DNA of 64,000 nucleotides from Streptomyces armeniacus (GTDB taxonomy: Bacteria > Actinomycetota > Actinomycetes > Streptomycetales > Streptomycetaceae). The stretch spans positions 7,788,528-7,852,527 of the forward strand of contig NZ_CP031320.1 in NCBI RefSeq assembly GCF_003355155.1, written 5' to 3'. The notes below the pieces were generated by a model. That model did not search any database, was not told the DNA's origin, and saw only the letters and a program-made list of their open reading frames with translations. Below, piece after piece: positions 1-64,000 of the stretch. Each line of letters opens with the position of its first letter. The first letter of the stretch is position 1. Made by a program: the position numbers and the translations under genes.

Positions 1-1407
1 CGGCTCGTGCACCGGGCTGCCGCCCTCGTGCGGGCCGCGCACCTCGATCCGTACGACATCGCCGCGCTGCGCCGCCGCCACCACGATCGTGGAGTCGCCG
101 CCCGCAGCCGCCGTCACCGGCGCGCTGCCGGTCGAGTCGACGCCCGCCACGTCCGCGATGAGATGGGCCAGCGCCGTGACCAGCCGCTCCCCGTCCACCT
201 CGGCCTCGATGGGCGGCGCGTGCACCGCGAACTGCGCCCGCCCGGGTCCGATCAGTTCGACCGCGCCCTCGACGCCCGCCGCCACCACGCTGTCCAGGGC
301 GAGGCGTTCGAGCCGCAGCTTCTCCTGGCCGGCGTCCAGCCGCTGGTAGCTCAGGACGTTGTCGACAAGCGTCGTCATACGGGCATATCCGGCGGCCAGA
401 TGGTGCAGCACCTGGTTCGCCTCCGGCCACAGCTGCCCCGCCGGGTCCGCCGCGAGCCCGCTCAGGTCGCCGCGCAGCTGGTCCAGCGGGCCGCGCAGGG
501 CGTCGCCGAGGACGGCCAGCAGCTGCGCGTGCCGCTCGGCCAGCGCCTCGTACGGGCGCCGGTCGGTGAAGGTCAGCACGGCGCCGACGAGTTGCTCCCC
601 GTCCCGTACCGGCGCCGTGGTCATGTCGACGGGCACCGGCTGCCCGTCCTTGGCCCACAGCACCTGCCCGGCCTTTACGCGGTGCTTGCGGCCGGAGCCG
701 AGGGTGTCGCTGAGCGGCGTCTCCTCGTACGGCAGCTGGCTGCCGTCGGGACGCGAGTGGTGCACGAGGGAGTGCAGGTGCTTGCCGCCGAGGTCGCTGG
801 CGCGGTACCCGAGGATCTGCGCTGCGGACGGGTTGACGAGGACGACGCGGCCCTCGGTGTCCACGCCGACGACGCCCTCGGACGCGGCGCGCAGGATCAT
901 CTCGGTCTGGCGCTGCTGGCGGGCGAGTTCGGCCTCGGTGTCGAGCGTGCCGGTGAGGTCCCGTACGACGATCATGAGCAGTTCGTCGCCCGTGTACTGC
1001 TTGCTGCGGCCGGGCCCCGGCGGCGGCGTCCCGTGGTCGGCCCAGGCGGCCTCGAACGAGGACTGGTACGTGGTCCGCCCGTCGGCGACGTTCGCACTCG
1101 TCACCTCGACCAGGAACTCACTGCCGTCCGTACGCCTCGCGACCATGCGCGTCGGCTTCGTACGGACCTCGCCCTCGTCCTCGTCCGGCCGGCGCATCGA
1201 ACCCGGGATCCGCTTGGAGTCGAACTCCGGGAGCAGATCGAGCAGACCGCGCCCCACCAGCGCGGTGCCCGGGGTCTCGAACGCCTCCAGCGCGATGGCG
1301 TTCGCGTTCACCACGGTGCCGTTGCAGTTCACGAGCAGCAACGCATCGGGCAGCGCGTCGAGTATGGCGGCGAGGCGAGCAGCGCCTCGGGATGGCCTGC
1401 TGCTCAC
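1..1407 (-). CDS. PAS-domain sensor histidine kinase, 3' part outside window
   Basis: The frame is open from a GTG at 1407 to base 1, so the gene runs off the left edge. AGGGAGG lies about 10 nt before the GTG. The visible 469 codons begin with a PAS-like region (LDALPDALLLVNCNGTVVNA, residues about 15-35). A second PAS region follows around residues 170-280 (ILRAASEGVVGVDTEGRVVL) and then a dimerisation-like helix region (RHAQLLAVLGDALRGPLDQL). The stretch to the edge resembles the start of an HATPase domain. The family senses an intracellular or redox cue and phosphorylates a partner. The cue cannot be told from sequence, and the catalytic end and any fused receiver domain are not visible. 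Confidence 0.75.
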   Translation of the reverse strand, partial: MSSRPSRGAARLAAILDALPDALLLVNCNGTVVNANAIALEAFETPGTALVGRGLLDLLPEFDSKRIPGSMRRPDEDEGEVRTKPTRMVARRTDGSEFLVEVTSANVADGRTTYQSSFEAAWADHGTPPPGPGRSKQYTGDELLMIVVRDLTGTLDTEAELARQQRQTEMILRAASEGVVGVDTEGRVVLVNPSAAQILGYRASDLGGKHLHSLVHHSRPDGSQLPYEETPLSDTLGSGRKHRVKAGQVLWAKDGQPVPVDMTTAPVRDGEQLVGAVLTFTDRRPYEALAERHAQLLAVLGDALRGPLDQLRGDLSGLAADPAGQLWPEANQVLHHLAAGYARMTTLVDNVLSYQRLDAGQEKLRLERLALDSVVAAGVEGAVELIGPGRAQFAVHAPPIEAEVDGERLVTALAHLIADVAGVDSTGSAPVTAAAGGDSTIVVAAAQRGDVVRIEVRGPHEGGSPVHEP

Positions 1408-1723
1408 GACGGTGCATCCTCCCTGTAACCGCATGGTGCCGGTGACCTGCCGCCCGTTGCTCCGGCGGCGGCTGTCCAGTCTGCCGCCCGCTCCGGGGGT
1501 GTCACTAGGGGGGAGTCTACGGGCAGTGCTCGGCCACCCGGCGGAGGATGCGCGCGAGGAACGCGTGAGGAGGCTGTGACGGCACCCGCCGTACGCCGCC
1601 CCGCCGGACGGCCTTCGCAGGTCACCCCGTGGGCCCGGCGGGTTGTCAGGGGCTGGTCAGAACGGTCGCCGCGGGCCCCGGCTCCGGCCGGGACCCGCGG
1701 GCTTCCGGTTGACCCGGTACGGC
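1408..1723. other. Intergenic, no gene seen
   Basis: This GC-rich stretch lies between the divergent-looking 5' end of the PAS kinase and the 3' end of the SSI-like gene. I see no supportable coding frame, RNA gene or clear terminator. Confidence 0.4.
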
Positions 1724-2161
1724 TCAGGACGCCTTCGGCAGCGCCGGCACGAGCGCGTTCCAGCGGTTGATCTCACACCCGTTCGCCCGGCTGAAGCGCG
1801 CGTCGACCGGCTTTCCGCGCCACGTCCCCGTGACCCGGGCCGTCACCGGGCCGCCGTAGACCATCGTGCACTGCGCGTCCTTGGGTACGGGCGCGAAGAC
1901 GTCGGTGCCCTTCCTGGCGGCCTTGTCGATGGCGGCGCACGCTTCCCTCGCCTCGGGGTGGTCACCGCCGGACGGGTGACAGGCGAGCGTGAACGACCCG
2001 TCCATCGCACGGTCCGCGCTGTCCGTGACGGAGACGCTGAGGCGGTCGGCCTTGGCGGGCGGTACGACGCCGCCACCCGGCAGGACGGCCGTCGCCGGTG
2101 CGGCGGCAGCCCCGGTGAGGGCGGCAGCGACGGCCAGGATGGTTACGGTACGGCGCAACAT
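1724..2161 (-). CDS. Secreted subtilisin inhibitor-like protein (SSI family)
   Basis: A 145-residue preprotein. The ATG at 2161 has GGGAG seven bases upstream and opens a signal peptide (MLRRTVTILAVAAALTGAAA). The mature part has four cysteines in the SSI pattern (LACHP, EACAA, QCTMVY, NGCEIN), consistent with the two family disulfides. The loop CTMVYGGP matches the reactive site CPMVYDP of the S. albogriseolus inhibitor, giving Met as likely P1. A Met P1 fits inhibition of subtilisin-like or transglutaminase-processing proteases. The family acts outside the cell on serine proteases. A longer in-frame start at 2245 is less likely because it lacks a signal peptide at its N terminus. Confidence 0.88.
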   Translation of the reverse strand: MLRRTVTILAVAAALTGAAAAPATAVLPGGGVVPPAKADRLSVSVTDSADRAMDGSFTLACHPSGGDHPEAREACAAIDKAARKGTDVFAPVPKDAQCTMVYGGPVTARVTGTWRGKPVDARFSRANGCEINRWNALVPALPKAS

Positions 2162-2711
2162 GGTGGCTCCCGGTGAGTGCTGGCAGGCGCGCGACCTCCG
2201 CGCTCCTTGCCGTACTAACGCTCCCCGGCGCCCGCCGTTGCGCAACTCGACCCACCCATCCGGCGCACCCGCCCCACGCCTCCGCCTAGCAGCCCCAGCC
2301 CGCGGACCGCGCGCCCGGACCCCGCCCGCCCGCGCACGTGTTCCGGGGCGGCCCTGCCACCGTTGCCCCCCCCCGGCCCGGCCGCCCCGGCCCGCGTAGC
2401 AGGCGCTCCCCCCCCGTCGTCCCCTCAGGGCTGTCCCGGGACACCCTGCTGTGTAGGTGTGCCGCGTGCTACGTCGTCGGGGCGGGTAGAGTGGTTCAAA
2501 GAGACGGGTCGGAGTCCACGCGATGGGCGGCGTCGCGGGGTGGTACCTGCAGCGGGGCTGGGTCTACGGCGGCACGTGCCCGGCCGGGGTGATCGGGGTC
2601 GTACGCCGGATCGCGGTCGAACGCCGCGGGCGGGCCGAACGGCGGGGCGGCCCGCCCGGGTTGGGCCGGACGGGGCCCGCCGCCCGGCCCGGCGGGCGGG
2701 AGGCCCGGCGG
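2162..2711. other. Intergenic, GC-rich, probable thrC terminator
   Basis: No convincing coding frame. Near 2660-2705 the sequence can fold as GCCCGCCG/CGGCGGGC, just past the threonine synthase stop codon on the minus strand, and may act as its terminator. Poly-C and poly-G runs at 2367-2415 look like ordinary GC-rich spacer. Confidence 0.35.
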
Positions 2712-4037
2712 TCAGGCGAGACCGGCCTCGCGGAACGCCGCCAGGCTGGGCCGGATCGTCGCGGTCGGACCGGTCGTCGGCGCCACCGCGTCGAGCGTCT
2801 TGAGCCCGTCGCCGGTGTTCAGCACGACCGTGGTGAGGGACGGGTCCAGCACGCCGTTCTCGAGCAGCTTCTTGGCGACACCGACGGTCACGCCGCCCGC
2901 GGTCTCCGCGAAGATGCCCTCCGTACGGGCCAGCAGCTTGATCGCGTCGACGATCTGCGCGTCGTTCACGTCCTCCACCGCGCCGCCCGTACGGCGGGCG
3001 ATGTCCAGGACGTACGGCCCGTCCGCCGGGTTGCCGATGGCCAGGGATTTGGCGATGGTGTCGGGCCGCACGGGCCGTACGACGTCGTGCCCGTCCTTGA
3101 ACGCGCGGGACACCGGCGAGCAGCCCTCCGCCTGAGCGCCGAAGATCCGGTACGGCTTGTCCTCGACCAGGCCGAGCGCGATCAGCTCCTTCAGCCCCTT
3201 GTCGATCTTCGTCAGCTGGGAGCCGGAGGCGATCGGGATGACCAGCTGGTCCGGCAGCCGCCAGCCGAGCTGCTCGCAGATCTCGTACGCGAGGGTCTTG
3301 GAGCCCTCGCCGTAGTACGGGCGCAGGTTGACGTTGACGAAGCCCCAGCCCTCGCCGAGCGGGTCGCCGATGAGCTCGGAACAGAAGCGGTTGACGTCGT
3401 CGTAGTTGCCCTCGATGCCGACGAGTTCACCGCCGTACACCGCCGCCATCACGACCTTGCCCTGCTCCAGGTCGTGCGGGATGAACACGCACGAGCGGAA
3501 CCCGGCGCGCGCGGCGGCGGCGCCCACGGCGCCCGCGAGATTGCCGGTGGACGAGCAGGAGAGCGTGGTGAACCCGAAGGCGCGCGCGGCCTCGACGGCG
3601 ATCGCGACGACGCGGTCCTTGAACGAGTGGGTCGGGTTCCCGGAGTCGTCCTTGATGTGCAGCGAACCGGTGACACCCAGCTCACGGGCCAGGTTGTCGG
3701 CCTTGACCAGCTGTGTGAAACCGGGGTTGGTGCCGGGCCGGTCGACGACATCGGCCGGGACGGGCAGCAGCGGCGCGTACCGCCAGATGCTGTTGGGGCC
3801 CGCCGCGATCTGCTTGCGCAGGCCCTCGGGGTCGCCGCTCGGGAGGTCGTACGCGATCTCCAGCGGCCCGAAACAGACCTCGCACGCGAAGATCGGACCG
3901 AGCGCGAAACGCTCGCCGCATTCGCGGCAGGAAAGCGCGGCGGCGGGGCCGAGTGAAACCGTGCCGCCGGGGGCGTTGTTGCCGTTGGTGGCGTCGGTGC
4001 CGGGGGCGGTGGGCGTCTCGGGAGTTTGCACAGCCAT
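2712..4037 (-). CDS. thrC: Threonine synthase
   Basis: PLP enzyme converting O-phospho-L-homoserine to L-threonine, the last step of threonine synthesis in the cytoplasm. The start is ATG 4037 (MAVQTPETP), with GAGGAG about 15 nt upstream; in-frame upstream codons look non-coding. The N terminus carries a CxxC...CxxC zinc-ribbon-like segment (CRECGERF, FACEVC) typical of the actinobacterial form. The PLP lysine is in NPTHSFKDR and the phosphate-binding loop is SCSSTGNLAGAVG. The 441-residue length is usual. In other Streptomyces it lies near gpgS/otsA, as here. No attenuator or riboswitch was recognised upstream. Confidence 0.95.
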   Translation of the reverse strand: MAVQTPETPTAPGTDATNGNNAPGGTVSLGPAAALSCRECGERFALGPIFACEVCFGPLEIAYDLPSGDPEGLRKQIAAGPNSIWRYAPLLPVPADVVDRPGTNPGFTQLVKADNLARELGVTGSLHIKDDSGNPTHSFKDRVVAIAVEAARAFGFTTLSCSSTGNLAGAVGAAAARAGFRSCVFIPHDLEQGKVVMAAVYGGELVGIEGNYDDVNRFCSELIGDPLGEGWGFVNVNLRPYYGEGSKTLAYEICEQLGWRLPDQLVIPIASGSQLTKIDKGLKELIALGLVEDKPYRIFGAQAEGCSPVSRAFKDGHDVVRPVRPDTIAKSLAIGNPADGPYVLDIARRTGGAVEDVNDAQIVDAIKLLARTEGIFAETAGGVTVGVAKKLLENGVLDPSLTTVVLNTGDGLKTLDAVAPTTGPTATIRPSLAAFREAGLA

Positions 4038-4381
4038 GAAGGCGAGGCCCTTTCTCCTCATCTTCCCCGTGACGTATCTCGCCACGAGACGGACTTGGCA
4101 CCTTCCCTAGCCGGGAGCCCCGCCATGTGCGCAGGCCGGCCGGAGGGTTGCCGGGGCTTCATCGGGCCGTTCCCTCTGCCCCTCTGGATGAGCGGTATGA
4201 AGTTGTTCGATCGGTTGTCAGTCGCCTGTCAGCCGTCCACAGGCATTCCGGGGTCAGGCCCAGGCATGCTGAGGCCATCGCCGTTGTTCAAGACTGTAAC
4301 CGAAGGCCACCGGGCTTGAGATAGTCGTCCGAACCGCGAGATGGATCACAAGAGACCGCAAGGGATCGCAAGGGAGCGCAC
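4038..4381. other. Divergent intergenic region thrC/gpgS
   Basis: About 340 bp between two divergent starts. It must hold promoters for both genes. I could not assign a clear -35/-10 pair; TTGTTCAAGACTGTAACC at 4284-4301 is one weak candidate element. Confidence 0.35.
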
Positions 4382-5464
4382 GTGCTGGACGAGGTCGGCT
4401 ACTGGCTCGAACGGCGCTCCTGGTCAGCGACCGATCGCCCGCTCACCACGCTGCTCGACGCGAAGCGCGCCGGCGGCGAGGGCAGCAGCGTGAGCGTGGT
4501 GCTGCCCGCGCTGAACGAGGAGCGGACCGTCGGCGAGATCGTCTCCGTCATCCGCCGCGAGCTGATGACCGAGGCCGTCCCGCTGGTCGACGAGCTGGTG
4601 GTGCTGGACTCGGGCTCCACCGACCGTACGGCGGCGGTCGCGGGCGACGCGGGCGCGAAGGTCGTACACCGCGACGAGGTGCTGCCGCGGCTGCCCGCAC
4701 TGCCCGGCAAGGGCGAGGTGCTGTGGCGGTCGCTGCTGGCGACGAACGGCGAGATCGTGTGTTTCGTGGACGCCGACCTGCGGGACTTCTCCGCCCGCTT
4801 CGTCTCGGGGGTCGTCGGGCCGCTGCTGACGGAGCCGGACGTACGGCTGGTCAAGGCGATGTACGACCGGCCGCTCGGGCCGGTGCCGTACGAGCCTGCG
4901 GCTCTGGGAGGCGGCGGGGCCGCCGCCGACCCGGGGAACGGTGCGCTGGCGGGCGGCGGGCCCGGCGGCGGACGGGTCACCGAACTGGTCGCACGGCCGC
5001 TGCTGAACCTGCACTGGCCGCTGCTGGCGGGCTTCGTACAGCCGCTCGGCGGCGAGTACGCGGCCCGGCGCGAGCTGCTGGAACGGCTGCCCTTCCCGGT
5101 CGGCTACGGCGTGGAGCTCGGCCTGCTGATCGACGCGCTGCACGCCGCCGGGCTCGACGCGCTCGCCCAGGTCGACGTGGGCGTACGGCGCCACCGCCAC
5201 CAGGACGGGCAGGCCCTGGGCCGGATGGCGGCGGCGATCTACCGCACGGCGCAGTTGCGGCTCGCGCGCGGGCCGGGGCCGCAGGCCGGGCACGGCGTGC
5301 AGCGTGGGCAGGCGGCGCGCGGGCCGCTCGTACGCCCGCGCCTGACGCAGTTCGAACGCGCCCCTTCCGGGCGCTTCGTGGCCCGTACGCACGCCGTGGA
5401 CACCGAGGAGCGGCCGCCGATGCGGGACGTCCCCGAGTACGCGGCGCGCCGCCGCGCCGCGTAG
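4382..5464 (+). CDS. gpgS: Glucosyl-3-phosphoglycerate synthase
   Basis: GT-A fold glycosyltransferase joining glucose from a nucleotide sugar to 3-phosphoglycerate, the first step to glucosylglycerate, a compatible solute and methylglucose-polysaccharide precursor. The GTG at 4382 has AGGGAG upstream. Visible motifs are VSVVLPALNEERTVG near residue 40, LDSGSTDRT, the metal-binding FVDADLRDF, and FVQPLGGEYAARRELLERLP in the acceptor half. A glycine/alanine-rich insertion (residues about 170-195) interrupts the core and looks like a lineage-specific loop. The C-terminal 60 residues are Arg-rich and variable. Its closeness to otsA/otsB suggests shared osmotic function. Confidence 0.88.
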   Translation: MLDEVGYWLERRSWSATDRPLTTLLDAKRAGGEGSSVSVVLPALNEERTVGEIVSVIRRELMTEAVPLVDELVVLDSGSTDRTAAVAGDAGAKVVHRDEVLPRLPALPGKGEVLWRSLLATNGEIVCFVDADLRDFSARFVSGVVGPLLTEPDVRLVKAMYDRPLGPVPYEPAALGGGGAAADPGNGALAGGGPGGGRVTELVARPLLNLHWPLLAGFVQPLGGEYAARRELLERLPFPVGYGVELGLLIDALHAAGLDALAQVDVGVRRHRHQDGQALGRMAAAIYRTAQLRLARGPGPQAGHGVQRGQAARGPLVRPRLTQFERAPSGRFVARTHAVDTEERPPMRDVPEYAARRRAA

Positions 5465-5484
5465 CCGTGGCCGCGGCCACTTCC

Positions 5485-5598
5485 CAGCCCGTCCGGCGCT
5501 TGAGGACGGACCCCGGCCACGATCCGCGTCTGCCCGGCCAAGCAACCAGGCCAACCACCGGCCGTGACCGCCCCCGGCCGTCCTCAAACGCCGGACGG
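5485..5598. repeat. Inverted pair of GTCCGGCG..TTGAGGAC elements between convergent genes
   Basis: GTCCGGCGCTTGAGGAC at about 5491-5507 is followed in inverted orientation by GTCCTCAAACGCCGGAC at about 5580-5596. The two can pair into a long stem between the gpgS stop and the convergent RidA gene, a plausible bidirectional terminator. Copies of the same element recur at 26.34, 26.42, 43.71, 49.92, 57.08 and 57.18 kb. Confidence 0.75.
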
Positions 5599-5627
5599 AC
5601 TTGAGGTCGTGGCCGGTCCGGGCGGCG

Positions 5628-6056
5628 TCAGTTGCCGGACGGGCTGGAGTTCGTGGCGGGCGTGGTCGCGATGGCTTCGATTTCGACCAGCTGGTCCTCG
5701 TAGCCCAGCACCGCGACGCCCAGCAGCGTGCTCGGCGGATCGTGGTCGCCGAAGCCGTCGCGGACCACCTCCCACGCCTCGACCAGGTCCGCCTGCCGCT
5801 GCGACGCCACGTACACCGTCGTCTTCGCGACATCCGTCAGCGCCGCCCCGGCGCCGTCGAGTGCCGTGACGAGGTTGGCCATCGCCTGGCGGGCCTGGCC
5901 CGGGTAGTCGCCGACGGCGACCGTCGCGCCGTCCGCGTCGAGCGGGCACGCCCCGGCCGTGAAGACCGTGCGGGTGGGTGCGGTGACCGCCGAGGCGTAC
6001 GCGTACTCGGCGATGTCCGACAGCCGCTCGTTCCGGATCAGTTCCACGCTGCTCAT
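5628..6056 (-). CDS. RidA/YjgF/Rid family protein
   Basis: A 142-residue single-domain protein. The ATG at 6056 has AGAGGAAC upstream. The Rid fold is seen in GTVFTAG-like TRTVFTAGACPLDADG, the repeated QARQAMANLVTALDGAGA segment, and the C-terminal VEIEAIA strand. RidA members hydrolyse reactive enamines/imines released by PLP enzymes, protecting the cell from 2-aminoacrylate. The canonical imine-binding Arg of RidA proper lies in a C-terminal segment that here reads DPPSTLLGVAVLGYEDQLVE, without an obvious R in the usual RxxV position. It may therefore belong to another Rid subgroup. Confidence 0.85.
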   Translation of the reverse strand: MSSVELIRNERLSDIAEYAYASAVTAPTRTVFTAGACPLDADGATVAVGDYPGQARQAMANLVTALDGAGAALTDVAKTTVYVASQRQADLVEAWEVVRDGFGDHDPPSTLLGVAVLGYEDQLVEIEAIATTPATNSSPSGN

Positions 6057-6158
6057 ACGGTTCCTCTCAACCTGCCTGCCGCCCGCGTACGGGCCTCTGA
6101 CCGGCACAGCGCAGCACGCGCGCGCGGGAGGCGCCATTCCTTTTCGCGGCCGTACGAC

Positions 6159-6171
6159 TACGCTGCGGACC
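6159..6171 (+). promoter_or_regulatory. -10 hexamer for probable leaderless otsA mRNA
   Basis: TACGCT at 6159-6164 ends seven bases before the ATG at 6172, and there is no Shine-Dalgarno sequence. The arrangement predicts transcription starting at or next to the ATG. Confidence 0.5.
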
Positions 6172-7686
6172 ATGGTCACTGAGCGCTCCGCACAGGTGGT
6201 TGTGGCGTCGAACCGGGGCCCCGTGGCCCACGCGTTCACCGACGACGGCGGGCTCACCGCGCGGCGCGGCGGGGGCGGGCTGGTGTCCGGGCTCAGCGCC
6301 ATCGGGCCCGACGCGGACGCCGTGTGGGTGTGCGCCGCGCTCGGCGACGCCGACCGCGAGGCGGCGCGGCGCGCCGGGCGGCGGCTGGACGCGGGCGACG
6401 CCGGCGGACAGGCGGTCCGCATGCTGGACATCCCGTCCGAGACGTTCGCCGCCGCCTACAACGGGGTCGCGAACTCCGTCCTGTGGTTCGTCCACCACCT
6501 GCTGTACCAGACGCCCCTCGAGCCGTCCTTCGACGCGGAGTTCACCCGGCAGTGGGCCGCGTACGAGACGTACAACGCCGCCTTCGCCGACGCCCTCGCC
6601 GAGGAGGCCGCCGACGGCGCCGCCGTGCTCGTACAGGACTACCACCTCGCCCTGACCCCCGCGCTGCTCCGGGAACGCCGCCCCGACCTGCGTATCGGCC
6701 ACTTCTCGCACACCCCGTGGGCGCCGCCGGACTACTTCCGGCTGCTCCCCGACGCGACCGCCGCCGCCGTCCTGCGCGGCATCCTCGGCGCCGACCGGGC
6801 GGCGTTCCTTACGCGGCGCTGGGCGGACGCGTTCACGGCGTGCTGCGCGGAGGTGCTGGGCGCGGAGGTCACGTACGGCGAGGCGGATCGCGGCGAGGCC
6901 GGTGGCGGCGGGCAGGGCGGCGACGGGCGGGGCGGCGACGGCGAGCCGCGGGTCACGTACGAGGGCCGTACGACGCGGATCGGCGTCCACGGCCTCGGCG
7001 CCGACGGCGAGTTCCTGCGGGAACGGTCCCGCCGTACGGACGTCACCGAACGGATCGGGCGGCTCCGCGAGCAGATCGGCGGCACGGACCGGCACACGGT
7101 CGTACGGGTGGACCGCACCGAACTGTCCAAGAACATCGTCCGCGGCCTGCACGCCTACCGCGAACTGCTCACCGAACGGCCCGAGTGGCGCGAACGCGTC
7201 GTCCACCTCGCCCTCGCCTACCCCTCCCGGCAGGACCTCGCCGTCTACCGCGACTACACCGCCGAGGTCGCCCGCGTCGCCGAGAAGATCAACGCCGACT
7301 TCGGCACGCCCGGCTGGACCCCCGTCGTCCTGCACGTGAAGGACGACTTCGCGCGGTCCCTCGCCGCGTACCGCCTCGCGGACGTCGCCCTCGTCAACCC
7401 CATCCGGGACGGCATGAACCTCGTCGCGAAAGAGATCCCCGTCGTCTCGGACGCGGGCTGCGCCCTCGTCCTGTCGCGCGAGGCGGGCGCGTACGAGGAA
7501 CTCGCCGACGACGCCGTCACGGTCAACCCGTACGACGTCACCGCGACCGCGCACGCCCTGCACGAGGCGCTGACGATGGGGGCGGAGGAGCGTACGGCGC
7601 GCACCGCGCGGCTCGCGGCGGCGGCGACGGCGCTGCCGCCCGCGGAGTGGTTCCTGGCGCAGCTGGAGGCGCTGCGGGGGGTGTGA
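6172..7686 (+). CDS. otsA: Trehalose-6-phosphate synthase (GT20)
   Basis: Transfers glucose from a nucleotide sugar to glucose 6-phosphate to make trehalose 6-phosphate in the cytoplasm. The start MVTERSAQVVVASNRGP is supported by the family N-terminal strand. Family features are SNRGPV, GGLVSGL, QDYHLALTPALLRE, GHFSHTPWAPPDYFRLLP, VDRTELSKNIVRGL (Arg and Lys contacting the donor phosphates) and the C-terminal NPIRDGMNLVAKE. Its 504 residues are slightly long owing to a Gly/Asp-rich insertion around residues 240-265. otsB lies about 1.1 kb downstream on the opposite strand. Confidence 0.93.
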   Translation: MVTERSAQVVVASNRGPVAHAFTDDGGLTARRGGGGLVSGLSAIGPDADAVWVCAALGDADREAARRAGRRLDAGDAGGQAVRMLDIPSETFAAAYNGVANSVLWFVHHLLYQTPLEPSFDAEFTRQWAAYETYNAAFADALAEEAADGAAVLVQDYHLALTPALLRERRPDLRIGHFSHTPWAPPDYFRLLPDATAAAVLRGILGADRAAFLTRRWADAFTACCAEVLGAEVTYGEADRGEAGGGGQGGDGRGGDGEPRVTYEGRTTRIGVHGLGADGEFLRERSRRTDVTERIGRLREQIGGTDRHTVVRVDRTELSKNIVRGLHAYRELLTERPEWRERVVHLALAYPSRQDLAVYRDYTAEVARVAEKINADFGTPGWTPVVLHVKDDFARSLAAYRLADVALVNPIRDGMNLVAKEIPVVSDAGCALVLSREAGAYEELADDAVTVNPYDVTATAHALHEALTMGAEERTARTARLAAAATALPPAEWFLAQLEALRGV

Positions 7687-7764
7687 CGGCGCCTGCCCGT
7701 CGAGGGCCGGTCTGTCGGGCGCCTGCCTGTCGGGGGGGCGGAGCCGCTCGCGGTCAGCCCGCGG

Positions 7765-8766
7765 TCAGCCCGCGGCCCGCGTCGTGGCCCGCGTTGTGGC
7801 CCCCGCGTCGTGGTCCGCGTCGCAGTCCGCGTCGCGGTCCGCGGCCAGCGTCGCGACGACCGCCGCGTGGTCCGACGGCCACACCCCGCCGACCGGTGCG
7901 TCGCCCGCCCGCCGCACCGCCCGTACGGCGCCGCGCCCGTCGGACGCCGCCTGGCCGACCAGCACGTAGTCGATACGGACGCTGGGCGAATGCGTCGCCG
8001 CCACATACGGGTTGGCCGCGTCCCAGGTGGCGGACGGCGCGCCCGTTCCGGCGTACTCCCAGGCGTCCAGCAGCACTTGCCCGGGCACGGCGGGCGCGGT
8101 ACGGAGGCCGCTGAGCAGGCGCATCTCGTCCGAGTCGGGGAAGGCGTTGAAGTCGCCGGTCAGGACGGGCGGAAAGGGCTCGCCGACGGCGGCCCCGCGC
8201 ACGGCCGTGGGCGCGTCCCTGTGCTCCGCGATGAACTCGGCCACCGCCCGCACCTGTTGGCGCCGTACGGCCGACTCGTGCGGCGGCGAGTTCAGGTGCA
8301 CCGTGAAGAACGGCAGCGGGCCGCCGGGCGCGTCCAGCAGCGCGTACAGCGCCGTACGGCCGTCGTCCTGCCCGCCGGCCGTCGTCGGCAGCCGCAGCAC
8401 GGCACGGTCCAGTACGGGCCACCGGCTGAGCACGGCGTTGCCGATGCCGTACGCCGGGGTGCCGGTGTGGTGCGCCGTGCCGTCCTGGGTGTCCGGGTCG
8501 CCGAGGCGTGCGTTCCAGCGCTCGGGGCGGTCGAACGGCGACCACGTCCAGTGCATGCCGAGGTCGTCGGCGAGCAGGCCCGCGAGGTTGTCCGTACCGT
8601 CCGCCCACACCTCCTGCAGGCCCACCACGTCGGGACGTTCCTCGCGCAGCACCGTACGGATCGCCTCGCGCCGCTCCCGCCAGGGCCCGAACCGCCACCA
8701 CAGGTTCCACGTCAGTACGCGCAGCTCGCCGGCCGGGTGGTCCGGCCCTGTACGTACGGCGGTCAC
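7765..8766 (-). CDS. Endonuclease/exonuclease/phosphatase family protein
   Basis: A 333-residue member of the EEP superfamily, metal-dependent phosphodiesterases that include DNase I-like and sphingomyelinase-like enzymes. Motifs in order are LTWNLWW, VGLQEVWADG (metal-binding Glu), HLNSPP, GDFNAFPDSDEM (Asp/Asn pair) and the C-terminal SDHAAV (catalytic His). No signal peptide is seen, so a cytoplasmic role is likely. The GTG at 8766 overlaps the otsB stop as GTGA, implying translational coupling. The C terminus is a low-complexity DADCDADHDAGATT tail. Substrate is unknown. Confidence 0.85.
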   Translation of the reverse strand: MTAVRTGPDHPAGELRVLTWNLWWRFGPWRERREAIRTVLREERPDVVGLQEVWADGTDNLAGLLADDLGMHWTWSPFDRPERWNARLGDPDTQDGTAHHTGTPAYGIGNAVLSRWPVLDRAVLRLPTTAGGQDDGRTALYALLDAPGGPLPFFTVHLNSPPHESAVRRQQVRAVAEFIAEHRDAPTAVRGAAVGEPFPPVLTGDFNAFPDSDEMRLLSGLRTAPAVPGQVLLDAWEYAGTGAPSATWDAANPYVAATHSPSVRIDYVLVGQAASDGRGAVRAVRRAGDAPVGGVWPSDHAAVVATLAADRDADCDADHDAGATTRATTRAAG

Positions 8767-9670
8767 GCGCCTGCCTCGGGCCCGGCGGCCCCGGTCGCGG
8801 TCGCGGCCCCGGTCCCGGTCCCGGCTGCCAGGGCGCCGGCGAGGCCGTCGAGCAGCTCCACGACGCCGGACGGGCCGTCCACCACCAGGTCGGCGCGTTC
8901 GGCGAGTTCGGTCACCTCGTCGCTGCCGCTGCACACCAGAACGCCGTGCCCGCCCTCGGCGCGCAGCGAGTCGACGTAGGCGTAGGCGGCGAGGTCGCCA
9001 AGGTCGTCGCCCGCGTACAGCACCGTGCTCGCGCCCGTCTCCCGTACGAACTCCCGCAGCGCCACGCCCTTGTCCATGCCCGGCGGACGCAGCTCCAGCA
9101 CCAGCCGCCCCGGCTCCACGACCAGACCGTGGCGCGCGGCGAGCGCCTCCAGCGGCTCGCGCAGCCCCTCGAAAGCGGCGGCCGGGTCGGCCGCGCGGCG
9201 CGTGTGCACGGCCAGCGCGCGGCCCTTGTCCTCGACGTGCACGCCGGTATCGCCGGCGGGAAGGACGTCCTCGATGAGGCCGGGCAGTACGTCCCGTACG
9301 GCCTCCACACCCGGATGCGGGTCGGGCAGCCGTACCTCCCCGGAGGCCGCGTCCCAGCGCTCCGCGCCGTACGCGCCGAGCACGACGAGGTGGGGCACGT
9401 CGGGGTTCGGCCGGGCGGGATCGTCCGCCAGACCGGCGTAGCGGACGGCGAGTTCGGCGGGCCGCCCGGTGACCACGACCACGGCGGCGAGCCGCGGCGC
9501 GAGCCGCGCGAGCGCGGGCGCGGCGCCGGGGTGGGCGCGGGCCTGCGCGGGATCGGGGACGATCGGGGCCAGCGTCCCGTCGAAGTCGACCGCGACGACG
9601 GCACGGGCGGGCCGCGCGAGCAGCGCGCCGAGTCCGTCCCGCCCGGCGGAGGTGCCGGGGGTGGGGCCCG
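8763..9670 (-). CDS. otsB: Trehalose-6-phosphate phosphatase, 5' end disrupted
   Basis: HAD-superfamily phosphatase releasing trehalose from trehalose 6-phosphate. The core is intact: VAVDFDGTLAPIV (nucleophile Asp), VVTGRP, GAYGAERW, the conserved LELRPPGMDKGVAL, and YAGDDLGDL (metal-binding Asp). The true start cannot be read, because the coding frame enters the 212-bp fold-back repeat at 9671. The residues an ORF caller adds upstream to 9752 belong to the inverted isomerase copy and are not genuine. The gene is followed by a GTGA overlap with the EEP gene. Confidence 0.85.
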
Positions 9671-10103
9671 GGCGCGCCGGTGGGCCCCCGGACCGTACGG
9701 CCGCCGTGCTGGGGCCCTGGGTCCGGGACGTACAGCTGAAGGACGTCGCCACAGCCGCCGACCTGCGCCCGGTCCTGCCCGGCCAGCGGCAGGGTGCCGT
9801 GGCCGCCGTGGTCGAGCAGGTGCGACGGGTCGGCTACGGCGGCTGGTTCAGCCTCGAGTGGGAGCGCGCCTGGTACCCCGAGACCGGCGGCCTCGGGGTA
9901 CCAGGCGCGCTCCCACTCGAGGCTGAACCAGCCGCCGTAGCCGAGCCGTCGCACCTGCTCGACGACGGCGGCCAGCGGCAGGGTGCCGTGGCCGGGCAGG
10001 ACCGGGCGCAGGTCGGCGGCTGTGGCGACGTCCTTCAGCTGTACGTGCCGGACCCAGGGCCCGAGCACGGCGGCCGTACGGTCCGGGGGCTCACCGGCGC
10101 GCC
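9671..10103. repeat. Fold-back inverted repeat, 212-bp arms with 9-bp spacer
   Basis: Arms 9671-9882 and 9892-10103 are reverse complements apart from scattered C/G differences and one short inverted core. The spacer is 9883-9891. The right arm is the 3' part of the isomerase gene and the left arm is its mirror image. The symmetry centre cuts that gene. It looks like a chimeric join made during library preparation or assembly. Confidence 0.85.
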
Positions 10104-10632
10104 AGGGGTTGACCGCGTCCCAGACCGCGCCGACGGCGGCGGAGCCGACGGCTTCGAGGACGGCGGCGACCTGAGCGCCCGTGAGGAACTCGTCGTGGGT
10201 CTCCAGCAGGACGTCCACGCCGAGCCGCGCCGCCAGCGGTGCGGCGCCGGACAGCAGACGGGCCGCACGGTCGCGCCCCTCCCCCGGCCGCACTTCGCCG
10301 CCACCGCCACCGTCGCCACCGCCGCCGAAGACCCGTACGGCGGGGGCGCCGAGCCTGGCGGCCAGGCGCAGATGCCCGGCCAGGTCTTCCGCCACGTCCG
10401 CGCGGTCGGCGGCGACCTGCACGTACGACGCCAGGCACACGACGTCCAGGCCCGCCGCGGCCAGCCGGGCGGCGACCGCGCCGGCCTCCGCGTCCGGCAT
10501 GCCGGGGTACGCCAACTGGCCGGGCGCGCAGCGCAGTTCGACGCCGCCGCAGGGGCCCGTACGGGCCAGGCGCACCACCTCGCCGAGTTCCGCGCCGGGG
10601 CAGCCGAGGGTGCTGAACGCGCGCCGGTTCAC
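9892..10632 (-). CDS. Sugar phosphate isomerase/epimerase (TIM barrel), 3' truncated
   Basis: Xylose-isomerase-like TIM barrel protein. The GTG at 10632 overlaps the stop codon of the upstream dehydrogenase gene (GTGA), so the two are co-translated. Visible barrel features are FSTLGCPGAELGEVV at the N terminus, the strand GGVELR, AVRVFGGGG, a VLLETHDEF strand with likely metal-binding Glu, VGAVWDAVNPW, HVQLKDV and the final WFSLEWERAWYPE. The family isomerises or epimerises ketoses, inosose or keto-uronates. About 20 C-terminal residues are lost in the fold-back join. The neighbours point to sugar acid or cyclitol catabolism. Confidence 0.8.
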
Positions 10633-11651
10633 GCCGGCACTCCGTCCGTGTGCAGCGCGACCCGGCCGCCCTCGGCCGCCGACCGGTACACGGCGAGCGC
10701 GGCGGCCACCACCGACCGGCCGTAGGCGGCGTCCACGTAGCGGGCGCCGGGTTCACCGCGTACGGCGGCGACGAAGCCGTCCAACTGGGCGCGCAGCGCG
10801 TGCCGCTGGCGGCCGGGGTCGGCGGCGAGCAGCTGGGCGGACGTGCCGCCGCGCAGCAGGAACAGGCCCTCGGTGGCGGAGACCCGCAGCGTGGCCCGGT
10901 CCATCACCACCTCGGTCTCGTCGAAGTACGGGGCGCCGCGGCTGGTGAGGGCGACGCTCGCGCTGGTGCCGTCGGCCAGCTCCACCAGGGCGAGGGCGTC
11001 GGTCTCCACCTCGACGCCGTCCCGGCCGCGTACGATGCCGCTGACCCGCCGTACCGGGGAGCCGGTGAACCACTGGATGCGGTCCAGGCCGTGGGTGCCG
11101 ACGTTGAGGACGATGCCGCCGCCGGCCAGCTCGCGGTCGAAGAACCACGGCGGCCGCGACCCGGGCTCGTAGTGCGCCGAACGCCGGTGGGTGACCAGTA
11201 CGGGACGGCCGAACTCCCCCGAGGCGACGATCCGTTGCGCCTCCTGGTCCAGCGGGTCGAAGTGGACGACGTGGGCGACGGCGAGCAGGGTGCCGGCCCG
11301 GTCGCAGGCGTCCACCATCCGGGTGCAGTCCTCGACGGTGGTCGCCATCGGCTTCTCCACCAGCACGTGCAGCCCGGCCGCGGCGGCGTCGGCGACCATC
11401 GGGGTGTGCAGGGCGTGCGGGGCCGCGACGATGACCGCGTGCAGCTCCCCGGCCGCGAACATGTCGCGGTGGTCGGTGAAGACGGGCACACCGGCGGGCG
11501 CCAGGTCACGGGCGGCGGAGGGGCGGGTGTCGCAGATCGCGGCGATCTCGTAGCCCCGCGCGTCGGCGGCCGCACGTACGTGGGCGGCGCCGACGCTTCC
11601 CGCGCCGATCACACCGATGCGGAACCGACCGGTGACCGGGTCGCTGCTCAT
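10629..11651 (-). CDS. Gfo/Idh/MocA family dehydrogenase
   Basis: NAD(P)-dependent sugar or cyclitol dehydrogenase of 340 residues. The N-terminal Rossmann motif is IGVIGAGSVGAAHVRA, followed by AICDTRP. The signature EKPMATTVEDC carries the family Lys, and NVGTHGLDRIQW provides the downstream catalytic His region. The ATG at 11651 has the G/A-rich CAGGAGACAAT just upstream. The gene overlaps the isomerase GTG by four bases and lies about 140 bp downstream of the regulator, so regulator, dehydrogenase and isomerase probably form one transcript. Substrate not determinable; a uronate-derived sugar is one possibility. Confidence 0.9.
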   Translation of the reverse strand: MSSDPVTGRFRIGVIGAGSVGAAHVRAAADARGYEIAAICDTRPSAARDLAPAGVPVFTDHRDMFAAGELHAVIVAAPHALHTPMVADAAAAGLHVLVEKPMATTVEDCTRMVDACDRAGTLLAVAHVVHFDPLDQEAQRIVASGEFGRPVLVTHRRSAHYEPGSRPPWFFDRELAGGGIVLNVGTHGLDRIQWFTGSPVRRVSGIVRGRDGVEVETDALALVELADGTSASVALTSRGAPYFDETEVVMDRATLRVSATEGLFLLRGGTSAQLLAADPGRQRHALRAQLDGFVAAVRGEPGARYVDAAYGRSVVAAALAVYRSAAEGGRVALHTDGVPA

Positions 11652-11789
11652 GCATTGTCTCCTGTCGAGAAGGTGAGGAAGGGTCGAACGGCACGCGTGC
11701 GTACGGCACGCGCGCTCTGGAACGTCTTTGAGTACGGGCTTCGGGAACGGGATTTGGGTACGGCTCTGGGAACGGCCCGGAACGCCGCT

Positions 11790-12928
11790 TCAGACCGCGG
11801 CCGCCGTACGGGCGGCACCGCACGAGGCGCGGACCACCAGCCGGGGCTGGATCTCCACTCGGTGGCAGAGGGCGTCGTCGCCCGTCTCCATCCGGCCCAG
11901 CAGCAGCCGGGCAGACAGCGCGCCCACCTCGGACTTGGGCGGCGAGACCGCGGTGAGCGGCACGTCGCCGACCTCCGCGACCTCGTCGTCGTACGCGACG
12001 ACCGCGAGGTCGTCCGGCACCGCCAGCCCTTGCCGCCGTGCCTCGACCACCAGGGCCGCGGCGTCCCGGTCGCCGTGGCAGAAGACGGCCGTGACGCCCG
12101 CGGCGGCGCAGGAGCGCACGTACGCGGCGATCTCCGCGGGCGCCCACACCTCCTGCCGGGCCACCGCGCCGTCGGCGGCGTCGAGCCCGAGGAGCGCCAC
12201 GGCGTCGTCGAAGCCGCGGGCGACGCTCGCCGACGTGCCGGTGCGCAGCCTGCCGAGGTGCCCGACCCGCCGGTGGCCCAGGCCGCGCAGGTGCCGCAGC
12301 GCGAGGCAGACGCCGCCGCCGTGGTCGGTGCCGACGTACGACGTGGAGTCGTCGGGCTCCGGCGCCGGGGCCTGCGCTCCACCAGGACGTACGGCAGGGG
12401 CAGTTCGCGCAGGCCGTCCACGTACGCCTGCGGGTCGCTCATGAGGTGCAGGTTCGGTACGAGCAGCAGGCCCTGCACGCCGCTGTCCCGCATCGCCCGC
12501 AACTCGTCCTGCTCCACTCCGAGGTCGTACTTGGACGACGCGAGGACGACACCCGCGCCCGCCTCGCGCAGCACCCGCTGGATCCCGTCCACGACCCGGG
12601 GGTAGTAGTACGTCGTCGACGGCACGAGCACGCCGACGAGCCGCCGCCCCGCCGGTGCCGCCGGTTCCTCGGCGGCCTGGTCGGCGGCGGGCGTGACGAA
12701 GGTGCCCGCGCCCTGGCGGCGCTGGACGATGCCCTCGGCGACCAGTTCGCCCACGGCGCGGCGCAGTGTGTTGATGCTCACCGACAGCGAATCGGCGAGT
12801 TCCCGTTCGACGGGGAGCTGTGCGCCGGGCGCCCAGAGGCCGTTTTCGATATTCGTGCGCAGCCGCTCCGCAACGTGCAGGTATTTGGGTCCCCGAAGGA
12901 ATGAATCATTCTTCCCTGCCGACTTCAT
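11790..12928 (-). CDS. GntR/LacI-type sugar-responsive repressor, frameshifted
   Basis: The N-terminal 75 residues are a GntR winged helix (PKYLHVAERLRTNIENGLWA, then LPVERELADSLSVSINTLRR and GIVQRRQGAGTFVTP). A LacI/periplasmic-binding-type effector domain follows (VGVLVPSTTYYYPRVVDGIQ), an AraR-like architecture. Reading is lost at about 12355-12372: after VLVERRP the frame must shift by one base to continue as PEPDDSTSYVGTDHGG, LRHLRGLGHRRVGHLGRLR and so on to RTAAAV at 11790. The region is a GC-rich GGCGCCGGGG run, so a sequencing or consensus deletion is likelier than a real pseudogene. Probably represses the divergent catabolic genes until a sugar binds. Confidence 0.82.
12898..12911. 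promoter_or_regulatory. Candidate operator GGAATGA-A-TCATTC inside 5' end of regulator gene
   Basis: GGAATGAATCATTC is an inverted repeat lying within the first codons of the regulator. It shares the GGAATGAAT half-site with a second palindrome 110 bp away beside the divergent genes. Spacing and shared half-sites suggest regulator binding. Confidence 0.45.
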
Positions 12929-13006
12929 GCCAGGAGATTGCGCTAATCATGCTCTTGCGTCAAGAACTCCGCGATGCTTTTCTGGCCGCAGTGGCAAGAA
13001 ATCAAG

Positions 13007-13033
13007 AATTCATTCCGGAATAGGGAATGAATT
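13007..13033. promoter_or_regulatory. Candidate operator AATTCATTCC-N7-GGAATGAATT
   Basis: A perfect 10-bp inverted repeat, arms 13007-13016 and 13024-13033, ends 16 bp before the epimerase start. It lies between the divergent regulator and catabolic genes, and binding there would block the rightward operon. Confidence 0.55.
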
Positions 13034-13049
13034 AAGCGCGGGAGAAGTG

Positions 13050-14084
13050 ATGAGCGAATTGCTGACCGGGCCACGGGAACTCCGGGAGGAACTCGCCCGG
13101 CCCGGACCGGACTTGACGGCCGAGGCCGGTTCCTGGCCCGGCGACGTACTCGTCCTGGGCGCGGGCGGCAAGACCGGCGCCGGAATCGCCGCCATGGCCC
13201 GCCGCGCGCTCGCGGCAGCGGGCCGTACGGACGCGCGGGTGCTCGCGGTCTCCCGGTGGACGGACACAGCGGCGCGCGAACAGCTCGCGGCGTACGGCGT
13301 CGAGACGGTCGCCGCCGACCTGTCGGACCCGGGCGCCCTGGCCCAACTGCCGGACGCCGGGGCGGTGATCCACCTCGTGGGCGCCAAGTTCGGCACCGCC
13401 ACCGCGCCCGAACAGGCCTGGCTGACCAACACGGTGCTGCCCGACCACGTCGCCCGGCGCTGGCCCGCGGCCCGGACCGTCGCCCTGTCCACGGGCAACG
13501 TGTACGGGATGACCGCCCCCGTCACCGGCGGCTCCCCGGAGGGCGACCCGCCACGTCCGGAGGGCGACTACGCCGTCACCTGCCTCGGCCGCGAACGGGT
13601 CTTCACCCACGCCGCCCGCACCCGTGACACCCCCGTCGCCCTGATCCGCCTCAACTACGCCGTCGAGCCGCGCTACGGCGTCCTCGCCGACCTCGCCCGC
13701 ACGCTGCTCGCCGGGCGGCCCGTCGCCCTGGACACCGGCGCCGTCAACGTCGTATGGCAGCGCTACGCCAACGAGGTCGTCCTGCGCAGCATCGGACACG
13801 CCCGCGGCGGCGACCCGTTCACGCTGAACCTCACCGGACCGGAGACGGCCGGCGTCCGTACACTCGCCCTGCGGCTCGCCGAACGCCTGGGCGTGAAGGC
13901 CGAGTTCACCGGGGAGCCGCCCGCGACCAGCCTGCTGAGCGACGCCACGGCCTGCCACGCGCTGTTCGGCTACCCGGACCGCACCCTCGGGCAGCTCGTC
14001 GACCTCCAGGCGGCCTGGCTGCGCGCGGGCAACGAAGTGTGGGACAGGCCCACCAAGTTCGAGCGCCGGGACGGCCGCTTCTGA
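13050..14084 (+). CDS. Atypical SDR: NAD-dependent epimerase/dehydratase-like
   Basis: A 344-residue extended short-chain dehydrogenase-like protein. The ATG at 13050 has GGGAGAAG six bases upstream. Nucleotide binding is seen in VLVLGAGGKTGAGIA (residues about 33-48), and VIHLVGAKFGT follows the usual second strand. The active-site region reads STGNVYG, then YAVTCLGRERVF. The usual YxxxK lysine is replaced (Y-A-V-T-C), so catalysis differs from classical epimerases or the tyrosine is elsewhere. It starts an operon and its stop overlaps the next start (TGATG). A role in oxidising or epimerising a uronate is inferred from context only. Confidence 0.8.
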   Translation: MSELLTGPRELREELARPGPDLTAEAGSWPGDVLVLGAGGKTGAGIAAMARRALAAAGRTDARVLAVSRWTDTAAREQLAAYGVETVAADLSDPGALAQLPDAGAVIHLVGAKFGTATAPEQAWLTNTVLPDHVARRWPAARTVALSTGNVYGMTAPVTGGSPEGDPPRPEGDYAVTCLGRERVFTHAARTRDTPVALIRLNYAVEPRYGVLADLARTLLAGRPVALDTGAVNVVWQRYANEVVLRSIGHARGGDPFTLNLTGPETAGVRTLALRLAERLGVKAEFTGEPPATSLLSDATACHALFGYPDRTLGQLVDLQAAWLRAGNEVWDRPTKFERRDGRF

Positions 14085-15145
14085 TGCCGTACGCCCTGCC
14101 TCCGGGCGCCGCCGCGCTCCTGCGCCGCGGCACCGTCATCCCCGCTCACCCCCTGGCCCTGCGCGCCGACCGCACCCTGGACGAACGCCGCCAGCGCGCC
14201 CTGACCCGCTACTACGCGGCGGCCGGCGCCGGGGGCGTGGCCGTCGGCGTGCACACCACGCAGTTCGCCGTACGGGACCACGGGCTGCTGCGCGCCGTAC
14301 TCGAACTCGCCGCAGAGGAGGCCGAAAAGGCCGCGGGCGACCGGCCGTTCCTGCGGATCGCCGGCGTGTGCGGACCCGTACAACAGGCCGTGCGGGAGGC
14401 CCGTACGGCCCGCGAACTGGGCTACGACGCCGTCCTCGTCTCCCCCGCCGGGCTGCCCGACGCGGACCTCGACGCGCTCCTGGACCGCAGCGCCGCCGTC
14501 GGCGAGGTGCTGCCGGTGATCGGCTTCTACCTCCAGGAGGCCGTCGGCGGGCGCTACCTGCCGCGCGCGTACTGGCGGCGGCTGGCCGACCAGGAGTCGA
14601 CCGTCGCCGTGAAGGCCGCCCCGTTCGACCGGTACCGCACCCTCGAACTCGTCCAGGGCGTCGCCGACTCGGAGCGCGGCGGGGACGTCGCCTTGTACAC
14701 CGGCAACGACGACGCCATCGTCGCCGACCTGCTCACGCCGTACCACGTGACCGGGCCCGCGGGCCCGGTCGTACGGCACTTCGCGGGCGGGCTCCTCGGG
14801 CACTGGGCGGTGTGGACGCGTTCGGCGGTGCGGCTGCTCGGCGACGTCCACGCCGCCCGCGACGGCGACGCTGCCGCGCGGCAGCGCGCCCTGGCGCGGC
14901 TGGCCGGGGACACCGACGCCAACGCGGCGGTCTACGACGTACGCGGTGGCTTCGCCGGGTGCATCGCCGGTGTACACGAAGTGCTGCGGCGCCAGGGCCT
15001 GTTGGCCGGGACCTGGTGCCTGGACCCCGCGGAGTGCCTCTCGCCAGGCCAGACGGAGGAGATCGCCCGCGTACACGCCGCGTACCACTGGCTGCGAGAG
15101 GAGGACGCGTTCGTCACCGACGGGCTGACCCGCTGGCTGCCGTGA
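14084..15145 (+). CDS. Dihydrodipicolinate synthase-like aldolase/dehydratase
   Basis: A 353-residue class I aldolase-fold protein of the DapA superfamily. It starts at ATG 14084, whose A is the last base of the preceding TGA, so translation is coupled. The Schiff-base lysine is predicted in STVAVKAAPFDRY. The glyoxylate-loop region is unusual, and the protein carries about 60 extra C-terminal residues relative to DapA proper, including CLSPGQTEEIARVH. True DapA is unlikely; such paralogues act as keto-deoxy sugar acid aldolases or dehydratases. That would suit breakdown of products from the neighbouring lyase, an inference. Confidence 0.82.
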   Translation: MPYALPPGAAALLRRGTVIPAHPLALRADRTLDERRQRALTRYYAAAGAGGVAVGVHTTQFAVRDHGLLRAVLELAAEEAEKAAGDRPFLRIAGVCGPVQQAVREARTARELGYDAVLVSPAGLPDADLDALLDRSAAVGEVLPVIGFYLQEAVGGRYLPRAYWRRLADQESTVAVKAAPFDRYRTLELVQGVADSERGGDVALYTGNDDAIVADLLTPYHVTGPAGPVVRHFAGGLLGHWAVWTRSAVRLLGDVHAARDGDAAARQRALARLAGDTDANAAVYDVRGGFAGCIAGVHEVLRRQGLLAGTWCLDPAECLSPGQTEEIARVHAAYHWLREEDAFVTDGLTRWLP

Positions 15146-15197
15146 TCCACCGCGCCCCGCGCCGCACCGCCCGTCCCCCCAACCGGAAAGAGGAACG

Positions 15198-16130
15198 ATG
15201 AAGACCAAGACGAAGACCGTGCTCCTCGTCGGCACCGCGACCGCCCTGCTCGCCACCTTCAACCTCGCCCCCCAGGCCACGGCCGAACGCACCGGCGACA
15301 AACCGCGTCCGGCCGCCGCCCCGCAGCAGAACGGCTTCGAGCGGCCGGCCGCGGGCAACCCGTACACGGTCTCCGAATGGGCCGCGGACGGCTGGGACCT
15401 CGCCGACGGGCCGGGAGGCGGCACGCCGCAGGGCTGGGACACCCGTACGAGCATCGACGGCGAAACGCCCGCGCACAGCGGCGCCAAGTCGCTGCGCGTC
15501 TTCTACCCGGAGGGGCAGATAGGCCCGGAGAACTCCGGGGCCCTCGCGCCGTTCCGCGTGCCCGAGTCGCGTGAGTACTACCTGTCGTTCTGGGTAAAGT
15601 TCAGCGACGACTTCAGCTGGGGCACCACACAGTTCGCGGGCAAGGTCGGGATCGGGCTGTCCGGCGGCGGCGCCTGCTCCGGCGGGGAGCAGTGCGACGG
15701 CACCAACGGCTTCAGCTCCCGCCCGATCTGGACCAAGAGCAGCGGCACGGCGGCCGTCTACTACTACAGCATGGAGCACGAGGGCGAGTACGGCGACCAC
15801 GTGGTTCTGCGGAAGGACGGCGCCGACATCCAGTGGCCGAAGGGCGAGTGGGTCAACGTCGTCCAGCGGCTGAAGGTCAACACCGTCACCGACGGGCAGG
15901 CGAACCCCGACGGCGAACTCGAGATCTTCTACAATGGCGAGTCCGCCGCCGAGAAGACCGGCCTGCGCTTCGTCACCAACGACGACCAGATCGACAAGGC
16001 GCACTTCTCCAGCTTCGCGGGCGGCGGCACCCCCGAGTTCGCCCCTGCCGACGACGGATACATCTGGTACGACGACGTCAAGGTCTCGACCGACAGGGCG
16101 GACATCTGCGAGCTGAGCAGCTGTTCCTGA
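15198..16130 (+). CDS. Secreted polysaccharide lyase, family 14-like
   Basis: A 310-residue secreted protein. The ATG at 15198 has GAAAGAGGAACG before it and opens a signal peptide ending near TAERTGD. The mature part resembles the jelly-roll of PL14 alginate/glucuronan lyases: KSLRVFYPEG, EYYLSFWVKFSDDFSWG, QFAGKVGIGLSGG, CDGTNGFSSRPIW, YYYSMEHEGEYGD, WVNVVQRLKVNT, DGYIWYDDVKVS. Such enzymes cut uronic-acid polymers by beta-elimination outside the cell. It follows the DapA-like gene by 52 bp on the same strand, so joint expression is likely. The family call rests on recalled motif order; alginate versus glucuronan cannot be decided. Confidence 0.78.
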   Translation: MKTKTKTVLLVGTATALLATFNLAPQATAERTGDKPRPAAAPQQNGFERPAAGNPYTVSEWAADGWDLADGPGGGTPQGWDTRTSIDGETPAHSGAKSLRVFYPEGQIGPENSGALAPFRVPESREYYLSFWVKFSDDFSWGTTQFAGKVGIGLSGGGACSGGEQCDGTNGFSSRPIWTKSSGTAAVYYYSMEHEGEYGDHVVLRKDGADIQWPKGEWVNVVQRLKVNTVTDGQANPDGELEIFYNGESAAEKTGLRFVTNDDQIDKAHFSSFAGGGTPEFAPADDGYIWYDDVKVSTDRADICELSSCS

Positions 16131-16212
16131 CCCGTCCCGCCCCGCACGACCGGGCCGGGAGGCCGCCGCGGATCCCGGCGGCCTCCCGCCTCCGGCGCCC
16201 TCTGCGCCACGG

Positions 16213-16285
16213 GCCGCACCCGCACCCGCACCCGCACCCGCACCCGCACCCTCACCCGCACCCGTATCCGCACCCGCACCCGCAC
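16213..16285. repeat. CCCGCA hexamer tandem array
   Basis: About eleven copies of CCCGCA or close variants follow the lyase gene and end just before the adapter run. I see no coding function. It may be a genuine simple repeat that broke the assembly. Confidence 0.8.
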
Positions 16286-16302
16286 TGGAGAACGTCCTTG
16301 CC

Positions 16303-16368
16303 CAGTCTCTGATATACATCTCCGAGCACACGAGACGGACTCCAATGTCGCATGCCGTCCAAGTCTAG
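16303..16368 (+). other. Nextera i7 adapter sequence (artefact)
   Basis: 16303-16321 matches CTGTCTCTTATACACATCT at 16 of 19 bases. 16322-16336 matches CCGAGCCCACGAGAC at 14 of 15. 16337-16344 reads GGACTCCA, one base from the Nextera N705 index GGACTCCT. 16345-16359 matches ATCTCGTATGCCGTC with two differences. An A-rich low-quality tail follows to about 16423. This is read-through into sequencing adapter, not genome. Confidence 0.95.
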
Positions 16369-16423
16369 ACAAACACAATAAAGCATATACGTACAGTACA
16401 CCCACTCACTTTACCAATCTTCA

Positions 16424-16519
16424 CGCCACTACATCGCCAACCCCGACCTCGTCACCCGCCTCGCCCTCGGCCGTGAACTGGCACCGGGCGACCCGAACAC
16501 GTACTACACGGGCGGCGCC
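16424..16519 (+). pseudogene. Inverted C-terminal fragment of the old yellow enzyme gene
   Basis: Codons 16424-16519 read RHYIANPDLVTRL, then ALGRELAPGDPNTYYTGGA, the typical C-terminal FMN-phosphate and tail region of NADH:flavin oxidoreductases. The rest of the same gene lies on the opposite strand immediately to the right. The join is at a GGCGCC palindrome (16514-16519), and about 50 internal residues are missing. It is an inverted chimeric junction. Confidence 0.85.
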
Positions 16520-17464
16520 GGGCGCGGTCGGGGCGGGGCCGCGGAGGTGGAGGTACGAGGGCGGGTGGTTGTTCAGCTCCGTCACCAACTCGTCGTACGC
16601 GGCGAGGGTTTCGTCGTCGGCCGTGTACGGATAGGTGGCACGCGTACGGGCGTCGGCGGTGAAGACGTCGTCCGCCGTCCAGTACGGCGACAGGCGTATG
16701 CCGACGCACTGCCCGTCCCACGGTTCGGCGACCGCGTCGACGACCTCGAGCAGCAGCCGTTCGCGGCGGGTGCCGTACGCGTCCGTTCGGTGGTTCAGCC
16801 GCGGGTTGAGGAACTGCGGGAGCAGCATCGATCCGTTGGCGGCGACCTCGACGCCGTCGAAGCCCGCGCGGCGGGCGTTGCGCGCGGCGGCACCGTATTC
16901 CGCGACCGTGGCGGCGATGTCCGCTGCGGTCAACTCGCGCGGAGTGACCGTCCGCTGGAAGCCGCCTCCGGTGAACACCCTCTCGCCGGGGTTCACGGGG
17001 GAGGGGCCGGCGGGTGGGGCGCCGTGGTGGTGGTCGGGGTGGGAGTTGGCGCCGGCGTGCCAGAGCTGGAGGACGATGCGGCCGCCGAGGGCGTGGACGA
17101 GGTCGGTGACACGGCGCCATGCGGTGACCTGGCGGTCGGTGTGGATGCCGGGGACGTGGGGGAAGCCGACGGCTCGCGGGCTGGTCCAGGTGCCTTCGGT
17201 GACGATGAGTCCGGCGGTGGCGCGCTGGGCGTAGTAGGCGGCGTGGAGGGCGGTGGGCGCGAGGTGCGGGTTGGTGGCGCGGGCACGGGTGATGGGCGCC
17301 ATGACCACGCGGTTGGGCAGCCGGAGGCCGCCGAGCTCGTACGGCCGCAGCAGGGCGGCCGTACGTGCGCCGGGTGCCGCCGGTGCGGACTGCGCGCTCT
17401 CTGCGTCCTGTGCGTCGTTGTCAGCACCCTGTGCGTCCGGTGCCGTTGTACGGGTGGTGGTCAT
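16514..17464 (-). CDS. NADH:flavin oxidoreductase (old yellow enzyme), 3' lost
   Basis: FMN-dependent ene-reductase reducing activated C=C bonds, cytoplasmic. The ATG at 17464 has GAGGAG upstream. The barrel begins after a 30-residue Ala/Asp-rich leader: LRLPNRVVMAPITRARA, LIVTEGTWTSP, QLWHAGANSHPDH (the H-A-x-N/H substrate-binding region), FDGVEVAANGSMLLPQFLNP, NHRTDAYG and the FMN-binding GIRLSPY. In-frame sequence ends at the GGCGCC join, and the C terminus is found inverted at 16424-16519. The full gene in the organism is probably intact. Confidence 0.88.
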
Positions 17465-17631
17465 CGTGCTGCTCCTCGATGTCGCGCCGATGCGGCGGGC
17501 CGTCCGCCGGGTGCTCGTTACGGGGACGGAGCGGAGCGGCGAAAGGTGACCGCGGGGCCGTCCCGGGGGCCGCCGCCCGCCGGACGTAAACCCGTAGGCG
17601 GTGCCACGGCGCCTCCCGTACGGTGCCCGCT

Positions 17632-18669
17632 ATGGCGGAATCCGCAGGGCACGACGGCACTTGCGCCGGAGACGGCTCCGGCAGTGGCACCGGGAACGGC
17701 TCCGGAGGCGGTTTCGGCGACGGCACCGGGAGTGGCTCGGGCTCCGGCGACGGCTCCGGGAGTGGCTCGGGCTCCGGCGACGGCTCCGGTACCGGCGATG
17801 ACCGGGACACCCGCAGCTCCAGCGAGCTGCTGGGGTTCGCGCCCGGCGCACGGGTGCTCATCGTCAACGCCGACGACTTCGGCATGTACCACGCCGTGAA
17901 CACCGCGGTGATCGACGCCATCGAGCAGGGCATCGCCAGTTCGTGCAGCCTGATGGTGCCCTGTCCCGGTGCGCCGGAGGCGATGCGGCTGCTGAGGGAG
18001 CGGCCGGAGATCCCGTTCGGTGTGCACCTGACGCTGTTCTGCGACACGGCACGCGCTCCCCACCAGTGGGGCCCGCTGGCCGCGCCGGAGAGTGTGCCGT
18101 CGCTGCTGGACGAGGAGGGTGAGCTGTTCTCGCCGGACGGAGTGCCCGAACTCCTGGCACAGGCGCGGCTCGAGGACGTGGAGCGCGAGTTCCGTGCGCA
18201 GATCAACGCCGTGCTCGCCGCCGGGCTGCGGCCGACGCATCTGGACTGGCACTGCCTGGCCGACGGCGGACGCGACGACATCTTCGACCTGACGGCTTCG
18301 CTTGCCGCGGAGCACGGCTTGGCCGTACGCGTCTGGCTGGACCCCGCACGCCGGAAGACGCGGCCGCGCGGACTGCCGGTCACCGACCATCCGTTCCTCG
18401 ACAGCTTCTCCCTCGGCCTCGACGGCAAGGCGGACCGCTACGCCGAACTCCTGCGCTCACTCCCCGCGGGGCTCAGCGAGTGGGCCGTGCATCCGGGACT
18501 CGACGACGCGGACGCGCGTACGGCCGACCCCGGAGGCTGGTCCGTGCGCAGCACCGACCACGCCTTCCTGACGTCGCCCCGGGCACGTGAACTCGTAGAC
18601 CGGGAGGGCGTCATCGTCACCGACTACCGCACCGTGCAGCGGCTCTGGCAGCGCGCCGCCTCCGCCTAG
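17632..18669 (+). CDS. YdjC/ChbG family carbohydrate deacetylase
   Basis: A 345-residue member of the YdjC family, metal-dependent deacetylases of chito-oligosaccharides. Metal and catalytic motifs are VLIVNADDFGM, GVHLTLF and THLDWHC. The first 60 residues are a Gly/Ser/Asp low-complexity tract (GSGSGDGSG units) with no signal peptide, unusual for the family and perhaps a disordered tether. TACGGT at 17619-17624 lies seven bases before ATG 17632, suggesting a leaderless transcript. An in-frame GTG at 17623 is an alternative start. No chitin-catabolic partner lies beside it. Confidence 0.85.
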   Translation: MAESAGHDGTCAGDGSGSGTGNGSGGGFGDGTGSGSGSGDGSGSGSGSGDGSGTGDDRDTRSSSELLGFAPGARVLIVNADDFGMYHAVNTAVIDAIEQGIASSCSLMVPCPGAPEAMRLLRERPEIPFGVHLTLFCDTARAPHQWGPLAAPESVPSLLDEEGELFSPDGVPELLAQARLEDVEREFRAQINAVLAAGLRPTHLDWHCLADGGRDDIFDLTASLAAEHGLAVRVWLDPARRKTRPRGLPVTDHPFLDSFSLGLDGKADRYAELLRSLPAGLSEWAVHPGLDDADARTADPGGWSVRSTDHAFLTSPRARELVDREGVIVTDYRTVQRLWQRAASA

Positions 18670-18827
18670 CGCGCACGGGCCCGCCGCGGCTGCGGGCGGC
18701 CACCGTACGGAGCAGCATGTGCGGTTGGTGGTCTCCGTACGGTGGTGTCGGGGCGGTGCACCGTTCCGCCCCTGTGGGCGTGATCTTCCCGATACCGTTG
18801 CGGGAGCGGCGAGTTGGGGGTGGCGCA

Positions 18828-21410
18828 GTGGAACCGTTCTCGGCGGCGGTGATCGCGGCGGTCGGCACGGTCTCCTCGGGAGCCCTGTCGGGGGCCGGCG
18901 GGGAGATGGGCAGGCGCAGTTCGGAGGCGCTTTTCGGGCTGCTGCGGCGCGGACGGCGCGCGGGTGCGTCCCCGGACGGTGATCCGTCCGGGCAACCCGA
19001 CGAGGGCCCCTCCGCGGCACCGGACGAGGAGCCGGAGGGTGAGCGGGAGGAAGACCACGCAGCCGGTGAGCCTGTCCTGCCGGTCACCGAGGAGGAGCGG
19101 CGCGCGCTTGCCGTACGGCTGCTGGAACACGCCCGCAGGTCACCCGAGTTCGCCCGCGAGGTGGCGGCCTGGGTGCGGGAGACGGAGTGGCTGGAGCCGC
19201 GCGCCGTGCCGGCGCTCGCGCACGGTGCGTCCCGGCCGCGGATGCTCCCTCCGGCGACGGCCGTGTTCACCGACCGGGAGGCGCTGCACGCGGAGATCAC
19301 CGGACTGCTGGACAGCGGGGAGCGGCCCGCGGGCGCGCCGGCGGTCGTCGTACTCGTCGGGCCCGGCGGCGTGGGGAAGAGTGCCGCGGCCGTGCACTGC
19401 GCGCACCTTCTCAGCGAACGTTTTCCGGACGGGCAGCTCTACACGGACCTCGCTGCCGCCGGCGCGGGGCCGGGGCCGGGCGGTGCGGCGGCGCCGTCGG
19501 AGGTGCTCGTACGGTTCCTGGACCGGCTCGGCGTGCCGCCCAGCCGCATGCCCGCGGACGAGCAGAGGCAGAGCGAGCTGTACCGCGACTGCGTGGCCGG
19601 CCGCCGCATGGTCGTCGTGCTCGACAACGCGGCGTCCGCGGCGCAGGTGGCGCCGCTGCTGCCGGCGGACTCCGGCTGCCTCGTGATCGTCACCAGCCGG
19701 CGCCGGCTGGACGGACTCGTGGCCGTCTCCGGCGCACGGCACATCACGCTCCCGCCACTGTCCGCGGCGGACTCCGTACGGCTGCTGGGCCGCATCGTCG
19801 GGCGCGAACGGATGGCGGGTCCGGAGGCGGAGGCCGGTGCGCGGGCGGTCGCGGAGAAGTGCGGCCGTCTGCCGCTGGCCCTGTGCGCGACGGGTGCGCG
19901 TTTCGCCGTACGCGAGCACCTCACCTGGCAGGCGATGGACCGGCAGCTGTCCGAACGGCTGACCGCGGAGGACACATCAGGTGCGGCAGGGACGGCAGGT
20001 GCGGCGGGCGCTGACGGCGGAGGAGGCGGTGGCATGGACGGCGGAGCCGCGGGAGGCCACCCGCCGGAGGGCGAGGGCCCTCCGGGAGCGGTGCACGCCG
20101 CGACCGACGCCACATACGGCGAACTGAGCCCGGAGGCCGCGCGCCTGTACCGCTCGACCGCCGTGTGGCCGTGGCCCGGCATCACCGTCGGGGCCGCCGC
20201 GCGAGCCGCCGGATCGGGCGAGGAGGAGGCCCGTACGGGACTGGAGGAGCTTGCCGGTGTCCACCTGCTGGAGGAGGTGGGCGAGGAGCGCTACCGCTTC
20301 CACGACCTCGTACGCCGGCACGCCCTGCGGCGCGCGGAGGCGGAGGACGGGTACGCGGGCATGGCTGCCGCCGTGCGCCGTACGGTGGGCTGGCACCTCG
20401 GGTGTGCGGCCGCCGCCGACCTCCGTGTCATTCCCGGGCGTTGGCGGCTCGGGCCCGCGTACCTGCGGCTGAGCCTCCCCGCGGACCGCGACGCCGCGGA
20501 CGGCGGAGCCGCGCTGGCGGAGCTGCGCCGCGAACGGGAGAACCTGGCGGCGGCGGTGCGGGCGGCCGAGGAGTACGGACTCGACGAGCTCGTGTGGCAG
20601 CTGTGCGAAGCGATGTGGGGCCTGCATCTGCGGCTCGGCTACCACCAGCAGTGGATCGACACGCACCGGAGGGGAGTCGAGGCCGCACGCCGCTGCGCGG
20701 AGGCGTTCGGGGACCCGCGGGCGGAGGGGCGGATGCTCGTACAGCTCGCCTTCGCCCACCTGGGGCGGGGCGGCGCGGAGGACGCCGGAGAGGCCGAAGC
20801 GGCTCTGGTGCGGGCAGCGGAGGCGGACGGACGGGCGCGGCACCACCGGGGTCAGGCGAGCGCCGTCGAGGCGCTGGGGCTGCTGCGGCTGAAGCAGTGG
20901 CGGTGGGCGGACGCGGAGGACTGCTTCGCCGAGGCGGGCCGGACCCTGGGCCGCATCGGGCCCGGCGACGACGGCGCGAACGACGTACCGCGCGCCCGGG
21001 CGCTGCTCGCACACCACCTCGGTCGCGCCCTGCGCGGGCAGGGCCGCCTCGAGGAGGCGGAACGCCGGCTGCACGGCGCCCTCGAGCAGTTCCGCGACCT
21101 CGCCGAACCCGACCTGTACAACCAGGCCCGCGTCCACATGAGCCTCGGCGAGACGCATCTGGACGGCGGCGACCCGGAGTTCGCCCGCACCTGCCTCGGC
21201 CAGGCGATCGCCACCCTCGGCAACGAGGGCGCCGCCCTGCAGCACGCCGACGCGGCGGAGCTGCGGGCCCGCTGCGCCAGGCAACTCGCCGACGCGGACG
21301 GCGAGGCGCACGACCTGCGGACCGCGCTCGGCCTGTACGAGGGGGCGGACGACACCGTGTCCGCCGCCCGGGTACGGGCGCGGCTGGCGGAGTTGGGCGC
21401 GGAGGACTGA
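18828..21410 (+). CDS. NB-ARC/TPR STAND ATPase
   Basis: 860 residues from a GTG at 18828 (GGGGGTG upstream); an in-frame start at 18717 would add 37 residues. Order: a small N-terminal segment (VEPFSAAVIAAVGTVSSGAL), an acidic disordered linker, a helical segment ending in ARRSPEFAREVAAWV, and then the NB-ARC ATPase. That domain shows P-loop VLVGPGGVGKSAAA, Walker B RMVVVLDNAAS, sensor VIVTSRRRL and GLPLA-like CGRLPLAL. A winged-helix region follows (EERYRFHDLVRRHALR) and then TPR-like helical repeats to the end. STAND proteins are ligand-triggered switches used in regulation (AfsR-like), cell death or phage sensing. No effector domain is recognised. It is monocistronic here. Confidence 0.85.
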   Translation: MEPFSAAVIAAVGTVSSGALSGAGGEMGRRSSEALFGLLRRGRRAGASPDGDPSGQPDEGPSAAPDEEPEGEREEDHAAGEPVLPVTEEERRALAVRLLEHARRSPEFAREVAAWVRETEWLEPRAVPALAHGASRPRMLPPATAVFTDREALHAEITGLLDSGERPAGAPAVVVLVGPGGVGKSAAAVHCAHLLSERFPDGQLYTDLAAAGAGPGPGGAAAPSEVLVRFLDRLGVPPSRMPADEQRQSELYRDCVAGRRMVVVLDNAASAAQVAPLLPADSGCLVIVTSRRRLDGLVAVSGARHITLPPLSAADSVRLLGRIVGRERMAGPEAEAGARAVAEKCGRLPLALCATGARFAVREHLTWQAMDRQLSERLTAEDTSGAAGTAGAAGADGGGGGGMDGGAAGGHPPEGEGPPGAVHAATDATYGELSPEAARLYRSTAVWPWPGITVGAAARAAGSGEEEARTGLEELAGVHLLEEVGEERYRFHDLVRRHALRRAEAEDGYAGMAAAVRRTVGWHLGCAAAADLRVIPGRWRLGPAYLRLSLPADRDAADGGAALAELRRERENLAAAVRAAEEYGLDELVWQLCEAMWGLHLRLGYHQQWIDTHRRGVEAARRCAEAFGDPRAEGRMLVQLAFAHLGRGGAEDAGEAEAALVRAAEADGRARHHRGQASAVEALGLLRLKQWRWADAEDCFAEAGRTLGRIGPGDDGANDVPRARALLAHHLGRALRGQGRLEEAERRLHGALEQFRDLAEPDLYNQARVHMSLGETHLDGGDPEFARTCLGQAIATLGNEGAALQHADAAELRARCARQLADADGEAHDLRTALGLYEGADDTVSAARVRARLAELGAED

Positions 21411-21476
21411 CGCGGACCGGACGGTGGGTCGCCGTACGGAGGCCTCCCGAGGGGCGGGCCGACGTCCGTACGGAGG

Positions 21477-22898
21477 CTATCCGCGGGGCGCGCCGTCATC
21501 CGTACGGAGCCGTTCGACGGTCACCCGGTGGCGGGCCGCACCCGTCCGTACGGTGATGCCGTGCGCCGTGTCCTCCAGCGGCTTCCCGGCGGCCAGCCAG
21601 GCGTGCAGTGCGGAGGCGTACGCGGCGGGGTCGCACAGGCGGGCCCTTCCGTCCCCGTACGGTGCCGCCGTCAGCCGCAGCAGGGTGCCGCCGCGGATGC
21701 GCACCGTACAGCGGTCGACGCCGGTGACGTACACGGCGAGTGCGCAGTACGGGTGGCGGGCGAGGACGTCCGCGGTCCAGGCGGCGGGCGGGCCCATACG
21801 CGGATCGTCCTCCGCGGCGGTGCGCACGATGACGTCGGCGGTGCTCAACTGGCCGGTGTCCGCGGTGTCCTCGGGCACCGCCAGGTGCGCGGCTTCCGGG
21901 CCCGTGTCCTCGGGTTCGTGTACGGGGCCGGCGTAGCGGGTGACGGCGACCTCCGGAGGGCCGGTGTCCACGAGCTGCGTCAGCACCCGTACGGGAGCGG
22001 TGCGTTCGGCGGGTTCGTACGGAGGGAGCGGCAGCGGGTCGAGCCGCGCGGCGTGTCTGGCGGGCTCGGGGATGCCGATGAGGCCGTAGAAGAGCCCGCG
22101 CAGCAGCCCGGCGGACTCGCCCGGAGAAGAACTGGTCTGGGCGGCCAGCGCGGCGTAGCGGTCCCGTTCGTGGGCGTCGACCACATGGTCGATCTGCGCG
22201 CGCAGGCTCCCGTGGCTGCCGTACGGGCGCAGCCTGGGCGCGGCGCGGCCGAGCGCGGCGACGGGCGAGCCCGGGTCGAGATCGCCGTCCGGGAAGGCGG
22301 CGAGCAGGACGGGAGTGCCCAGGGAGGCGGCGTAGAAGGTGACACTGCCGTGGTCGCCGAGCACGCAGTCCGCCGCGATCAGCGCCTGCCGCCAGCCCTC
22401 GAGCGGGGGTATGAGGGTGAGTCCGGCGCGGCGGGCGCGTTCCAGCCAGGCCCGGAGCTGGCCGGGGCCGTGGCCGTACCAGATGTTCGGGTGCAGAACG
22501 GCCACCGTGCGGTACTCGTCGGCGGGGAGTTCGGAGGCGATCCGGGGGAGCAGCCAGGGGAGGGGACCGGCTGCGGTGTCATCGCCGCCCTCCGGAATGG
22601 TGCCGTCGTGGCTGTCGCCGAAGAGGGAACGGGGCGACCAGGTGGAGCTGAGCACGACGAGCCGCTGCTCCGGTCCCACGCCCAGCGCGCGGCGGAAGGC
22701 CGCGCGCTGGGGCAGGGCGGCGAGGAGGCGGTCGTAGCAGGGGTCGCCGGCCAGTACGGCGGTGGGAACAGCCTCTGGGCACGCGGAGCCCAGCCGTTCG
22801 AGCTGCTCCGGGTGGGACAGGACGGTGGCGGCGGCGACGGGGCGCCCGTCCTCGAGGAGCCAGTCGGGGGAGAGCCCGAAGACCGGCGGTGGGCGGTG
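21477..22898 (-). CDS. Glycosyltransferase-like protein, N-terminus lost
   Basis: C-terminal two-thirds of a Streptomyces family often labelled translation initiation factor 2 by mistake. It resembles CDP-glycerol glycerophosphotransferase or GT-B enzymes. Conserved stretches are VFGLSPDWLL, LSHPEQLERL, VAVLHPNIWYGHG and ADCVLGDHGSVTFYAASLG, the GDHGSVTFY segment resembling a nucleotide-binding loop. The N-terminal 100-150 residues expected in relatives are absent. The reading frame upstream of about 22898 passes into LuxR-derived sequence in another frame. The break falls in a CCACCGCCCACCGCC low-complexity stretch, suggesting a misjoin. Confidence 0.7.
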   Translation of the reverse strand, partial: HRPPPVFGLSPDWLLEDGRPVAAATVLSHPEQLERLGSACPEAVPTAVLAGDPCYDRLLAALPQRAAFRRALGVGPEQRLVVLSSTWSPRSLFGDSHDGTIPEGGDDTAAGPLPWLLPRIASELPADEYRTVAVLHPNIWYGHGPGQLRAWLERARRAGLTLIPPLEGWRQALIAADCVLGDHGSVTFYAASLGTPVLLAAFPDGDLDPGSPVAALGRAAPRLRPYGSHGSLRAQIDHVVDAHERDRYAALAAQTSSSPGESAGLLRGLFYGLIGIPEPARHAARLDPLPLPPYEPAERTAPVRVLTQLVDTGPPEVAVTRYAGPVHEPEDTGPEAAHLAVPEDTADTGQLSTADVIVRTAAEDDPRMGPPAAWTADVLARHPYCALAVYVTGVDRCTVRIRGGTLLRLTAAPYGDGRARLCDPAAYASALHAWLAAGKPLEDTAHGITVRTGAARHRVTVERLRTDDGAPRG

Positions 22899-22917
22899 GG
22901 CGGTGGGGTGCCGGAGG

Positions 22918-23196
22918 CGTGGAGCGGACGCCGAGTGTGCGGAGGCGACGCGGCCGCGGGGCTTGGAGGGTCGTGACACTCAGGGACATGCGGGAGGCAG
23001 CCTCCTGGGTGGTGGCGCCGTCGCCGACCAGGACCGCGATGCGTTCCTCGCTGGCCGTGAGGGCCGGGAACACCCGTACCTCTCCGGGCTGTTCGAGGCC
23101 GGCGAGGCCGCGGCCCGCCTGGTCCGCCCAGGCGCGTGCGCCGCAGCCGACGCACACCTCACCGACACGCCCCGAGCCCGCACCCGCACCAGCCAC
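22918..23196 (-). pseudogene. LuxR-family C-terminal HTH fragment
   Basis: A frame reading CGARAWADQA, LEQPGEVRVFPALTASEERI, AVLVGDGATTQEAASRMSLS and LRTLGVRST matches the C-terminal end of large LuxR regulators. The recognition helix region is slightly garbled (SVTTLQAPRPRRLRTLGVRS). No upstream sensor or ATPase domain is present, and the fragment is followed directly by the truncated glycosyltransferase-like gene. It is a remnant or misassembly, not a functional gene. Confidence 0.7.
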
Positions 23197-23203
23197 TTCA
23201 CAG

Positions 23204-23243
23204 CACTTCGCCCCGCCGAGCTCACACTCGGCGGGGCGAAGTG
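23204..23243. terminator. 17-bp perfect hairpin
   Basis: CACTTCGCCCCGCCGAG (23204-23220) pairs with its reverse complement at 23227-23243 around a six-base loop. It lies 124 bp past the 5'-nucleotidase stop and is a strong terminator candidate for that minus-strand gene. Confidence 0.75.
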
Positions 23244-23366
23244 ATCAGACCCCCGAATTAGCCAACAGCGTCCGACAGAGGGCGAGGGCCGTCGTCATGC
23301 GTCACGTCGCGTCACGGCCGGGGACCGGCCGCCGCCGTACGGGCGTGGGCGCCGTACGGGTGCGGG

Positions 23367-25238
23367 TTACTGCACGACCTTGATGCGGTCCGCCGCCGGT
23401 GCGTCCAGTGGCTTGTCCGCAGAGGAGTTGGCCGTCAGGTACGTCTCCAGTGCCGCCAGGTCGTCCCCGCCGACCAGCGGGTTCTTGCCTTCCGCCAGGG
23501 TCGGGAAGCCGTCGCCGCCGCCCGCGAGGAAGCTGTTGACGGCCACCCGGTACGTGGCGCCCGGGTCCAGCGGCTTGTCGTTCAGCCGTACCGAGTCGGC
23601 CACCACGCGGTCCGCGCCGGACTTCGTGAGGTCGAGCGTGTACGTGAGGCCCGCGGACGGCTGGAGCACCTTCGGTGAGGCCTCGTTGTCGCCGCTGACC
23701 TGCTCCCGCAGCACCTGGAGGAGCTGTTCGCCGGTCAGGTCGGCCAGGTTGACCGTGTTGGAGAACGGCTGGACGGTGAAGCCCTCCGCGTACGTCACCA
23801 CGCCGTCGCCCTCGTCGCCGGACGCGGCGTGCTGGAGGTCGGAGCGGATGCCGCCGGGGTTCATCAGTGCCAGGTCGGCGCCCTCGTCCTGCTCCTTGGC
23901 GTGGGCGAGTTGCGCGTCGGCGACGAGGTCGCCGAGCGGCGACTCGGGTGTCTTGGCGCCGCGCCCCGGGATGTCCTCGGAGATCCAGCCGATGGGCCGC
24001 TTCGCGACCGGTTCGGCCAGCTTGCCCCAGCGCTGGATGAGTTCGGTCATGTCCTTCGCCTTGGGCTGCTCGCGGCTCACGACGTGGTTCGCGGCGGCCA
24101 CCTTGGTGCGGACGATGTCCTTGGTGGCGCGGTCGTACGTGAGGGTCGTGTCCGTGTACAGCTTGCCGAACGACGCCGCCGAGGTGACCGTACGCGGGGT
24201 GCCGGACGGGTCCGGGATGGTGCACGCGTACGCCTCGTGCGTGTGCCCGGTGACCAGCGCGTCCACCTCGGAGCTGGTGCCCTTGGCGATGGCGGCGATG
24301 GGTCCGGAGATGCCGTCGCCGTCACCGGGGCTGTCGCAGTCGTAGTTGTACGCGGGGCTGGCCGGGGAGCCGCCCTCGTGCACGAGCGCGACGACCGCGT
24401 TGACGCCCTTCCGCTTCAGCACCTTGGCGTACTTGTCGATGGTCTCGATCTCGTCGTGGAACTCCAGGCCCTTCACGCCGTCCGCCGACACGATGTCCGG
24501 AGTGCCCTCCAGCGTGACGCCGACGAAGCCGATCTTCACGCCCTTGTGCTGCCACACGTGGTACGGCTTCAGGATCGGCTTGCCGGTCTTCTCGTCGGTG
24601 ACGTTCGCGGCGAGGTACGGGTAGTCGGCGCCGCCGAACTCACGGCCTTCCTCGTAGCAGCCGTCCTCGGGGTGGCAGCCGCCGTTCTGGAGGCGTTCCA
24701 GTTCGGCGCGGCCCTCGTCGAACTCGTGGTTGCCGACGGACGTCACGTCCAGGTCCAGCTTGTTCATCGCCTCGACGGTCGGCTCGTCGTGGAACAGCCC
24801 GGACAGCAGCGGGCTGCCGCCCACCATGTCGCCGGCGGCGGCCGTGACCGAGTACGGGTGGTCCTTGCGGGCGTCCCGGAGGCTGGAGGCGAGGTACTCG
24901 GCGCCGCCCGCATCGACGTCCTTCGTCGAGCCGTCCGGCTGGAGTTCGGACACCTTGCCGGAGGAGCCCTGGGGCGGTTCGAGGTTGCCGTGGAAGTCGT
25001 TGAACGACAGCATCTGGACGTCGACCGTACGGCCGCCGCGGGTGCCTTGGGGTACGTCTGCGGATGCGTCTGCGGGCGCGTCGGCCGAACTGCGCTGCGT
25101 GGCGGAGGACGTGGCGTCCTCCGAGCTCTCGGCGTTCGCCGGTACGGCCGCCGACAGCAGTCCGGCGGCGGTGGCCAGCGCGGCGGCGACCGTGGTCAAC
25201 CGGCCCGCACGGCGTCTGCGTTGGGAAGTCGCTGCCAT
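23367..25238 (-). CDS. Secreted 5'-nucleotidase/metallophosphatase
   Basis: A 623-residue exported enzyme of the UshA type. The ATG at 25238 opens a signal peptide (RRRRAGRLTTVAAALATAAG, cleaved near ANA). The N-terminal calcineurin-like domain carries the dinuclear metal motifs SFNDFHGNLEP, AAGDMVGGSPL, GNHEFDEG, HEGG and TGHTHEAYAC. The C-terminal nucleotidase domain has NPGGIRSDL and VNSFLAGGGDGFP, which hold the substrate ring. It releases nucleosides and phosphate outside the cell. There is no cell-wall sorting signal, so it is probably free or loosely bound. Confidence 0.93.
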   Translation of the reverse strand: MAATSQRRRRAGRLTTVAAALATAAGLLSAAVPANAESSEDATSSATQRSSADAPADASADVPQGTRGGRTVDVQMLSFNDFHGNLEPPQGSSGKVSELQPDGSTKDVDAGGAEYLASSLRDARKDHPYSVTAAAGDMVGGSPLLSGLFHDEPTVEAMNKLDLDVTSVGNHEFDEGRAELERLQNGGCHPEDGCYEEGREFGGADYPYLAANVTDEKTGKPILKPYHVWQHKGVKIGFVGVTLEGTPDIVSADGVKGLEFHDEIETIDKYAKVLKRKGVNAVVALVHEGGSPASPAYNYDCDSPGDGDGISGPIAAIAKGTSSEVDALVTGHTHEAYACTIPDPSGTPRTVTSAASFGKLYTDTTLTYDRATKDIVRTKVAAANHVVSREQPKAKDMTELIQRWGKLAEPVAKRPIGWISEDIPGRGAKTPESPLGDLVADAQLAHAKEQDEGADLALMNPGGIRSDLQHAASGDEGDGVVTYAEGFTVQPFSNTVNLADLTGEQLLQVLREQVSGDNEASPKVLQPSAGLTYTLDLTKSGADRVVADSVRLNDKPLDPGATYRVAVNSFLAGGGDGFPTLAEGKNPLVGGDDLAALETYLTANSSADKPLDAPAADRIKVVQ

Positions 25239-25434
25239 GGTGTCCTGGATCCCCCTCGGGTGGTGGGCTGGTGGGCAGGCGGACGGCAGCTTACGGTCAA
25301 CGCGCGTAGCGTGTCAGGGGCACGACGATGAAGTCTGCGTTTCGCCACGGTGCGGCCACGGAGCGGGCACGGCGCCCCCGCGTGCACACCCCGGACCGAG
25401 ACCGCGGCTGCGCACACCGATTAGGCTCCTTCTC

Positions 25435-26331
25435 ATGAGCGACGTGGTGGTTGTGGACGAAGTGTCGCCCGGGGTCGTACGGGAGGCACAGGACCTGATC
25501 GACGCGGCAGCCCGTACGGACGGGCAGCCCGCCGTCTCCGAACAGGGCCGGCTCCAGCTGCGCGGCGGCCGCCGCACGGGCGTACGGCATCTGCTGCTCC
25601 GGAACGACGGCGAACTCGTCGGATACGCCCAGCTCGAGGACACCGACCCCGTCGAGGCACCGGCCGGTGAACTCGTCGTACACCCCGGGCACCGGGGCCG
25701 CGGCTACGGCCGCCAGCTCGGGCAGGCGCTCCTCGACACCTCCGGCAAACGGCTGCGCATGTGGGCGCACGGCGGCCACCCGGCGGCCCGGCACCTCGCG
25801 CAGCTCCTCGGCCTGACGCTCTTCCGCGAACTCCGCCAGCTGCGGCGGCCCCTCGCCGACCTCGAACTCGCCGAACCGTCCTTCCCGGCGGGCGTGACCG
25901 TACGCACCTTCGTACCGGGCGACGACGACGCGGCCTGGCTCGCCCTGAACGCCGCTGCCTTCGCCCACCACCCGGAACAGGGCAGCCTCGGCCAGCGCGA
26001 CCTGGACGACCGCAAGGCGCAGCCGTGGTTCGACCCCAGGGGTTTCTTCCTGGCCGTTCGCGGGGGACGGCTGGTCGGCTTCCACTGGACGAAGGTGCAC
26101 AGCGCGGAGCAGCTGGGCGAGGTGTACGTCCTGGGCGTCGCCCCGGAGGAACAGGGCAGCGGCCTCGGCCGCGCCCTCACCACCCTCGGCCTCCGCCACC
26201 TGGCCCGCGACCGTGGCCTCCCGACGGCGATGCTGTACGTGGACGCGGACAACGTGCCGGCGATGACGGTGTACGAGCGGTTGGGTTTCCGCACGCACGA
26301 GACGGATCTCATGTACCGCACGGAGACGTAG
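25435..26331 (+). CDS. mshD: Mycothiol synthase
   Basis: Acetyl-CoA:Cys-GlcN-Ins acetyltransferase, the last step of mycothiol biosynthesis. 298 residues with two tandem GNAT domains. The first has the acetyl-CoA loop [14 protein letters not shown] and the second [32 protein letters not shown] and [18 protein letters not shown] are also typical. TAGGCT at 25422-25427 lies seven bases before the ATG and there is no Shine-Dalgarno, so the mRNA is probably leaderless. Its presence confirms an actinobacterial source. Confidence 0.93.
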
Positions 26332-26342
26332 CCGTTGCCCTC

Positions 26343-26444
26343 CAGCCCGTCCGGCGCTTGAGGACGGCCCCCGGCCACGATGGCGCCGCGGTCGCGCGAC
26401 GTGGGTGTGGGCGCATACCCAGCCCGTCCGGCGCTTGAGGACGG
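26343..26444. repeat. Two direct copies of the CAGCCCGTCCGGCG..TTGAGGACGG element
   Basis: Copies at 26343-26367 and 26420-26444 are in the same orientation after the mshD stop. They belong to the same family as the inverted pair at 5.5 kb. Confidence 0.75.
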
Positions 26445-26496
26445 CCCCCGGCCACCGCGGGCTCGCCCGTCCGCGACGGACCGGTAGGGTCACCGC

Positions 26497-26604
26497 GGTC
26501 GGTGCCCGGGTCGGTGCCCGGGTCGGTGCCCGGGTCGGTGCCCGGGTCGGTGCCCGGGTCGGTGCCCGGGTCGGTGCCCGGGTCGGTGCCCGGGTCGGTG
26601 GACG
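26497..26604. repeat. 12-bp tandem repeat, eight exact copies plus one variant
   Basis: GGTCGGTGCCCG is repeated exactly from 26497 to 26592 and once degenerately to 26604. It lies upstream of the ppk promoter region and outside any credible gene. Copy number in an assembly of short reads may be unreliable. Confidence 0.9.
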
Positions 26605-26682
26605 GGCCCGGTCGGGGGTGGGGAGAAGGCGCAGGCAGGCGCGCCGCGCTCCGCGCGGCAACGCGGTGATCCCCTGGCCGCC

Positions 26683-26722
26683 ATGTTCGCTTAACCATCG
26701 ATTCAAACTCGCTTGCGAACAT
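26683..26722. promoter_or_regulatory. Inverted repeat ATGTTCGC-N24-GCGAACAT upstream of ppk
   Basis: Perfect 8-bp arms lie 118 bp before the ppk start. GTTCGCT and ACTCGCT within it loosely resemble PHO-box heptamers (GTTCACC) spaced at 11 or 22 bp. ppk is a known PhoP target in Streptomyces, but the match here is weak. Confidence 0.4.
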
Positions 26723-26839
26723 CGCGGAATGCAGCCAGCCGCCAGCTCGCCGCCCCCCGCACGGGCGGAACCCGCCGCTGGGGCGTCCCGCCCCCCGCTC
26801 GCCGCGCTGCGCGCGTCGAGTGCGCGGAACAATGGGTAC

Positions 26840-29230
<2,391 letters not shown>

Positions 29231-29455
29231 CCCGCCGACCGCTCTGCTGCCCGCCGGCGCGTACGGCGGTACGGACGGCGGTACGGACGGCGCTGCGTAC
29301 GGCCGGACGTACGCCGGTGCGTACGGCGTTACGGCGACCGCCGCGGTGACCGCCGCCGCGTTCTGCGCTGCCGCGGGCCCGTCGGCGGCAGCACGGCACC
29401 TTGGCACCATCGGTGCCTGGGAGGGGGAGTGATGGGGCAGCAGGGGGAGCCGGGT
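29231..29455. other. Region after ppk: Ala/Gly-rich frame of uncertain status, then misjoin
   Basis: A frame overlapping the ppk end (GTGCCCCAGCGACATGACCC onward, 29214-29432) encodes [18 protein letters not shown] followed by GTDGG and AYG repeats. It could be the start of the next operon gene, cut off. The repeats of GGTACGGACGG at 29270-29295 are notable. Somewhere near 29430-29455 the sequence passes into the ABC transporter read tail. Confidence 0.35.
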
Positions 29456-29773
29456 GCACCGGGAACGGGGGAGCTGGTGAGCGCGCGCGGTGGGCGCGAC
29501 TTGGGACAGGCCGAGAACGTGCACCGGGGCGTGGGGGAGGTTCCGCAGGAGGACCATGTTGAGGAAGGGGTTGATCTGGTGGAGGAGCAAGGCGAGCTTC
29601 TTGCGCACCGCGCGGATGTGCTGCGCGCCGGCCGGCACGAGCTTGCCGTTCTGCTCCTCGTGTGTGAGGTAGTCACCGGCGACCTTGATGGTGCCCTCTT
29701 CGGGCTTCAGCAGGGTCATCAGCAGCCGCAGGATCGTCGTCTTGCCCGATCCGGAGGGGCCGATGAGGGTGAC
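29456..29773 (-). pseudogene. Fragment of an amino-acid/ectoine-type ABC ATP-binding protein
   Basis: Starting beside the adapter at 29773, the minus strand reads VTLIGPSGSGKTTILRLLMT (Walker A), LLKPEEGTIKVAGDYL and then a degraded Q-loop region (LALLLHQINPFLNMVLLRNL, where relatives have MVFQ.FNLFPHMTVLRNL). Identity to the family falls steadily with distance from the adapter, as expected for a low-quality read tail used as contig end. It is closest by memory to EhuA/GlnQ-type polar amino-acid ATPases. Confidence 0.7.
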
Positions 29774-29776
29774 GTG

Positions 29777-29800
29777 CCGTCAGGTGGGTATAAGAGACCG
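29777..29800 (-). other. Nextera mosaic end (artefact)
   Basis: 29777-29800 matches the last 24 bases of the Nextera read-1 adapter (GCGTC followed by mosaic end AGATGTGTATAAGAGACAG) at 20 of 24 positions. It separates the ABC fragment from the tRNA block. Confidence 0.9.
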
Positions 29801-29833
29801 GTGTGAGCCGCCCCCACCCCTCCGGCTACGCTG

Positions 29834-29867
29834 TCCCTGTGCCGCTTCCCCGGAAGCGGCACAGGGA
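29834..29867. other. 16-bp perfect palindrome overlapping the 5' end of tRNA-Ser
   Basis: TCCCTGTGCCGCTTCC (29834-29849), a CC spacer, and its exact reverse complement through 29867. The last three bases are the first three of the tRNA. It may be a 5' leader hairpin for processing, a terminator of an upstream transcript, or another fold-back artefact. Confidence 0.6.
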
Positions 29868-29951
29868 GGTGTGCCCGAGCGGCCGAAGGGAACGGTCTTG
29901 AAAACCGTCGAGGCAGCGATGTCTCCGTGGGTTCAAATCCCACCGCCTCCG
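29865..29951 (+). tRNA. tRNA-Ser (anticodon UGA)
   Basis: An 87-nt class II tRNA. The acceptor stem GGAGGTG pairs with CGCCTCC, discriminator G at 29951. Anticodon stem ACGGT/ACCGT encloses loop CTTGAAA with TGA at 29899-29901. The long variable arm and GTTCAAATC T-loop are as expected for serine. No encoded CCA, as is common in Streptomyces. A tRNA-Ser 3' end is a common integration site, but I see no second copy of it in the window. Confidence 0.95.
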
Positions 29952-29976
29952 CGTTGATTCATACAGACGCCGGTCG

Positions 29977-30008
29977 GATGGGGCGCCCTTCGGTGAGGGT
30001 GCCCCATC
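29977..30008 (+). terminator. Terminator after tRNA-Ser
   Basis: GATGGGGCGCCC pairs with GGGTGCCCCATC across an eight-base loop. Flanking CATACAG/CTGTATG can extend the structure. Confidence 0.8.
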
Positions 30009-30310
30009 TGTATGCACTCTCTTTCACCCCGAACTTCTGGAAAGCCGCGTACGAAAAACACCACGGGGTCTGTATAGGTGCCCGGCACAAGGAAAGGGCT
30101 CACCCCGGATTCCCGCCCGAGCGTGCGGCGGAAATTCCCGGCGACGCCGTTCCCCGACAGGCCGTGCAGCGTTTGACCTGGTGGAACAGGCGGAGGCCAA
30201 CTCTGCCCGGTTACCACGGGATTCACCATTGCGCCACTGGGAAACCCCCTGGACCTGAGTGGCTAACGTGATGGCGAAGTGAAAGTTCCACCACAAAGAG
30301 AGGGTCCGAT
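30009..30310. other. Intergenic, no gene seen
   Basis: About 300 bp between the tRNA terminator and a small secreted protein gene. Base composition is slightly lower in GC than the flanks. No supportable ORF. The stretch 30200-30240 looks faintly tRNA-like on the minus strand but does not fold into a cloverleaf. Confidence 0.4.
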
Positions 30311-30535
30311 ATGAGGTCTCGTCGCATCGCGTTAGTGGCGGCAACCGCGCTCGGCAGCCTTGCCCTTGTACTCGGGAGCTCGAGTACGGCCCAGGCCGAC
30401 ACCCGCCCGCCGCTGACCAAGGCGGAATGCACCGCGAGCGGTGGAACGATCATTCCGCTGGGCCTGACCGGCGTCTGCATGTGGTTCAACGCTGACGGGA
30501 CCAGGGACAGCGCGGTCATCACGGACTGGCTCTGA
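30311..30535 (+). CDS. Small secreted protein with one likely disulfide
   Basis: 74 residues. The ATG at 30311 follows AGAGAGGGTCCGAT, a good ribosome-binding site. The signal peptide (RIALVAATALGSLALVLG) ends at QA-D, leaving a mature peptide of about 45 residues with exactly two cysteines (KAECTASGG and GVCMWF). No family recognised. Candidate for a surface or extracellular small protein. It is monocistronic, with a terminator hairpin 120 bp downstream. Confidence 0.7.
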   Translation: MRSRRIALVAATALGSLALVLGSSSTAQADTRPPLTKAECTASGGTIIPLGLTGVCMWFNADGTRDSAVITDWL

Positions 30536-30585
30536 TCCTTTACGGGCCACCCTTGATCTCGTGTCCCACGTGATCCGCGACGGAC

Positions 30586-30650
30586 GGACCCGTGGTTCGT
30601 AACCCGCGGTTCGTAACCCGTGACCGTGACACGTGACCCGTGGTTCGTAA
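30586..30650. repeat. Three spaced copies of GGTTCGTAA
   Basis: GGTTCGTAACCCG occurs at about 30593 and 30608, and GGTTCGTAAG at about 30642, with related CGTGACCCGTG units between. The stretch is non-coding between two + strand genes. Confidence 0.7.
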
Positions 30651-30655
30651 GCGTG

Positions 30656-30692
30656 CGCGGGGGCGGGCAGCCCAACGCTGTCCGCCCCCGCG
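30656..30692 (+). terminator. 11-bp GC stem terminator
   Basis: CGCGGGGGCGG at 30656-30666 pairs with CCGCCCCCGCG at 30682-30692 around a 15-base loop. No U-tract, as usual in Streptomyces. Confidence 0.7.
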
Positions 30693-30767
30693 GCGTGGCC
30701 CGAAGCCCGTTCACCGGCGGGGTAAAGCGGATGCGTGTGGCGTACGGCGGTGTCAGGCTGCGCGGCC

Positions 30768-31517
30768 ATGGACCGTGAACTGATCGCCCGGCTGGCGCAC
30801 GCCGATCATCCCGTCAACAGCCCCCTGGACGACGAGTCGGTGCGCCGGCTGCTCCAGCGGACCGTCGGGCCGGGGGAGCAGCGCGTGCTCGACCTCGGCT
30901 GCGGTGAGGCGGCCTGGCTCCTCCGGGCGCTTGCCGCGCGTACGGACGTGACCGCCGAGGGCGTCGACACCTCGGCCCAACTCCTGGCCAAGGCCCGGCA
31001 GGAGGCGGTCGAGCAGGGTGTCGGACAACGGCTCGTGCTGCACCGGCACGACGCGGCGGAGTTCGTGTCCACCCGCCCCTTCGACGCGGTGCTGTGCGTC
31101 GGTGCCACCCACGCGTTCGGCGGCCTGCTGCCCACCCTCGACGCCGCCGCCGCGCATCTCGCCCCCGGCGGCCGCGTTCTGGTCGGCGACGCCTACTGGG
31201 AGTGCGAACCCACCGCTGAGGCCCGCGAGTTGCTGGGCGAGTACGAGGACCTGGCGACCACCGTGGAGCGTGTCGTCGCCCATGGCTGGACCCCTGTCCA
31301 CGGGCACATCAGTACGCGCCGGGAGCTCGACGACTTCGAGTGGTGCTGGACCGGTTCGCTGGCGGCGTGGGCGCTGGAGCACCCCGAAGACCCCGACAGC
31401 GCCGAGGTGCTCGCTGTCGCCTCCGCTCACCGTTCGGAGTGGCTGCGGAGTTACCGCGACAGCTTCGGCTTCGTCACCCTCGTCCTTCGCCGTACCTCCG
31501 AGTGTCCGGACCAATGA
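30768..31517 (+). CDS. Class I SAM-dependent methyltransferase
   Basis: 249 residues. The SAM-binding motif I is VLDLGCGEAAWLLRAL; motif II falls at VTAEGVDTSAQLLAKAR and motif IV at FDAVLCVGATHAFGG. HLAPGGRVLVGDAYWE is the post-motif strand. The family methylates small molecules, but acceptor specificity cannot be read. The ATG at 30768 has no clear ribosome-binding site; CAGGCT lies eight bases upstream, so a leaderless start is possible. The next gene on the strand is also a methyltransferase, 150 bp away. Confidence 0.85.
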   Translation: MDRELIARLAHADHPVNSPLDDESVRRLLQRTVGPGEQRVLDLGCGEAAWLLRALAARTDVTAEGVDTSAQLLAKARQEAVEQGVGQRLVLHRHDAAEFVSTRPFDAVLCVGATHAFGGLLPTLDAAAAHLAPGGRVLVGDAYWECEPTAEARELLGEYEDLATTVERVVAHGWTPVHGHISTRRELDDFEWCWTGSLAAWALEHPEDPDSAEVLAVASAHRSEWLRSYRDSFGFVTLVLRRTSECPDQ

Positions 31518-31667
31518 GAGCCGGGCACCGCCCGTACGGAGGCGCTGGCCGACGCCGTATGACCGCATGTCAGAAGGTGGACAGGAACGGCGTGTTGAGG
31601 GGGACGTCTTTTGCGGAGAGGTGTGCGGTGAGTAGCTTTCCTCGGGAACTCTCCATGGAAGGAACGC

Positions 31668-32336
31668 ATGTCCCAGAACCAGTGGACCGACGTCGATCAG
31701 TTCCTCACCGAGCAACTCCACGCCCCGGATGATGTCCTGGACGCGGCCATCGCCGACAGTGTCGCCGCCGGGCTGCCCGAGATCAGCGTCTCGGCGAATC
31801 AGGGCAAGCTGCTCCATCTGATCGCCCGGATTCAGGCGGCGCGCACCGTGCTGGAGATCGGCACGCTCGGCGGCTACAGCACCATCTGGCTGGCGCGGGC
31901 GCTGCCCGAGGACGGCCGGCTCGTCACGCTGGAGGCCGATCCGGGCCACGCGGACGTCGCGCGCGCCAACCTGACCCGTGCGGGCCTCGACAAGAAGGTC
32001 GAGGTGCGGGTGGGGAACGCGGTGGAGACGCTGCCGCAGCTGGTGGACGACGAGGCCGCGCCGTTCGACCTCGTCTTCATCGACGCCGACAAGCCGAACA
32101 ACCCGACGTACCTGGAGTGGTCCCTCAAGCTCACCCGGCCGGGCAGCATCATCATCGGCGACAACGTTGTGCGGGACGGCACCGTCGTCGACGCCGGCAC
32201 AGCCGACCCGAAGACGCAGGGCAGCCGCAAGCTGGTCGAACTGATCGGCCAGAACCCGCGGTTGAGCGCCACGGCGGTGCAGACGGTGGGCACCAAGGGG
32301 TACGACGGGTTCGTACTGGCCCGGGTCACGGAGTAA
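31668..32336 (+). CDS. O-methyltransferase, catechol/caffeoyl-CoA type
   Basis: 222 residues, a compact SAM- and metal-dependent O-methyltransferase. ATG 31668 has GGAAGG upstream. SAM-binding LEIGTLGGYSTIWLARALP, the metal-binding FIDADKPNN, and GDNVVRDGTVVD are diagnostic of the COMT-like family. It methylates hydroxyls of catechol-like or secondary metabolite acceptors. In actinomycetes such genes are often free-standing, as here. Confidence 0.92.
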   Translation: MSQNQWTDVDQFLTEQLHAPDDVLDAAIADSVAAGLPEISVSANQGKLLHLIARIQAARTVLEIGTLGGYSTIWLARALPEDGRLVTLEADPGHADVARANLTRAGLDKKVEVRVGNAVETLPQLVDDEAAPFDLVFIDADKPNNPTYLEWSLKLTRPGSIIIGDNVVRDGTVVDAGTADPKTQGSRKLVELIGQNPRLSATAVQTVGTKGYDGFVLARVTE

Positions 32337-32352
32337 CGCGGCGGCCGTCGGC

Positions 32353-33255
32353 CTACGGCGCGGCCGCCGTCCGCCGGGCCGCCGAGGTCACCGTGCCGCG
32401 CGCCTCGCGTTCGGTGAGCCCCGCCGCGACGGCCGCCTCGACCAGCGCCGGCGTGAGGGCTTCGCCGCGGCCCGTCTCGTGTGCGCGGCAGGCGGCCCAG
32501 AAGAGCCGCGCGTTGCGCTCGCCGACGGGGGCGGCGCGTACGAAGCGGACCAGGGCGGCGTCCGCCCGCGCGGCACCGTACGGAGGGGCGCCCGCCGTAC
32601 GCGCGGGCGCCGCCGGCCCCGGCGGGGGCGCGAGGAGCCGCACCGCCGCCGGCCCCGGCGGGGGCGCGAGGAGCCGCAGCAGCGCGGGCGGTACGGGCGC
32701 GGGCGCGCGGGTGTACGAGCCGAGGGCCAGCTCGTACGTGCCGCGCGCCGTGACGGAACCGGGGCCGACGAGGTAGCCGCCCGACCCGCGTACGTCGATC
32801 CCGGGGGCGAGCCGGCCGGCGGAGTTCGGCACGGCCACGCCGGCGGGGCCGCGCAGCAGCAGGTGCCGGCCGCCGCTGGGCGTCAGCACGGTGACGGTGG
32901 GCGGCAGGACGAAGGCGTGCGCGCGGGCGAGCCGGGCGAGTGCGGCGAGCGGGTCGGTGCCGTGCTTCACGTCCAGGTCGAGGCCGATGACGTGGAGCGG
33001 CGGGCGCCCGCAGGCGATGCCGTACGCGGTGGCCCAGGGCGCGGCGGCGAAGAGGGCGCGTACGGCGTCGGGGTCGGTGGTGGCGTCGTGTACGCCGTGT
33101 CCGGGCAGCCCGCACTGGCCGTGGCACGGGGCCGGGGCCGGCCCGCCGGCGGGGTGCGGGGAGCGAATGGCCGGGAGTTTGCTGCGGGAGAGGGGCAGCA
33201 CGGCGAGGCCGCGGGATGCCGCGGCCAGGGCGTGGGTGAGCACCGGGGAGCCCAT
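32353..33255 (-). CDS. Bifunctional DNA primase/polymerase N-terminal domain protein
   Basis: 300 residues starting ATG 33255. The archaeo-eukaryotic primase-like Prim-Pol domain is seen in RGLAVLPLSRSKLPAIRSPH, GLDLDVKHG (metal-binding D-x-D) and TPSGGRHLLLRGP (His motif). The C-terminal part has a small helical domain and no helicase. Such stand-alone proteins are common in Streptomyces chromosomes and integrative elements, with unclear roles in replication. A 36-bp tandem duplication encodes a repeated LLAPPPGPAA linker. It converges on the O-methyltransferase with only 16 bp between stops. Confidence 0.85.
   Translation of the reverse strand: MGSPVLTHALAAASRGLAVLPLSRSKLPAIRSPHPAGGPAPAPCHGQCGLPGHGVHDATTDPDAVRALFAAAPWATAYGIACGRPPLHVIGLDLDVKHGTDPLAALARLARAHAFVLPPTVTVLTPSGGRHLLLRGPAGVAVPNSAGRLAPGIDVRGSGGYLVGPGSVTARGTYELALGSYTRAPAPVPPALLRLLAPPPGPAAVRLLAPPPGPAAPARTAGAPPYGAARADAALVRFVRAAPVGERNARLFWAACRAHETGRGEALTPALVEAAVAAGLTEREARGTVTSAARRTAAAP
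32609..32680. repeat. 36-bp tandem duplication within the primase-polymerase gene
   Basis: GCCGCCGGCCCCGGCGGGGG and its following 16 bases are repeated once (32609 and 32645), adding 12 residues to a Pro/Ala-rich linker while keeping frame. Confidence 0.85.
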
Positions 33256-33605
33256 ACACCCATTTTCGTACACAAGTTCGTTTGTGGATAGTGGACGTGC
33301 GCCGAGGCGCACGACCTGACCTGCGGAATCGAGGATGGCCGGATTTTTTGCTGAAACGGTTCGTCGCTTGCTGTGCCGGGGTGGTGCGCGGCATGCGCCC
33401 CGGCGCACGGCGGTTTGGGGGCGTGAAGGGGGTTTATCGACAGATCGCCATGCTTGCGAGCGAATCGTCCCGGCATTGCTGGTGCAACGCGCATCCCGTG
33501 GGCAACTCTGCTTCCGCGACGTCGCAGTCACATCACAGGCGTCCGGTCGGCTCGACCGGACGCCGGGGGGACACAACCGATTTGCGGTTCATGGAGGAGC
33601 AAGAC
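33256..33605. other. Divergent intergenic region, about 350 bp
   Basis: Lower GC than its surroundings. It holds the promoter of the primase-polymerase gene and that of the small secreted protein. CGACAGATCGCCATGCTTGC lies near 33438. No gene supportable. Confidence 0.4.
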
Positions 33606-33839
33606 ATGGCACGTATCCGTACCGCCCGCGTCATCGCCGCGGTCGCCGCCCTTCCGCTGGCCTTCGCTGTCCTGGGGGGCGTGGCGCAGGCGGACGACGG
33701 CCGGAACTCGACCGTCAACTCGCAGGTGGCCGTAGGCGCCGGTGCCTCCAACGAGGCCAACAACGCCAGCCTCAACAACTCTCCGTTCTCCGTGGTCGAC
33801 CAGTCCGACACGGTGATCACCTTCACGGACCTGTGGTGA
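33606..33839 (+). CDS. Small secreted Asn/Ser-rich protein
   Basis: 77 residues. ATG 33606 follows GGAGGAGCAAGAC. The signal peptide (ARVIAAVAALPLAFAVLGG) is cleaved at AQA-DD, leaving a 49-residue cysteine-free mature chain. It is rich in Asn, Ser, Ala and Val (NSQVAVGAGASNEANNASLN) and ends in TFTDLW. Composition recalls chaplin- or rodlin-like surface proteins, but no chaplin motif is present and I do not recognise the family. It is followed by a very strong terminator, suggesting an abundant monocistronic transcript. Confidence 0.7.
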   Translation: MARIRTARVIAAVAALPLAFAVLGGVAQADDGRNSTVNSQVAVGAGASNEANNASLNNSPFSVVDQSDTVITFTDLW

Positions 33840-33882
33840 GCACGGCCTCGTCCCGCTGAGGGGCGAGTGCTGGGGGAGGTCA

Positions 33883-33924
33883 GACGGCGGCGCGCCCGTA
33901 CTCCGGTACGGGCGCGCCGTCGTC
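33883..33924 (+). terminator. 19-bp stem terminator
   Basis: 33883-33901 pairs with 33906-33924 around a TCCG loop with one G-U pair. The core is CGGCGCGCCCGTAC and its complement. It lies 44 bp after the small secreted protein stop. Confidence 0.85.
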
Positions 33925-34073
33925 GTCTGCCGTGCCGGGTCTGCCGTGCCGGGTCCGCCGGGCCGCGTCGGCGGGCGGTGCGGTGCGGCGCGGCTGCGGC
34001 GATCGACTGAATGTCCGGAGACAACCGGCATGTCTGTCCCGTACGGCCGCCCGCGGGCCGTTCACTCTGGCTC

Positions 34074-35144
34074 ATGCGGCAGACACATCAACACATGGTG
34101 CGACGAACGATCGTCTGGGTGGCGGCACTCGCCTCCCTCCTCGCCGGGCTCTTCACCGGCACCGGAACCTCCGCGACCGCCGCCGGTGCCGACCGGCCCG
34201 ACCCCCAGCCCTCGCTGCTACCGGCACCAGCCGAGCCGTCCGCGTACCCGCAGGGCGCCGAGGCCGAACCGGAACCCGGCCTCACCGAACCGGGCAGCGC
34301 CGACGCCGCCGACGCCACCGACGGTGCCCAAGGCGACGACCCGGACGCGGAGATCGACCCCTCGGAGATCAACCCGAGCGACGCCGTCGACACCAACGCC
34401 GCCAACAACCCGACCGCCTCCGGCGCCCGCGTCTTCCAGGGCGAGGGTTTCGACACCTGCCTCACCCCGCCGCTGGACACCATGCGCGCCTGGACCGCCT
34501 CCCCGTACCGCGCGGTCGGCGTCTACATCGGCGGCCGCGGCCGCGCCTGTCCCAACCAGCCGAACCTCGACCGCGACTGGGTGCGCGGCGTGACCGGTCT
34601 GGGCTGGCGGTTGCTGCCGCTGTACGTCGGTTCGCAGTCGCCGTGCGTCCACTCCGAGCGCAAGCGGAGGTACGCGATCGACGCCGGCCGCGCGTGGCAG
34701 CAGGGCGTACGCGAGGGCAGGGACGCCGTCGCGCGGGCGCGCGAACTGGGCATGGCGGCGAACAGCGCGATCTACCTCGACATGGAGGCGTACGACCAGC
34801 GCGACGCCAAGTGCGGCCGCACGACCCTGAAGTTCGTCCGGGGCTGGAACCGCGAGGTCCGCCGCCTCGACTACGTCCCCGGCTTCTACAGCAGCGCCAT
34901 CTCCGGCATCAGCCATCTGGAACGGGTGCGTTCGGCCGGCGAGCGCGACCTCCCGGCGGCGATCTGGTTCGCGCGCTGGCGCGTCGGCCCGAACCTGCAC
35001 GGCGAACCCGCGCTCGCGCCCGGCGCCTGGCAGCCGCACCGCCGCATCCACCAGTACGAGGGGAACGTGAAGCAGACGTTCGGCGGCCGTACGCTGCAGA
35101 TCGACAAGAATGTCGTGGACGCACCCGTCGCGGTCGTCCGGTGA
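34074..35144 (+). CDS. Secreted DUF1906 glycoside-hydrolase-like protein
   Basis: 356 residues; ATG 34095 is an alternative start. The signal peptide (VRRTIVWVAALASLLAGLFT) is followed by an 80-residue Pro/Glu/Asp-rich linker and then the domain: GEGFDTCLTPPLDTMRAW, YRAVGVYIGGRGRACP, LLPLYVGSQSPC, AIYLDMEAYD, VPGFYSSAISG and IHQYEGNVKQTFGG. This is the Rv2525c-like TIM-barrel family, thought to act on cell-wall polymers. The D-M-E of YLDMEAYD is the expected catalytic-site segment. Two conserved cysteines may pair. Upstream is only a weak promoter and no ribosome-binding site. Confidence 0.85.
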   Translation: MRQTHQHMVRRTIVWVAALASLLAGLFTGTGTSATAAGADRPDPQPSLLPAPAEPSAYPQGAEAEPEPGLTEPGSADAADATDGAQGDDPDAEIDPSEINPSDAVDTNAANNPTASGARVFQGEGFDTCLTPPLDTMRAWTASPYRAVGVYIGGRGRACPNQPNLDRDWVRGVTGLGWRLLPLYVGSQSPCVHSERKRRYAIDAGRAWQQGVREGRDAVARARELGMAANSAIYLDMEAYDQRDAKCGRTTLKFVRGWNREVRRLDYVPGFYSSAISGISHLERVRSAGERDLPAAIWFARWRVGPNLHGEPALAPGAWQPHRRIHQYEGNVKQTFGGRTLQIDKNVVDAPVAVVR

Positions 35145-35299
35145 CCCCTGAGTCACCCTGAGGCGCTCCCTGATGCCGTCGCCGTACGACCTCCACCCGC
35201 AGTAGGTGTAGCCAGCGCTACCCGTACTCCCTGAGGCGGACGCGCCATCGCGACCTCCGGGCGATCCGTACGGTACCCCCGGACTTCTAGCGTTAAGCC

Positions 35300-35856
35300 A
35301 TGACCACGCCTGGCACCGTAAGGAGCACCGAGCGCTCCGAAGCGACCGTGACACCGCTGACGTTCACGTCGTACGTGCGGACGCGCGGCCCGGTGCTCCT
35401 GCGCACCGCCCGCTCGCTCACCGCGAACCCGTGCGACGCCGAGGACCTGCTGCAGACAGCGCTCGCCAAGACGTATCTGGCCTGGGAGCGGATCGAGGAT
35501 CACCGCGCCCTGGACGGGTACGTCCGCCGCGCTCTGCTGAACACCCGCACTTCGCAGTGGCGCAAGCGCCGCATCGACGAGTTCGCCGTCGAGGAGCTGC
35601 CGGAACCGGAACCGCTGTCCGGGCCCGACCCGGCCGAACAGCAGGCGATACGCGACGCCATGTGGCGCGCGGTGCTCAAGCTGCCCGCGCGGCAGCGGGC
35701 CATGGTCGTCCTGCGGTATTACGAGGATCTGAGCGAGGTCCAGACGGCCGAGGTGCTGGGGGTTTCCGTGGGCACCGTGAAGAGCGCGGTGTCACGGGCG
35801 CTGGCGAAGCTGCGGGAGGACCCGCAGCTGGCGGCGGACACACGGGGGGACACGGG
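35300..35856 (+). CDS. SigE-family ECF sigma factor, last residues lost
   Basis: RNA polymerase sigma factor of the actinobacterial SigE family. Region 2 is seen in ANPCDAEDLLQTALAKTYLA and region 4 HTH in LSEVQTAEVLGVSVGTVKSA, followed by VSRALAKLRED. The ATG at 35300 is preceded by TAGCGT (35288-35293) six bases away and no Shine-Dalgarno, consistent with a leaderless message. Length is nearly complete: relatives end a few residues after the final helix. The true stop codon is replaced by Nextera adapter from 35857. No anti-sigma gene is visible because the contig ends here. Confidence 0.88.
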
Positions 35857-35946
35857 CTGGCCCTTATACACCTCTGACGCGGCCGGAGGGGGCGTAGGAG
35901 TCGCTGTGGGGTGGTGCGGTCTCACTGAAAAGAAAAGACCCAACGA
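35857..35946 (+). other. Nextera i5 adapter sequence (artefact)
   Basis: 35857-35889 aligns without gaps to CTGTCTCTTATACACATCT plus GACGCTGCCGACGA. 35890-35897 (GGGCGTAG) is two bases from the reverse complement of Nextera index S508 (AGGCTTAG). 35898-35926 follows the P5 end GTGTAGATCTCGGTGG onward with errors. An A-rich tail (GAAAAGAAAAGA) comes next. Most errors are substitutions to G. Confidence 0.92.
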
Positions 35947-35948
35947 GC

Positions 35949-38900
35949 GTCGAGGAGTGCGGGGTGGAGTGTGTAGTGGGTGGGGTTGGTGTCGTTGGTG
36001 AGGCTGATTTCGGCGTAGAGGGTGTCGCCGTGCTGCCAGGCGGTGTGCAGGCCCTGGAAGGCAGGGCCGTAGTGGTAGCCCTGGTCGGCGAGCCGTTCGT
36101 ACAGACCGTGGAGGGGGACGGGCGTCGCGCCGGGCGGCGGCCAGGCTGCGGGGGTGTGCGCCGGTTCGGCGGGGCCGTCCACACCGAGGAGGCCGTCGGC
36201 GTGGAGCGTCCAGGGGCCCGGGTCGGCGGAGTCCGGGCGGGAGTGGACGGTGATACGGCGGCGCCCGGCGTCGTCGGCGTGCTCGACCTTCACCTGGACG
36301 GTTGCCGCACCCTGTTCGGGGAGGACGAGGGGTGCCTGGAGGGTGAGGTCTTCGACTCCGGCGCAGCCGGTTCGCTCGGCGGCGTGCAGCGCGAGCTCGA
36401 CGAAGGCGGCGCCGGGAAGGATGACGGTGTCGAGTACGGCGTGGTCGGCCAGCCAAGGGTGGCTTTCCAGTGACAGCCGTCCGGTGAAGAGGTGGCCGCC
36501 GTCGGGGAGTTCGGCGGTGGCGCCGAGGAGGGGGTGCCCGGCATCGTCGAGGCCTGCGGCCGAGACGTTGGAGATCTCCGGGGCGGCGAGCCAGTACGGC
36601 TGGTGCTGGAAGGGGTAGGTGGGCAGCTCGGCGCGCTGGGCGGGGCGGCTGCCGAAGACCGCGTCCCAGTCCGGTGTGGTGCCGTTGCCCTGGGCCCAGG
36701 TGTGGGTGAGGGACAACAGGAAGCGGTGGAAGGTGCCTTCATCGCGGCGGAGGGTGCCGGTGATCGTCGCCTGCGTGTCCAGTTCTTCGAGCGCGTCTTG
36801 GATGGCGGTGGTGAGGACTGGGTGTGGGCTGGTTTCGATGAAGACCTGGTGGCCGTCGGTGTTGAGGGTGGTGAGGGTGTCGTGGAAGCGGACGGTGCTG
36901 CGGAGGTTGGTGTACCAGTAGTCGGCGTTCAACCGGTCGGTCTGGTGAAGGGCTCCGGTGACGGTGGAGTAGAAGGGCACCGTGCTGGTGGTGGGGGTGA
37001 GGTCGGCGAGTTCGGTGAGGATGTGTTCGCGGATGGGTTCGACGTGGGGGGAGTGGGAGGCGTAGTCGACGGGGATGGTGCGGGCGCGTATGCCGTTGTT
37101 CTGGCAGGTGGTGACGTAGTCGGTGACGGCTTGGGTTTCTCCGGCGATGACCGTCGAACTCGGGCCGTTGTGGGCGGCGATGGTGATTCGCTCGCCCCAG
37201 CCCGTGAGGTCAACGTCCGTTGCGGGCAGCGGGATGGAGGCCATGGTTCCCGTACCGGCCAGGGCGACGAGTGCGCGGGAGCGCAACGCGACTGTCTTTG
37301 CGGCGTCGTTGAGGGTGAGGGCTCCGGCGATGTGGGCTGCGGCGATTTCCCCCTGCGAGTGGCCGATGACCGCGTCCGGCTGGACGCCGTGGTGCTGCCA
37401 GAGGCGCGCCAGGGAGACCATCACCGCGAACAGGACCGGCTGGATGACCTCGACCCGTTCCAGCGTCTCCGCGTGCTCCTCCGGACGGGTCAGCACCTCG
37501 ATCAGCGACCAGTCGGTGTGCGGGGCGAGGGCGTCGGCGCAGGCGTGCAGGTGCTGGGCGAATACCGGTGAGGAGTGCAGGAGTTCGCGTGCCATGCCTG
37601 GCCATTGCGAGCCCTGGCCGGGGAACACGAACACCGTCTTGCCCGCGTCGCTGGCCGCGAACGACGTGACCAGGTTCGCGTCCGCCTGGTCGTGGGCCAG
37701 GGCGTGCAGGCCGGTGAGGAACGTCTCGCGGTCCTGGCCGACGACCGCGGCCCGGTGCTCGAAGTGGGCGCGGCCGGTGGCCAGGGTGTGACCCACCCCG
37801 AGCAGGTCCAGCCCCGGGTGCGCGGTCAGGTGTCCGTGCAGACGCGCGGCCTGGTCCCGTAGCGCCTGCTCCGTCTTTCCCGACAGCACCCACGGCACGG
37901 GGGAGTCCACCGGCTCAACCGGTGGCTCCACAGCCTCCGTTGAGGAGGCGGCCTCCAGGATCACGTGCGCGTTCGTGCCGCTGACGCCGAACGAGGACAC
38001 CGCCGCCCGGCGGGGGCGGTCCGTTTCGGGCCACTGCACCGGTTCGGTGAGCAGGGACACCGCGCCCGCGTCCCAGTCGACATGGGGCGTCGGTTCGTCC
38101 ACGTGCAGGGTCTTGGGCAGCTGGCCGTGCCGCATGGCCTCGACCATCTTGATGATGCCCGCGACGCCTGCCGCGGCCTGTGTGTGCCCGATGTTGGACT
38201 TCAGGGAGCCGAGCCACAGCGGCCGGTCCGCCGCCCGTTCCTGCCCGTACGTCGCGAGGAGCGCCTGGGCCTCGATCGGGTCACCCAGCGTCGTACCGGT
38301 GCCGTGCGCCTCCACGGCGTCGATGTCGCGCGCCGTGAGCCGCGCGTTGGCGAGCGCCTGCTGGATGACGCGCTGCTGAGAGGGGCCGTTGGGGGCGGTG
38401 AGGCCGTTCGAGGCGCCGTCCTGGTTGACGGCGGAGCCGCGTACGACCGCCAGCACCGGATGCCCGCGACGCCGCGCGTCCGAGAGCCGCTCCACGAGCA
38501 GCATCCCGACGCCCTCGGAGAAGGCCGTGCCGTCGGCCGCACCCGCGAACGGCTTGCAGCGCCCGTCCGCCGCCAGCCCGCGCTGCCTGCTGAACTCGAT
38601 GAACGTCGCCGGCGTCGCCATCACCGTCACGCCCCCGGCCAGCGCCATGTCGCACTCGCCGCCGCGCAGCGCCTGCGCGGCCAGGTGCAGCGCCACCAGC
38701 GACGACGAGCACGCAGTGTCGATCGTGACGGCGGGCCCCTGGAGGCCGTACGTGTACGCGACCCGGCCCGAAGCCACGCTCCCGTGGCTGCCGTTACGCA
38801 GATACCCCTCCAGCTCCTCGGGTGCCTGCTGCAGGCGGCCGCCGTAGTCGCCGTACATGACGCCCGTGAAGACGCCGGTGTTGGTGCCGCGCAGGGTGTC

Positions 38901-41900
38901 GGGGTGGATGCCCGCGTGCTCGAACGCCTCCCACGTCGCCTCCAGCAGCAGGCGCTGCTGCGGGTCGGTGGCGAGGGCCTCGCGGGGGCTGATGCCGAAG
39001 AAGTCGGCGTCGAAGTGGTCCGCGTCGTGGAGGAAGCCGCCGTGCCGTGCGTAGCTGGTGCCGGGGTGGGTCGGGTCGGGGTGGTAGAGCCCGTCCAGGT
39101 TCCAGCCGCGGTTGGCGGGGAACGGGCCGATGGCGTCCCGTTCCTCAGCGAGCAGCTGCCACAGGTCGTGGGGTGTGGTGATGCCGCCCGGGTAGCGGCA
39201 GGCCATGCCGACGATGGCCAGCGGCTCGTCGGCCGCGGCGGCCGACGCCGTACGGACCGCCGGAGTCGCGGTGCCGGCCGTCTGCGCGTGCAGGTGCTCG
39301 GCCAGGGCCGCGGGGGTGGGGTGGTCGAAGATGAGAGTCGAGGGCAGCCGCAGACCGGTGGCCGCGTTGAGCCGGTTGCGCAGCTCCACGGCGGTGAGGG
39401 AGTCGAAGCCCAGGTCCTTGAACGCGCGCTGCGTGTCGACCGTGGAGGCGTCGCCGTGCCCCAGCACCGCGGCCACCTGCGCGTGCACCAACTCCAGCAG
39501 CAACGCCCGCTGTTCGCCCTCCGGCAGCCCCGCCAGCCGGTCCGTCCACGTTCCGCCGCCCGCCGTACCGGCCTGCGTGACGCGGCGCGGGGGCGTACGG
39601 ACGAGCTTGCGGAGCATGGCCGGTACGGCGCCGCCCTCACTCCGGGCGCGCAGCGCGGCCGTGTCGATCCGCGCCGGTACGAGGACGGACTTGCCGTCGA
39701 GCCCGAGTGCGGAGTCGAGCAGGGCGAGGCCCTGTCCGCTGCTCAGCGGCACGACACCCGTACGCGCCATGCGCGCCCGGTCGGCGTCGGCCATGCCGCT
39801 CGTCATCGCGCTGGCCTGCTCCCACAGGCCCCACGCGAGTGAGGTGGCGGCCCGGCCCCGTGCGTGGCGGTGGTGGGCGAGGGCGTCGAGGAAGGTGTTC
39901 GCGGCGGCGTAGTTGGCCTGGCCCGCGCTGCCGACGGTGCCGGTGACGGAGGAGAACAGGACGAACGCCGACAGGTCGAGATCCCGCGTCAGCTCGTGCA
40001 GGTGCCAGGCCGCGTCGGCCTTGGGGCGGAGAACGGCGTGGAGGCGTTCGGGAGTGAGGTTGGTGAGGGTCGCGTCGTCCAGGACCCCGGCGGTGTGGAA
40101 CACGGCCGTCAGCGGATGCTCGCCCGGGACGGCGGCGAGCAGGTCCGCGAGGGCGTCGTGGTCGGCGGCGTCGCAGGCGGTGATGGTGACGCGCGCGCCC
40201 GACTCCTCCAGCTCGGTGCGGAGTTCCTGAGCGCCGGGGGCGTCCGGGCCGCTGCGGCTGGTGAGCAGCAGGCGCCGTACGCCGTGCTGCCGTACGAGGT
40301 GCCGGGCCAGCAGCGAGCCGAGCGTGCCGGTGCCCCCGGTGACCAGTACGGTGCCGTCCGGGTCCAGGCCCGTGGCCTCGCCGCCCGCGTCGGCCGTGCG
40401 CGCCAGGCGGGGCACGTACGAGGCGCCCTCCCGTACGGCGAGCTGCGTCTCCCCGGCATCGACGGCCGCGGACACGGCGGCGGGCATGGTGTCCCAGGAG
40501 GCGTCGGCGTCGTCGAGGTCGACGAGCAGCAGCCGGTCCGGGTGCTCGTTCTGCGCGCTGCGGACCAGGCCCCACACGGCGGCCGCCACCAGGCCCCGTA
40601 TGTCCTCGTCCGCCGTCACGGCCACGGCCCCCTCCGTGAGCAGGGCGAGGCGCGAACCGGCGAACTCCTCGTGCGTCAACCACTCCTGCACCAGATCGAG
40701 CGCGTACGAGGTGACCTCGTGCACCGCAGCGGCGACATCCCCGCCGCCGTCCACGGCGGGCAGCGGAGCGCACACGAAACGGGGCACCGGGCGGCCGGCC
40801 GCGATCTCGGCCGCGAGCGTCACCAGGTTGGGGCGTGCCTCCCCGTCTGCCTCTCCGTCTGCCCCTGTGGCGGGGCGTGCGGGCAGGTCCGCTCCGAGTA
40901 CGGCCCACGGCTGCTCGCCGCCCGCCTCCTCCGTACGGCCCTCCGCAGCCGCGATGGCGAACGACAGCCACTCGACCTCGTACAGCGCGTCCCGCCGCGT
41001 GCCCGTACCGGCCGCCGCGCTCAACTGCCGGGCGCTGATCGGCCGCGTGGCGAGCGAACGTACGGTCAGCACCGGCCGGTTCGCGCCGTCCGTCAGCGTC
41101 ATCACGACGCTCTCCGGACCCGTACGCGACCACTGCACGCGCGCCGTTGTCATGCCCGTCCCGTGCAGCGTCACGTCCGTCCACGAGAAGGGCAGCCGGA
41201 TACGGCCCTCTCCGTCCGCGCCGAGCAGCGCGCCGTCCGCGCCGTCGGCACCGGCCGGGTCCGCGCACGCGAGGGAGTGCAGCGCCGCGTCGAGGAGGGC
41301 GGGGTGGACCGCGAAGTGGGCGGCGTCTCCCGACTCGGCGTCGGTGAGGGCCACATCGGCGTAGAGGGTGTCGCCGTGCTGCCAGGCGGTGTGGAGGCCC
41401 TGGAAGGCGGGGCCGTAGTGGTAGCCCTGGTCGGCGAGCCGGCCGTACAGGTCGTGGAGGGGGAGGGGCGCGGCGCCGGGCGGCGGCCAGGCCGAGCCGG
41501 CGTACGCGGGTTGTGCCGGGGCGTCCTCGGTGCTGAGGAGGCCGCCGGCGTGGAGCGTCCAGGGAGCCGGGTCGGCGGAGTCCGGGCGGGAGTGGACGGT
41601 GATACGGCGGCGCCCGGCGTCGTCGGCGTGCTCGACCTTCACCTGGACGGTCGCGGCGCCCTGTTCGGGCAGGACGAGGGGTGCCTGGAGGGTGAGGTCT
41701 TCGACTCCGGCACAGCCGGTGCGCTCGGCGGCGAACAGCGCGAAGTCCACGAAGGCGGTGCCGGGCAGCAGAACGGTCCCGTTCACGGCGTGGTCGGCCA
41801 GCCACGGCTGCGTACGCAGCGACAGCTTGCCCGTCAGCACCAGCCCGCCGTCCTCGGCCAACTCCACCGCCGCACCGAGCAACGGGTGCCCGGCGGCGGT

Positions 41901-42011
41901 GAGCCCGGCGCCCGCGACGTTGGCCGTGCCGGGGGTGGAGTCGAGCCAGTAGCGGTCGCGTTGGAAGGGGTAGGTGGGGAGTTCGACGGGGGTGGTGTCG
42001 GGGGGTCGCAC
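35949..42011 (-). CDS. Modular type I polyketide synthase, internal fragment (DH-KR-ACP-KS-AT-DH)
   Basis: About 2020 residues without a natural start or stop. In order: post-AT linker and DH (41950-41050) with [10 protein letters not shown] and [10 protein letters not shown] (about 40360-39700) with [20 protein letters not shown] (B-type) and [13 protein letters not shown] (39560-39290) with [16 protein letters not shown] (39225-37960) with DTACSSS, EAHGTGT and NIGHTQ; AT (37640-36660) with [10 protein letters not shown] and YASHS, predicting methylmalonyl-CoA; then a second DH cut at HPALLDA. That DH reads [10 protein letters not shown], Asp replacing the usual Gly. The completed module would make a methyl-branched unit reduced to an alkene. 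Both ends are assembly breaks. Confidence 0.93.
41355..41740 (-). repeat. DH segment nearly identical to 36016-36400
   Basis: The two DH domains share long identical stretches, including the bases encoding [19 protein letters not shown] and the [20 protein letters not shown] region, with only scattered differences. The fragment begins and ends in this repeat, as expected when a short-read assembler breaks at a repeat. Recent intragenic duplication or conversion is implied. Confidence 0.85.
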
Positions 42012-42051
42012 AGCCCCTCGGCGAGGCCGGCGGCGGGTGGGGTGTGGCGGG

Positions 42052-43473
42052 TCAGGGGGCCGCGTCGGCGGCGCCGCAGTCGCGTGCGCCGACGTGCAGC
42101 GCCAGCGCCGTATGGGGCGGAAGGGCCGCGGTGAACTGGCCGGAACCGTTCACCGTCACCGAGCTGCCGCTCTGCACATCGCAGTAGGCGCCGCCCGGCA
42201 GTGACGTCTGGAAGGTCCGGTTCAGCGGGCCGGACTCGTGGTTGACGGCCACGTAGCCCTTGTCGCCGCGCCCGAAGGCGATGGCGTCGTTCCCGTTGTC
42301 CCACCAGTCGGTGACGGACCGGCCGCGCGTCGCGTTGCGGAACGCCACCATCGACTCGATCTCGGGCCACGCGTGCTGGCACTTCCAGCCGTCCTGCCAG
42401 CAGGCCCGTACGGCACCGTCGTTCGGAGGCCCGGCGTCCTGACTGGCGAACTCGTAACCGGAATGCACGTCCGGAGCGCCGTACGGCCACGCGAGCATGA
42501 AGACGTTCGCGAGGGTGTAGTCGGCGCCGTCCTTGTAGCTGAGGGTGGAGCCGTTGCGCTCGGTGTCGTGGTTGTCGACGAACACGCCGGAGCTGCCGCT
42601 CGGCATATAGCCCCAGCCCTCGCCGTAGTCGGCGAGGTACGCGAGCTTCTCGTCCTTGAAGACGCGCCTCAGGTCGCGGCCGTAGCGGAACTCCTGTACG
42701 TCGCCCACGCCGAGGTACTCGTCCGGCGACACCGCCTCGCCCTCACCCCGTATGACCTCCTGCTTCAGATACGCGTCCGGATTGCTCAGCCGCGACTTGA
42801 TCTCGGCCAGGTCCGCGGCCGGAATGTGCTTGGCGCCGTCCACGCGGAAGCCGTCGACGCCGAGCGACAGCAGGTCGTCGAGGTAGGCGGCGATCCGGCC
42901 GCGCACGTACTCCTCGCCCGTGTCCAGGTCGGCCAGGCCGAGCAGTTCGCAGTGCTGGACGTGGTAACGGTCCTGGTAGTTGGTGATGTCGGCCTGGCAG
43001 TCGTCCATGTCGAACACCGAGTACGTGCCGGGGTAGTCGTAGTGCGTGTACGGCGAACCGCCGGTGCCGGTGCCGGAACCGGCGGTCATGTGGTTGATCA
43101 CCGCGTCCACGGTGACCTTCACGCCGGCGCCGTGGCAGGCGCTCACCATGTCCCGGAACTGCCCCCGGTCGCCGAGGCGTCCGGCGATCTCGTAGCTGAC
43201 GGGCTGGTACGAGGTCCACCACTGGCTGCCCTGGATGTGCTCCTGGGGCGGCGACACCTGCACATACCCGTAGCCCGCCGGACCGAGCCGCTCCCGGCAC
43301 TCGCGGGCGACGGCGTCGAAGTCCCACTCGAAGAGGACGGCGGTGACGTCCTTGTCTCCGGGCGGAGCCGCCTGGGCCTGCGTCGGTACGGCTGTGAGGG
43401 TCGCCGCGACGCCCGCGAGGGACGCCAGGGCCGCGAGGAGAGCGGTGAGGGATCTTCGCGACGTTCGGGACAC
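42052..43473 (-). CDS. Secreted alpha-amylase (GH13)
   Basis: Hydrolyses internal alpha-1,4 bonds of starch outside the cell. GTG 43473 has GGAGG upstream; the signal peptide is [20 protein letters not shown] to AQA. GH13 motifs are VDAVINHM (region I), GFRVDGAKH (nucleophile Asp), LKQEVI (acid Glu) and [11 protein letters not shown] (region IV). The protein is 473 residues and ends after the C-terminal beta domain ([10 protein letters not shown]); many Streptomyces amylases continue into a CBM20 starch-binding domain. The stop is only 45 bp from the misjoin to PKS sequence, so a missing C-terminal domain cannot be excluded. Confidence 0.92.
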
Positions 43474-43635
43474 GATGCCTCCAGGGAACAAGCGGAATGT
43501 GCCTGACCTCGGGGGACCACGCGCCGCTCCCGTAAGGCGAGTTGGGCCGGTTCGCACCGGTTGAGCCGGTCCGGCCGGCCGGGCGCGTGAGGCCCCGTAC
43601 GAGGACCCCCGACCGGCCGGACCGGGACGCTGGAG

Positions 43636-43662
43636 AACGTAACAGCTTGCAGAAACTTGTGG
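43636..43662 (-). promoter_or_regulatory. Amylase promoter with MalR-like operator
   Basis: On the plus strand CTTGCAG (43646-43652) and CTTGTGG (43656-43662) form direct repeats three bases apart, like the CTTGCAG repeats upstream of Streptomyces amylase genes bound by the maltose repressor MalR. On the minus strand TACGTT (43641-43636) is a plausible -10, placing the repeats over the -35. Confidence 0.6.
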
Positions 43663-43704
43663 AAGAGATTACGCACAGGTTTCCACCACCGCGGCACCCA
43701 ATCG

Positions 43705-43728
43705 AGCCCGTCCGGCGATTGAGGACGG
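43705..43728. repeat. GTCCGGCG..TTGAGGACGG element
   Basis: Single copy (AGCCCGTCCGGCGATTGAGG and ACGG) upstream of the amylase and past the region 3' of the GH43-like gene. Confidence 0.65.
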
Positions 43729-43975
43729 CCCCGGCCACGGCGCGCCCGAGGGACACCACGCGGGTATCGGATCACCAACCGCCCGGTGGCCAACCGGCAG
43801 CCAGGCCCGCCCGTACGCCGCGGACCGGCGAACGCGCGGCGGCCCACGGCCGGATGAGCCCGGTTGCCCACCCGGCCACGGGCCGGTGCCACTTCGGTCA
43901 CTTCACAGACGGCGGCTCAACCGCCGCACGCCCGCGGCACACCGCACGCCGCCGTACATACGACCGCGGCCGCCC

Positions 43976-46183
43976 TCAACTCGCCGCCGCACAAGCCGTA
44001 CCGCCCACCTCCCGTTCCGCGAAGCCGCGCCAGTCCGACCAGCCGCCGCTCGGCGCCGTCTGCGTGCGCTGCGAGACGCCCGTGCCCTCCGGGCGCAGGG
44101 CGAGGACGGTGAGCCGGCCGTCGGCCTCGTTGACGGTCGTCGGGGTGCACTGCGCGGGGCCGCCGAAGACCGCCCAGTCGCTCCAGCCGCCCGACGGCTC
44201 GGTCTGCCAGCGGTGCGACAGGTAGTCGTTGCCGGGGCCGACCGCGAACACCTCCAGGCGCCCGTCGGCGTTACGGGCCACGGACGGTGAGCCGCCCGCC
44301 CACGTACCGAAGTCCTGCCAGTCGCCCCAGGCACCCCCGGGCGCGGTCTGGCCTCGGCGGCTGATCTTGTCGCCGTACGGGTTCAGCAGGAAGACCTCCA
44401 GCCGGCCGTCCGCGTTCGCGGCCACCACGGGCCGCCCGCTGGCCGCCCCGCCGAACTTCTCCCACGGCCCCCAGCCGCCGCCCGGTGCGCTCTGGCCCCG
44501 GTGGGAGACGCGCGCGCCGCCCCGTTCGACGAAGAACACCTGCAACCTGCCGTCCGCGTCGGCGGCCACGGCCGGCGGACTGGCGGCCGGGCCGCCGAAC
44601 TCCTCCTCCGTGCCCCAACTGCCGCCCGGACTCGTCTGCTTGCGGTGCGTCACCGCCGCGCCGCCGGGCGCGAGACCGAACATCTCGAGTCGGCCGTCGG
44701 GCCCCCGTACGACCGAGGGCGCCGCGCCCGCCCGGCCGCCGCCGAGCTCCTGCCACGGCCCCCACTCGCCGCCCGGCGCGCTCTGACGGCGGTGGACGAG
44801 CGTGCCGTCGTCCTCGACGGCGAACAGCTCGAGTGCGCCGTCGGCGTTCTCCGCGACGGTGGGCACGGTGGCCGGGCCCTCGCCGAAGTCCGTCCACTCG
44901 CCCCACTCGCCGTTCGGGGCGCTCTGCGCGCGGCGCAGCAGCCCGCTGCCGTCGGAGTCGAGCGCGAACGCCTCCAGGCGGCCGTCCGCGTTACGGGCCG
45001 CGGCCGGGTTCTGCGGGCCGTGCCACAGCGGCGGCGTCGAGCGCCAGTGCAGCGGCGCGAGGTGCAGGCCACGCTGGAACCAGCCGGTGTGCGTGGCCCA
45101 CCAGCGGCCACCGTCCTCTACGAGCTCTGGCGCGTGCGCGGGGAAGTGGCCCGCGTAACCGGCCAGTTCGAAGCGGGTGGGGTCCTTGCTGCGGTAGACG
45201 TCGGTGCCCACGTACCCGTCGCCGCGCGGCCCGATGAACAGGTACCACCAGCCGTTCCGCTCCACCACGAACGGGGACTCGGTCACCGGCGCGGAGTTGT
45301 CCTTCGTCGTGAGGTCGGTGAAGGCGGTGTGCCGCTCACCCCAGTGCACCAGGTCCTTGCTGGTGCGATAGGCCACGGTGTGGTTGCCGCCGTCGGGCGT
45401 GGTGGTCGCCGTGTAGTACATGACCCAGTGGTCGTCGACGCGTACGACCATCGGGTCGCGGGCCACCCAGCCGTCCCGGAAGAGCGTGCCGGACGGCTCG
45501 CGGGTCCAGTTGTAGAGGTCCTTCGACGTCGCCAGGTTGATGGATGCGTCCCGGTCACCGCCGCCGCCCGAGTAGTACATGTAGTACGTACCGTCGTGCT
45601 CGATCACGTGCGGCGCCCACAGGTGGTCCTCGCCGTAGTCGGGGTCGACGGTGAGCACGCTGTCCCGCGTGGTCCACGGACCGTTCAGGTCGGGCGCGGT
45701 GGCGTGCGCGAAGCTGTCCTCACCGGCCGAGTCGGGGGCGGTGCCGGGCGCGGCCTGGTCGCCGGTGATGCCGAACATGTGCCAGGTGCCGTCGGGGCCC
45801 TTGATCACGGAGTGGTCGTTCAGATAGCGGGCGGGGTCCTCCCTCGAGGTGTCGTAGACCTGCTTGATCTTTCCGGCGCCGACCCACTCGCCCTGCTTCG
45901 AGGGGGACTTGGGCGGGCCGTTCCGACCCTTCTGTGGTCGCGAGGCATCGGCGGGCGCCGTACCGGTTCCGGTCCCGTCTGCCGCCCGGTTCGCGGCACC
46001 GCTCTCGGCTCCGTTTGCGCCGCCGTTCCCGGCCCGGGCGCCCGCGCCTGTCGCGGGTACGGCCGCGGCGACCATGGCCACGGCGACCAGGACGAGCCCG
46101 GCCGTCGTATACGGCCCGGGACCGCGGCGCCGCCACCGTCCGCCCCCTCTGCCGCTCCCCCGGTTCACGCGCTCAATTCTCAC
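43976..46183 (-). CDS. Exported GH43-like hydrolase fused to seven-repeat propeller lectin-like domain
   Basis: 735 residues. GTG 46183 has GGAGG seven bases upstream. An N-terminal Arg-rich stretch and hydrophobic segment (GLVLVAVAMVAAAVPATGAG) target export. Residues about 95-400 form a five-bladed GH43/32-type domain with candidate acidic residues in YLNDHSVIKG, VARDPMVVRV and VTESPFVVERNGWWY. Residues about 410-730 hold seven repeats of about 43 residues, each ADGRLEVFA...R.QTAPGGGWSDW..FGG, a PLL-like propeller seen in fucose-binding lectins. Probably binds and cleaves a plant or microbial glycan; substrate unknown. A perfect LacI-type palindrome lies 38 bp upstream. Confidence 0.85.
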   Translation of the reverse strand: MRIERVNRGSGRGGGRWRRRGPGPYTTAGLVLVAVAMVAAAVPATGAGARAGNGGANGAESGAANRAADGTGTGTAPADASRPQKGRNGPPKSPSKQGEWVGAGKIKQVYDTSREDPARYLNDHSVIKGPDGTWHMFGITGDQAAPGTAPDSAGEDSFAHATAPDLNGPWTTRDSVLTVDPDYGEDHLWAPHVIEHDGTYYMYYSGGGGDRDASINLATSKDLYNWTREPSGTLFRDGWVARDPMVVRVDDHWVMYYTATTTPDGGNHTVAYRTSKDLVHWGERHTAFTDLTTKDNSAPVTESPFVVERNGWWYLFIGPRGDGYVGTDVYRSKDPTRFELAGYAGHFPAHAPELVEDGGRWWATHTGWFQRGLHLAPLHWRSTPPLWHGPQNPAAARNADGRLEAFALDSDGSGLLRRAQSAPNGEWGEWTDFGEGPATVPTVAENADGALELFAVEDDGTLVHRRQSAPGGEWGPWQELGGGRAGAAPSVVRGPDGRLEMFGLAPGGAAVTHRKQTSPGGSWGTEEEFGGPAASPPAVAADADGRLQVFFVERGGARVSHRGQSAPGGGWGPWEKFGGAASGRPVVAANADGRLEVFLLNPYGDKISRRGQTAPGGAWGDWQDFGTWAGGSPSVARNADGRLEVFAVGPGNDYLSHRWQTEPSGGWSDWAVFGGPAQCTPTTVNEADGRLTVLALRPEGTGVSQRTQTAPSGGWSDWRGFAEREVGGTACAAAS

Positions 46184-46220
46184 GCTTTCCTCCAGTCCAC
46201 CAGCCGGGGCCACCCGCTAA

Positions 46221-46232
46221 GAAATCGATTTC
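46221..46232. promoter_or_regulatory. LacI-family operator GAAATCGATTTC
   Basis: A perfect 12-bp palindrome centred on CG, within TAAGAAATCGATTTCAGAG. This is the typical actinobacterial LacI-type site, 38 bp before the GH43-like start. It implies sugar-responsive repression. The regulator is not visible nearby. Confidence 0.7.
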
Positions 46233-46369
46233 AGAGCAAGCTAGGCGCGGGCTACCGAAGGGTCAAGAGGACGAACGTCCGTGGGATCGACGCCGGGTTG
46301 TTGCCGACCGTCCAACTGGTCGCCTGGTCGCCTGGTCGAGCGGCCGGTCGCCGGACCGCCGGTCGCCCG

Positions 46370-47494
46370 TCAGCCGCAGAACGCCTCGTCCAGGAGCGCA
46401 TCGACGGCATCGTCGGTGTCACCGCGGAAGTCGGGCGTGAGCGCGACCGTGACCTGGCGGCGCTGGTCCTCCGTGGTGAACGACCAGGACTGGTACGACA
46501 GGGCGTCGCCGTCGTTGCCGTACACCCGTATCCCGCACGAGGTGTCCCTCCAGGCCAGCCCCAGCCCGTACTTCTTGGTCTCGACCCCCGGTGTCTTCAT
46601 CGCGTCGAGCAGACGGTCCGGCAGGAGGCGTCCGCCGAGCAGCGCGGCCACGAACCGGTTGAGGTCCTTCGCCGTCGATATCATCTCGCCGCCCGCGCCG
46701 AACAGGGACGGGTTCATCTCCGTGTAGTCGACGAGTCGCGGCTTCCCGCCGTCCTTCTGTATCGGCACGTAGCCGTGCGGATGCGGTCCACGGATACCCG
46801 GGGACGTCCCCGGCAGGTAGGTGCCGCGCAGCCGCAACGGCTGGATGATCCGGCGCTCTATCTCCGTCCCGTACGAGCGGCCGGTCGCCTTCTCGATGAC
46901 CTGGCCGAGCAGGAGGTAGCCGGTGTTGGAGTACGCGTAGGCCGACCCCGGGGGTTCGAACGTCGGCGGGTTGGCCACCGCGCGCTCCACCTGCTCGGTC
47001 GCCGTCCACGTCCGCCAACGGTCGTCCAGGAACTCGGGATTCGGCGGCATCGGCAGCGTCTTCTTGAAGTCGTACAGCCCGCTGGTGTGGTTGAGCAGAT
47101 GCCGCAGGGTGATGCGGTCACCGTCGGGCACGGCCCCCGGCAGCCAGCTGTCGACCGTGTCGTCCAGCCGTAGCCGGCCCTCGCCGGCGAGCTGCAGAAC
47201 GACGGTGGCAACGAACGTCTTCGTCACACTGCCCACCCGGAACTGGCCGCGGGCCGGGACCGCCCGCTCCGTACCCAGCTCGGCGACCCCGCTGGAGCCC
47301 CGCCACACACCGTCCTCGTCACGCACCTCCATCAGCGCCCCCACCGCGCTGTCCGCAGTTATGCCGTCCAACTGCTCGTGCAATCCGCCGCGTTCCGCCT
47401 TCTTCTCCTCCGGCGCGGCAAAGGCCGCGGCCGACCCCGCGACCACGGCCAGCGCCGTCGTCGCGGTCAACAACACCCGGTACACCCGCTTCAC
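46370..47494 (-). CDS. Secreted serine hydrolase (beta-lactamase/DD-peptidase class C fold)
   Basis: 374 residues from GTG 47494 preceded by a GGGGGAGGGGG tract. Signal peptide YRVLLTATTALAVVAGSAAA. The nucleophile motif SVTK is near residue 90, HLLNHTSGLYDF follows, and the second motif YSN is in YAYSNTGYLLLGQ. Members include D-Ala-D-Ala carboxypeptidases, esterases and true class C beta-lactamases. The third K-T-G type motif is not obvious (GNDGDALSYQS), so activity is undetermined. Two cysteines (TSCGIR, AFCG) may pair. Most often annotated as D-alanyl-D-alanine carboxypeptidase. Confidence 0.85.
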   Translation of the reverse strand: MKRVYRVLLTATTALAVVAGSAAAFAAPEEKKAERGGLHEQLDGITADSAVGALMEVRDEDGVWRGSSGVAELGTERAVPARGQFRVGSVTKTFVATVVLQLAGEGRLRLDDTVDSWLPGAVPDGDRITLRHLLNHTSGLYDFKKTLPMPPNPEFLDDRWRTWTATEQVERAVANPPTFEPPGSAYAYSNTGYLLLGQVIEKATGRSYGTEIERRIIQPLRLRGTYLPGTSPGIRGPHPHGYVPIQKDGGKPRLVDYTEMNPSLFGAGGEMISTAKDLNRFVAALLGGRLLPDRLLDAMKTPGVETKKYGLGLAWRDTSCGIRVYGNDGDALSYQSWSFTTEDQRRQVTVALTPDFRGDTDDAVDALLDEAFCG

Positions 47495-47689
47495 GCCGTC
47501 CCCCTCCCCCACCGCGCACGCCTTCCCGACGCGCCTTCACCCGTTGCCACGGTCCGTCTCCTCACCCCGCTCCACGGCGCGATGCGCCGCCCCGTCTGAG
47601 ATGAGCCTGCTAGACATGCCAGCCCCCCGGAATGGGGTTCACCACCTGACTCCTCTACCCCTCTCACCACCCCCACGAAGGCCTAGGTG

Positions 47690-47814
47690 GAGATTTGGGT
47701 GGTGCTCGGCACAGTAACAAAAACAGCTAGACACAGCAGTTTCGTCAGTGTTGTGTCTTGCTCAATGTCTCGCGTACCCGCGATGCGGGGGGGGGGGGGG
47801 GGGGGGGGGGGGGG
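47690..47814. other. Junk contig end with 28-base poly-G (artefact)
   Basis: 47787-47814 is unbroken G. The 100 bases to its left are AT-richer, carry no coding signal, and read like a degraded adapter or read tail. Poly-G is what two-colour Illumina chemistry calls when there is no signal. Confidence 0.75.
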
Positions 47815-47833
47815 AGAGGTGTATAAGGGACAG
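47815..47833 (-). other. Nextera mosaic end (artefact)
   Basis: AGAGGTGTATAAGGGACAG matches the 19-base mosaic end with two differences, and cuts the adjacent glycosyltransferase gene. Confidence 0.93.
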
Positions 47834-47840
47834 GGGGGGG

Positions 47841-48404
47841 ACCGGGCACGCTGTTCGGCAGCGCCTCCACCCGTACGCGGGGGAGCCGCATCTTGCGCCG
47901 GTACGCCGCCGCGTCCCGCTCCGTGACGGTGGTGACCGCGTCCAGCCGCGGGTAGCTGCGGCGCAGCACGCTGCGCAGCGCCGGACGGTGGCCGTCGAGC
48001 GTCACGTGCTCCTGCGCGATCCGTACGAGCCGCGCGGGCGCCTGCGCGGCGAGATGCACGTTGAGCCCCGGCCGGGTGCCGATCACGACGTCGCTGTCGA
48101 GGCCGCCGAGGAGGGTGCCGAGGCGTTCGTCGGTGAGCTCGCTGTACTTCGGGTAAAGGCCCTCCGCGGACGGGAACACCCTTGCGCGGCGCTGGTGCCG
48201 CGGGTGGTTCTCCTCGTGCCGTATGTCCACGACGGGGCGCAGCCGCACGCGTGGATCCAGGGGCAGCACAGGGCTCTCCCGGTGCCGGAACGTGGTGACG
48301 ATGTCCACCTCGTGCCGCTCGGCCAGCGCCCCGGCGAGATTGAACGTGGTGGTGATCGTCCCCCCGACGCCGTAGGCGTTGTGGAGGAGGAAGGAGATCT
48401 TCAC
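47841..48404 (-). CDS. GT4-type glycosyltransferase, 3' truncated
   Basis: The first 188 codons of a GT-B glycosyltransferase. The start GTG 48404 (VKISFLLHNAYGVGGTITTT) gives the typical first strand and glycine-rich loop of GT4 proteins. LAGALAERHEVDIVTTFRHR is the second strand region, SDVVIGTRPGLNVHLA and AVTTVTERDAAAYRRKM mark the end of the N-terminal domain, and VEALPNSVPG the start of the linker to the donor-binding domain. The nucleotide-sugar-binding half is missing because adapter begins at 47833. Acceptor unknown. Confidence 0.82.
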
Positions 48405-48577
48405 GGTGAGTGAGACATTACCGGCGATGGGCGGGTTCCTGCCCGTTACGGCATTGTTAACGGCCGCCGCGAACAGCGAGCGTGCGTACGGCACTTCGCC
48501 CCTCGGCGTGCCACCCGAACGGACATACGCAGGGCGGTCCGGAGCGCCCCGCCTTTACGCGCACCAGGCGCGCACCC

Positions 48578-49717
48578 TCAGACGTACCGCTCCAGGATCG
48601 AGGACTCCGCGAGCCGCGACAGGCCCTCGCGGACCGACCGCGCGCGTGCCTCGCCGACACCGTCCACCGTCTGCAGGTCGTCGACGCTCGCCGCGAGCAG
48701 CTTCTGCAGCCCGCCGAAGTGGTCGACCAGCCGGTCGATGACCGTGCCCGGCAACCGCGGCACCTTCGCCAGCAGCCGGAAACCGCGCGGTGAGACGGCC
48801 GAGTCCAGGATCTCCGGACTGCCCGAATACCCCAGCGCCCGCGCCACGGTGGGCAGTTCCAGCAGCTCCGTGTGGCTGAGCCGGTCCAGCTCGCCGAGCG
48901 CGTCGGCGACCGTACGGGACCGGCGGCCCGATGTGCCGGGCTGCGGCACGTAGTCCCGCGCGACGAGCTCGCGCTCCGGCTCGACGCCCGCGATCAGCTC
49001 GTCCAGCTGAAGGGAGAGCAGGCGCCCGTCGGTGCCCAGCTCGACGACGTACTCCGCGATCTCGGTCGCGATCCGCCGCACCATCTCCAGGCGCTGCGCC
49101 ACCGCCGTCACGTCCCGGACCGTCACCAGGTCCTCGATCTCCAGCGCGGAGAGCGTCCCGGCGACCTCGTCCAGCCGCAGCTTGTACCGCTCGAGCGTCG
49201 CCAGCGCCTGGTTCGCCCGGGACAGGATCGCCGCCGAGTCCTCCAGGACGCGCCGCTGCCCGTCCACGTACAGCGCGATGAGCCGCATCGACTGGCTCAC
49301 CGACACCACCGGGAAGCCGGTCTGGATCGACACCCGCTGCGCCGTACGATGCCGGGTGCCCGTCTCCTCCGTCGGGATGGCGGCGTCCGGCACGAGCTGC
49401 ACGCCCGCCCGTACGATCTTGGTGATCTCCCGGTCCAGGATCAGCGCGCCGTCGAGCTTGCACAGCTCGCGGAGGCGGGTCGCGGCGAACTCCACGTTCA
49501 GCACGAAGCCGCCCGTACAGAGGGACTCGACCGTCTTGTCGACGCCGAGAACGATGAGCCCTCCCGTGTTGCCGCGCAGGATGCGCTCGAGGCCGTCACG
49601 CAGGGCTGTGCCGGGAGCGACCGCGCTCAGAGAGGCGCGCATCAGGCCGTCGGCGCGGGAACTCCCCGGGTTCCCGCCGGCCCTGCCGGGAGCTGGTGCC
49701 CGGTCGTTGGCTGCCAC
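48578..49717 (-). CDS. disA: DNA integrity scanning diadenylate cyclase
   Basis: Makes cyclic di-AMP from ATP and slows when bound to branched DNA. 379 residues from GTG 49717 (AAGGAGAG upstream). N-terminal DAC domain: [27 protein letters not shown] (DGA motif) and GTRHRTAQR (RHR motif). The long helical spine follows ([20 protein letters not shown]), with a C-terminal helix-hairpin-helix DNA-binding pair ([19 protein letters not shown]). It follows radA on the same strand, the usual actinobacterial pairing. c-di-AMP in Streptomyces controls osmotic balance and potassium uptake. Confidence 0.95.
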
Positions 49718-49923
49718 TGCTCTCCTTCGGTCGTGCGTGTGCCTTTTGGCATCGCGTCGCACACATGTGCCGGACGCGTTACACCGCTGACGGGTGAGAC
49801 CGGGGCAAAGTCTACCGGCGGGGCCCCGCCGTCGTGTGGTGCGCTCCGCACAGGACTCTCGGGCATCTCAGGACAACACACGTCACACCGGCTGATAGCG
49901 GGCCGGGCTGCGCGGCCCGTATC

Positions 49924-49947
49924 CAGCCCGCCCGGCGTCGAGGACGG
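49924..49947. repeat. Degenerate CAGCCCGCCCGGCG..GAGGACGG element
   Basis: Variant copy in the 270-bp gap between radA and disA. Confidence 0.5.
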
Positions 49948-49987
49948 CGCGCGGCCTCGCGCCGGGCGGCAGCGGCGGTGGGGCCGC

Positions 49988-51469
49988 CTAATGCGGGGCG
50001 GGTTCGGGGCGCTCGCCGCGCTCCGGCCGCTCGCCGCGCTCCGGCCGCTCGCCGCGCTCCGGTCGCGGCGGGCGCTCGGGCCGCGACGGCAGCACCCGCA
50101 GTGCCTCGCCGATGTCCGCCACCTCCCGTACGCGCATCCCGTCCGGGATCTTTCCGGGATCGACCGGCACCAGCGCCTGCGTGAAGCCCAGCCGGGCCGC
50201 CTCCGCCAGCCTGCGCTGCACGCCCGTCACGCGACGCACCTCACCCGCCAGCCCCACCTCGCCGACCGCCACCAGGTTCTGCGGGAGCGGGCTGTCGCTC
50301 GCCGCGCTCGCCAGCGCCAGCGCCACCGCCAGGTCGGCGGCGGGCTCGGACAGCTTCACGCCGCCGACCGTCGCGCTGTAGATGTCGCGCTTGCCCAGCG
50401 CGCTGATCCGCCCCCGCTGCTCCAGCACCGCGAGCATCATCGACACCCGTGAGGTCTCCAGCCCGGACGTCGTACGCCGCGGGGACGGGATCTGGCTGTC
50501 CACCGTGAGCGCCTGCACCTCCGCGACCAGGGGCCGCCGCCCCTCCAGCGTGACCGTCAGACAGGTGCCCGGCACGGGCGCGTCGCGCCTCGTGAGGAAC
50601 AGCCCGGAGGGGTCGGCCAGCCCGGTGATGCCCTCGTCGTGCAGCTCGAAGCAGCCGACCTCGTCCGTCGGCCCGTAACGGTTCTTGACCCCGCGCACCA
50701 GCCGCAGCCGGTTGTGCCGGTCGCCCTCGAACTGCAGCACCACGTCGACCAGATGCTCCAGCAGCCGCGGCCCGGCGATCGACCCGTCCTTGGTGACATG
50801 GCCGACCAGCAGCGTGGCCATGCCGCGCTCCTTCGACGCGCGGATCAGCGCCCCGGCCACCTCGCGCACCTGTGCGACGCCGCCCGGCGCGCCGTCGATC
50901 TCCGGCGACGCCACCGTCTGCACCGAGTCCAGGACCAGCAGCGAGGGCTTGACCTCGTCCAGATGCCCCAGCACCGCCGACAGGTCCGTCTCCGCCGCGA
51001 GATACAGCCGGTCGTGGATCGCCCCGATCCGGTCCGCCCGCTGCCGCACCTGCGCCGCGGACTCCTCCCCGGTGACGTACAGCGTCCGCTGCTCCCCGTC
51101 CGGCCCCCGGTCCGTGCCGGCGGCCTTCGCGGCGACGTCGAGGAGCAGCGTCGACTTCCCGACGCCCGGCTCGCCCGCGAGCAGCACGACGGCCCCGGGC
51201 ACCAGCCCGCCGCCCAGCACCCGGTCCAGCTCGGGCACGCCCGTGCCCCGCGCGGTGGCCTGCCGCCCGTCCACCTGCCCGATGGGCAGCGCGGCGGCGG
51301 AGACCCGGCCCGGCGTGGTCGTACGGACCGCGGGCATGCCGCCCGCCTCCTCGACCGTCCCCCACGCATGGCACTCCGGGCAGCGGCCGAGCCACTTCGC
51401 GGTGGAATAGCCGCACTCGGTGCAGCGGTAGGAGGGTCGGTCCTTGGCGGACGACTTACGGGCAGCCAT
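49988..51469 (-). CDS. radA: DNA repair protein RadA
   Basis: RecA-like branch-migration ATPase assisting homologous recombination. ATG 51469 gives the expected MAARKSSAKDRPSYRCTECG start; longer in-frame starts are unsupported. Features: C4 zinc finger (CTECG...CPECH), Walker A GEPGVGKSTLLL, Walker B SLLVLDSVQT, the RadA motif KNRYG (usually KNRFG), and the C-terminal Lon-like domain (SALGKRDIYSATVGGVKLSE). The last 30 residues are a charged tail of ERGERP repeats encoded by an 18-bp tandem repeat, of lineage-specific length. Confidence 0.95.
   Translation of the reverse strand: MAARKSSAKDRPSYRCTECGYSTAKWLGRCPECHAWGTVEEAGGMPAVRTTTPGRVSAAALPIGQVDGRQATARGTGVPELDRVLGGGLVPGAVVLLAGEPGVGKSTLLLDVAAKAAGTDRGPDGEQRTLYVTGEESAAQVRQRADRIGAIHDRLYLAAETDLSAVLGHLDEVKPSLLVLDSVQTVASPEIDGAPGGVAQVREVAGALIRASKERGMATLLVGHVTKDGSIAGPRLLEHLVDVVLQFEGDRHNRLRLVRGVKNRYGPTDEVGCFELHDEGITGLADPSGLFLTRRDAPVPGTCLTVTLEGRRPLVAEVQALTVDSQIPSPRRTTSGLETSRVSMMLAVLEQRGRISALGKRDIYSATVGGVKLSEPAADLAVALALASAASDSPLPQNLVAVGEVGLAGEVRRVTGVQRRLAEAARLGFTQALVPVDPGKIPDGMRVREVADIGEALRVLPSRPERPPRPERGERPERGERPERGERPEPAPH
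50011..50070. repeat. 18-bp tandem repeat in radA 3' end
   Basis: GCTCGCCGCGCTCCGGCC is repeated about three times and encodes the ERGERP repeats of the RadA tail. Confidence 0.8.
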
Positions 51470-51701
51470 GTCCGTCACCGTATCCGTGCCCACTGACACC
51501 CGGGCGGGCGCGGCCCGTTCGGTCCCGAGCGGCCCGTACGCGCCCGTGGCCCCCGCCGTTCTCCCGCGCTTCGCCCGGTCGTGTCCAAGGGCAGCAGGAG
51601 ACGCCTCCTCTTGTCCCCTTTTGAGGGAGATAGTCACCCGTACGGATTAAACCTGCCCGAGCTGGTCGGGCGAACGCCCTCCGCCGTCCTACGGTCGCCG
51701 G

Positions 51702-53320
51702 ATGAGCCGGACGAAGAGCAGCAGGCGCGAACACCCCACGCACACCACCGGCGCACACCGGGCACACTCGGTGCGGCGGCCGCCACAGGCCCGGCGTTCC
51801 GATCGCTACGGGCCGTATCTCGACGGGCTGTTCACCTACTGCCTCTCGGTGATGTGCGAGCACGACGCGGCCACCGCCGCCCTCGGCGAGGCCCTGGCCG
51901 TCGCCGAGCGGCAGCGCGACCGCGACCGCGCGCCCGCCGACCCCGGCATGCGCCGCCCCTGGCTCTACGCACTCGCCCGCTGGGCCTGTCTGCGCCGGCT
52001 CTCCGACGCCGGCGCGGACAGCCGTACGAGCGCCCCCGCGCCCCAGCTGTCCGGCGCCGCCGCCACCCAGCGCCGCCGCGAACTCGCCGCGCTGGCCTGG
52101 CCGGAGGCCGCGGGCACTACGCCCGAGCAGCGCGAGGCGCTCGAACTCGCCGTCCGGCACGGCCTCACGGGCAGCGAGGTCGCCGCCGTCCTCTCGCTCA
52201 CCACCGAGGCCGCCAGCGAACTCCTCACCAGCGCCGCCTGCGAAGTCGAGCGCACGCGCGCCGCGCTCGCCGTCGTCGAGTCCGGGCGCTGCCCCGCCGT
52301 CGCCCGGCTCGCCGGCGACGACCGGCTGCTGCTCGGCACCGCCCTCCGCCGCGAACTGGTGCGGCACGTGGACGACTGCGCCGAGTGCCGCCGCGTCGCC
52401 GAACGCGCCATGGCCGGCGTCTCCTGGCCCGGCACCGCACCCGTGGGCAACGCGCCGCTCGCCGTGCTCCAGGCACCCCGCCCGGCGGTGCACGCCGCCA
52501 TGAACTCGGCGCAGCGCGCGCGTTGCACGCACAGCCCCCGCTTCGACCGCGACGGCTTCCCCGTCGAACTCAAGGACCGCGCCGCGCGCCGCGACAGGCT
52601 GCGCAGCCGCGCCGTCACCACTACCGTCGTCGCGACGGTGATCGCCGCCCCCGTCCTCGCCCTCTGGGCGGCCTACCGCGGCGCGCCCCTCACCGGCGAG
52701 GGCCACGACTCCTCCACCGTGTCCGCCGCCGACCGCGAGGAGGACAGCAGCCTCAACGGCCACCCGTACGAGAACGCCGGCCGCTTCCACCGCGACACCA
52801 AGCCGACCGGCGGGCACCACGAGAAGGACCTCGCGGTGGGCGTCGCACAGACCGGCGGACCCACCGCCTCCGCCCCCGGCGGCCCGGGCACCGACGGCGG
52901 ACGGCTGCTGGTCGAGGCGCGGCGTACGGGCGGCGCGACGGTCGTCACGCTCACCGCGTCGGGCCGTACGCCCGTGCGCTGGTCGGCGTCCACGAGCGCG
53001 CCGTGGCTGTCCCTCAGCCGTACGTCGGGGGTGCTGCGGCCGGGAGGGTCGACGTCGTTCACGGTGTACGTCAACGAGGCGCGCGAACCGGCCGGCCGGT
53101 GGTCGGCCCGCATCCACATCGCGCCGGCGGGCGCGGTCGTCACCGTGCAGGGCCAGGGCCGCGGTACGCCGTCGCCGGACGAGCCGCCGCCGGGCTCGGA
53201 GGACCCGTCCCCGTCGGACCCGGCGCCGGGCCCGTCCCGGCCGGACCCGCGCCCGTCGGACCCGGGCCCCTCGGACCCGGACCCGGAACCCTCGGACCCG
53301 TCCCCGTCGGACCCATCCCC
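51702..53320 (+). CDS. Sigma-like/zinc-finger membrane protein with BACON domain, C-terminus uncertain
   Basis: A Streptomyces-type protein. The N-terminal half resembles a degenerate sigma factor (LFTYCLSVMCEHDAATAALG, LELAVRHGLTGSEVAAVLSL). A HVDDCAECRR segment resembling anti-sigma zinc fingers follows, then a transmembrane helix (AVTTTVVATVIAAPVLALWA, residues about 305-325) and an extracellular BACON domain (VRWSASTSAPWLSLSRTSGV). A Pro/Ser/Asp tail of PSDP repeats ends the protein. No Shine-Dalgarno; TACGGT at 51690-51695 lies six bases before the ATG. The repeat-rich tail runs into an IS630 fragment at 53321, so the natural stop is not seen. Possible signalling from envelope to transcription. 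Confidence 0.78.
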
Positions 53321-53455
53321 CTCCACCCAGACATCCGTGCCTGGATCACCGCATGGAACACCGACCCCAAGCCCTACGTGTGGACCAAGACCGCAGACGA
53401 GATCCTCGAACGCCTCGCCAGCTATCTGAACAGAATTCCCGACTCAGAAGACTAG
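53321..53455 (+). mobile_element. IS630-family transposase C-terminal remnant
   Basis: 45 codons reading LHPDIRAWITAWNTDPKPYV, then WTKTADEILERLASYLNRI and a TAG stop. This matches the conserved C terminus of IS630/Tc1-type DDE transposases (WN.DPKPFVWTKTADEIL). The catalytic core and the left end are absent. It is either an IS remnant or, more likely, a misjoin through a Pro/Ser-rich low-complexity sequence. Its stop overlaps the stop of the opposite glycosyltransferase within a CTAG. Confidence 0.85.
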
Positions 53456-55578
53456 CGCCGCCGCAGGCGGCGGCGCAGGGCCGCGGTCAGGCTCACCCGC
53501 GTCACCCGGAACGTGAGCTGCTCCCCGCGCCGTAACGGCTTGGCGTACCAGGGCAGTCCGCGCCGCCGCCACCGGCCGGTGGCAAGGGCAGGCGCGTCCG
53601 GGTCACCCGACCCGCCAGGCACCGGGACCGTCCACACGCGGCCGGCGACCGCGAGCCGCAACTCCACCCGCCACACGCCCCGTTCCGCGTCCGCGAACGT
53701 CAGCCGCCCCGCGAACCGGCCGTCCTCCGCCACCTGCGCCGGGCCCTCCCGTACGGCGCCGCCCGTACGCCGGTCCGGCACCGCGCGCAGTGTCAGCGCG
53801 CCCGGCGGCAGGCCCGTCACCGCGCACCGGCCGGTCACCGCCAGTACGGGCGCGCCCTCCGCCGCCCAGCCGACGCCGTCCACCGAGAACCGTTCCGCCA
53901 GCGGGTGCTTCCGTTCCCCCACGTCCAGGGTGAGGTTGCCGTGCGGCGTCGTGAAGTAGCGGGTGACGACGCGGGCGGCGTCCGCACCGCAGGCGTCCGT
54001 ACCGTCCGCGCGCGCCACCCGTACGACGTGGCTGACGGGCCCGCCCGGCACCTCCGGCGCGCGGTGCCTGCCGAACCGCACCGTCCGGGTCACGCCCCGC
54101 GCGCCCGCCTCCACGAAGACGTCCCACAGCCCGTCCGGCAGCGGGCCGCCGTCCGCACCGGCCCGCGCCGGGTCGAGGACGGCCTCGAAGCCCGCGTGGC
54201 CGTAGTCGCAGCCGTCGCCCGGGTCGTGGTCCTCGTCCAGCCCCGGGGTGGGGGTGTGCGTGACGGGCAGGACGAGCTCCGCCGCGCTGCGGCGCTCGCG
54301 CAGGACGAGGCGGGTGCCGACCTCGGTGGTGTCCACCCGCCGCAGGTACGCGTGGCCCGCGAGCCGTACGCCGCCGTCCTCCCCGGCACCGAGCGCGCTC
54401 AGCCGGTGGCGGGGCCGCAGCTCGGCGGTGATGTCGTACGCGGCGTCGGGCAGCCCGTACCGGGGGTCGCGGAAGTACGGGTACCGGGCGTACACCCGGC
54501 CGTCCTCCACCACCGTCGTCAGCGGCTCCCCACCGGCCCCGGCTCCGTCCCGCGCCTGCTCCCACGCCACCACCGCGAGCAGTTCGTCCAGCAGCCCCCG
54601 CCCCACGAGCTCGCAGTGCAGCCGGTCGGCCGCGGGCAGCCGGGACGCGACGCCCTGCCCGTACCAGGGGCTGATCAGCAGCCGCAGAGTCTCGAAAGCC
54701 GCCTCCTGCCCGGCCCGCTCGGGCTCCTCGGCGAGCCGTACGAGGGCCTTGCGCAGGTCGACGGTGAAGTGCCGGTGCAGCAGGTGGTCGCGCCCGGGAC
54801 CGGGCACGGTCTCCTTCGCGAGCAGCTCGAACATGGCGGCGAGCACCCGGAGGCGGGCGTCCGTGGCGCGCACGCGGCGGGTGATGTTGCCGCCGTCGTC
54901 GCGGGCGACCCAGTACACGCAGTCGTAGTCGGCGACGACGGATATGGCGCGCGCGTTGAGATAGGCGGTCGCGGTGAACGGCTGATCCTCACCGACGGTG
55001 AGGTCCGTACGGAAGCGGAGCCCGAGGTCCTCGACGAGCGCGCGCCGGAACAGCTTCATCGGGTTGAGCGTCCAGTACACGCGGGAGGCGAAGACGTCCG
55101 TACGCGGTTCGCTCCGCCGGAACATCGAACGCGGCGCGTGCCGCCCGCCGACCCCGGCCACACGGCCCAGGACGACGTCCGAGCCGTTCGACTCGGCGGC
55201 GCCGACGAGCCGTTCCATGGCCTCGGGGCCGAGGTGGTCGTCGGCGTCGAGGAAGAACACGTACCGGCCGGTGGCCAGGTCGAGGCCCAGATTGCGGGGC
55301 GCGGCAGGGCCGCCGGAGTTCTCCTGGTGCACGACGGTGATGAGCCGCGGATACCGTTCCGCGAACCGGTCCAGCTCCGGCCCGGTGCCGTCCGTGGCGC
55401 CGTCGTCGATCGCGATGATCTCCATGCGGTCGTGCCCGATGCTCTGCGCGACGGCGGACTCCATGCAGCGTGTGAGGTACGGCATCGCGTCGTACGCGCC
55501 GATGACGACGCTGACGTCCGGCGGCTGTCTCCGCATACGGCCCCGCACTCCGATCTTTTCCGTCGGAACCGTCGCCAC
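53452..55578 (-). CDS. Large GT2 glycosyltransferase with C-terminal accessory region
   Basis: 708 residues from GTG 55578; ATG 55536 is an alternative start at the first strand. GT-A domain: VSVVIGAYDAMPYLTRCMES, EIIAIDDGATDGTGPELD, GRYVFFLDADDHLGPEA (DxD), VGEDQPFTATAYLNA and DDGGNITRR. The last 350 residues are beta-rich repeats (LRPRHRLSALGAGEDGG, LVLRERRSAAELVLP), as in Streptomyces transferases tied to teichoic or teichulosonic acid synthesis. No transmembrane helix seen. The substrate is probably a surface glycopolymer, inferred from the family. Confidence 0.85.
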   Translation of the reverse strand: MATVPTEKIGVRGRMRRQPPDVSVVIGAYDAMPYLTRCMESAVAQSIGHDRMEIIAIDDGATDGTGPELDRFAERYPRLITVVHQENSGGPAAPRNLGLDLATGRYVFFLDADDHLGPEAMERLVGAAESNGSDVVLGRVAGVGGRHAPRSMFRRSEPRTDVFASRVYWTLNPMKLFRRALVEDLGLRFRTDLTVGEDQPFTATAYLNARAISVVADYDCVYWVARDDGGNITRRVRATDARLRVLAAMFELLAKETVPGPGRDHLLHRHFTVDLRKALVRLAEEPERAGQEAAFETLRLLISPWYGQGVASRLPAADRLHCELVGRGLLDELLAVVAWEQARDGAGAGGEPLTTVVEDGRVYARYPYFRDPRYGLPDAAYDITAELRPRHRLSALGAGEDGGVRLAGHAYLRRVDTTEVGTRLVLRERRSAAELVLPVTHTPTPGLDEDHDPGDGCDYGHAGFEAVLDPARAGADGGPLPDGLWDVFVEAGARGVTRTVRFGRHRAPEVPGGPVSHVVRVARADGTDACGADAARVVTRYFTTPHGNLTLDVGERKHPLAERFSVDGVGWAAEGAPVLAVTGRCAVTGLPPGALTLRAVPDRRTGGAVREGPAQVAEDGRFAGRLTFADAERGVWRVELRLAVAGRVWTVPVPGGSGDPDAPALATGRWRRRGLPWYAKPLRRGEQLTFRVTRVSLTAALRRRLRRR

Positions 55579-55840
55579 CGTGGGTGGACCGGACGAGTCC
55601 GCGTTTTTCGGATGACGTTAGCGCCTTACCGGCGGGAGGGGTCCGCCGTGTGGAGTCCGGCGACGGGGACACCCGGAGGGCAGGCGGTGATCCGGGGGTT
55701 ACCGTAGGCAAGCAAAACCCAAGGCATACCCAACTCTCGGTTGATACAACCTCCGCACAGCGTATTTTCTGGTCCACCGTGGGGCTGAACTTTCCGTGAT
55801 CTACTGTCAGTTGCCGTCCGACTAGCTCTAGGCTCCCGTC

Positions 55841-57073
55841 ATGAACCAACTCCTGTCCCCGGAGCCGGAGGCTGAATCACCCGGCGAACCCGCACTGCCC
55901 GGCGCCTTGCCGGACGCCCTTCGCACCGAGCTGATCGCCTTCCGGCGCGACCTCCATATGCACCCCGAACTGGGGAATCAGGAGTTCCGGACGACCGCCG
56001 CGATCAAGGCGCGACTGGAGCGGGCGGGGCTCCGGCCCCGCGCGCTGGAGATGGGGACCGGGCTCGTATGCGACATCGGCGGGCCGGTCGGCGCCGGTGA
56101 CGCGCTCGGGCTCCGCGCGGACATCGACGCGCTGCCGATCCCGGACACCAAAACGGTGCCGTACCGCTCGACCGTCGCCGACCGCGCCCACGCCTGCGGG
56201 CACGACGTGCACACCGCCGTCGTCCTGGGCGCCGGGCTGGTCCTCGCCGAGCTGGCAGCGAAGGGTCTGCTGCCGCGACCCGTACGGCTGATCTTCCAGC
56301 CCGCGGAGGAGGTGCTGCCCGGCGGGGCGCCGGACGCGATCGACTCCGGGGTGCTGGAGGGCGTCGGCCGCATCATCGGCGTGCACTGTGACCCGCGCGT
56401 GGACGTGGGGCGCATCGGGTTGCGGCAGGGCCCCATCACATCCGCGTGCGACCGGCTCGAGGTCGCGCTCACCGGTGCGGGCGGCCACACCGCGCGCCCC
56501 CACCTCACCACCGACCTCGTCGCGGCGGCCGCGCACCTGGCCACGGAGGTGCCGGTGCTGCTGTCCCGCCGCGTCGACGCGCGCTCGGGGATCTCGCTGA
56601 CGTGGGGCCGTATCGCCTCCGGGCACGCCTGCAACGTCATCCCGCAGCGCGCGGAGCTGTCCGGCACCCTGCGCTGCCTGGACCTGCCCGGCTGGCGCGC
56701 GGCACCGGATCTGGTGCATGCGGCCATCGACGAGATCGCGGCGCTGCACCGGGCCAAGTCCGAGATCAACTACGTACGCGGGGTGCCGCCCGTCGTCAAC
56801 GAGCCCGGCGCCACCGAGCTGCTGCACGACGCGATGGTCGCGCGGCGCGGCCCGTACGCGGTGGAGAACACCGAGCAGAGCCTCGGCGGCGAGGACTTCT
56901 CCTGGTACCTGGAGCACGTGCCGGGCGCGATGGCCCGCCTCGGCGTCCGCACCCCGGGCGAACGGTCGCTCCGTGACCTGCACCAGGGCGACTTCGACGC
57001 GGACGAGACGGCGATCACGGTGGGGGTCGAGCTGTTCACCGCCGCGGCCCTGCTGGACGCGGGCCGCTGGTAG
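55841..57073 (+). CDS. M20-family amidohydrolase (hippurate hydrolase type)
   Basis: 410-residue metal-dependent peptidase or N-acyl amino acid hydrolase. Features: FRRDLHMHPELGNQEF, LRADIDALPI, ACGHDVHTAVVLG (zinc ligands), IFQPAEEVLPGG, and the late GGEDFSWYLEHVPGAMARLG. The lid domain is RLEVALTGAGGHTARPH. It probably hydrolyses N-acylated amino acids or aminoacyl amides in the cytoplasm. TAGGCT at 55829-55834 ends six bases before the ATG, with no Shine-Dalgarno: a probable leaderless mRNA. It is followed by a pair of inverted GTCCGGCG elements and the nucleoside-binding lipoprotein gene. Confidence 0.9.
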   Translation: MNQLLSPEPEAESPGEPALPGALPDALRTELIAFRRDLHMHPELGNQEFRTTAAIKARLERAGLRPRALEMGTGLVCDIGGPVGAGDALGLRADIDALPIPDTKTVPYRSTVADRAHACGHDVHTAVVLGAGLVLAELAAKGLLPRPVRLIFQPAEEVLPGGAPDAIDSGVLEGVGRIIGVHCDPRVDVGRIGLRQGPITSACDRLEVALTGAGGHTARPHLTTDLVAAAAHLATEVPVLLSRRVDARSGISLTWGRIASGHACNVIPQRAELSGTLRCLDLPGWRAAPDLVHAAIDEIAALHRAKSEINYVRGVPPVVNEPGATELLHDAMVARRGPYAVENTEQSLGGEDFSWYLEHVPGAMARLGVRTPGERSLRDLHQGDFDADETAITVGVELFTAAALLDAGRW

Positions 57074-57082
57074 CACCGATTT

Positions 57083-57200
57083 CAGCCCGTCCGGCGTTTG
57101 AGGACAGACCGGGGCGGCCACCGGCCGGTGGCGGGTCATGCCGCGTTGTCCCGCGTAGGGGCTTCGTGGCCGAGGGCCGTCCTCAAGCGCCGGACGGGCT
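57083..57200. repeat. Inverted pair of GTCCGGCG..TTGAGGAC elements
   Basis: CAGCCCGTCCGGCGTTTGAG begins at 57083, and its inverted partner CCGTCCTCAAGCGCCGGACG lies at 57177-57196, the same arrangement as at 5.5 kb. It is a likely terminator for the amidohydrolase. Confidence 0.75.
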
Positions 57201-57298
57201 TGATTTGGCGCACCCGCCGCCCCCTGCCGTACGTGTGTGCGCCACGTGCGCTTAACACCGATCCGGTAACGGCCCCCGTGCACACCTTTACCTGCAAT

Positions 57299-57308
57299 CT
57301 ACGCGCGT
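57299..57308. promoter_or_regulatory. CTACGCGCGT motif upstream of BMP lipoprotein gene
   Basis: CTACGCGCGTTAATCTGTGG lies about 60-70 bp before the GTG start. The same CTACGCGCGT core occurs as a full palindrome at 58560. Candidate operator. Confidence 0.45.
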
Positions 57309-57369
57309 TAATCTGTGGCGGAAACCAGCGCCGGAAGTGGCGCTTCCGAGAGTCGAAGGGGACGTCCTC

Positions 57370-58407
57370 GTGCGTCGGGTATCCAAGCTTGCAGCCGTGG
57401 TCAGCGCCACCGCGGCCCTCGCACTGACGGCCACGGCCTGCGGTGAGAGCTCCACCGAGTCGAACGACAAGAAGGACAAGGGTGTCGGCCTGGCCTTCGA
57501 CGTCGGCGGGCGCGATGACCACTCCTTCAACGAGTCGGCGGCACGCGGCGCGGACAAGGCCAAGAAAGACCTCGGCGTCAAGGTCGAGATGCTGACGGCG
57601 GGCAACAACGAGACGGAGGAGGACCGCGAGCAGCGGCTCACCTCGCTCGCCCAGGACGGCTACAACCCCGTCATCGGTGTCGGCTTCAGCTACGGCAAGT
57701 CGATCGAGAAGGTCGCCAAGGAGTTCCCCGACACGACCTTCGCGGTGGTCGACTCCGTCTCCAAGGGCAAGAACGTCGACAGCATCGTCTTCTCGGAGCA
57801 CGAGGGCTCGTACCTCGCAGGTGTCGCGGCGGCGCTCAAGACCAAGAGCAAGAAGGTCGGCTTCATCGGCGGTGTGAACAACGCGCTGATCCAGAAGTTC
57901 GAGGCGGGCTTCGCGCAGGGCGTCAAGGACACGGACCCGAAGCTCAAGCTCACGTCCGAGTACCTGTACCCGACCAACGACAAGGGCTTCAACGACCCCG
58001 CCGCGGCCAAGGAGAAGGCGAAGGGGATGCTCGACCGGGGCATCGACGTCATCTACTCCGCCGCCGGCCAGTCCGGTGCGGGTTCGATCGAGGCCATCAG
58101 CAAGAAGAAGGGCGCCTGGGCGATCGGCGTCGACTCCGACCAGTACCAGCAGCCGGGTCTGACGAAGTACAAGGACTCGATCCTCACGTCCGTCGTCAAG
58201 AACGTCGACGTGGCGGTCTACGACCTGATCAAGAGCGTCGAGGACGGCAAGCCGCTCAGCGGCACCAACGCCTACACGCTCAAGGAGAACGGCGTCTCCC
58301 TGGCGACCTCCGGCGGGTTCATCGACGACATCAAGCCGAAGATCGACGCCGCCAAGAAGAAGATCGCCAGCGGCGAGGTCAAGGTCAGCGAGACCCCGAA
58401 GAAGTAG
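57370..58407 (+). CDS. BMP-family nucleoside-binding lipoprotein
   Basis: 345-residue substrate-binding protein of a BMP/Med-type ABC importer, binding purine or other nucleosides. GTG 57370 follows AAGGGGACG. The signal ends in the lipobox LTATAC with Cys at residue 25. Domain features: GVGLAFDVGGRDDHSFNESA, VIGVGFSYGKSIEKVAKEFP, FSEHEGSYLAGVAAAL, KVGFIGGVN, GFAQGVK and VIYSAAGQSGAGSIEA. ATPase and permease genes normally follow but are not present; a second palindrome 152 bp downstream may belong to the next operon member. Confidence 0.92.
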   Translation: MRRVSKLAAVVSATAALALTATACGESSTESNDKKDKGVGLAFDVGGRDDHSFNESAARGADKAKKDLGVKVEMLTAGNNETEEDREQRLTSLAQDGYNPVIGVGFSYGKSIEKVAKEFPDTTFAVVDSVSKGKNVDSIVFSEHEGSYLAGVAAALKTKSKKVGFIGGVNNALIQKFEAGFAQGVKDTDPKLKLTSEYLYPTNDKGFNDPAAAKEKAKGMLDRGIDVIYSAAGQSGAGSIEAISKKKGAWAIGVDSDQYQQPGLTKYKDSILTSVVKNVDVAVYDLIKSVEDGKPLSGTNAYTLKENGVSLATSGGFIDDIKPKIDAAKKKIASGEVKVSETPKK

Positions 58408-58435
58408 CGGCGACCCGTCCGGCCGGTGTCACCGG

Positions 58436-58472
58436 GGCCCGGTGCGGTGAGGTCACCCCTCCGCACCGGGCC
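58436..58472 (+). terminator. 12-bp stem terminator after BMP lipoprotein
   Basis: GGCCCGGTGCGG (58436-58447) pairs with CCGCACCGGGCC (58461-58472) around a 13-base loop. Confidence 0.8.
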
Positions 58473-58559
58473 TGCTTCGCACCCCGAAGCGGCCCGTAAG
58501 CACCCGGAAGCCGCCCCCAAGCCCCCGGAAGCACCCCGAAGCTTCCGGGAAGCCGGGAA

Positions 58560-58573
58560 GCTACGCGCGTAGC
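58560..58573. promoter_or_regulatory. Perfect palindrome GCTACGCGCGTAGC
   Basis: A 14-bp palindrome sharing CTACGCGCGT with the site upstream of the BMP gene. It could be the operator of a second BMP or transporter gene that is not present here. Confidence 0.5.
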
Positions 58574-58803
58574 GCCCTGGTCGGCGCGGTAGCGTCGCCT
58601 TCGCCCACCCACCCGACGCCCTGCACGCACATCTGCTGCGTTGTCGCACCGTCCGAGTAGCCCACTACGAGGACGGCACTCCGCCTTGCAGCTGCACGCG
58701 CCGGACGCCGTGGGCACCGCCTTCGGCGGACGGCGCTACTTTGACGACAGGCCCTAGGCGACCGCCGCGGAGAGGCCGCTGTCAAGACCGCGACAGGAGT
58801 CGG
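58574..58803. other. Non-coding stretch with conserved-looking hairpin segment
   Basis: No credible gene. CGTCCGAGTAGCCCACTACG followed by AGGACG (58649-58674) forms an imperfect hairpin. On the minus strand a short frame reads VLVVGYSDGATTQQMCVQGV, which I have a vague memory of as a recurrent Streptomyces intergenic sequence. A structured RNA or repeat is possible. Confidence 0.35.
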
Positions 58804-59922
58804 TCACACGCCCGCGTGCGCCGGGTGTTCCAGCGCGAGCGTGCCGCCGGGGTCCAGCGTGACGCGGACACCGCCGCTGACGGTGTCGAGGGTGTCCCGC
58901 AGCCACACGCGGTCCTCGTACGGCGCCGGTTCGAGCCGCATCCGCCGCGCCCGCAGGGGCACCATGCGGACACCGGCCAGCCGCCCCGAGCCCGCCTCGG
59001 CGGAGACGAGCCAGGCGAGGCGGAGGTCGTCGCGGTACTCCTCGTGCCCGGGGATGCCTTCGTAGTCGTCGACGAAGTCGCCGCAGCCGTACAGGATCAG
59101 CCGGCCCCGGTACACCTCCAGCGGACGCGGGTGGTGCGAGGAGTGCCCGTGCACGACGTCGGCGCCGCCGTCGACCAGGGCGTGCGCGAAGCGGACCTGT
59201 TCGCGGGGGACGAGGTAGCCCCAGTTGGAGCCCCAGTGCACCGAGACGACCACGAGGTCGCCGGCGCGTTTCGCGCTCCGTATGCGCCGGACGGCGGCCT
59301 CGGCGGCGGCGTCCGTCGCGTCGGCGGCGTACGCGACACCGGACCGGCCCGGGGTCGCCGCCCAGCCCGGGGGGATGCCGCTGGAGGACATCCCGAGGGC
59401 GAACGCCAGCACCCGCCCACCGCCGTACGTGACCACCGCGGGCGCGTGCGCCTCGTCCTCGGTGCGGCCCGCGCCCGCGGTACGCAGGCCCGCGCGGGCC
59501 AGGGTGGCGAGCGTGTCCCGGAGGCCGTGACGGCCGAAGTCCAGCACGTGGTTGTTGGCCAGGACGCACACGTCGGGGCGGACGGCCGCCAGCGCGGGGG
59601 CGTTGGCCGGGTGCATCCGGTAGTGGACGGCCTTGCCGGGGGCGAACGTGCCGCCGCCCGTCACCGCCGTCTCCAGGTTCACGATCCGGGCGTCCGGGGC
59701 GGCCTCGTCCAGCACGCCGAGCGCGTCGCCCCACGGCCAGGAGTACGGGACGGGGGCGGGGACCGGGCCGTTCACCGCCTCCGCGGCCCGGACGTAGAAG
59801 CGGGCGTCCCCGGCGTATCCCTCCCGCAGCTCCGGATCGCCGGGGTGCGGGAGGATCTGGTCGACACCGCGCCCGAGCATCACATCGCCGCACAGGAACA
59901 GCGTCAGCACGCCGCCGCGCAT
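58804..59922 (-). CDS. CapA-family metallophosphatase-like protein
   Basis: 372 residues of the PGA_cap/CapA family, named for poly-gamma-glutamate capsule synthesis but widespread and related to metallophosphoesterases. Motifs: LFLCGDVMLGRGVDQIL, NLETAVTG, CVLANNHVLDFG, SVHWGSNW, VHGHSSHHPRPLEVYRG and YGCGDFVDDYEG. ATG 59922 has GGAAG upstream. No signal peptide is visible, unlike membrane-anchored CapA. It is divergent from a small lipoprotein gene. Confidence 0.87.
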   Translation of the reverse strand: MRGGVLTLFLCGDVMLGRGVDQILPHPGDPELREGYAGDARFYVRAAEAVNGPVPAPVPYSWPWGDALGVLDEAAPDARIVNLETAVTGGGTFAPGKAVHYRMHPANAPALAAVRPDVCVLANNHVLDFGRHGLRDTLATLARAGLRTAGAGRTEDEAHAPAVVTYGGGRVLAFALGMSSSGIPPGWAATPGRSGVAYAADATDAAAEAAVRRIRSAKRAGDLVVVSVHWGSNWGYLVPREQVRFAHALVDGGADVVHGHSSHHPRPLEVYRGRLILYGCGDFVDDYEGIPGHEEYRDDLRLAWLVSAEAGSGRLAGVRMVPLRARRMRLEPAPYEDRVWLRDTLDTVSGGVRVTLDPGGTLALEHPAHAGV

Positions 59923-60094
59923 GCTTCCACGGTAGCCGCGGGCGACACCGTACGGCGACGTGGAGCGTGCACCGTACGGCGACGTGAGCGCGCACCGTAC
60001 GGAGGCGGAAACGGCACCGTACGGAGGCGGGAGGGGTCCCGGGCGGGCGCCCGTACGGTGTGCCTGCCCGCGTCCGACCCTCCGAGGGGACACC
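59923..60094. promoter_or_regulatory. Divergent promoter region with repeated ACCGTACGG
   Basis: ACCGTACGG recurs about four times at 17-30 bp intervals (59948-60025), with a further CCGTACGG near 60050. CGTACG is over-represented throughout the window, so this may be background rather than an operator array. Confidence 0.4.
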
Positions 60095-60610
60095 ATGCGC
60101 CGTCTCGTGGCCTCCGCCGCGCCACTCCTGCTGCTCCTGGCCGCCTGCGGCTCGTCGGACGGCGCGTCCGGCGCCGACGACGGGGACGGGGACGGCAAGC
60201 CCAAGGCGCGGTCGAGCGCCCCGGACAAGCCGTCGCCCGCCAAGAGCCCGTCCGCGAGCCCTTCCAAGAGCCCCTCCGCGAGCCCGTCCCCGACGCGTGC
60301 CGCCGCGCCCGTGACCTCCGACCCGAAGGACTGCTTCGACGCGGACTGCAGGCTGAAGGTGTCCGGTCCGACGACCATCCGGCTCGACGCGGAGAAGTTC
60401 CACTACCCCGCGCTGAACGTCGTGGAGGTCGGCCGGGACAGCCTGCGCTACCAGGTCGACTACCCGCAGGGCGGCGGCGCCGAGCAGATCCTCGGGCCGG
60501 GCGGAAGCGGCTCCTTCGGCTTCCGTTCGCAGCCTCCGGTGGAGGTGAAGCTGGAGTCGGTCAAGGGCGGTACGGCGCTGCTCGCCCTCACCCCGGGCAA
60601 GTCGGGGTGA
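60095..60610 (+). CDS. Lipoprotein with Pro/Ser linker and small beta domain
   Basis: 171 residues. ATG 60095 follows GAGGGGACACC. The signal peptide ends in the lipobox LLAAC. A 50-residue Asp/Lys then Ser/Pro linker (SPSASPSKSPSASPSP) leads to a domain of about 95 residues with a likely disulfide (DCFDADCRLKV) and a beta pattern (GPTTIRLDAEKFHYPALNVV). No family recognised beyond the Streptomyces lipoprotein type. Only 21 bp separate its stop from the convergent aminotransferase stop. Confidence 0.75.
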   Translation: MRRLVASAAPLLLLLAACGSSDGASGADDGDGDGKPKARSSAPDKPSPAKSPSASPSKSPSASPSPTRAAAPVTSDPKDCFDADCRLKVSGPTTIRLDAEKFHYPALNVVEVGRDSLRYQVDYPQGGGAEQILGPGGSGSFGFRSQPPVEVKLESVKGGTALLALTPGKSG

Positions 60611-60631
60611 GCCGGAGCGGGGGAACGGTGC

Positions 60632-61984
60632 TCACAGCCCCCAGCCCGTCGTGTGCCGGTCGGCCACGGTGAGCGCCTCGTCCAGCACGGCCAGCCCTTC
60701 GCGGGCCTCGTCGGCGGTGATCGTGCAGGGCGGTACGGCGTGCAGCCGGTGGTAGTTGGTGAACGGCAGCAGGCCCAGCTTCTTGCAGGTGGCGACGAGT
60801 TCGCCCATCGCGGGGCTGGTCCCGCCGTACGGCGCCAGGGGCTCCTTGCTCGCCCGGTCCGCCACCAGTTCCACGGCCCAGAACACGCCCGTACCGCGGA
60901 CGTCCCCGACGCTGGGGTGGCGTTCCGCCAGTTCGCGCAGGCCGGGGCCGAGGACGGTGTCGCCGATGTGCGCGGCGTTCTCCACGGCCTTCTCGTCGCG
61001 CATCGCCTCGATGGTGGCGACGGCCGCCGCCGTGGCCAGCGGGTGCCCGGAGTACGTCAGTCCGCCGGGGAAGGGGCGGTGCGCGAACGTCGCCGCGATC
61101 CGCTCGCTGATTGCGACGCCCCCGAGCGGAACGTAACCGGAGTTGACGCCCTTGGCGAAGGCGATCATGTCGGGCACCACGCCGTCGTGCTCCAGGGCGA
61201 ACCACCGCCCGGCGCGCCCGAATCCGGACATCACCTCGTCCGCGATGTACGCGATGCCGTGCCGGTCCGCGATCTCCCGTACGCCCGCGAGGTAGCCGGG
61301 CGGCGGTGGCATGATGCCGGCCGTGCCCGGGATGGACTCGAGGACGATGGCCGCGATGGTGTCCGGACCCTCGAACGCGACGAGCTGGTCGAGGTGTTCG
61401 AGCGCGCGCGCCGTCTCCTCCCCCGGGGTGGCGGAGTGGAAAGCGGAGCGGTAGAGGAACGGCCCGAAGAAGTGCACCGTGCCCGCGCTGCCGTAGTCGT
61501 TGGGCCAGCGGCGCGGGTCACCGGTGATGTTGACGGCGGTGCCGGTGCCGCCGTGGTACGAGCGGTACGCGGACAGCACCTTGTACCGGCCGGTGTGCAG
61601 CCGGGCCATGCGTACGGCGTACTCGACCGCCTCGGCCCCGCCGTTGGTGAAGAACACCTTGTCCAGATCGCCCGGCGTCAGCCCCGCGATCAGCCGGGCC
61701 GCCTCCGACCGCTGGTCGTTGACGTGCTGCGGCGCGACCGTGCACAGCCGCCCCGCCTGCGCCTGGATCGCCTCGACGACACGGGGGTGCTGGTGCCCGA
61801 TGTTGGTGTTGACGAGCTGGCTGGAGAAGTCCAGCAGCCGCCGGCCCGCGCCGTCCCAGACGTACGAGCCCTCGGCGGCGGTGACGACCATCGGGTCCAG
61901 CTCGGCCTGGGCGGACCAGGAGTGGAAGACGTGCGCGCGGTCCAGCTCGTACGCCCGCCGCGCCTCGGGTGACAGCTCGTTCAT
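60632..61984 (-). CDS. Class III PLP aminotransferase (beta-alanine/GABA:pyruvate type)
   Basis: 450 residues from ATG 61984. PLP-binding lysine in DMIAFAKGVNSGYVPLGG, Asp in YIADEVMSGFGRAGRW, and FFTNGGAEAVEYAVRMAR plus YRSYHGGTGTAVN for the phosphate and ring contacts. It transfers the omega-amino group of beta-alanine, GABA or beta-aminoisobutyrate to a keto acid, giving a semialdehyde. The next gene upstream in the same operon (51 bp gap) is a semialdehyde dehydrogenase, so the pair would convert the amine to an acyl-CoA. Confidence 0.9.
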   Translation of the reverse strand: MNELSPEARRAYELDRAHVFHSWSAQAELDPMVVTAAEGSYVWDGAGRRLLDFSSQLVNTNIGHQHPRVVEAIQAQAGRLCTVAPQHVNDQRSEAARLIAGLTPGDLDKVFFTNGGAEAVEYAVRMARLHTGRYKVLSAYRSYHGGTGTAVNITGDPRRWPNDYGSAGTVHFFGPFLYRSAFHSATPGEETARALEHLDQLVAFEGPDTIAAIVLESIPGTAGIMPPPPGYLAGVREIADRHGIAYIADEVMSGFGRAGRWFALEHDGVVPDMIAFAKGVNSGYVPLGGVAISERIAATFAHRPFPGGLTYSGHPLATAAAVATIEAMRDEKAVENAAHIGDTVLGPGLRELAERHPSVGDVRGTGVFWAVELVADRASKEPLAPYGGTSPAMGELVATCKKLGLLPFTNYHRLHAVPPCTITADEAREGLAVLDEALTVADRHTTGWGL

Positions 61985-62035
61985 GGTGCCGGTCCCTCCT
62001 CGGGTGTGTCTGCTCGGTGTCTGGCCGGTGGCCGC

Positions 62036-63529
<1,494 letters not shown>

Positions 63530-63653
63530 CGGGACCTCTCCGGACCTCACCGGCCGCGGGCCCTCCGCGGCACCGCTCCATGATGGGAGCGGGCGGCCAC
63601 GGGACGGCGCTACAGAGTGACAGGTCTTCGGGCCAGTGTTTTACAGTGTGTAA

Positions 63654-63859
63654 ATGCCGCCCTCGATCCAGGACGTCCTCGCCCTCGACCCGGTGCGCCA
63701 CGGCCGCCCCGAGGTCGTGGCCGGAGCCGACCTGCTCGGACGCACCGTCCGCTGGGCCCACGTCAGCCAGCTGACGGACCTCACCGGGCTGCTGCGCGGT
63801 GGCGAACTCGTCCTCACCACCGCGGACGCGCTGCGCGGCGGCGCGGTCCGCCCGTTGGG
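63654..63859 (+). CDS. PucR-family regulator, N-terminal part only
   Basis: 68 codons of the PUR/PucR N-terminal domain: IQDVLALDPVRHGRPEVVAG, LLGRTVRWAHVSQLTDLTGL and LRGGELVLTTADALR. Proteins of this kind end in a C-terminal HTH_30 domain and activate purine, amine or amino acid catabolism. TACAGT at 63642-63647 is six bases before the ATG: a likely leaderless start. Adapter interrupts the gene at 63860. Divergence from the mmsA operon suggests it regulates it. Confidence 0.85.
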
Positions 63860-64000
63860 AGATGTGTATAAGAGACGTGGGCGAGTGAACGGGCCTACGA
63901 GCTACGGGCTGCAGCCGCCGCCGGGCGCGTTGGCGGATGTGGCGACCTGGGTCGGCTCGTACGGGCTCGCGTTCTGCTTTTGCGGGTTTTTTTTTTTTTT
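63860..64000. other. Nextera mosaic end, unplaced sequence and poly-T contig end (artefact)
   Basis: 63860-63876 equals the first 17 bases of the mosaic end AGATGTGTATAAGAGACAG exactly. The following 110 bases are GC-rich but unrelated to the PucR gene. Near the end, CTCGTACGGGCTCGCGTTCT followed by GCTT resembles the P7 adapter CTCGTATGCCGTCTTCTGCT, and the window closes with at least 13 T. Confidence 0.9.

What the first reader, a model, noticed from the sequence alone, without database searches (positions are those of the whole stretch)
16303..16423. Full Nextera i7 adapter, with readable index, embedded between two genes
Mosaic end, i7 adapter and the flow-cell end align in the correct order with few errors, followed by an A-rich tail. 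The index octamer GGACTCCA is one base from N705 (GGACTCCT). The lyase cluster to the left and the oxidoreductase to the right were joined through adapter, so their adjacency is false.
Basis: partly seen in the sequence, partly recalled or inferred. Interest (0 to 1): 0.7.

Follow-up and report, generated by a model that had tools for sequence, protein, structure and literature searches.

The report
Sequencing adapter at false contig join
The odd stretch is leftover Illumina Nextera adapter at a spot where two unrelated pieces of a Streptomyces draft genome were stuck together; the one-piece genome it lies in looks like draft contigs strung together from longest to shortest, so gene neighbours across such joins are not real.

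Summary
Window 16303-16368 is a Nextera i7 read-through (mosaic end, linker, index GGACTCCA, P7 end): 50 of 57 bases match up to 16359, against at most 34 for 500 shuffled adapters. A 55-base A-rich tail of 36% GC follows. The index fits N705, as other i7 remnants of this genome do; i5 remnants fit S508. The adjacency is false on both sides. The PL14 lyase on the left is followed by a GH20 gene in 5 of 5 relatives examined; here that gene lies about 145 kb away. The oxidoreductase on the right lacks its C-terminus, which lies 2.4 Mb away, and an inverted 98-base copy of part of it sits at the join. The fault is genome-wide: 92 mosaic-end remnants, none exact, against 0 for the reversed pattern, and their spacing shrinks along the sequence (Spearman -0.88). 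The '1-contig' genome therefore looks like contigs concatenated longest first. A second one-contig Streptomyces genome shows the same signature. This is an assembly artefact, not biology, but it matters to users of such records.

The parts
16303..16321 (+). Tn5/Nextera 19-base mosaic end, 3 mismatches
   Evidence: 16/19; 100 shuffles of the window gave no match
16322..16336 (+). Nextera i7-side linker, 1 mismatch
   Evidence: 14/15
16337..16344 (+). i7 index GGACTCCA, one base from N705 GGACTCCT
   Evidence: 7/8; N705 favoured by other remnants; N705 = GGACTCCT in passages of PMC7589761
16345..16368 (+). P7 flow-cell end, decaying (16/24)
16369..16423 (+). A-rich, 36% GC run-off tail past the end of the library molecule
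   Evidence: composition; origin inferred
16424..16521 (+). 98-base copy, 100% identical, of C1:5388145-5388242; part of the oxidoreductase C-terminus in inverted orientation (fold-back chimera at the contig end)
16522..17464 (-). N-terminal ~310 residues of an OYE-family oxidoreductase (PF00724), cut by the join; the called ORF runs on to 16421 in foreign sequence
15198..16130 (+). PL14-like polysaccharide lyase gene (PF21294), last gene of the left contig
   Evidence: colinear left neighbourhood in relatives
16215..16285 (+). GCACCC-type simple repeat just before the adapter, possibly why the left contig ended here
   Evidence: read by eye; role inferred

Best explanation
This is a false contig join marked by adapter read-through. 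A Nextera library molecule shorter than the read was sequenced through its genomic insert into the i7 adapter and off its end, which gives genome, mosaic end, linker, index, P7 and junk tail. Adapter copies with enough errors survived trimming and any later masking, and such reads formed the outer ends of contigs. Contig ends also carry short patches copied from elsewhere in the genome, here a 98-base inverted piece. The contigs were then strung together, apparently longest first, into one 8.08 Mb sequence, so the lyase contig and the oxidoreductase contig became neighbours. Shown: adapter, index, displaced neighbours, genome-wide repetition, shrinking spacing. Inferred: how the adapters escaped trimming, and that the stringing was by length.
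For: Adapter match 50/57 vs at most 34 for 500 shuffled adapters. 92 mosaic-end matches with up to 3 mismatches in the genome, 0 for the reversed pattern. 53 merged full-adapter hits of score 19 or more in the last 800 kb; reversed adapters reach at most 18. Common indices close to N705 and S508. Where two ends of a cluster are seen, 10 of 10 are '+' then '-', converging, 49-195 bases apart, as expected of contig end + contig start. In the six multi-contig relatives listed place by place, 39 of 39 '-' sites start within 112 bases of a contig start. Left flank: GH20 follows the lyase in 5 of 5 relatives examined but is at C1:7656743-7658500 here, about 370 bases from another adapter. Right flank: N and C parts of the oxidoreductase are contiguous in 6 of 6 relatives examined but 2.4 Mb apart here. 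Cluster spacing falls along the sequence, Spearman -0.876; the lowest of 10,000 uniform placements is -0.406.
Against: No reads were available. The relatives are 62-79% identical in these proteins, so a real rearrangement in this strain is not formally excluded. The right side of this join shows no second adapter. In one search a few '-' sites of other genomes lie far inside contigs (e.g. in G153, G192, G337), so the site alone does not prove a contig end. Spacing is measured only where a remnant is detectable, so contig lengths are not known, and the fall is not strictly monotonic.
Confidence: 0.97

Rival explanations
1. Gap-filling artefact: the two contigs are truly adjacent (scaffolded correctly), and only the sequence placed in the gap is adapter.
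For: Converging adapters at joins would also arise if a gap filler extended both edges with untrimmed reads.
Against: The likely true neighbours of both flanks lie elsewhere: GH20 about 145 kb away, the oxidoreductase C-terminus 2.4 Mb away. Spacing that shrinks along the genome is not expected of correctly ordered scaffolds.
Confidence: 0.02
2. Real transposon scar or laboratory Tn5 insertion: the mosaic end belongs to a DNA element in the strain.
For: The mosaic end is a Tn5 transposase end (recalled).
Against: It is followed by linker, index and P7 end, which belong to library oligos. The same is seen at dozens of places with different errors. In the 10 two-ended clusters only 49-195 bases separate the two ends, too few for a transposon body; no transposase search was made.
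Confidence: 0.005
3. Real rearrangement: the strain moved the lyase and split the oxidoreductase, and the adapter fell at that breakpoint by chance.
For: Both flanking genes are sparse in the genus: oxidoreductase in 15 of 392 genomes and lyase in 11 of 392, own included, at E <= 1e-100, so their surroundings may be mobile.
Against: Needs chance adapters at breakpoints, also beside the displaced GH20, and the same at about 80 places.
Confidence: 0.005

Closest known systems
Adapter read-through contamination of Nextera short-read assemblies
   Same: Mosaic end, linker, index and flow-cell end in order; remnants at contig starts in other drafts of the order.
   Different: Usually at contig ends; here buried inside one 8.08 Mb sequence, with some adapter stretches reading N.
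Concatenated draft ('pseudo-chromosome') held as a single sequence
   Same: Neighbouring contigs unrelated; adapter pairs converge at joins; spacing shrinks along the sequence.
   Different: At this join, and at the others that I read, no fixed spacer marks the seam, so it can pass for real sequence.

Membership tests
Nextera i7 adapter read-through | 19-base mosaic end followed by i7 linker | tested here: met
   16/19 and 14/15
Nextera i7 adapter read-through | 8-base index of the kit at the right place | tested here: met
   GGACTCCA, 7/8 to N705; other remnants nearest to N705
Nextera i7 adapter read-through | P7 end then poly-A or junk run-off | tested here: met
   16/24 with decay, then a 42% A, 36% GC tail
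False contig join | True neighbours of each flank lie elsewhere in the same genome | tested here: met
   left; right; judged from relatives, not reads
False contig join | No read pairs span the join | not testable with these tools
   no reads held
Longest-first concatenation of contigs | Distance between joins falls along the sequence | tested here: met
   Spearman -0.876 over 82 clusters; lowest of 10,000 nulls -0.406
Longest-first concatenation of contigs | Every contig no longer than the one before | tested here: inconclusive
   spacings are not strictly monotonic; joins without a detectable remnant are missed
Tn5-type transposon insertion | Mosaic ends bound a transposon body and no library oligo sequence follows | tested here: not met
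   linker, index and P7 follow the mosaic end

The most novel reading that the evidence does not exclude
Some one-contig Streptomyces genomes rated complete are in fact Nextera draft contigs concatenated longest first, with adapters left in or reading N. Two of the genomes held here (G000 and G012) appear to be of this kind, so their gene order, cluster boundaries and chromosome-arm positions carry little information beyond single contigs.
Probability: 0.88. Interest if true: 0.35.

Novelty: not a real feature. Interest (0 to 1): 0.2.

Why it matters
There is no new biology. It is of practical use: a synteny, gene-cluster boundary, operon or chromosome-end claim that crosses one of these joins is unsafe, and a contig count of one with 100% completeness hides it. 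The test used here (mosaic-end scan with up to 3 mismatches, converging order, spacing trend) is a quick check for other single-contig records.

Tried and rejected

A single index call from this site was thought too weak (one mismatch), so indices were pooled. Only remnants of score 22 or more whose 8 index columns all aligned were counted; rows with N in the index were dropped; some rows are one remnant seen in two overlapping tiles. In the i5 rows the fifth index base is a tie (T 29, C 29 of 67).

Two-colour chemistry was considered from a 28-G run at 47787-47814 and from the error spectrum (of 218 changes in 92 mosaic ends, T>C 80, A>C 44, T>G 41). Suggestive, not pursued.

The Tn5 scar, gap-fill and true-rearrangement readings were rejected for the reasons under rivals. 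Paper searches on adapter contamination were seen as listings only; none of those papers was read.

In one search the query for the oxidoreductase C part was cut in the wrong frame and gave no hit, with the right frame, is the one used. In one search the two genes right of the oxidoreductase (YdjC-like, TPR/NB-ARC) found no match in any of the 11 relative regions, so the right contig's further gene order was not tested.

Full report
Observation. Read ungapped against mosaic end + i7 linker + N705 + P7 end (letters recalled), window 16303-16368 matches 53 of 66 bases, and 50 of 57 up to 16359. The next best place in the window reaches 34, and the best place for any of 500 shuffled adapters is 34. 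The tail 16369-16423 is 42% A and 36% GC in a window of 73% GC. The stated coordinates are right. The index reads GGACTCCA.

Index. Remnants whose index could be read were taken from the last 800 kb, L001-L025 and L114-L131. The i7 rows average 1.7 differences from N705 and 5.1 from the next kit index; there are 10 rows, 8 distinct by eye. The 67 i5 rows, some repeated, average 2.57 from the complement of S508 and 4.85 from the next. The kit list is recalled; N705 = GGACTCCT and S508 = CTAAGCCT were seen in passages of PMC7589761. Mosaic end and i7 linker occur together in 50 papers of the library (listing only). One library with indices N705 and S508 explains the remnants, this one included.

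Left flank. The last left gene, 15198-16130, is a PL14-like lyase (PF21294). The genes to its left are colinear with relatives: in 4 of 5 fetched regions from about 10 kb on, in L135 from about 13.7 kb. In 5 of 5 fetched relatives (of 10 other genomes with the lyase) the lyase match is followed on the same strand, within about 160 bases, by a gene of about 600 residues (ORFs), which has a GH20 domain in L133. In this genome the close copy (82%) lies at C1:7656743-7658500; the only other match is a 34% partial one. It is about 145 kb before the lyase, in the orientation expected of the next gene. About 370 bases before it stands another mosaic end with poly-A, near 7656373 (by eye). The stretch between includes a patch 96% identical to C1:284653-284920.

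Right flank. The oxidoreductase on the right (PF00724) matches relatives over its N-terminal ~310 residues. In 6 of 6 fetched relatives (of 14 other genomes) the N part and the C part are contiguous on one strand. Here the C part is at about C1:5388010-5388291 (start uncertain by some 20 bases), 2.4 Mb away. Bases 16424-16521 are a 98-base identical copy of C1:5388145-5388242, inverted with respect to the rest of the gene. So the contig end itself holds a fold-back chimera, and the called ORF 16421-17464 ends in foreign sequence. Ahead of the C part at 5.388 Mb the sequence is again a patchwork: 97% to C1:5076747-5076991 and 99% to C1:1752149-1752281. Patches copied from elsewhere are thus seen at 3 of 3 places examined for them.

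Genome-wide. The genome is one sequence of 8,083,249 bases. It holds 92 mosaic-end matches with up to 3 mismatches, and none for the reversed pattern. None is exact, 2 have one mismatch, 54 two and 36 three. In the last 800 kb a scan with full i5 and i7 adapters gives 53 merged hits of score 19 or more; reversed adapters reach at most 18. Some adapters are interrupted by N. Of the 9 N runs in the last 800 kb 4 are 47 long, the others 26, 59, 1328, 3033 and 4334. Linker + index + P7 is 15 + 8 + 24 = 47 bases, so I infer that recognisable i7 copies were masked, by whom is not known (depositor, archive or the operators of this tool), and that eroded ones such as this stayed readable. This would also fit the excess of i5 remnants. 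In 10 of 10 clusters with two ends seen, the order is '+' then '-', converging.

Order of contigs. The 92 sites form 82 clusters (sites within 500 bases). Their spacing falls from hundreds of kilobases near the start to a few kilobases near the end: Spearman -0.876, while 10,000 uniform placements of the same number go no lower than -0.406. This is what concatenation of contigs in order of length gives. It is not strictly monotonic, as expected if many joins have no detectable remnant. The window, 7.79-7.85 Mb, lies in the short-contig part.

Relatives and spread. Of 41 genomes (own included) 12 hold the mosaic end, and of 392 Streptomyces genomes (own included) 66 do; the reversed control gives 0 to 2 per genome there, so single matches mean little. 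Read by eye, 9 of the 392 have 30 or more. In the six multi-contig relatives listed place by place, 39 of 39 '-' sites start within 112 bases of a contig start, as for untrimmed contig ends; one search has a few '-' sites far inside contigs. One other one-contig genome, G012 (contig count), has 162 matches. Its 92 sites with up to 2 mismatches (of 100 listed; the 8 listed with three were dropped) form 87 clusters with Spearman -0.74, and it too has N runs in adapters. So the case is not unique.

Verdict. The finding is right in observation and in interpretation, and it understates the problem: the whole record looks like a string of contigs. Nothing at this site is a biological feature. Not shown: the reads, the strain's name, and the exact way the adapters escaped trimming.

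Noticed in passing
window 47646-47833: Another join: a degraded i5 adapter with index AGGCCTAG, junk, a run of 28 G (47787-47814) and a converging mosaic end; the G run suggests two-colour sequencing.
   Followed up: partly
window 35857-35935: Mosaic end followed by a degraded i5 adapter, another join inside the window.
   Followed up: partly
window 29782-29800 (-) and 63860-63878 (-): Two further mosaic ends (3 and 2 mismatches) set directly against other sequence without readable linker.
   Followed up: no
window 63987-64000 and C1:7852528: The window ends in a run of 14 T followed at once by 47 N in the record, the length of linker + index + P7: probably a masked i7 adapter.
   Followed up: partly
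G012 (another one-contig Streptomyces genome, 9.0 Mb), loci L154-L159: 162 mosaic-end remnants, N runs in adapters and falling spacing: probably the same kind of concatenated record.
   Followed up: partly
C1:5387644-5388019 (L048 1000-1375) and C1:7656470-7656738: Contig ends made of patches 96-99% identical to distant parts of the same genome, probably chimeric read ends.
   Followed up: partly
G000 mosaic-end remnants: Errors are strongly directed (T>C 80, A>C 44, T>G 41 of 218 changes), and only 2 of 92 remnants have fewer than 2 mismatches, as if a trimmer with small tolerance removed the rest.
   Followed up: no
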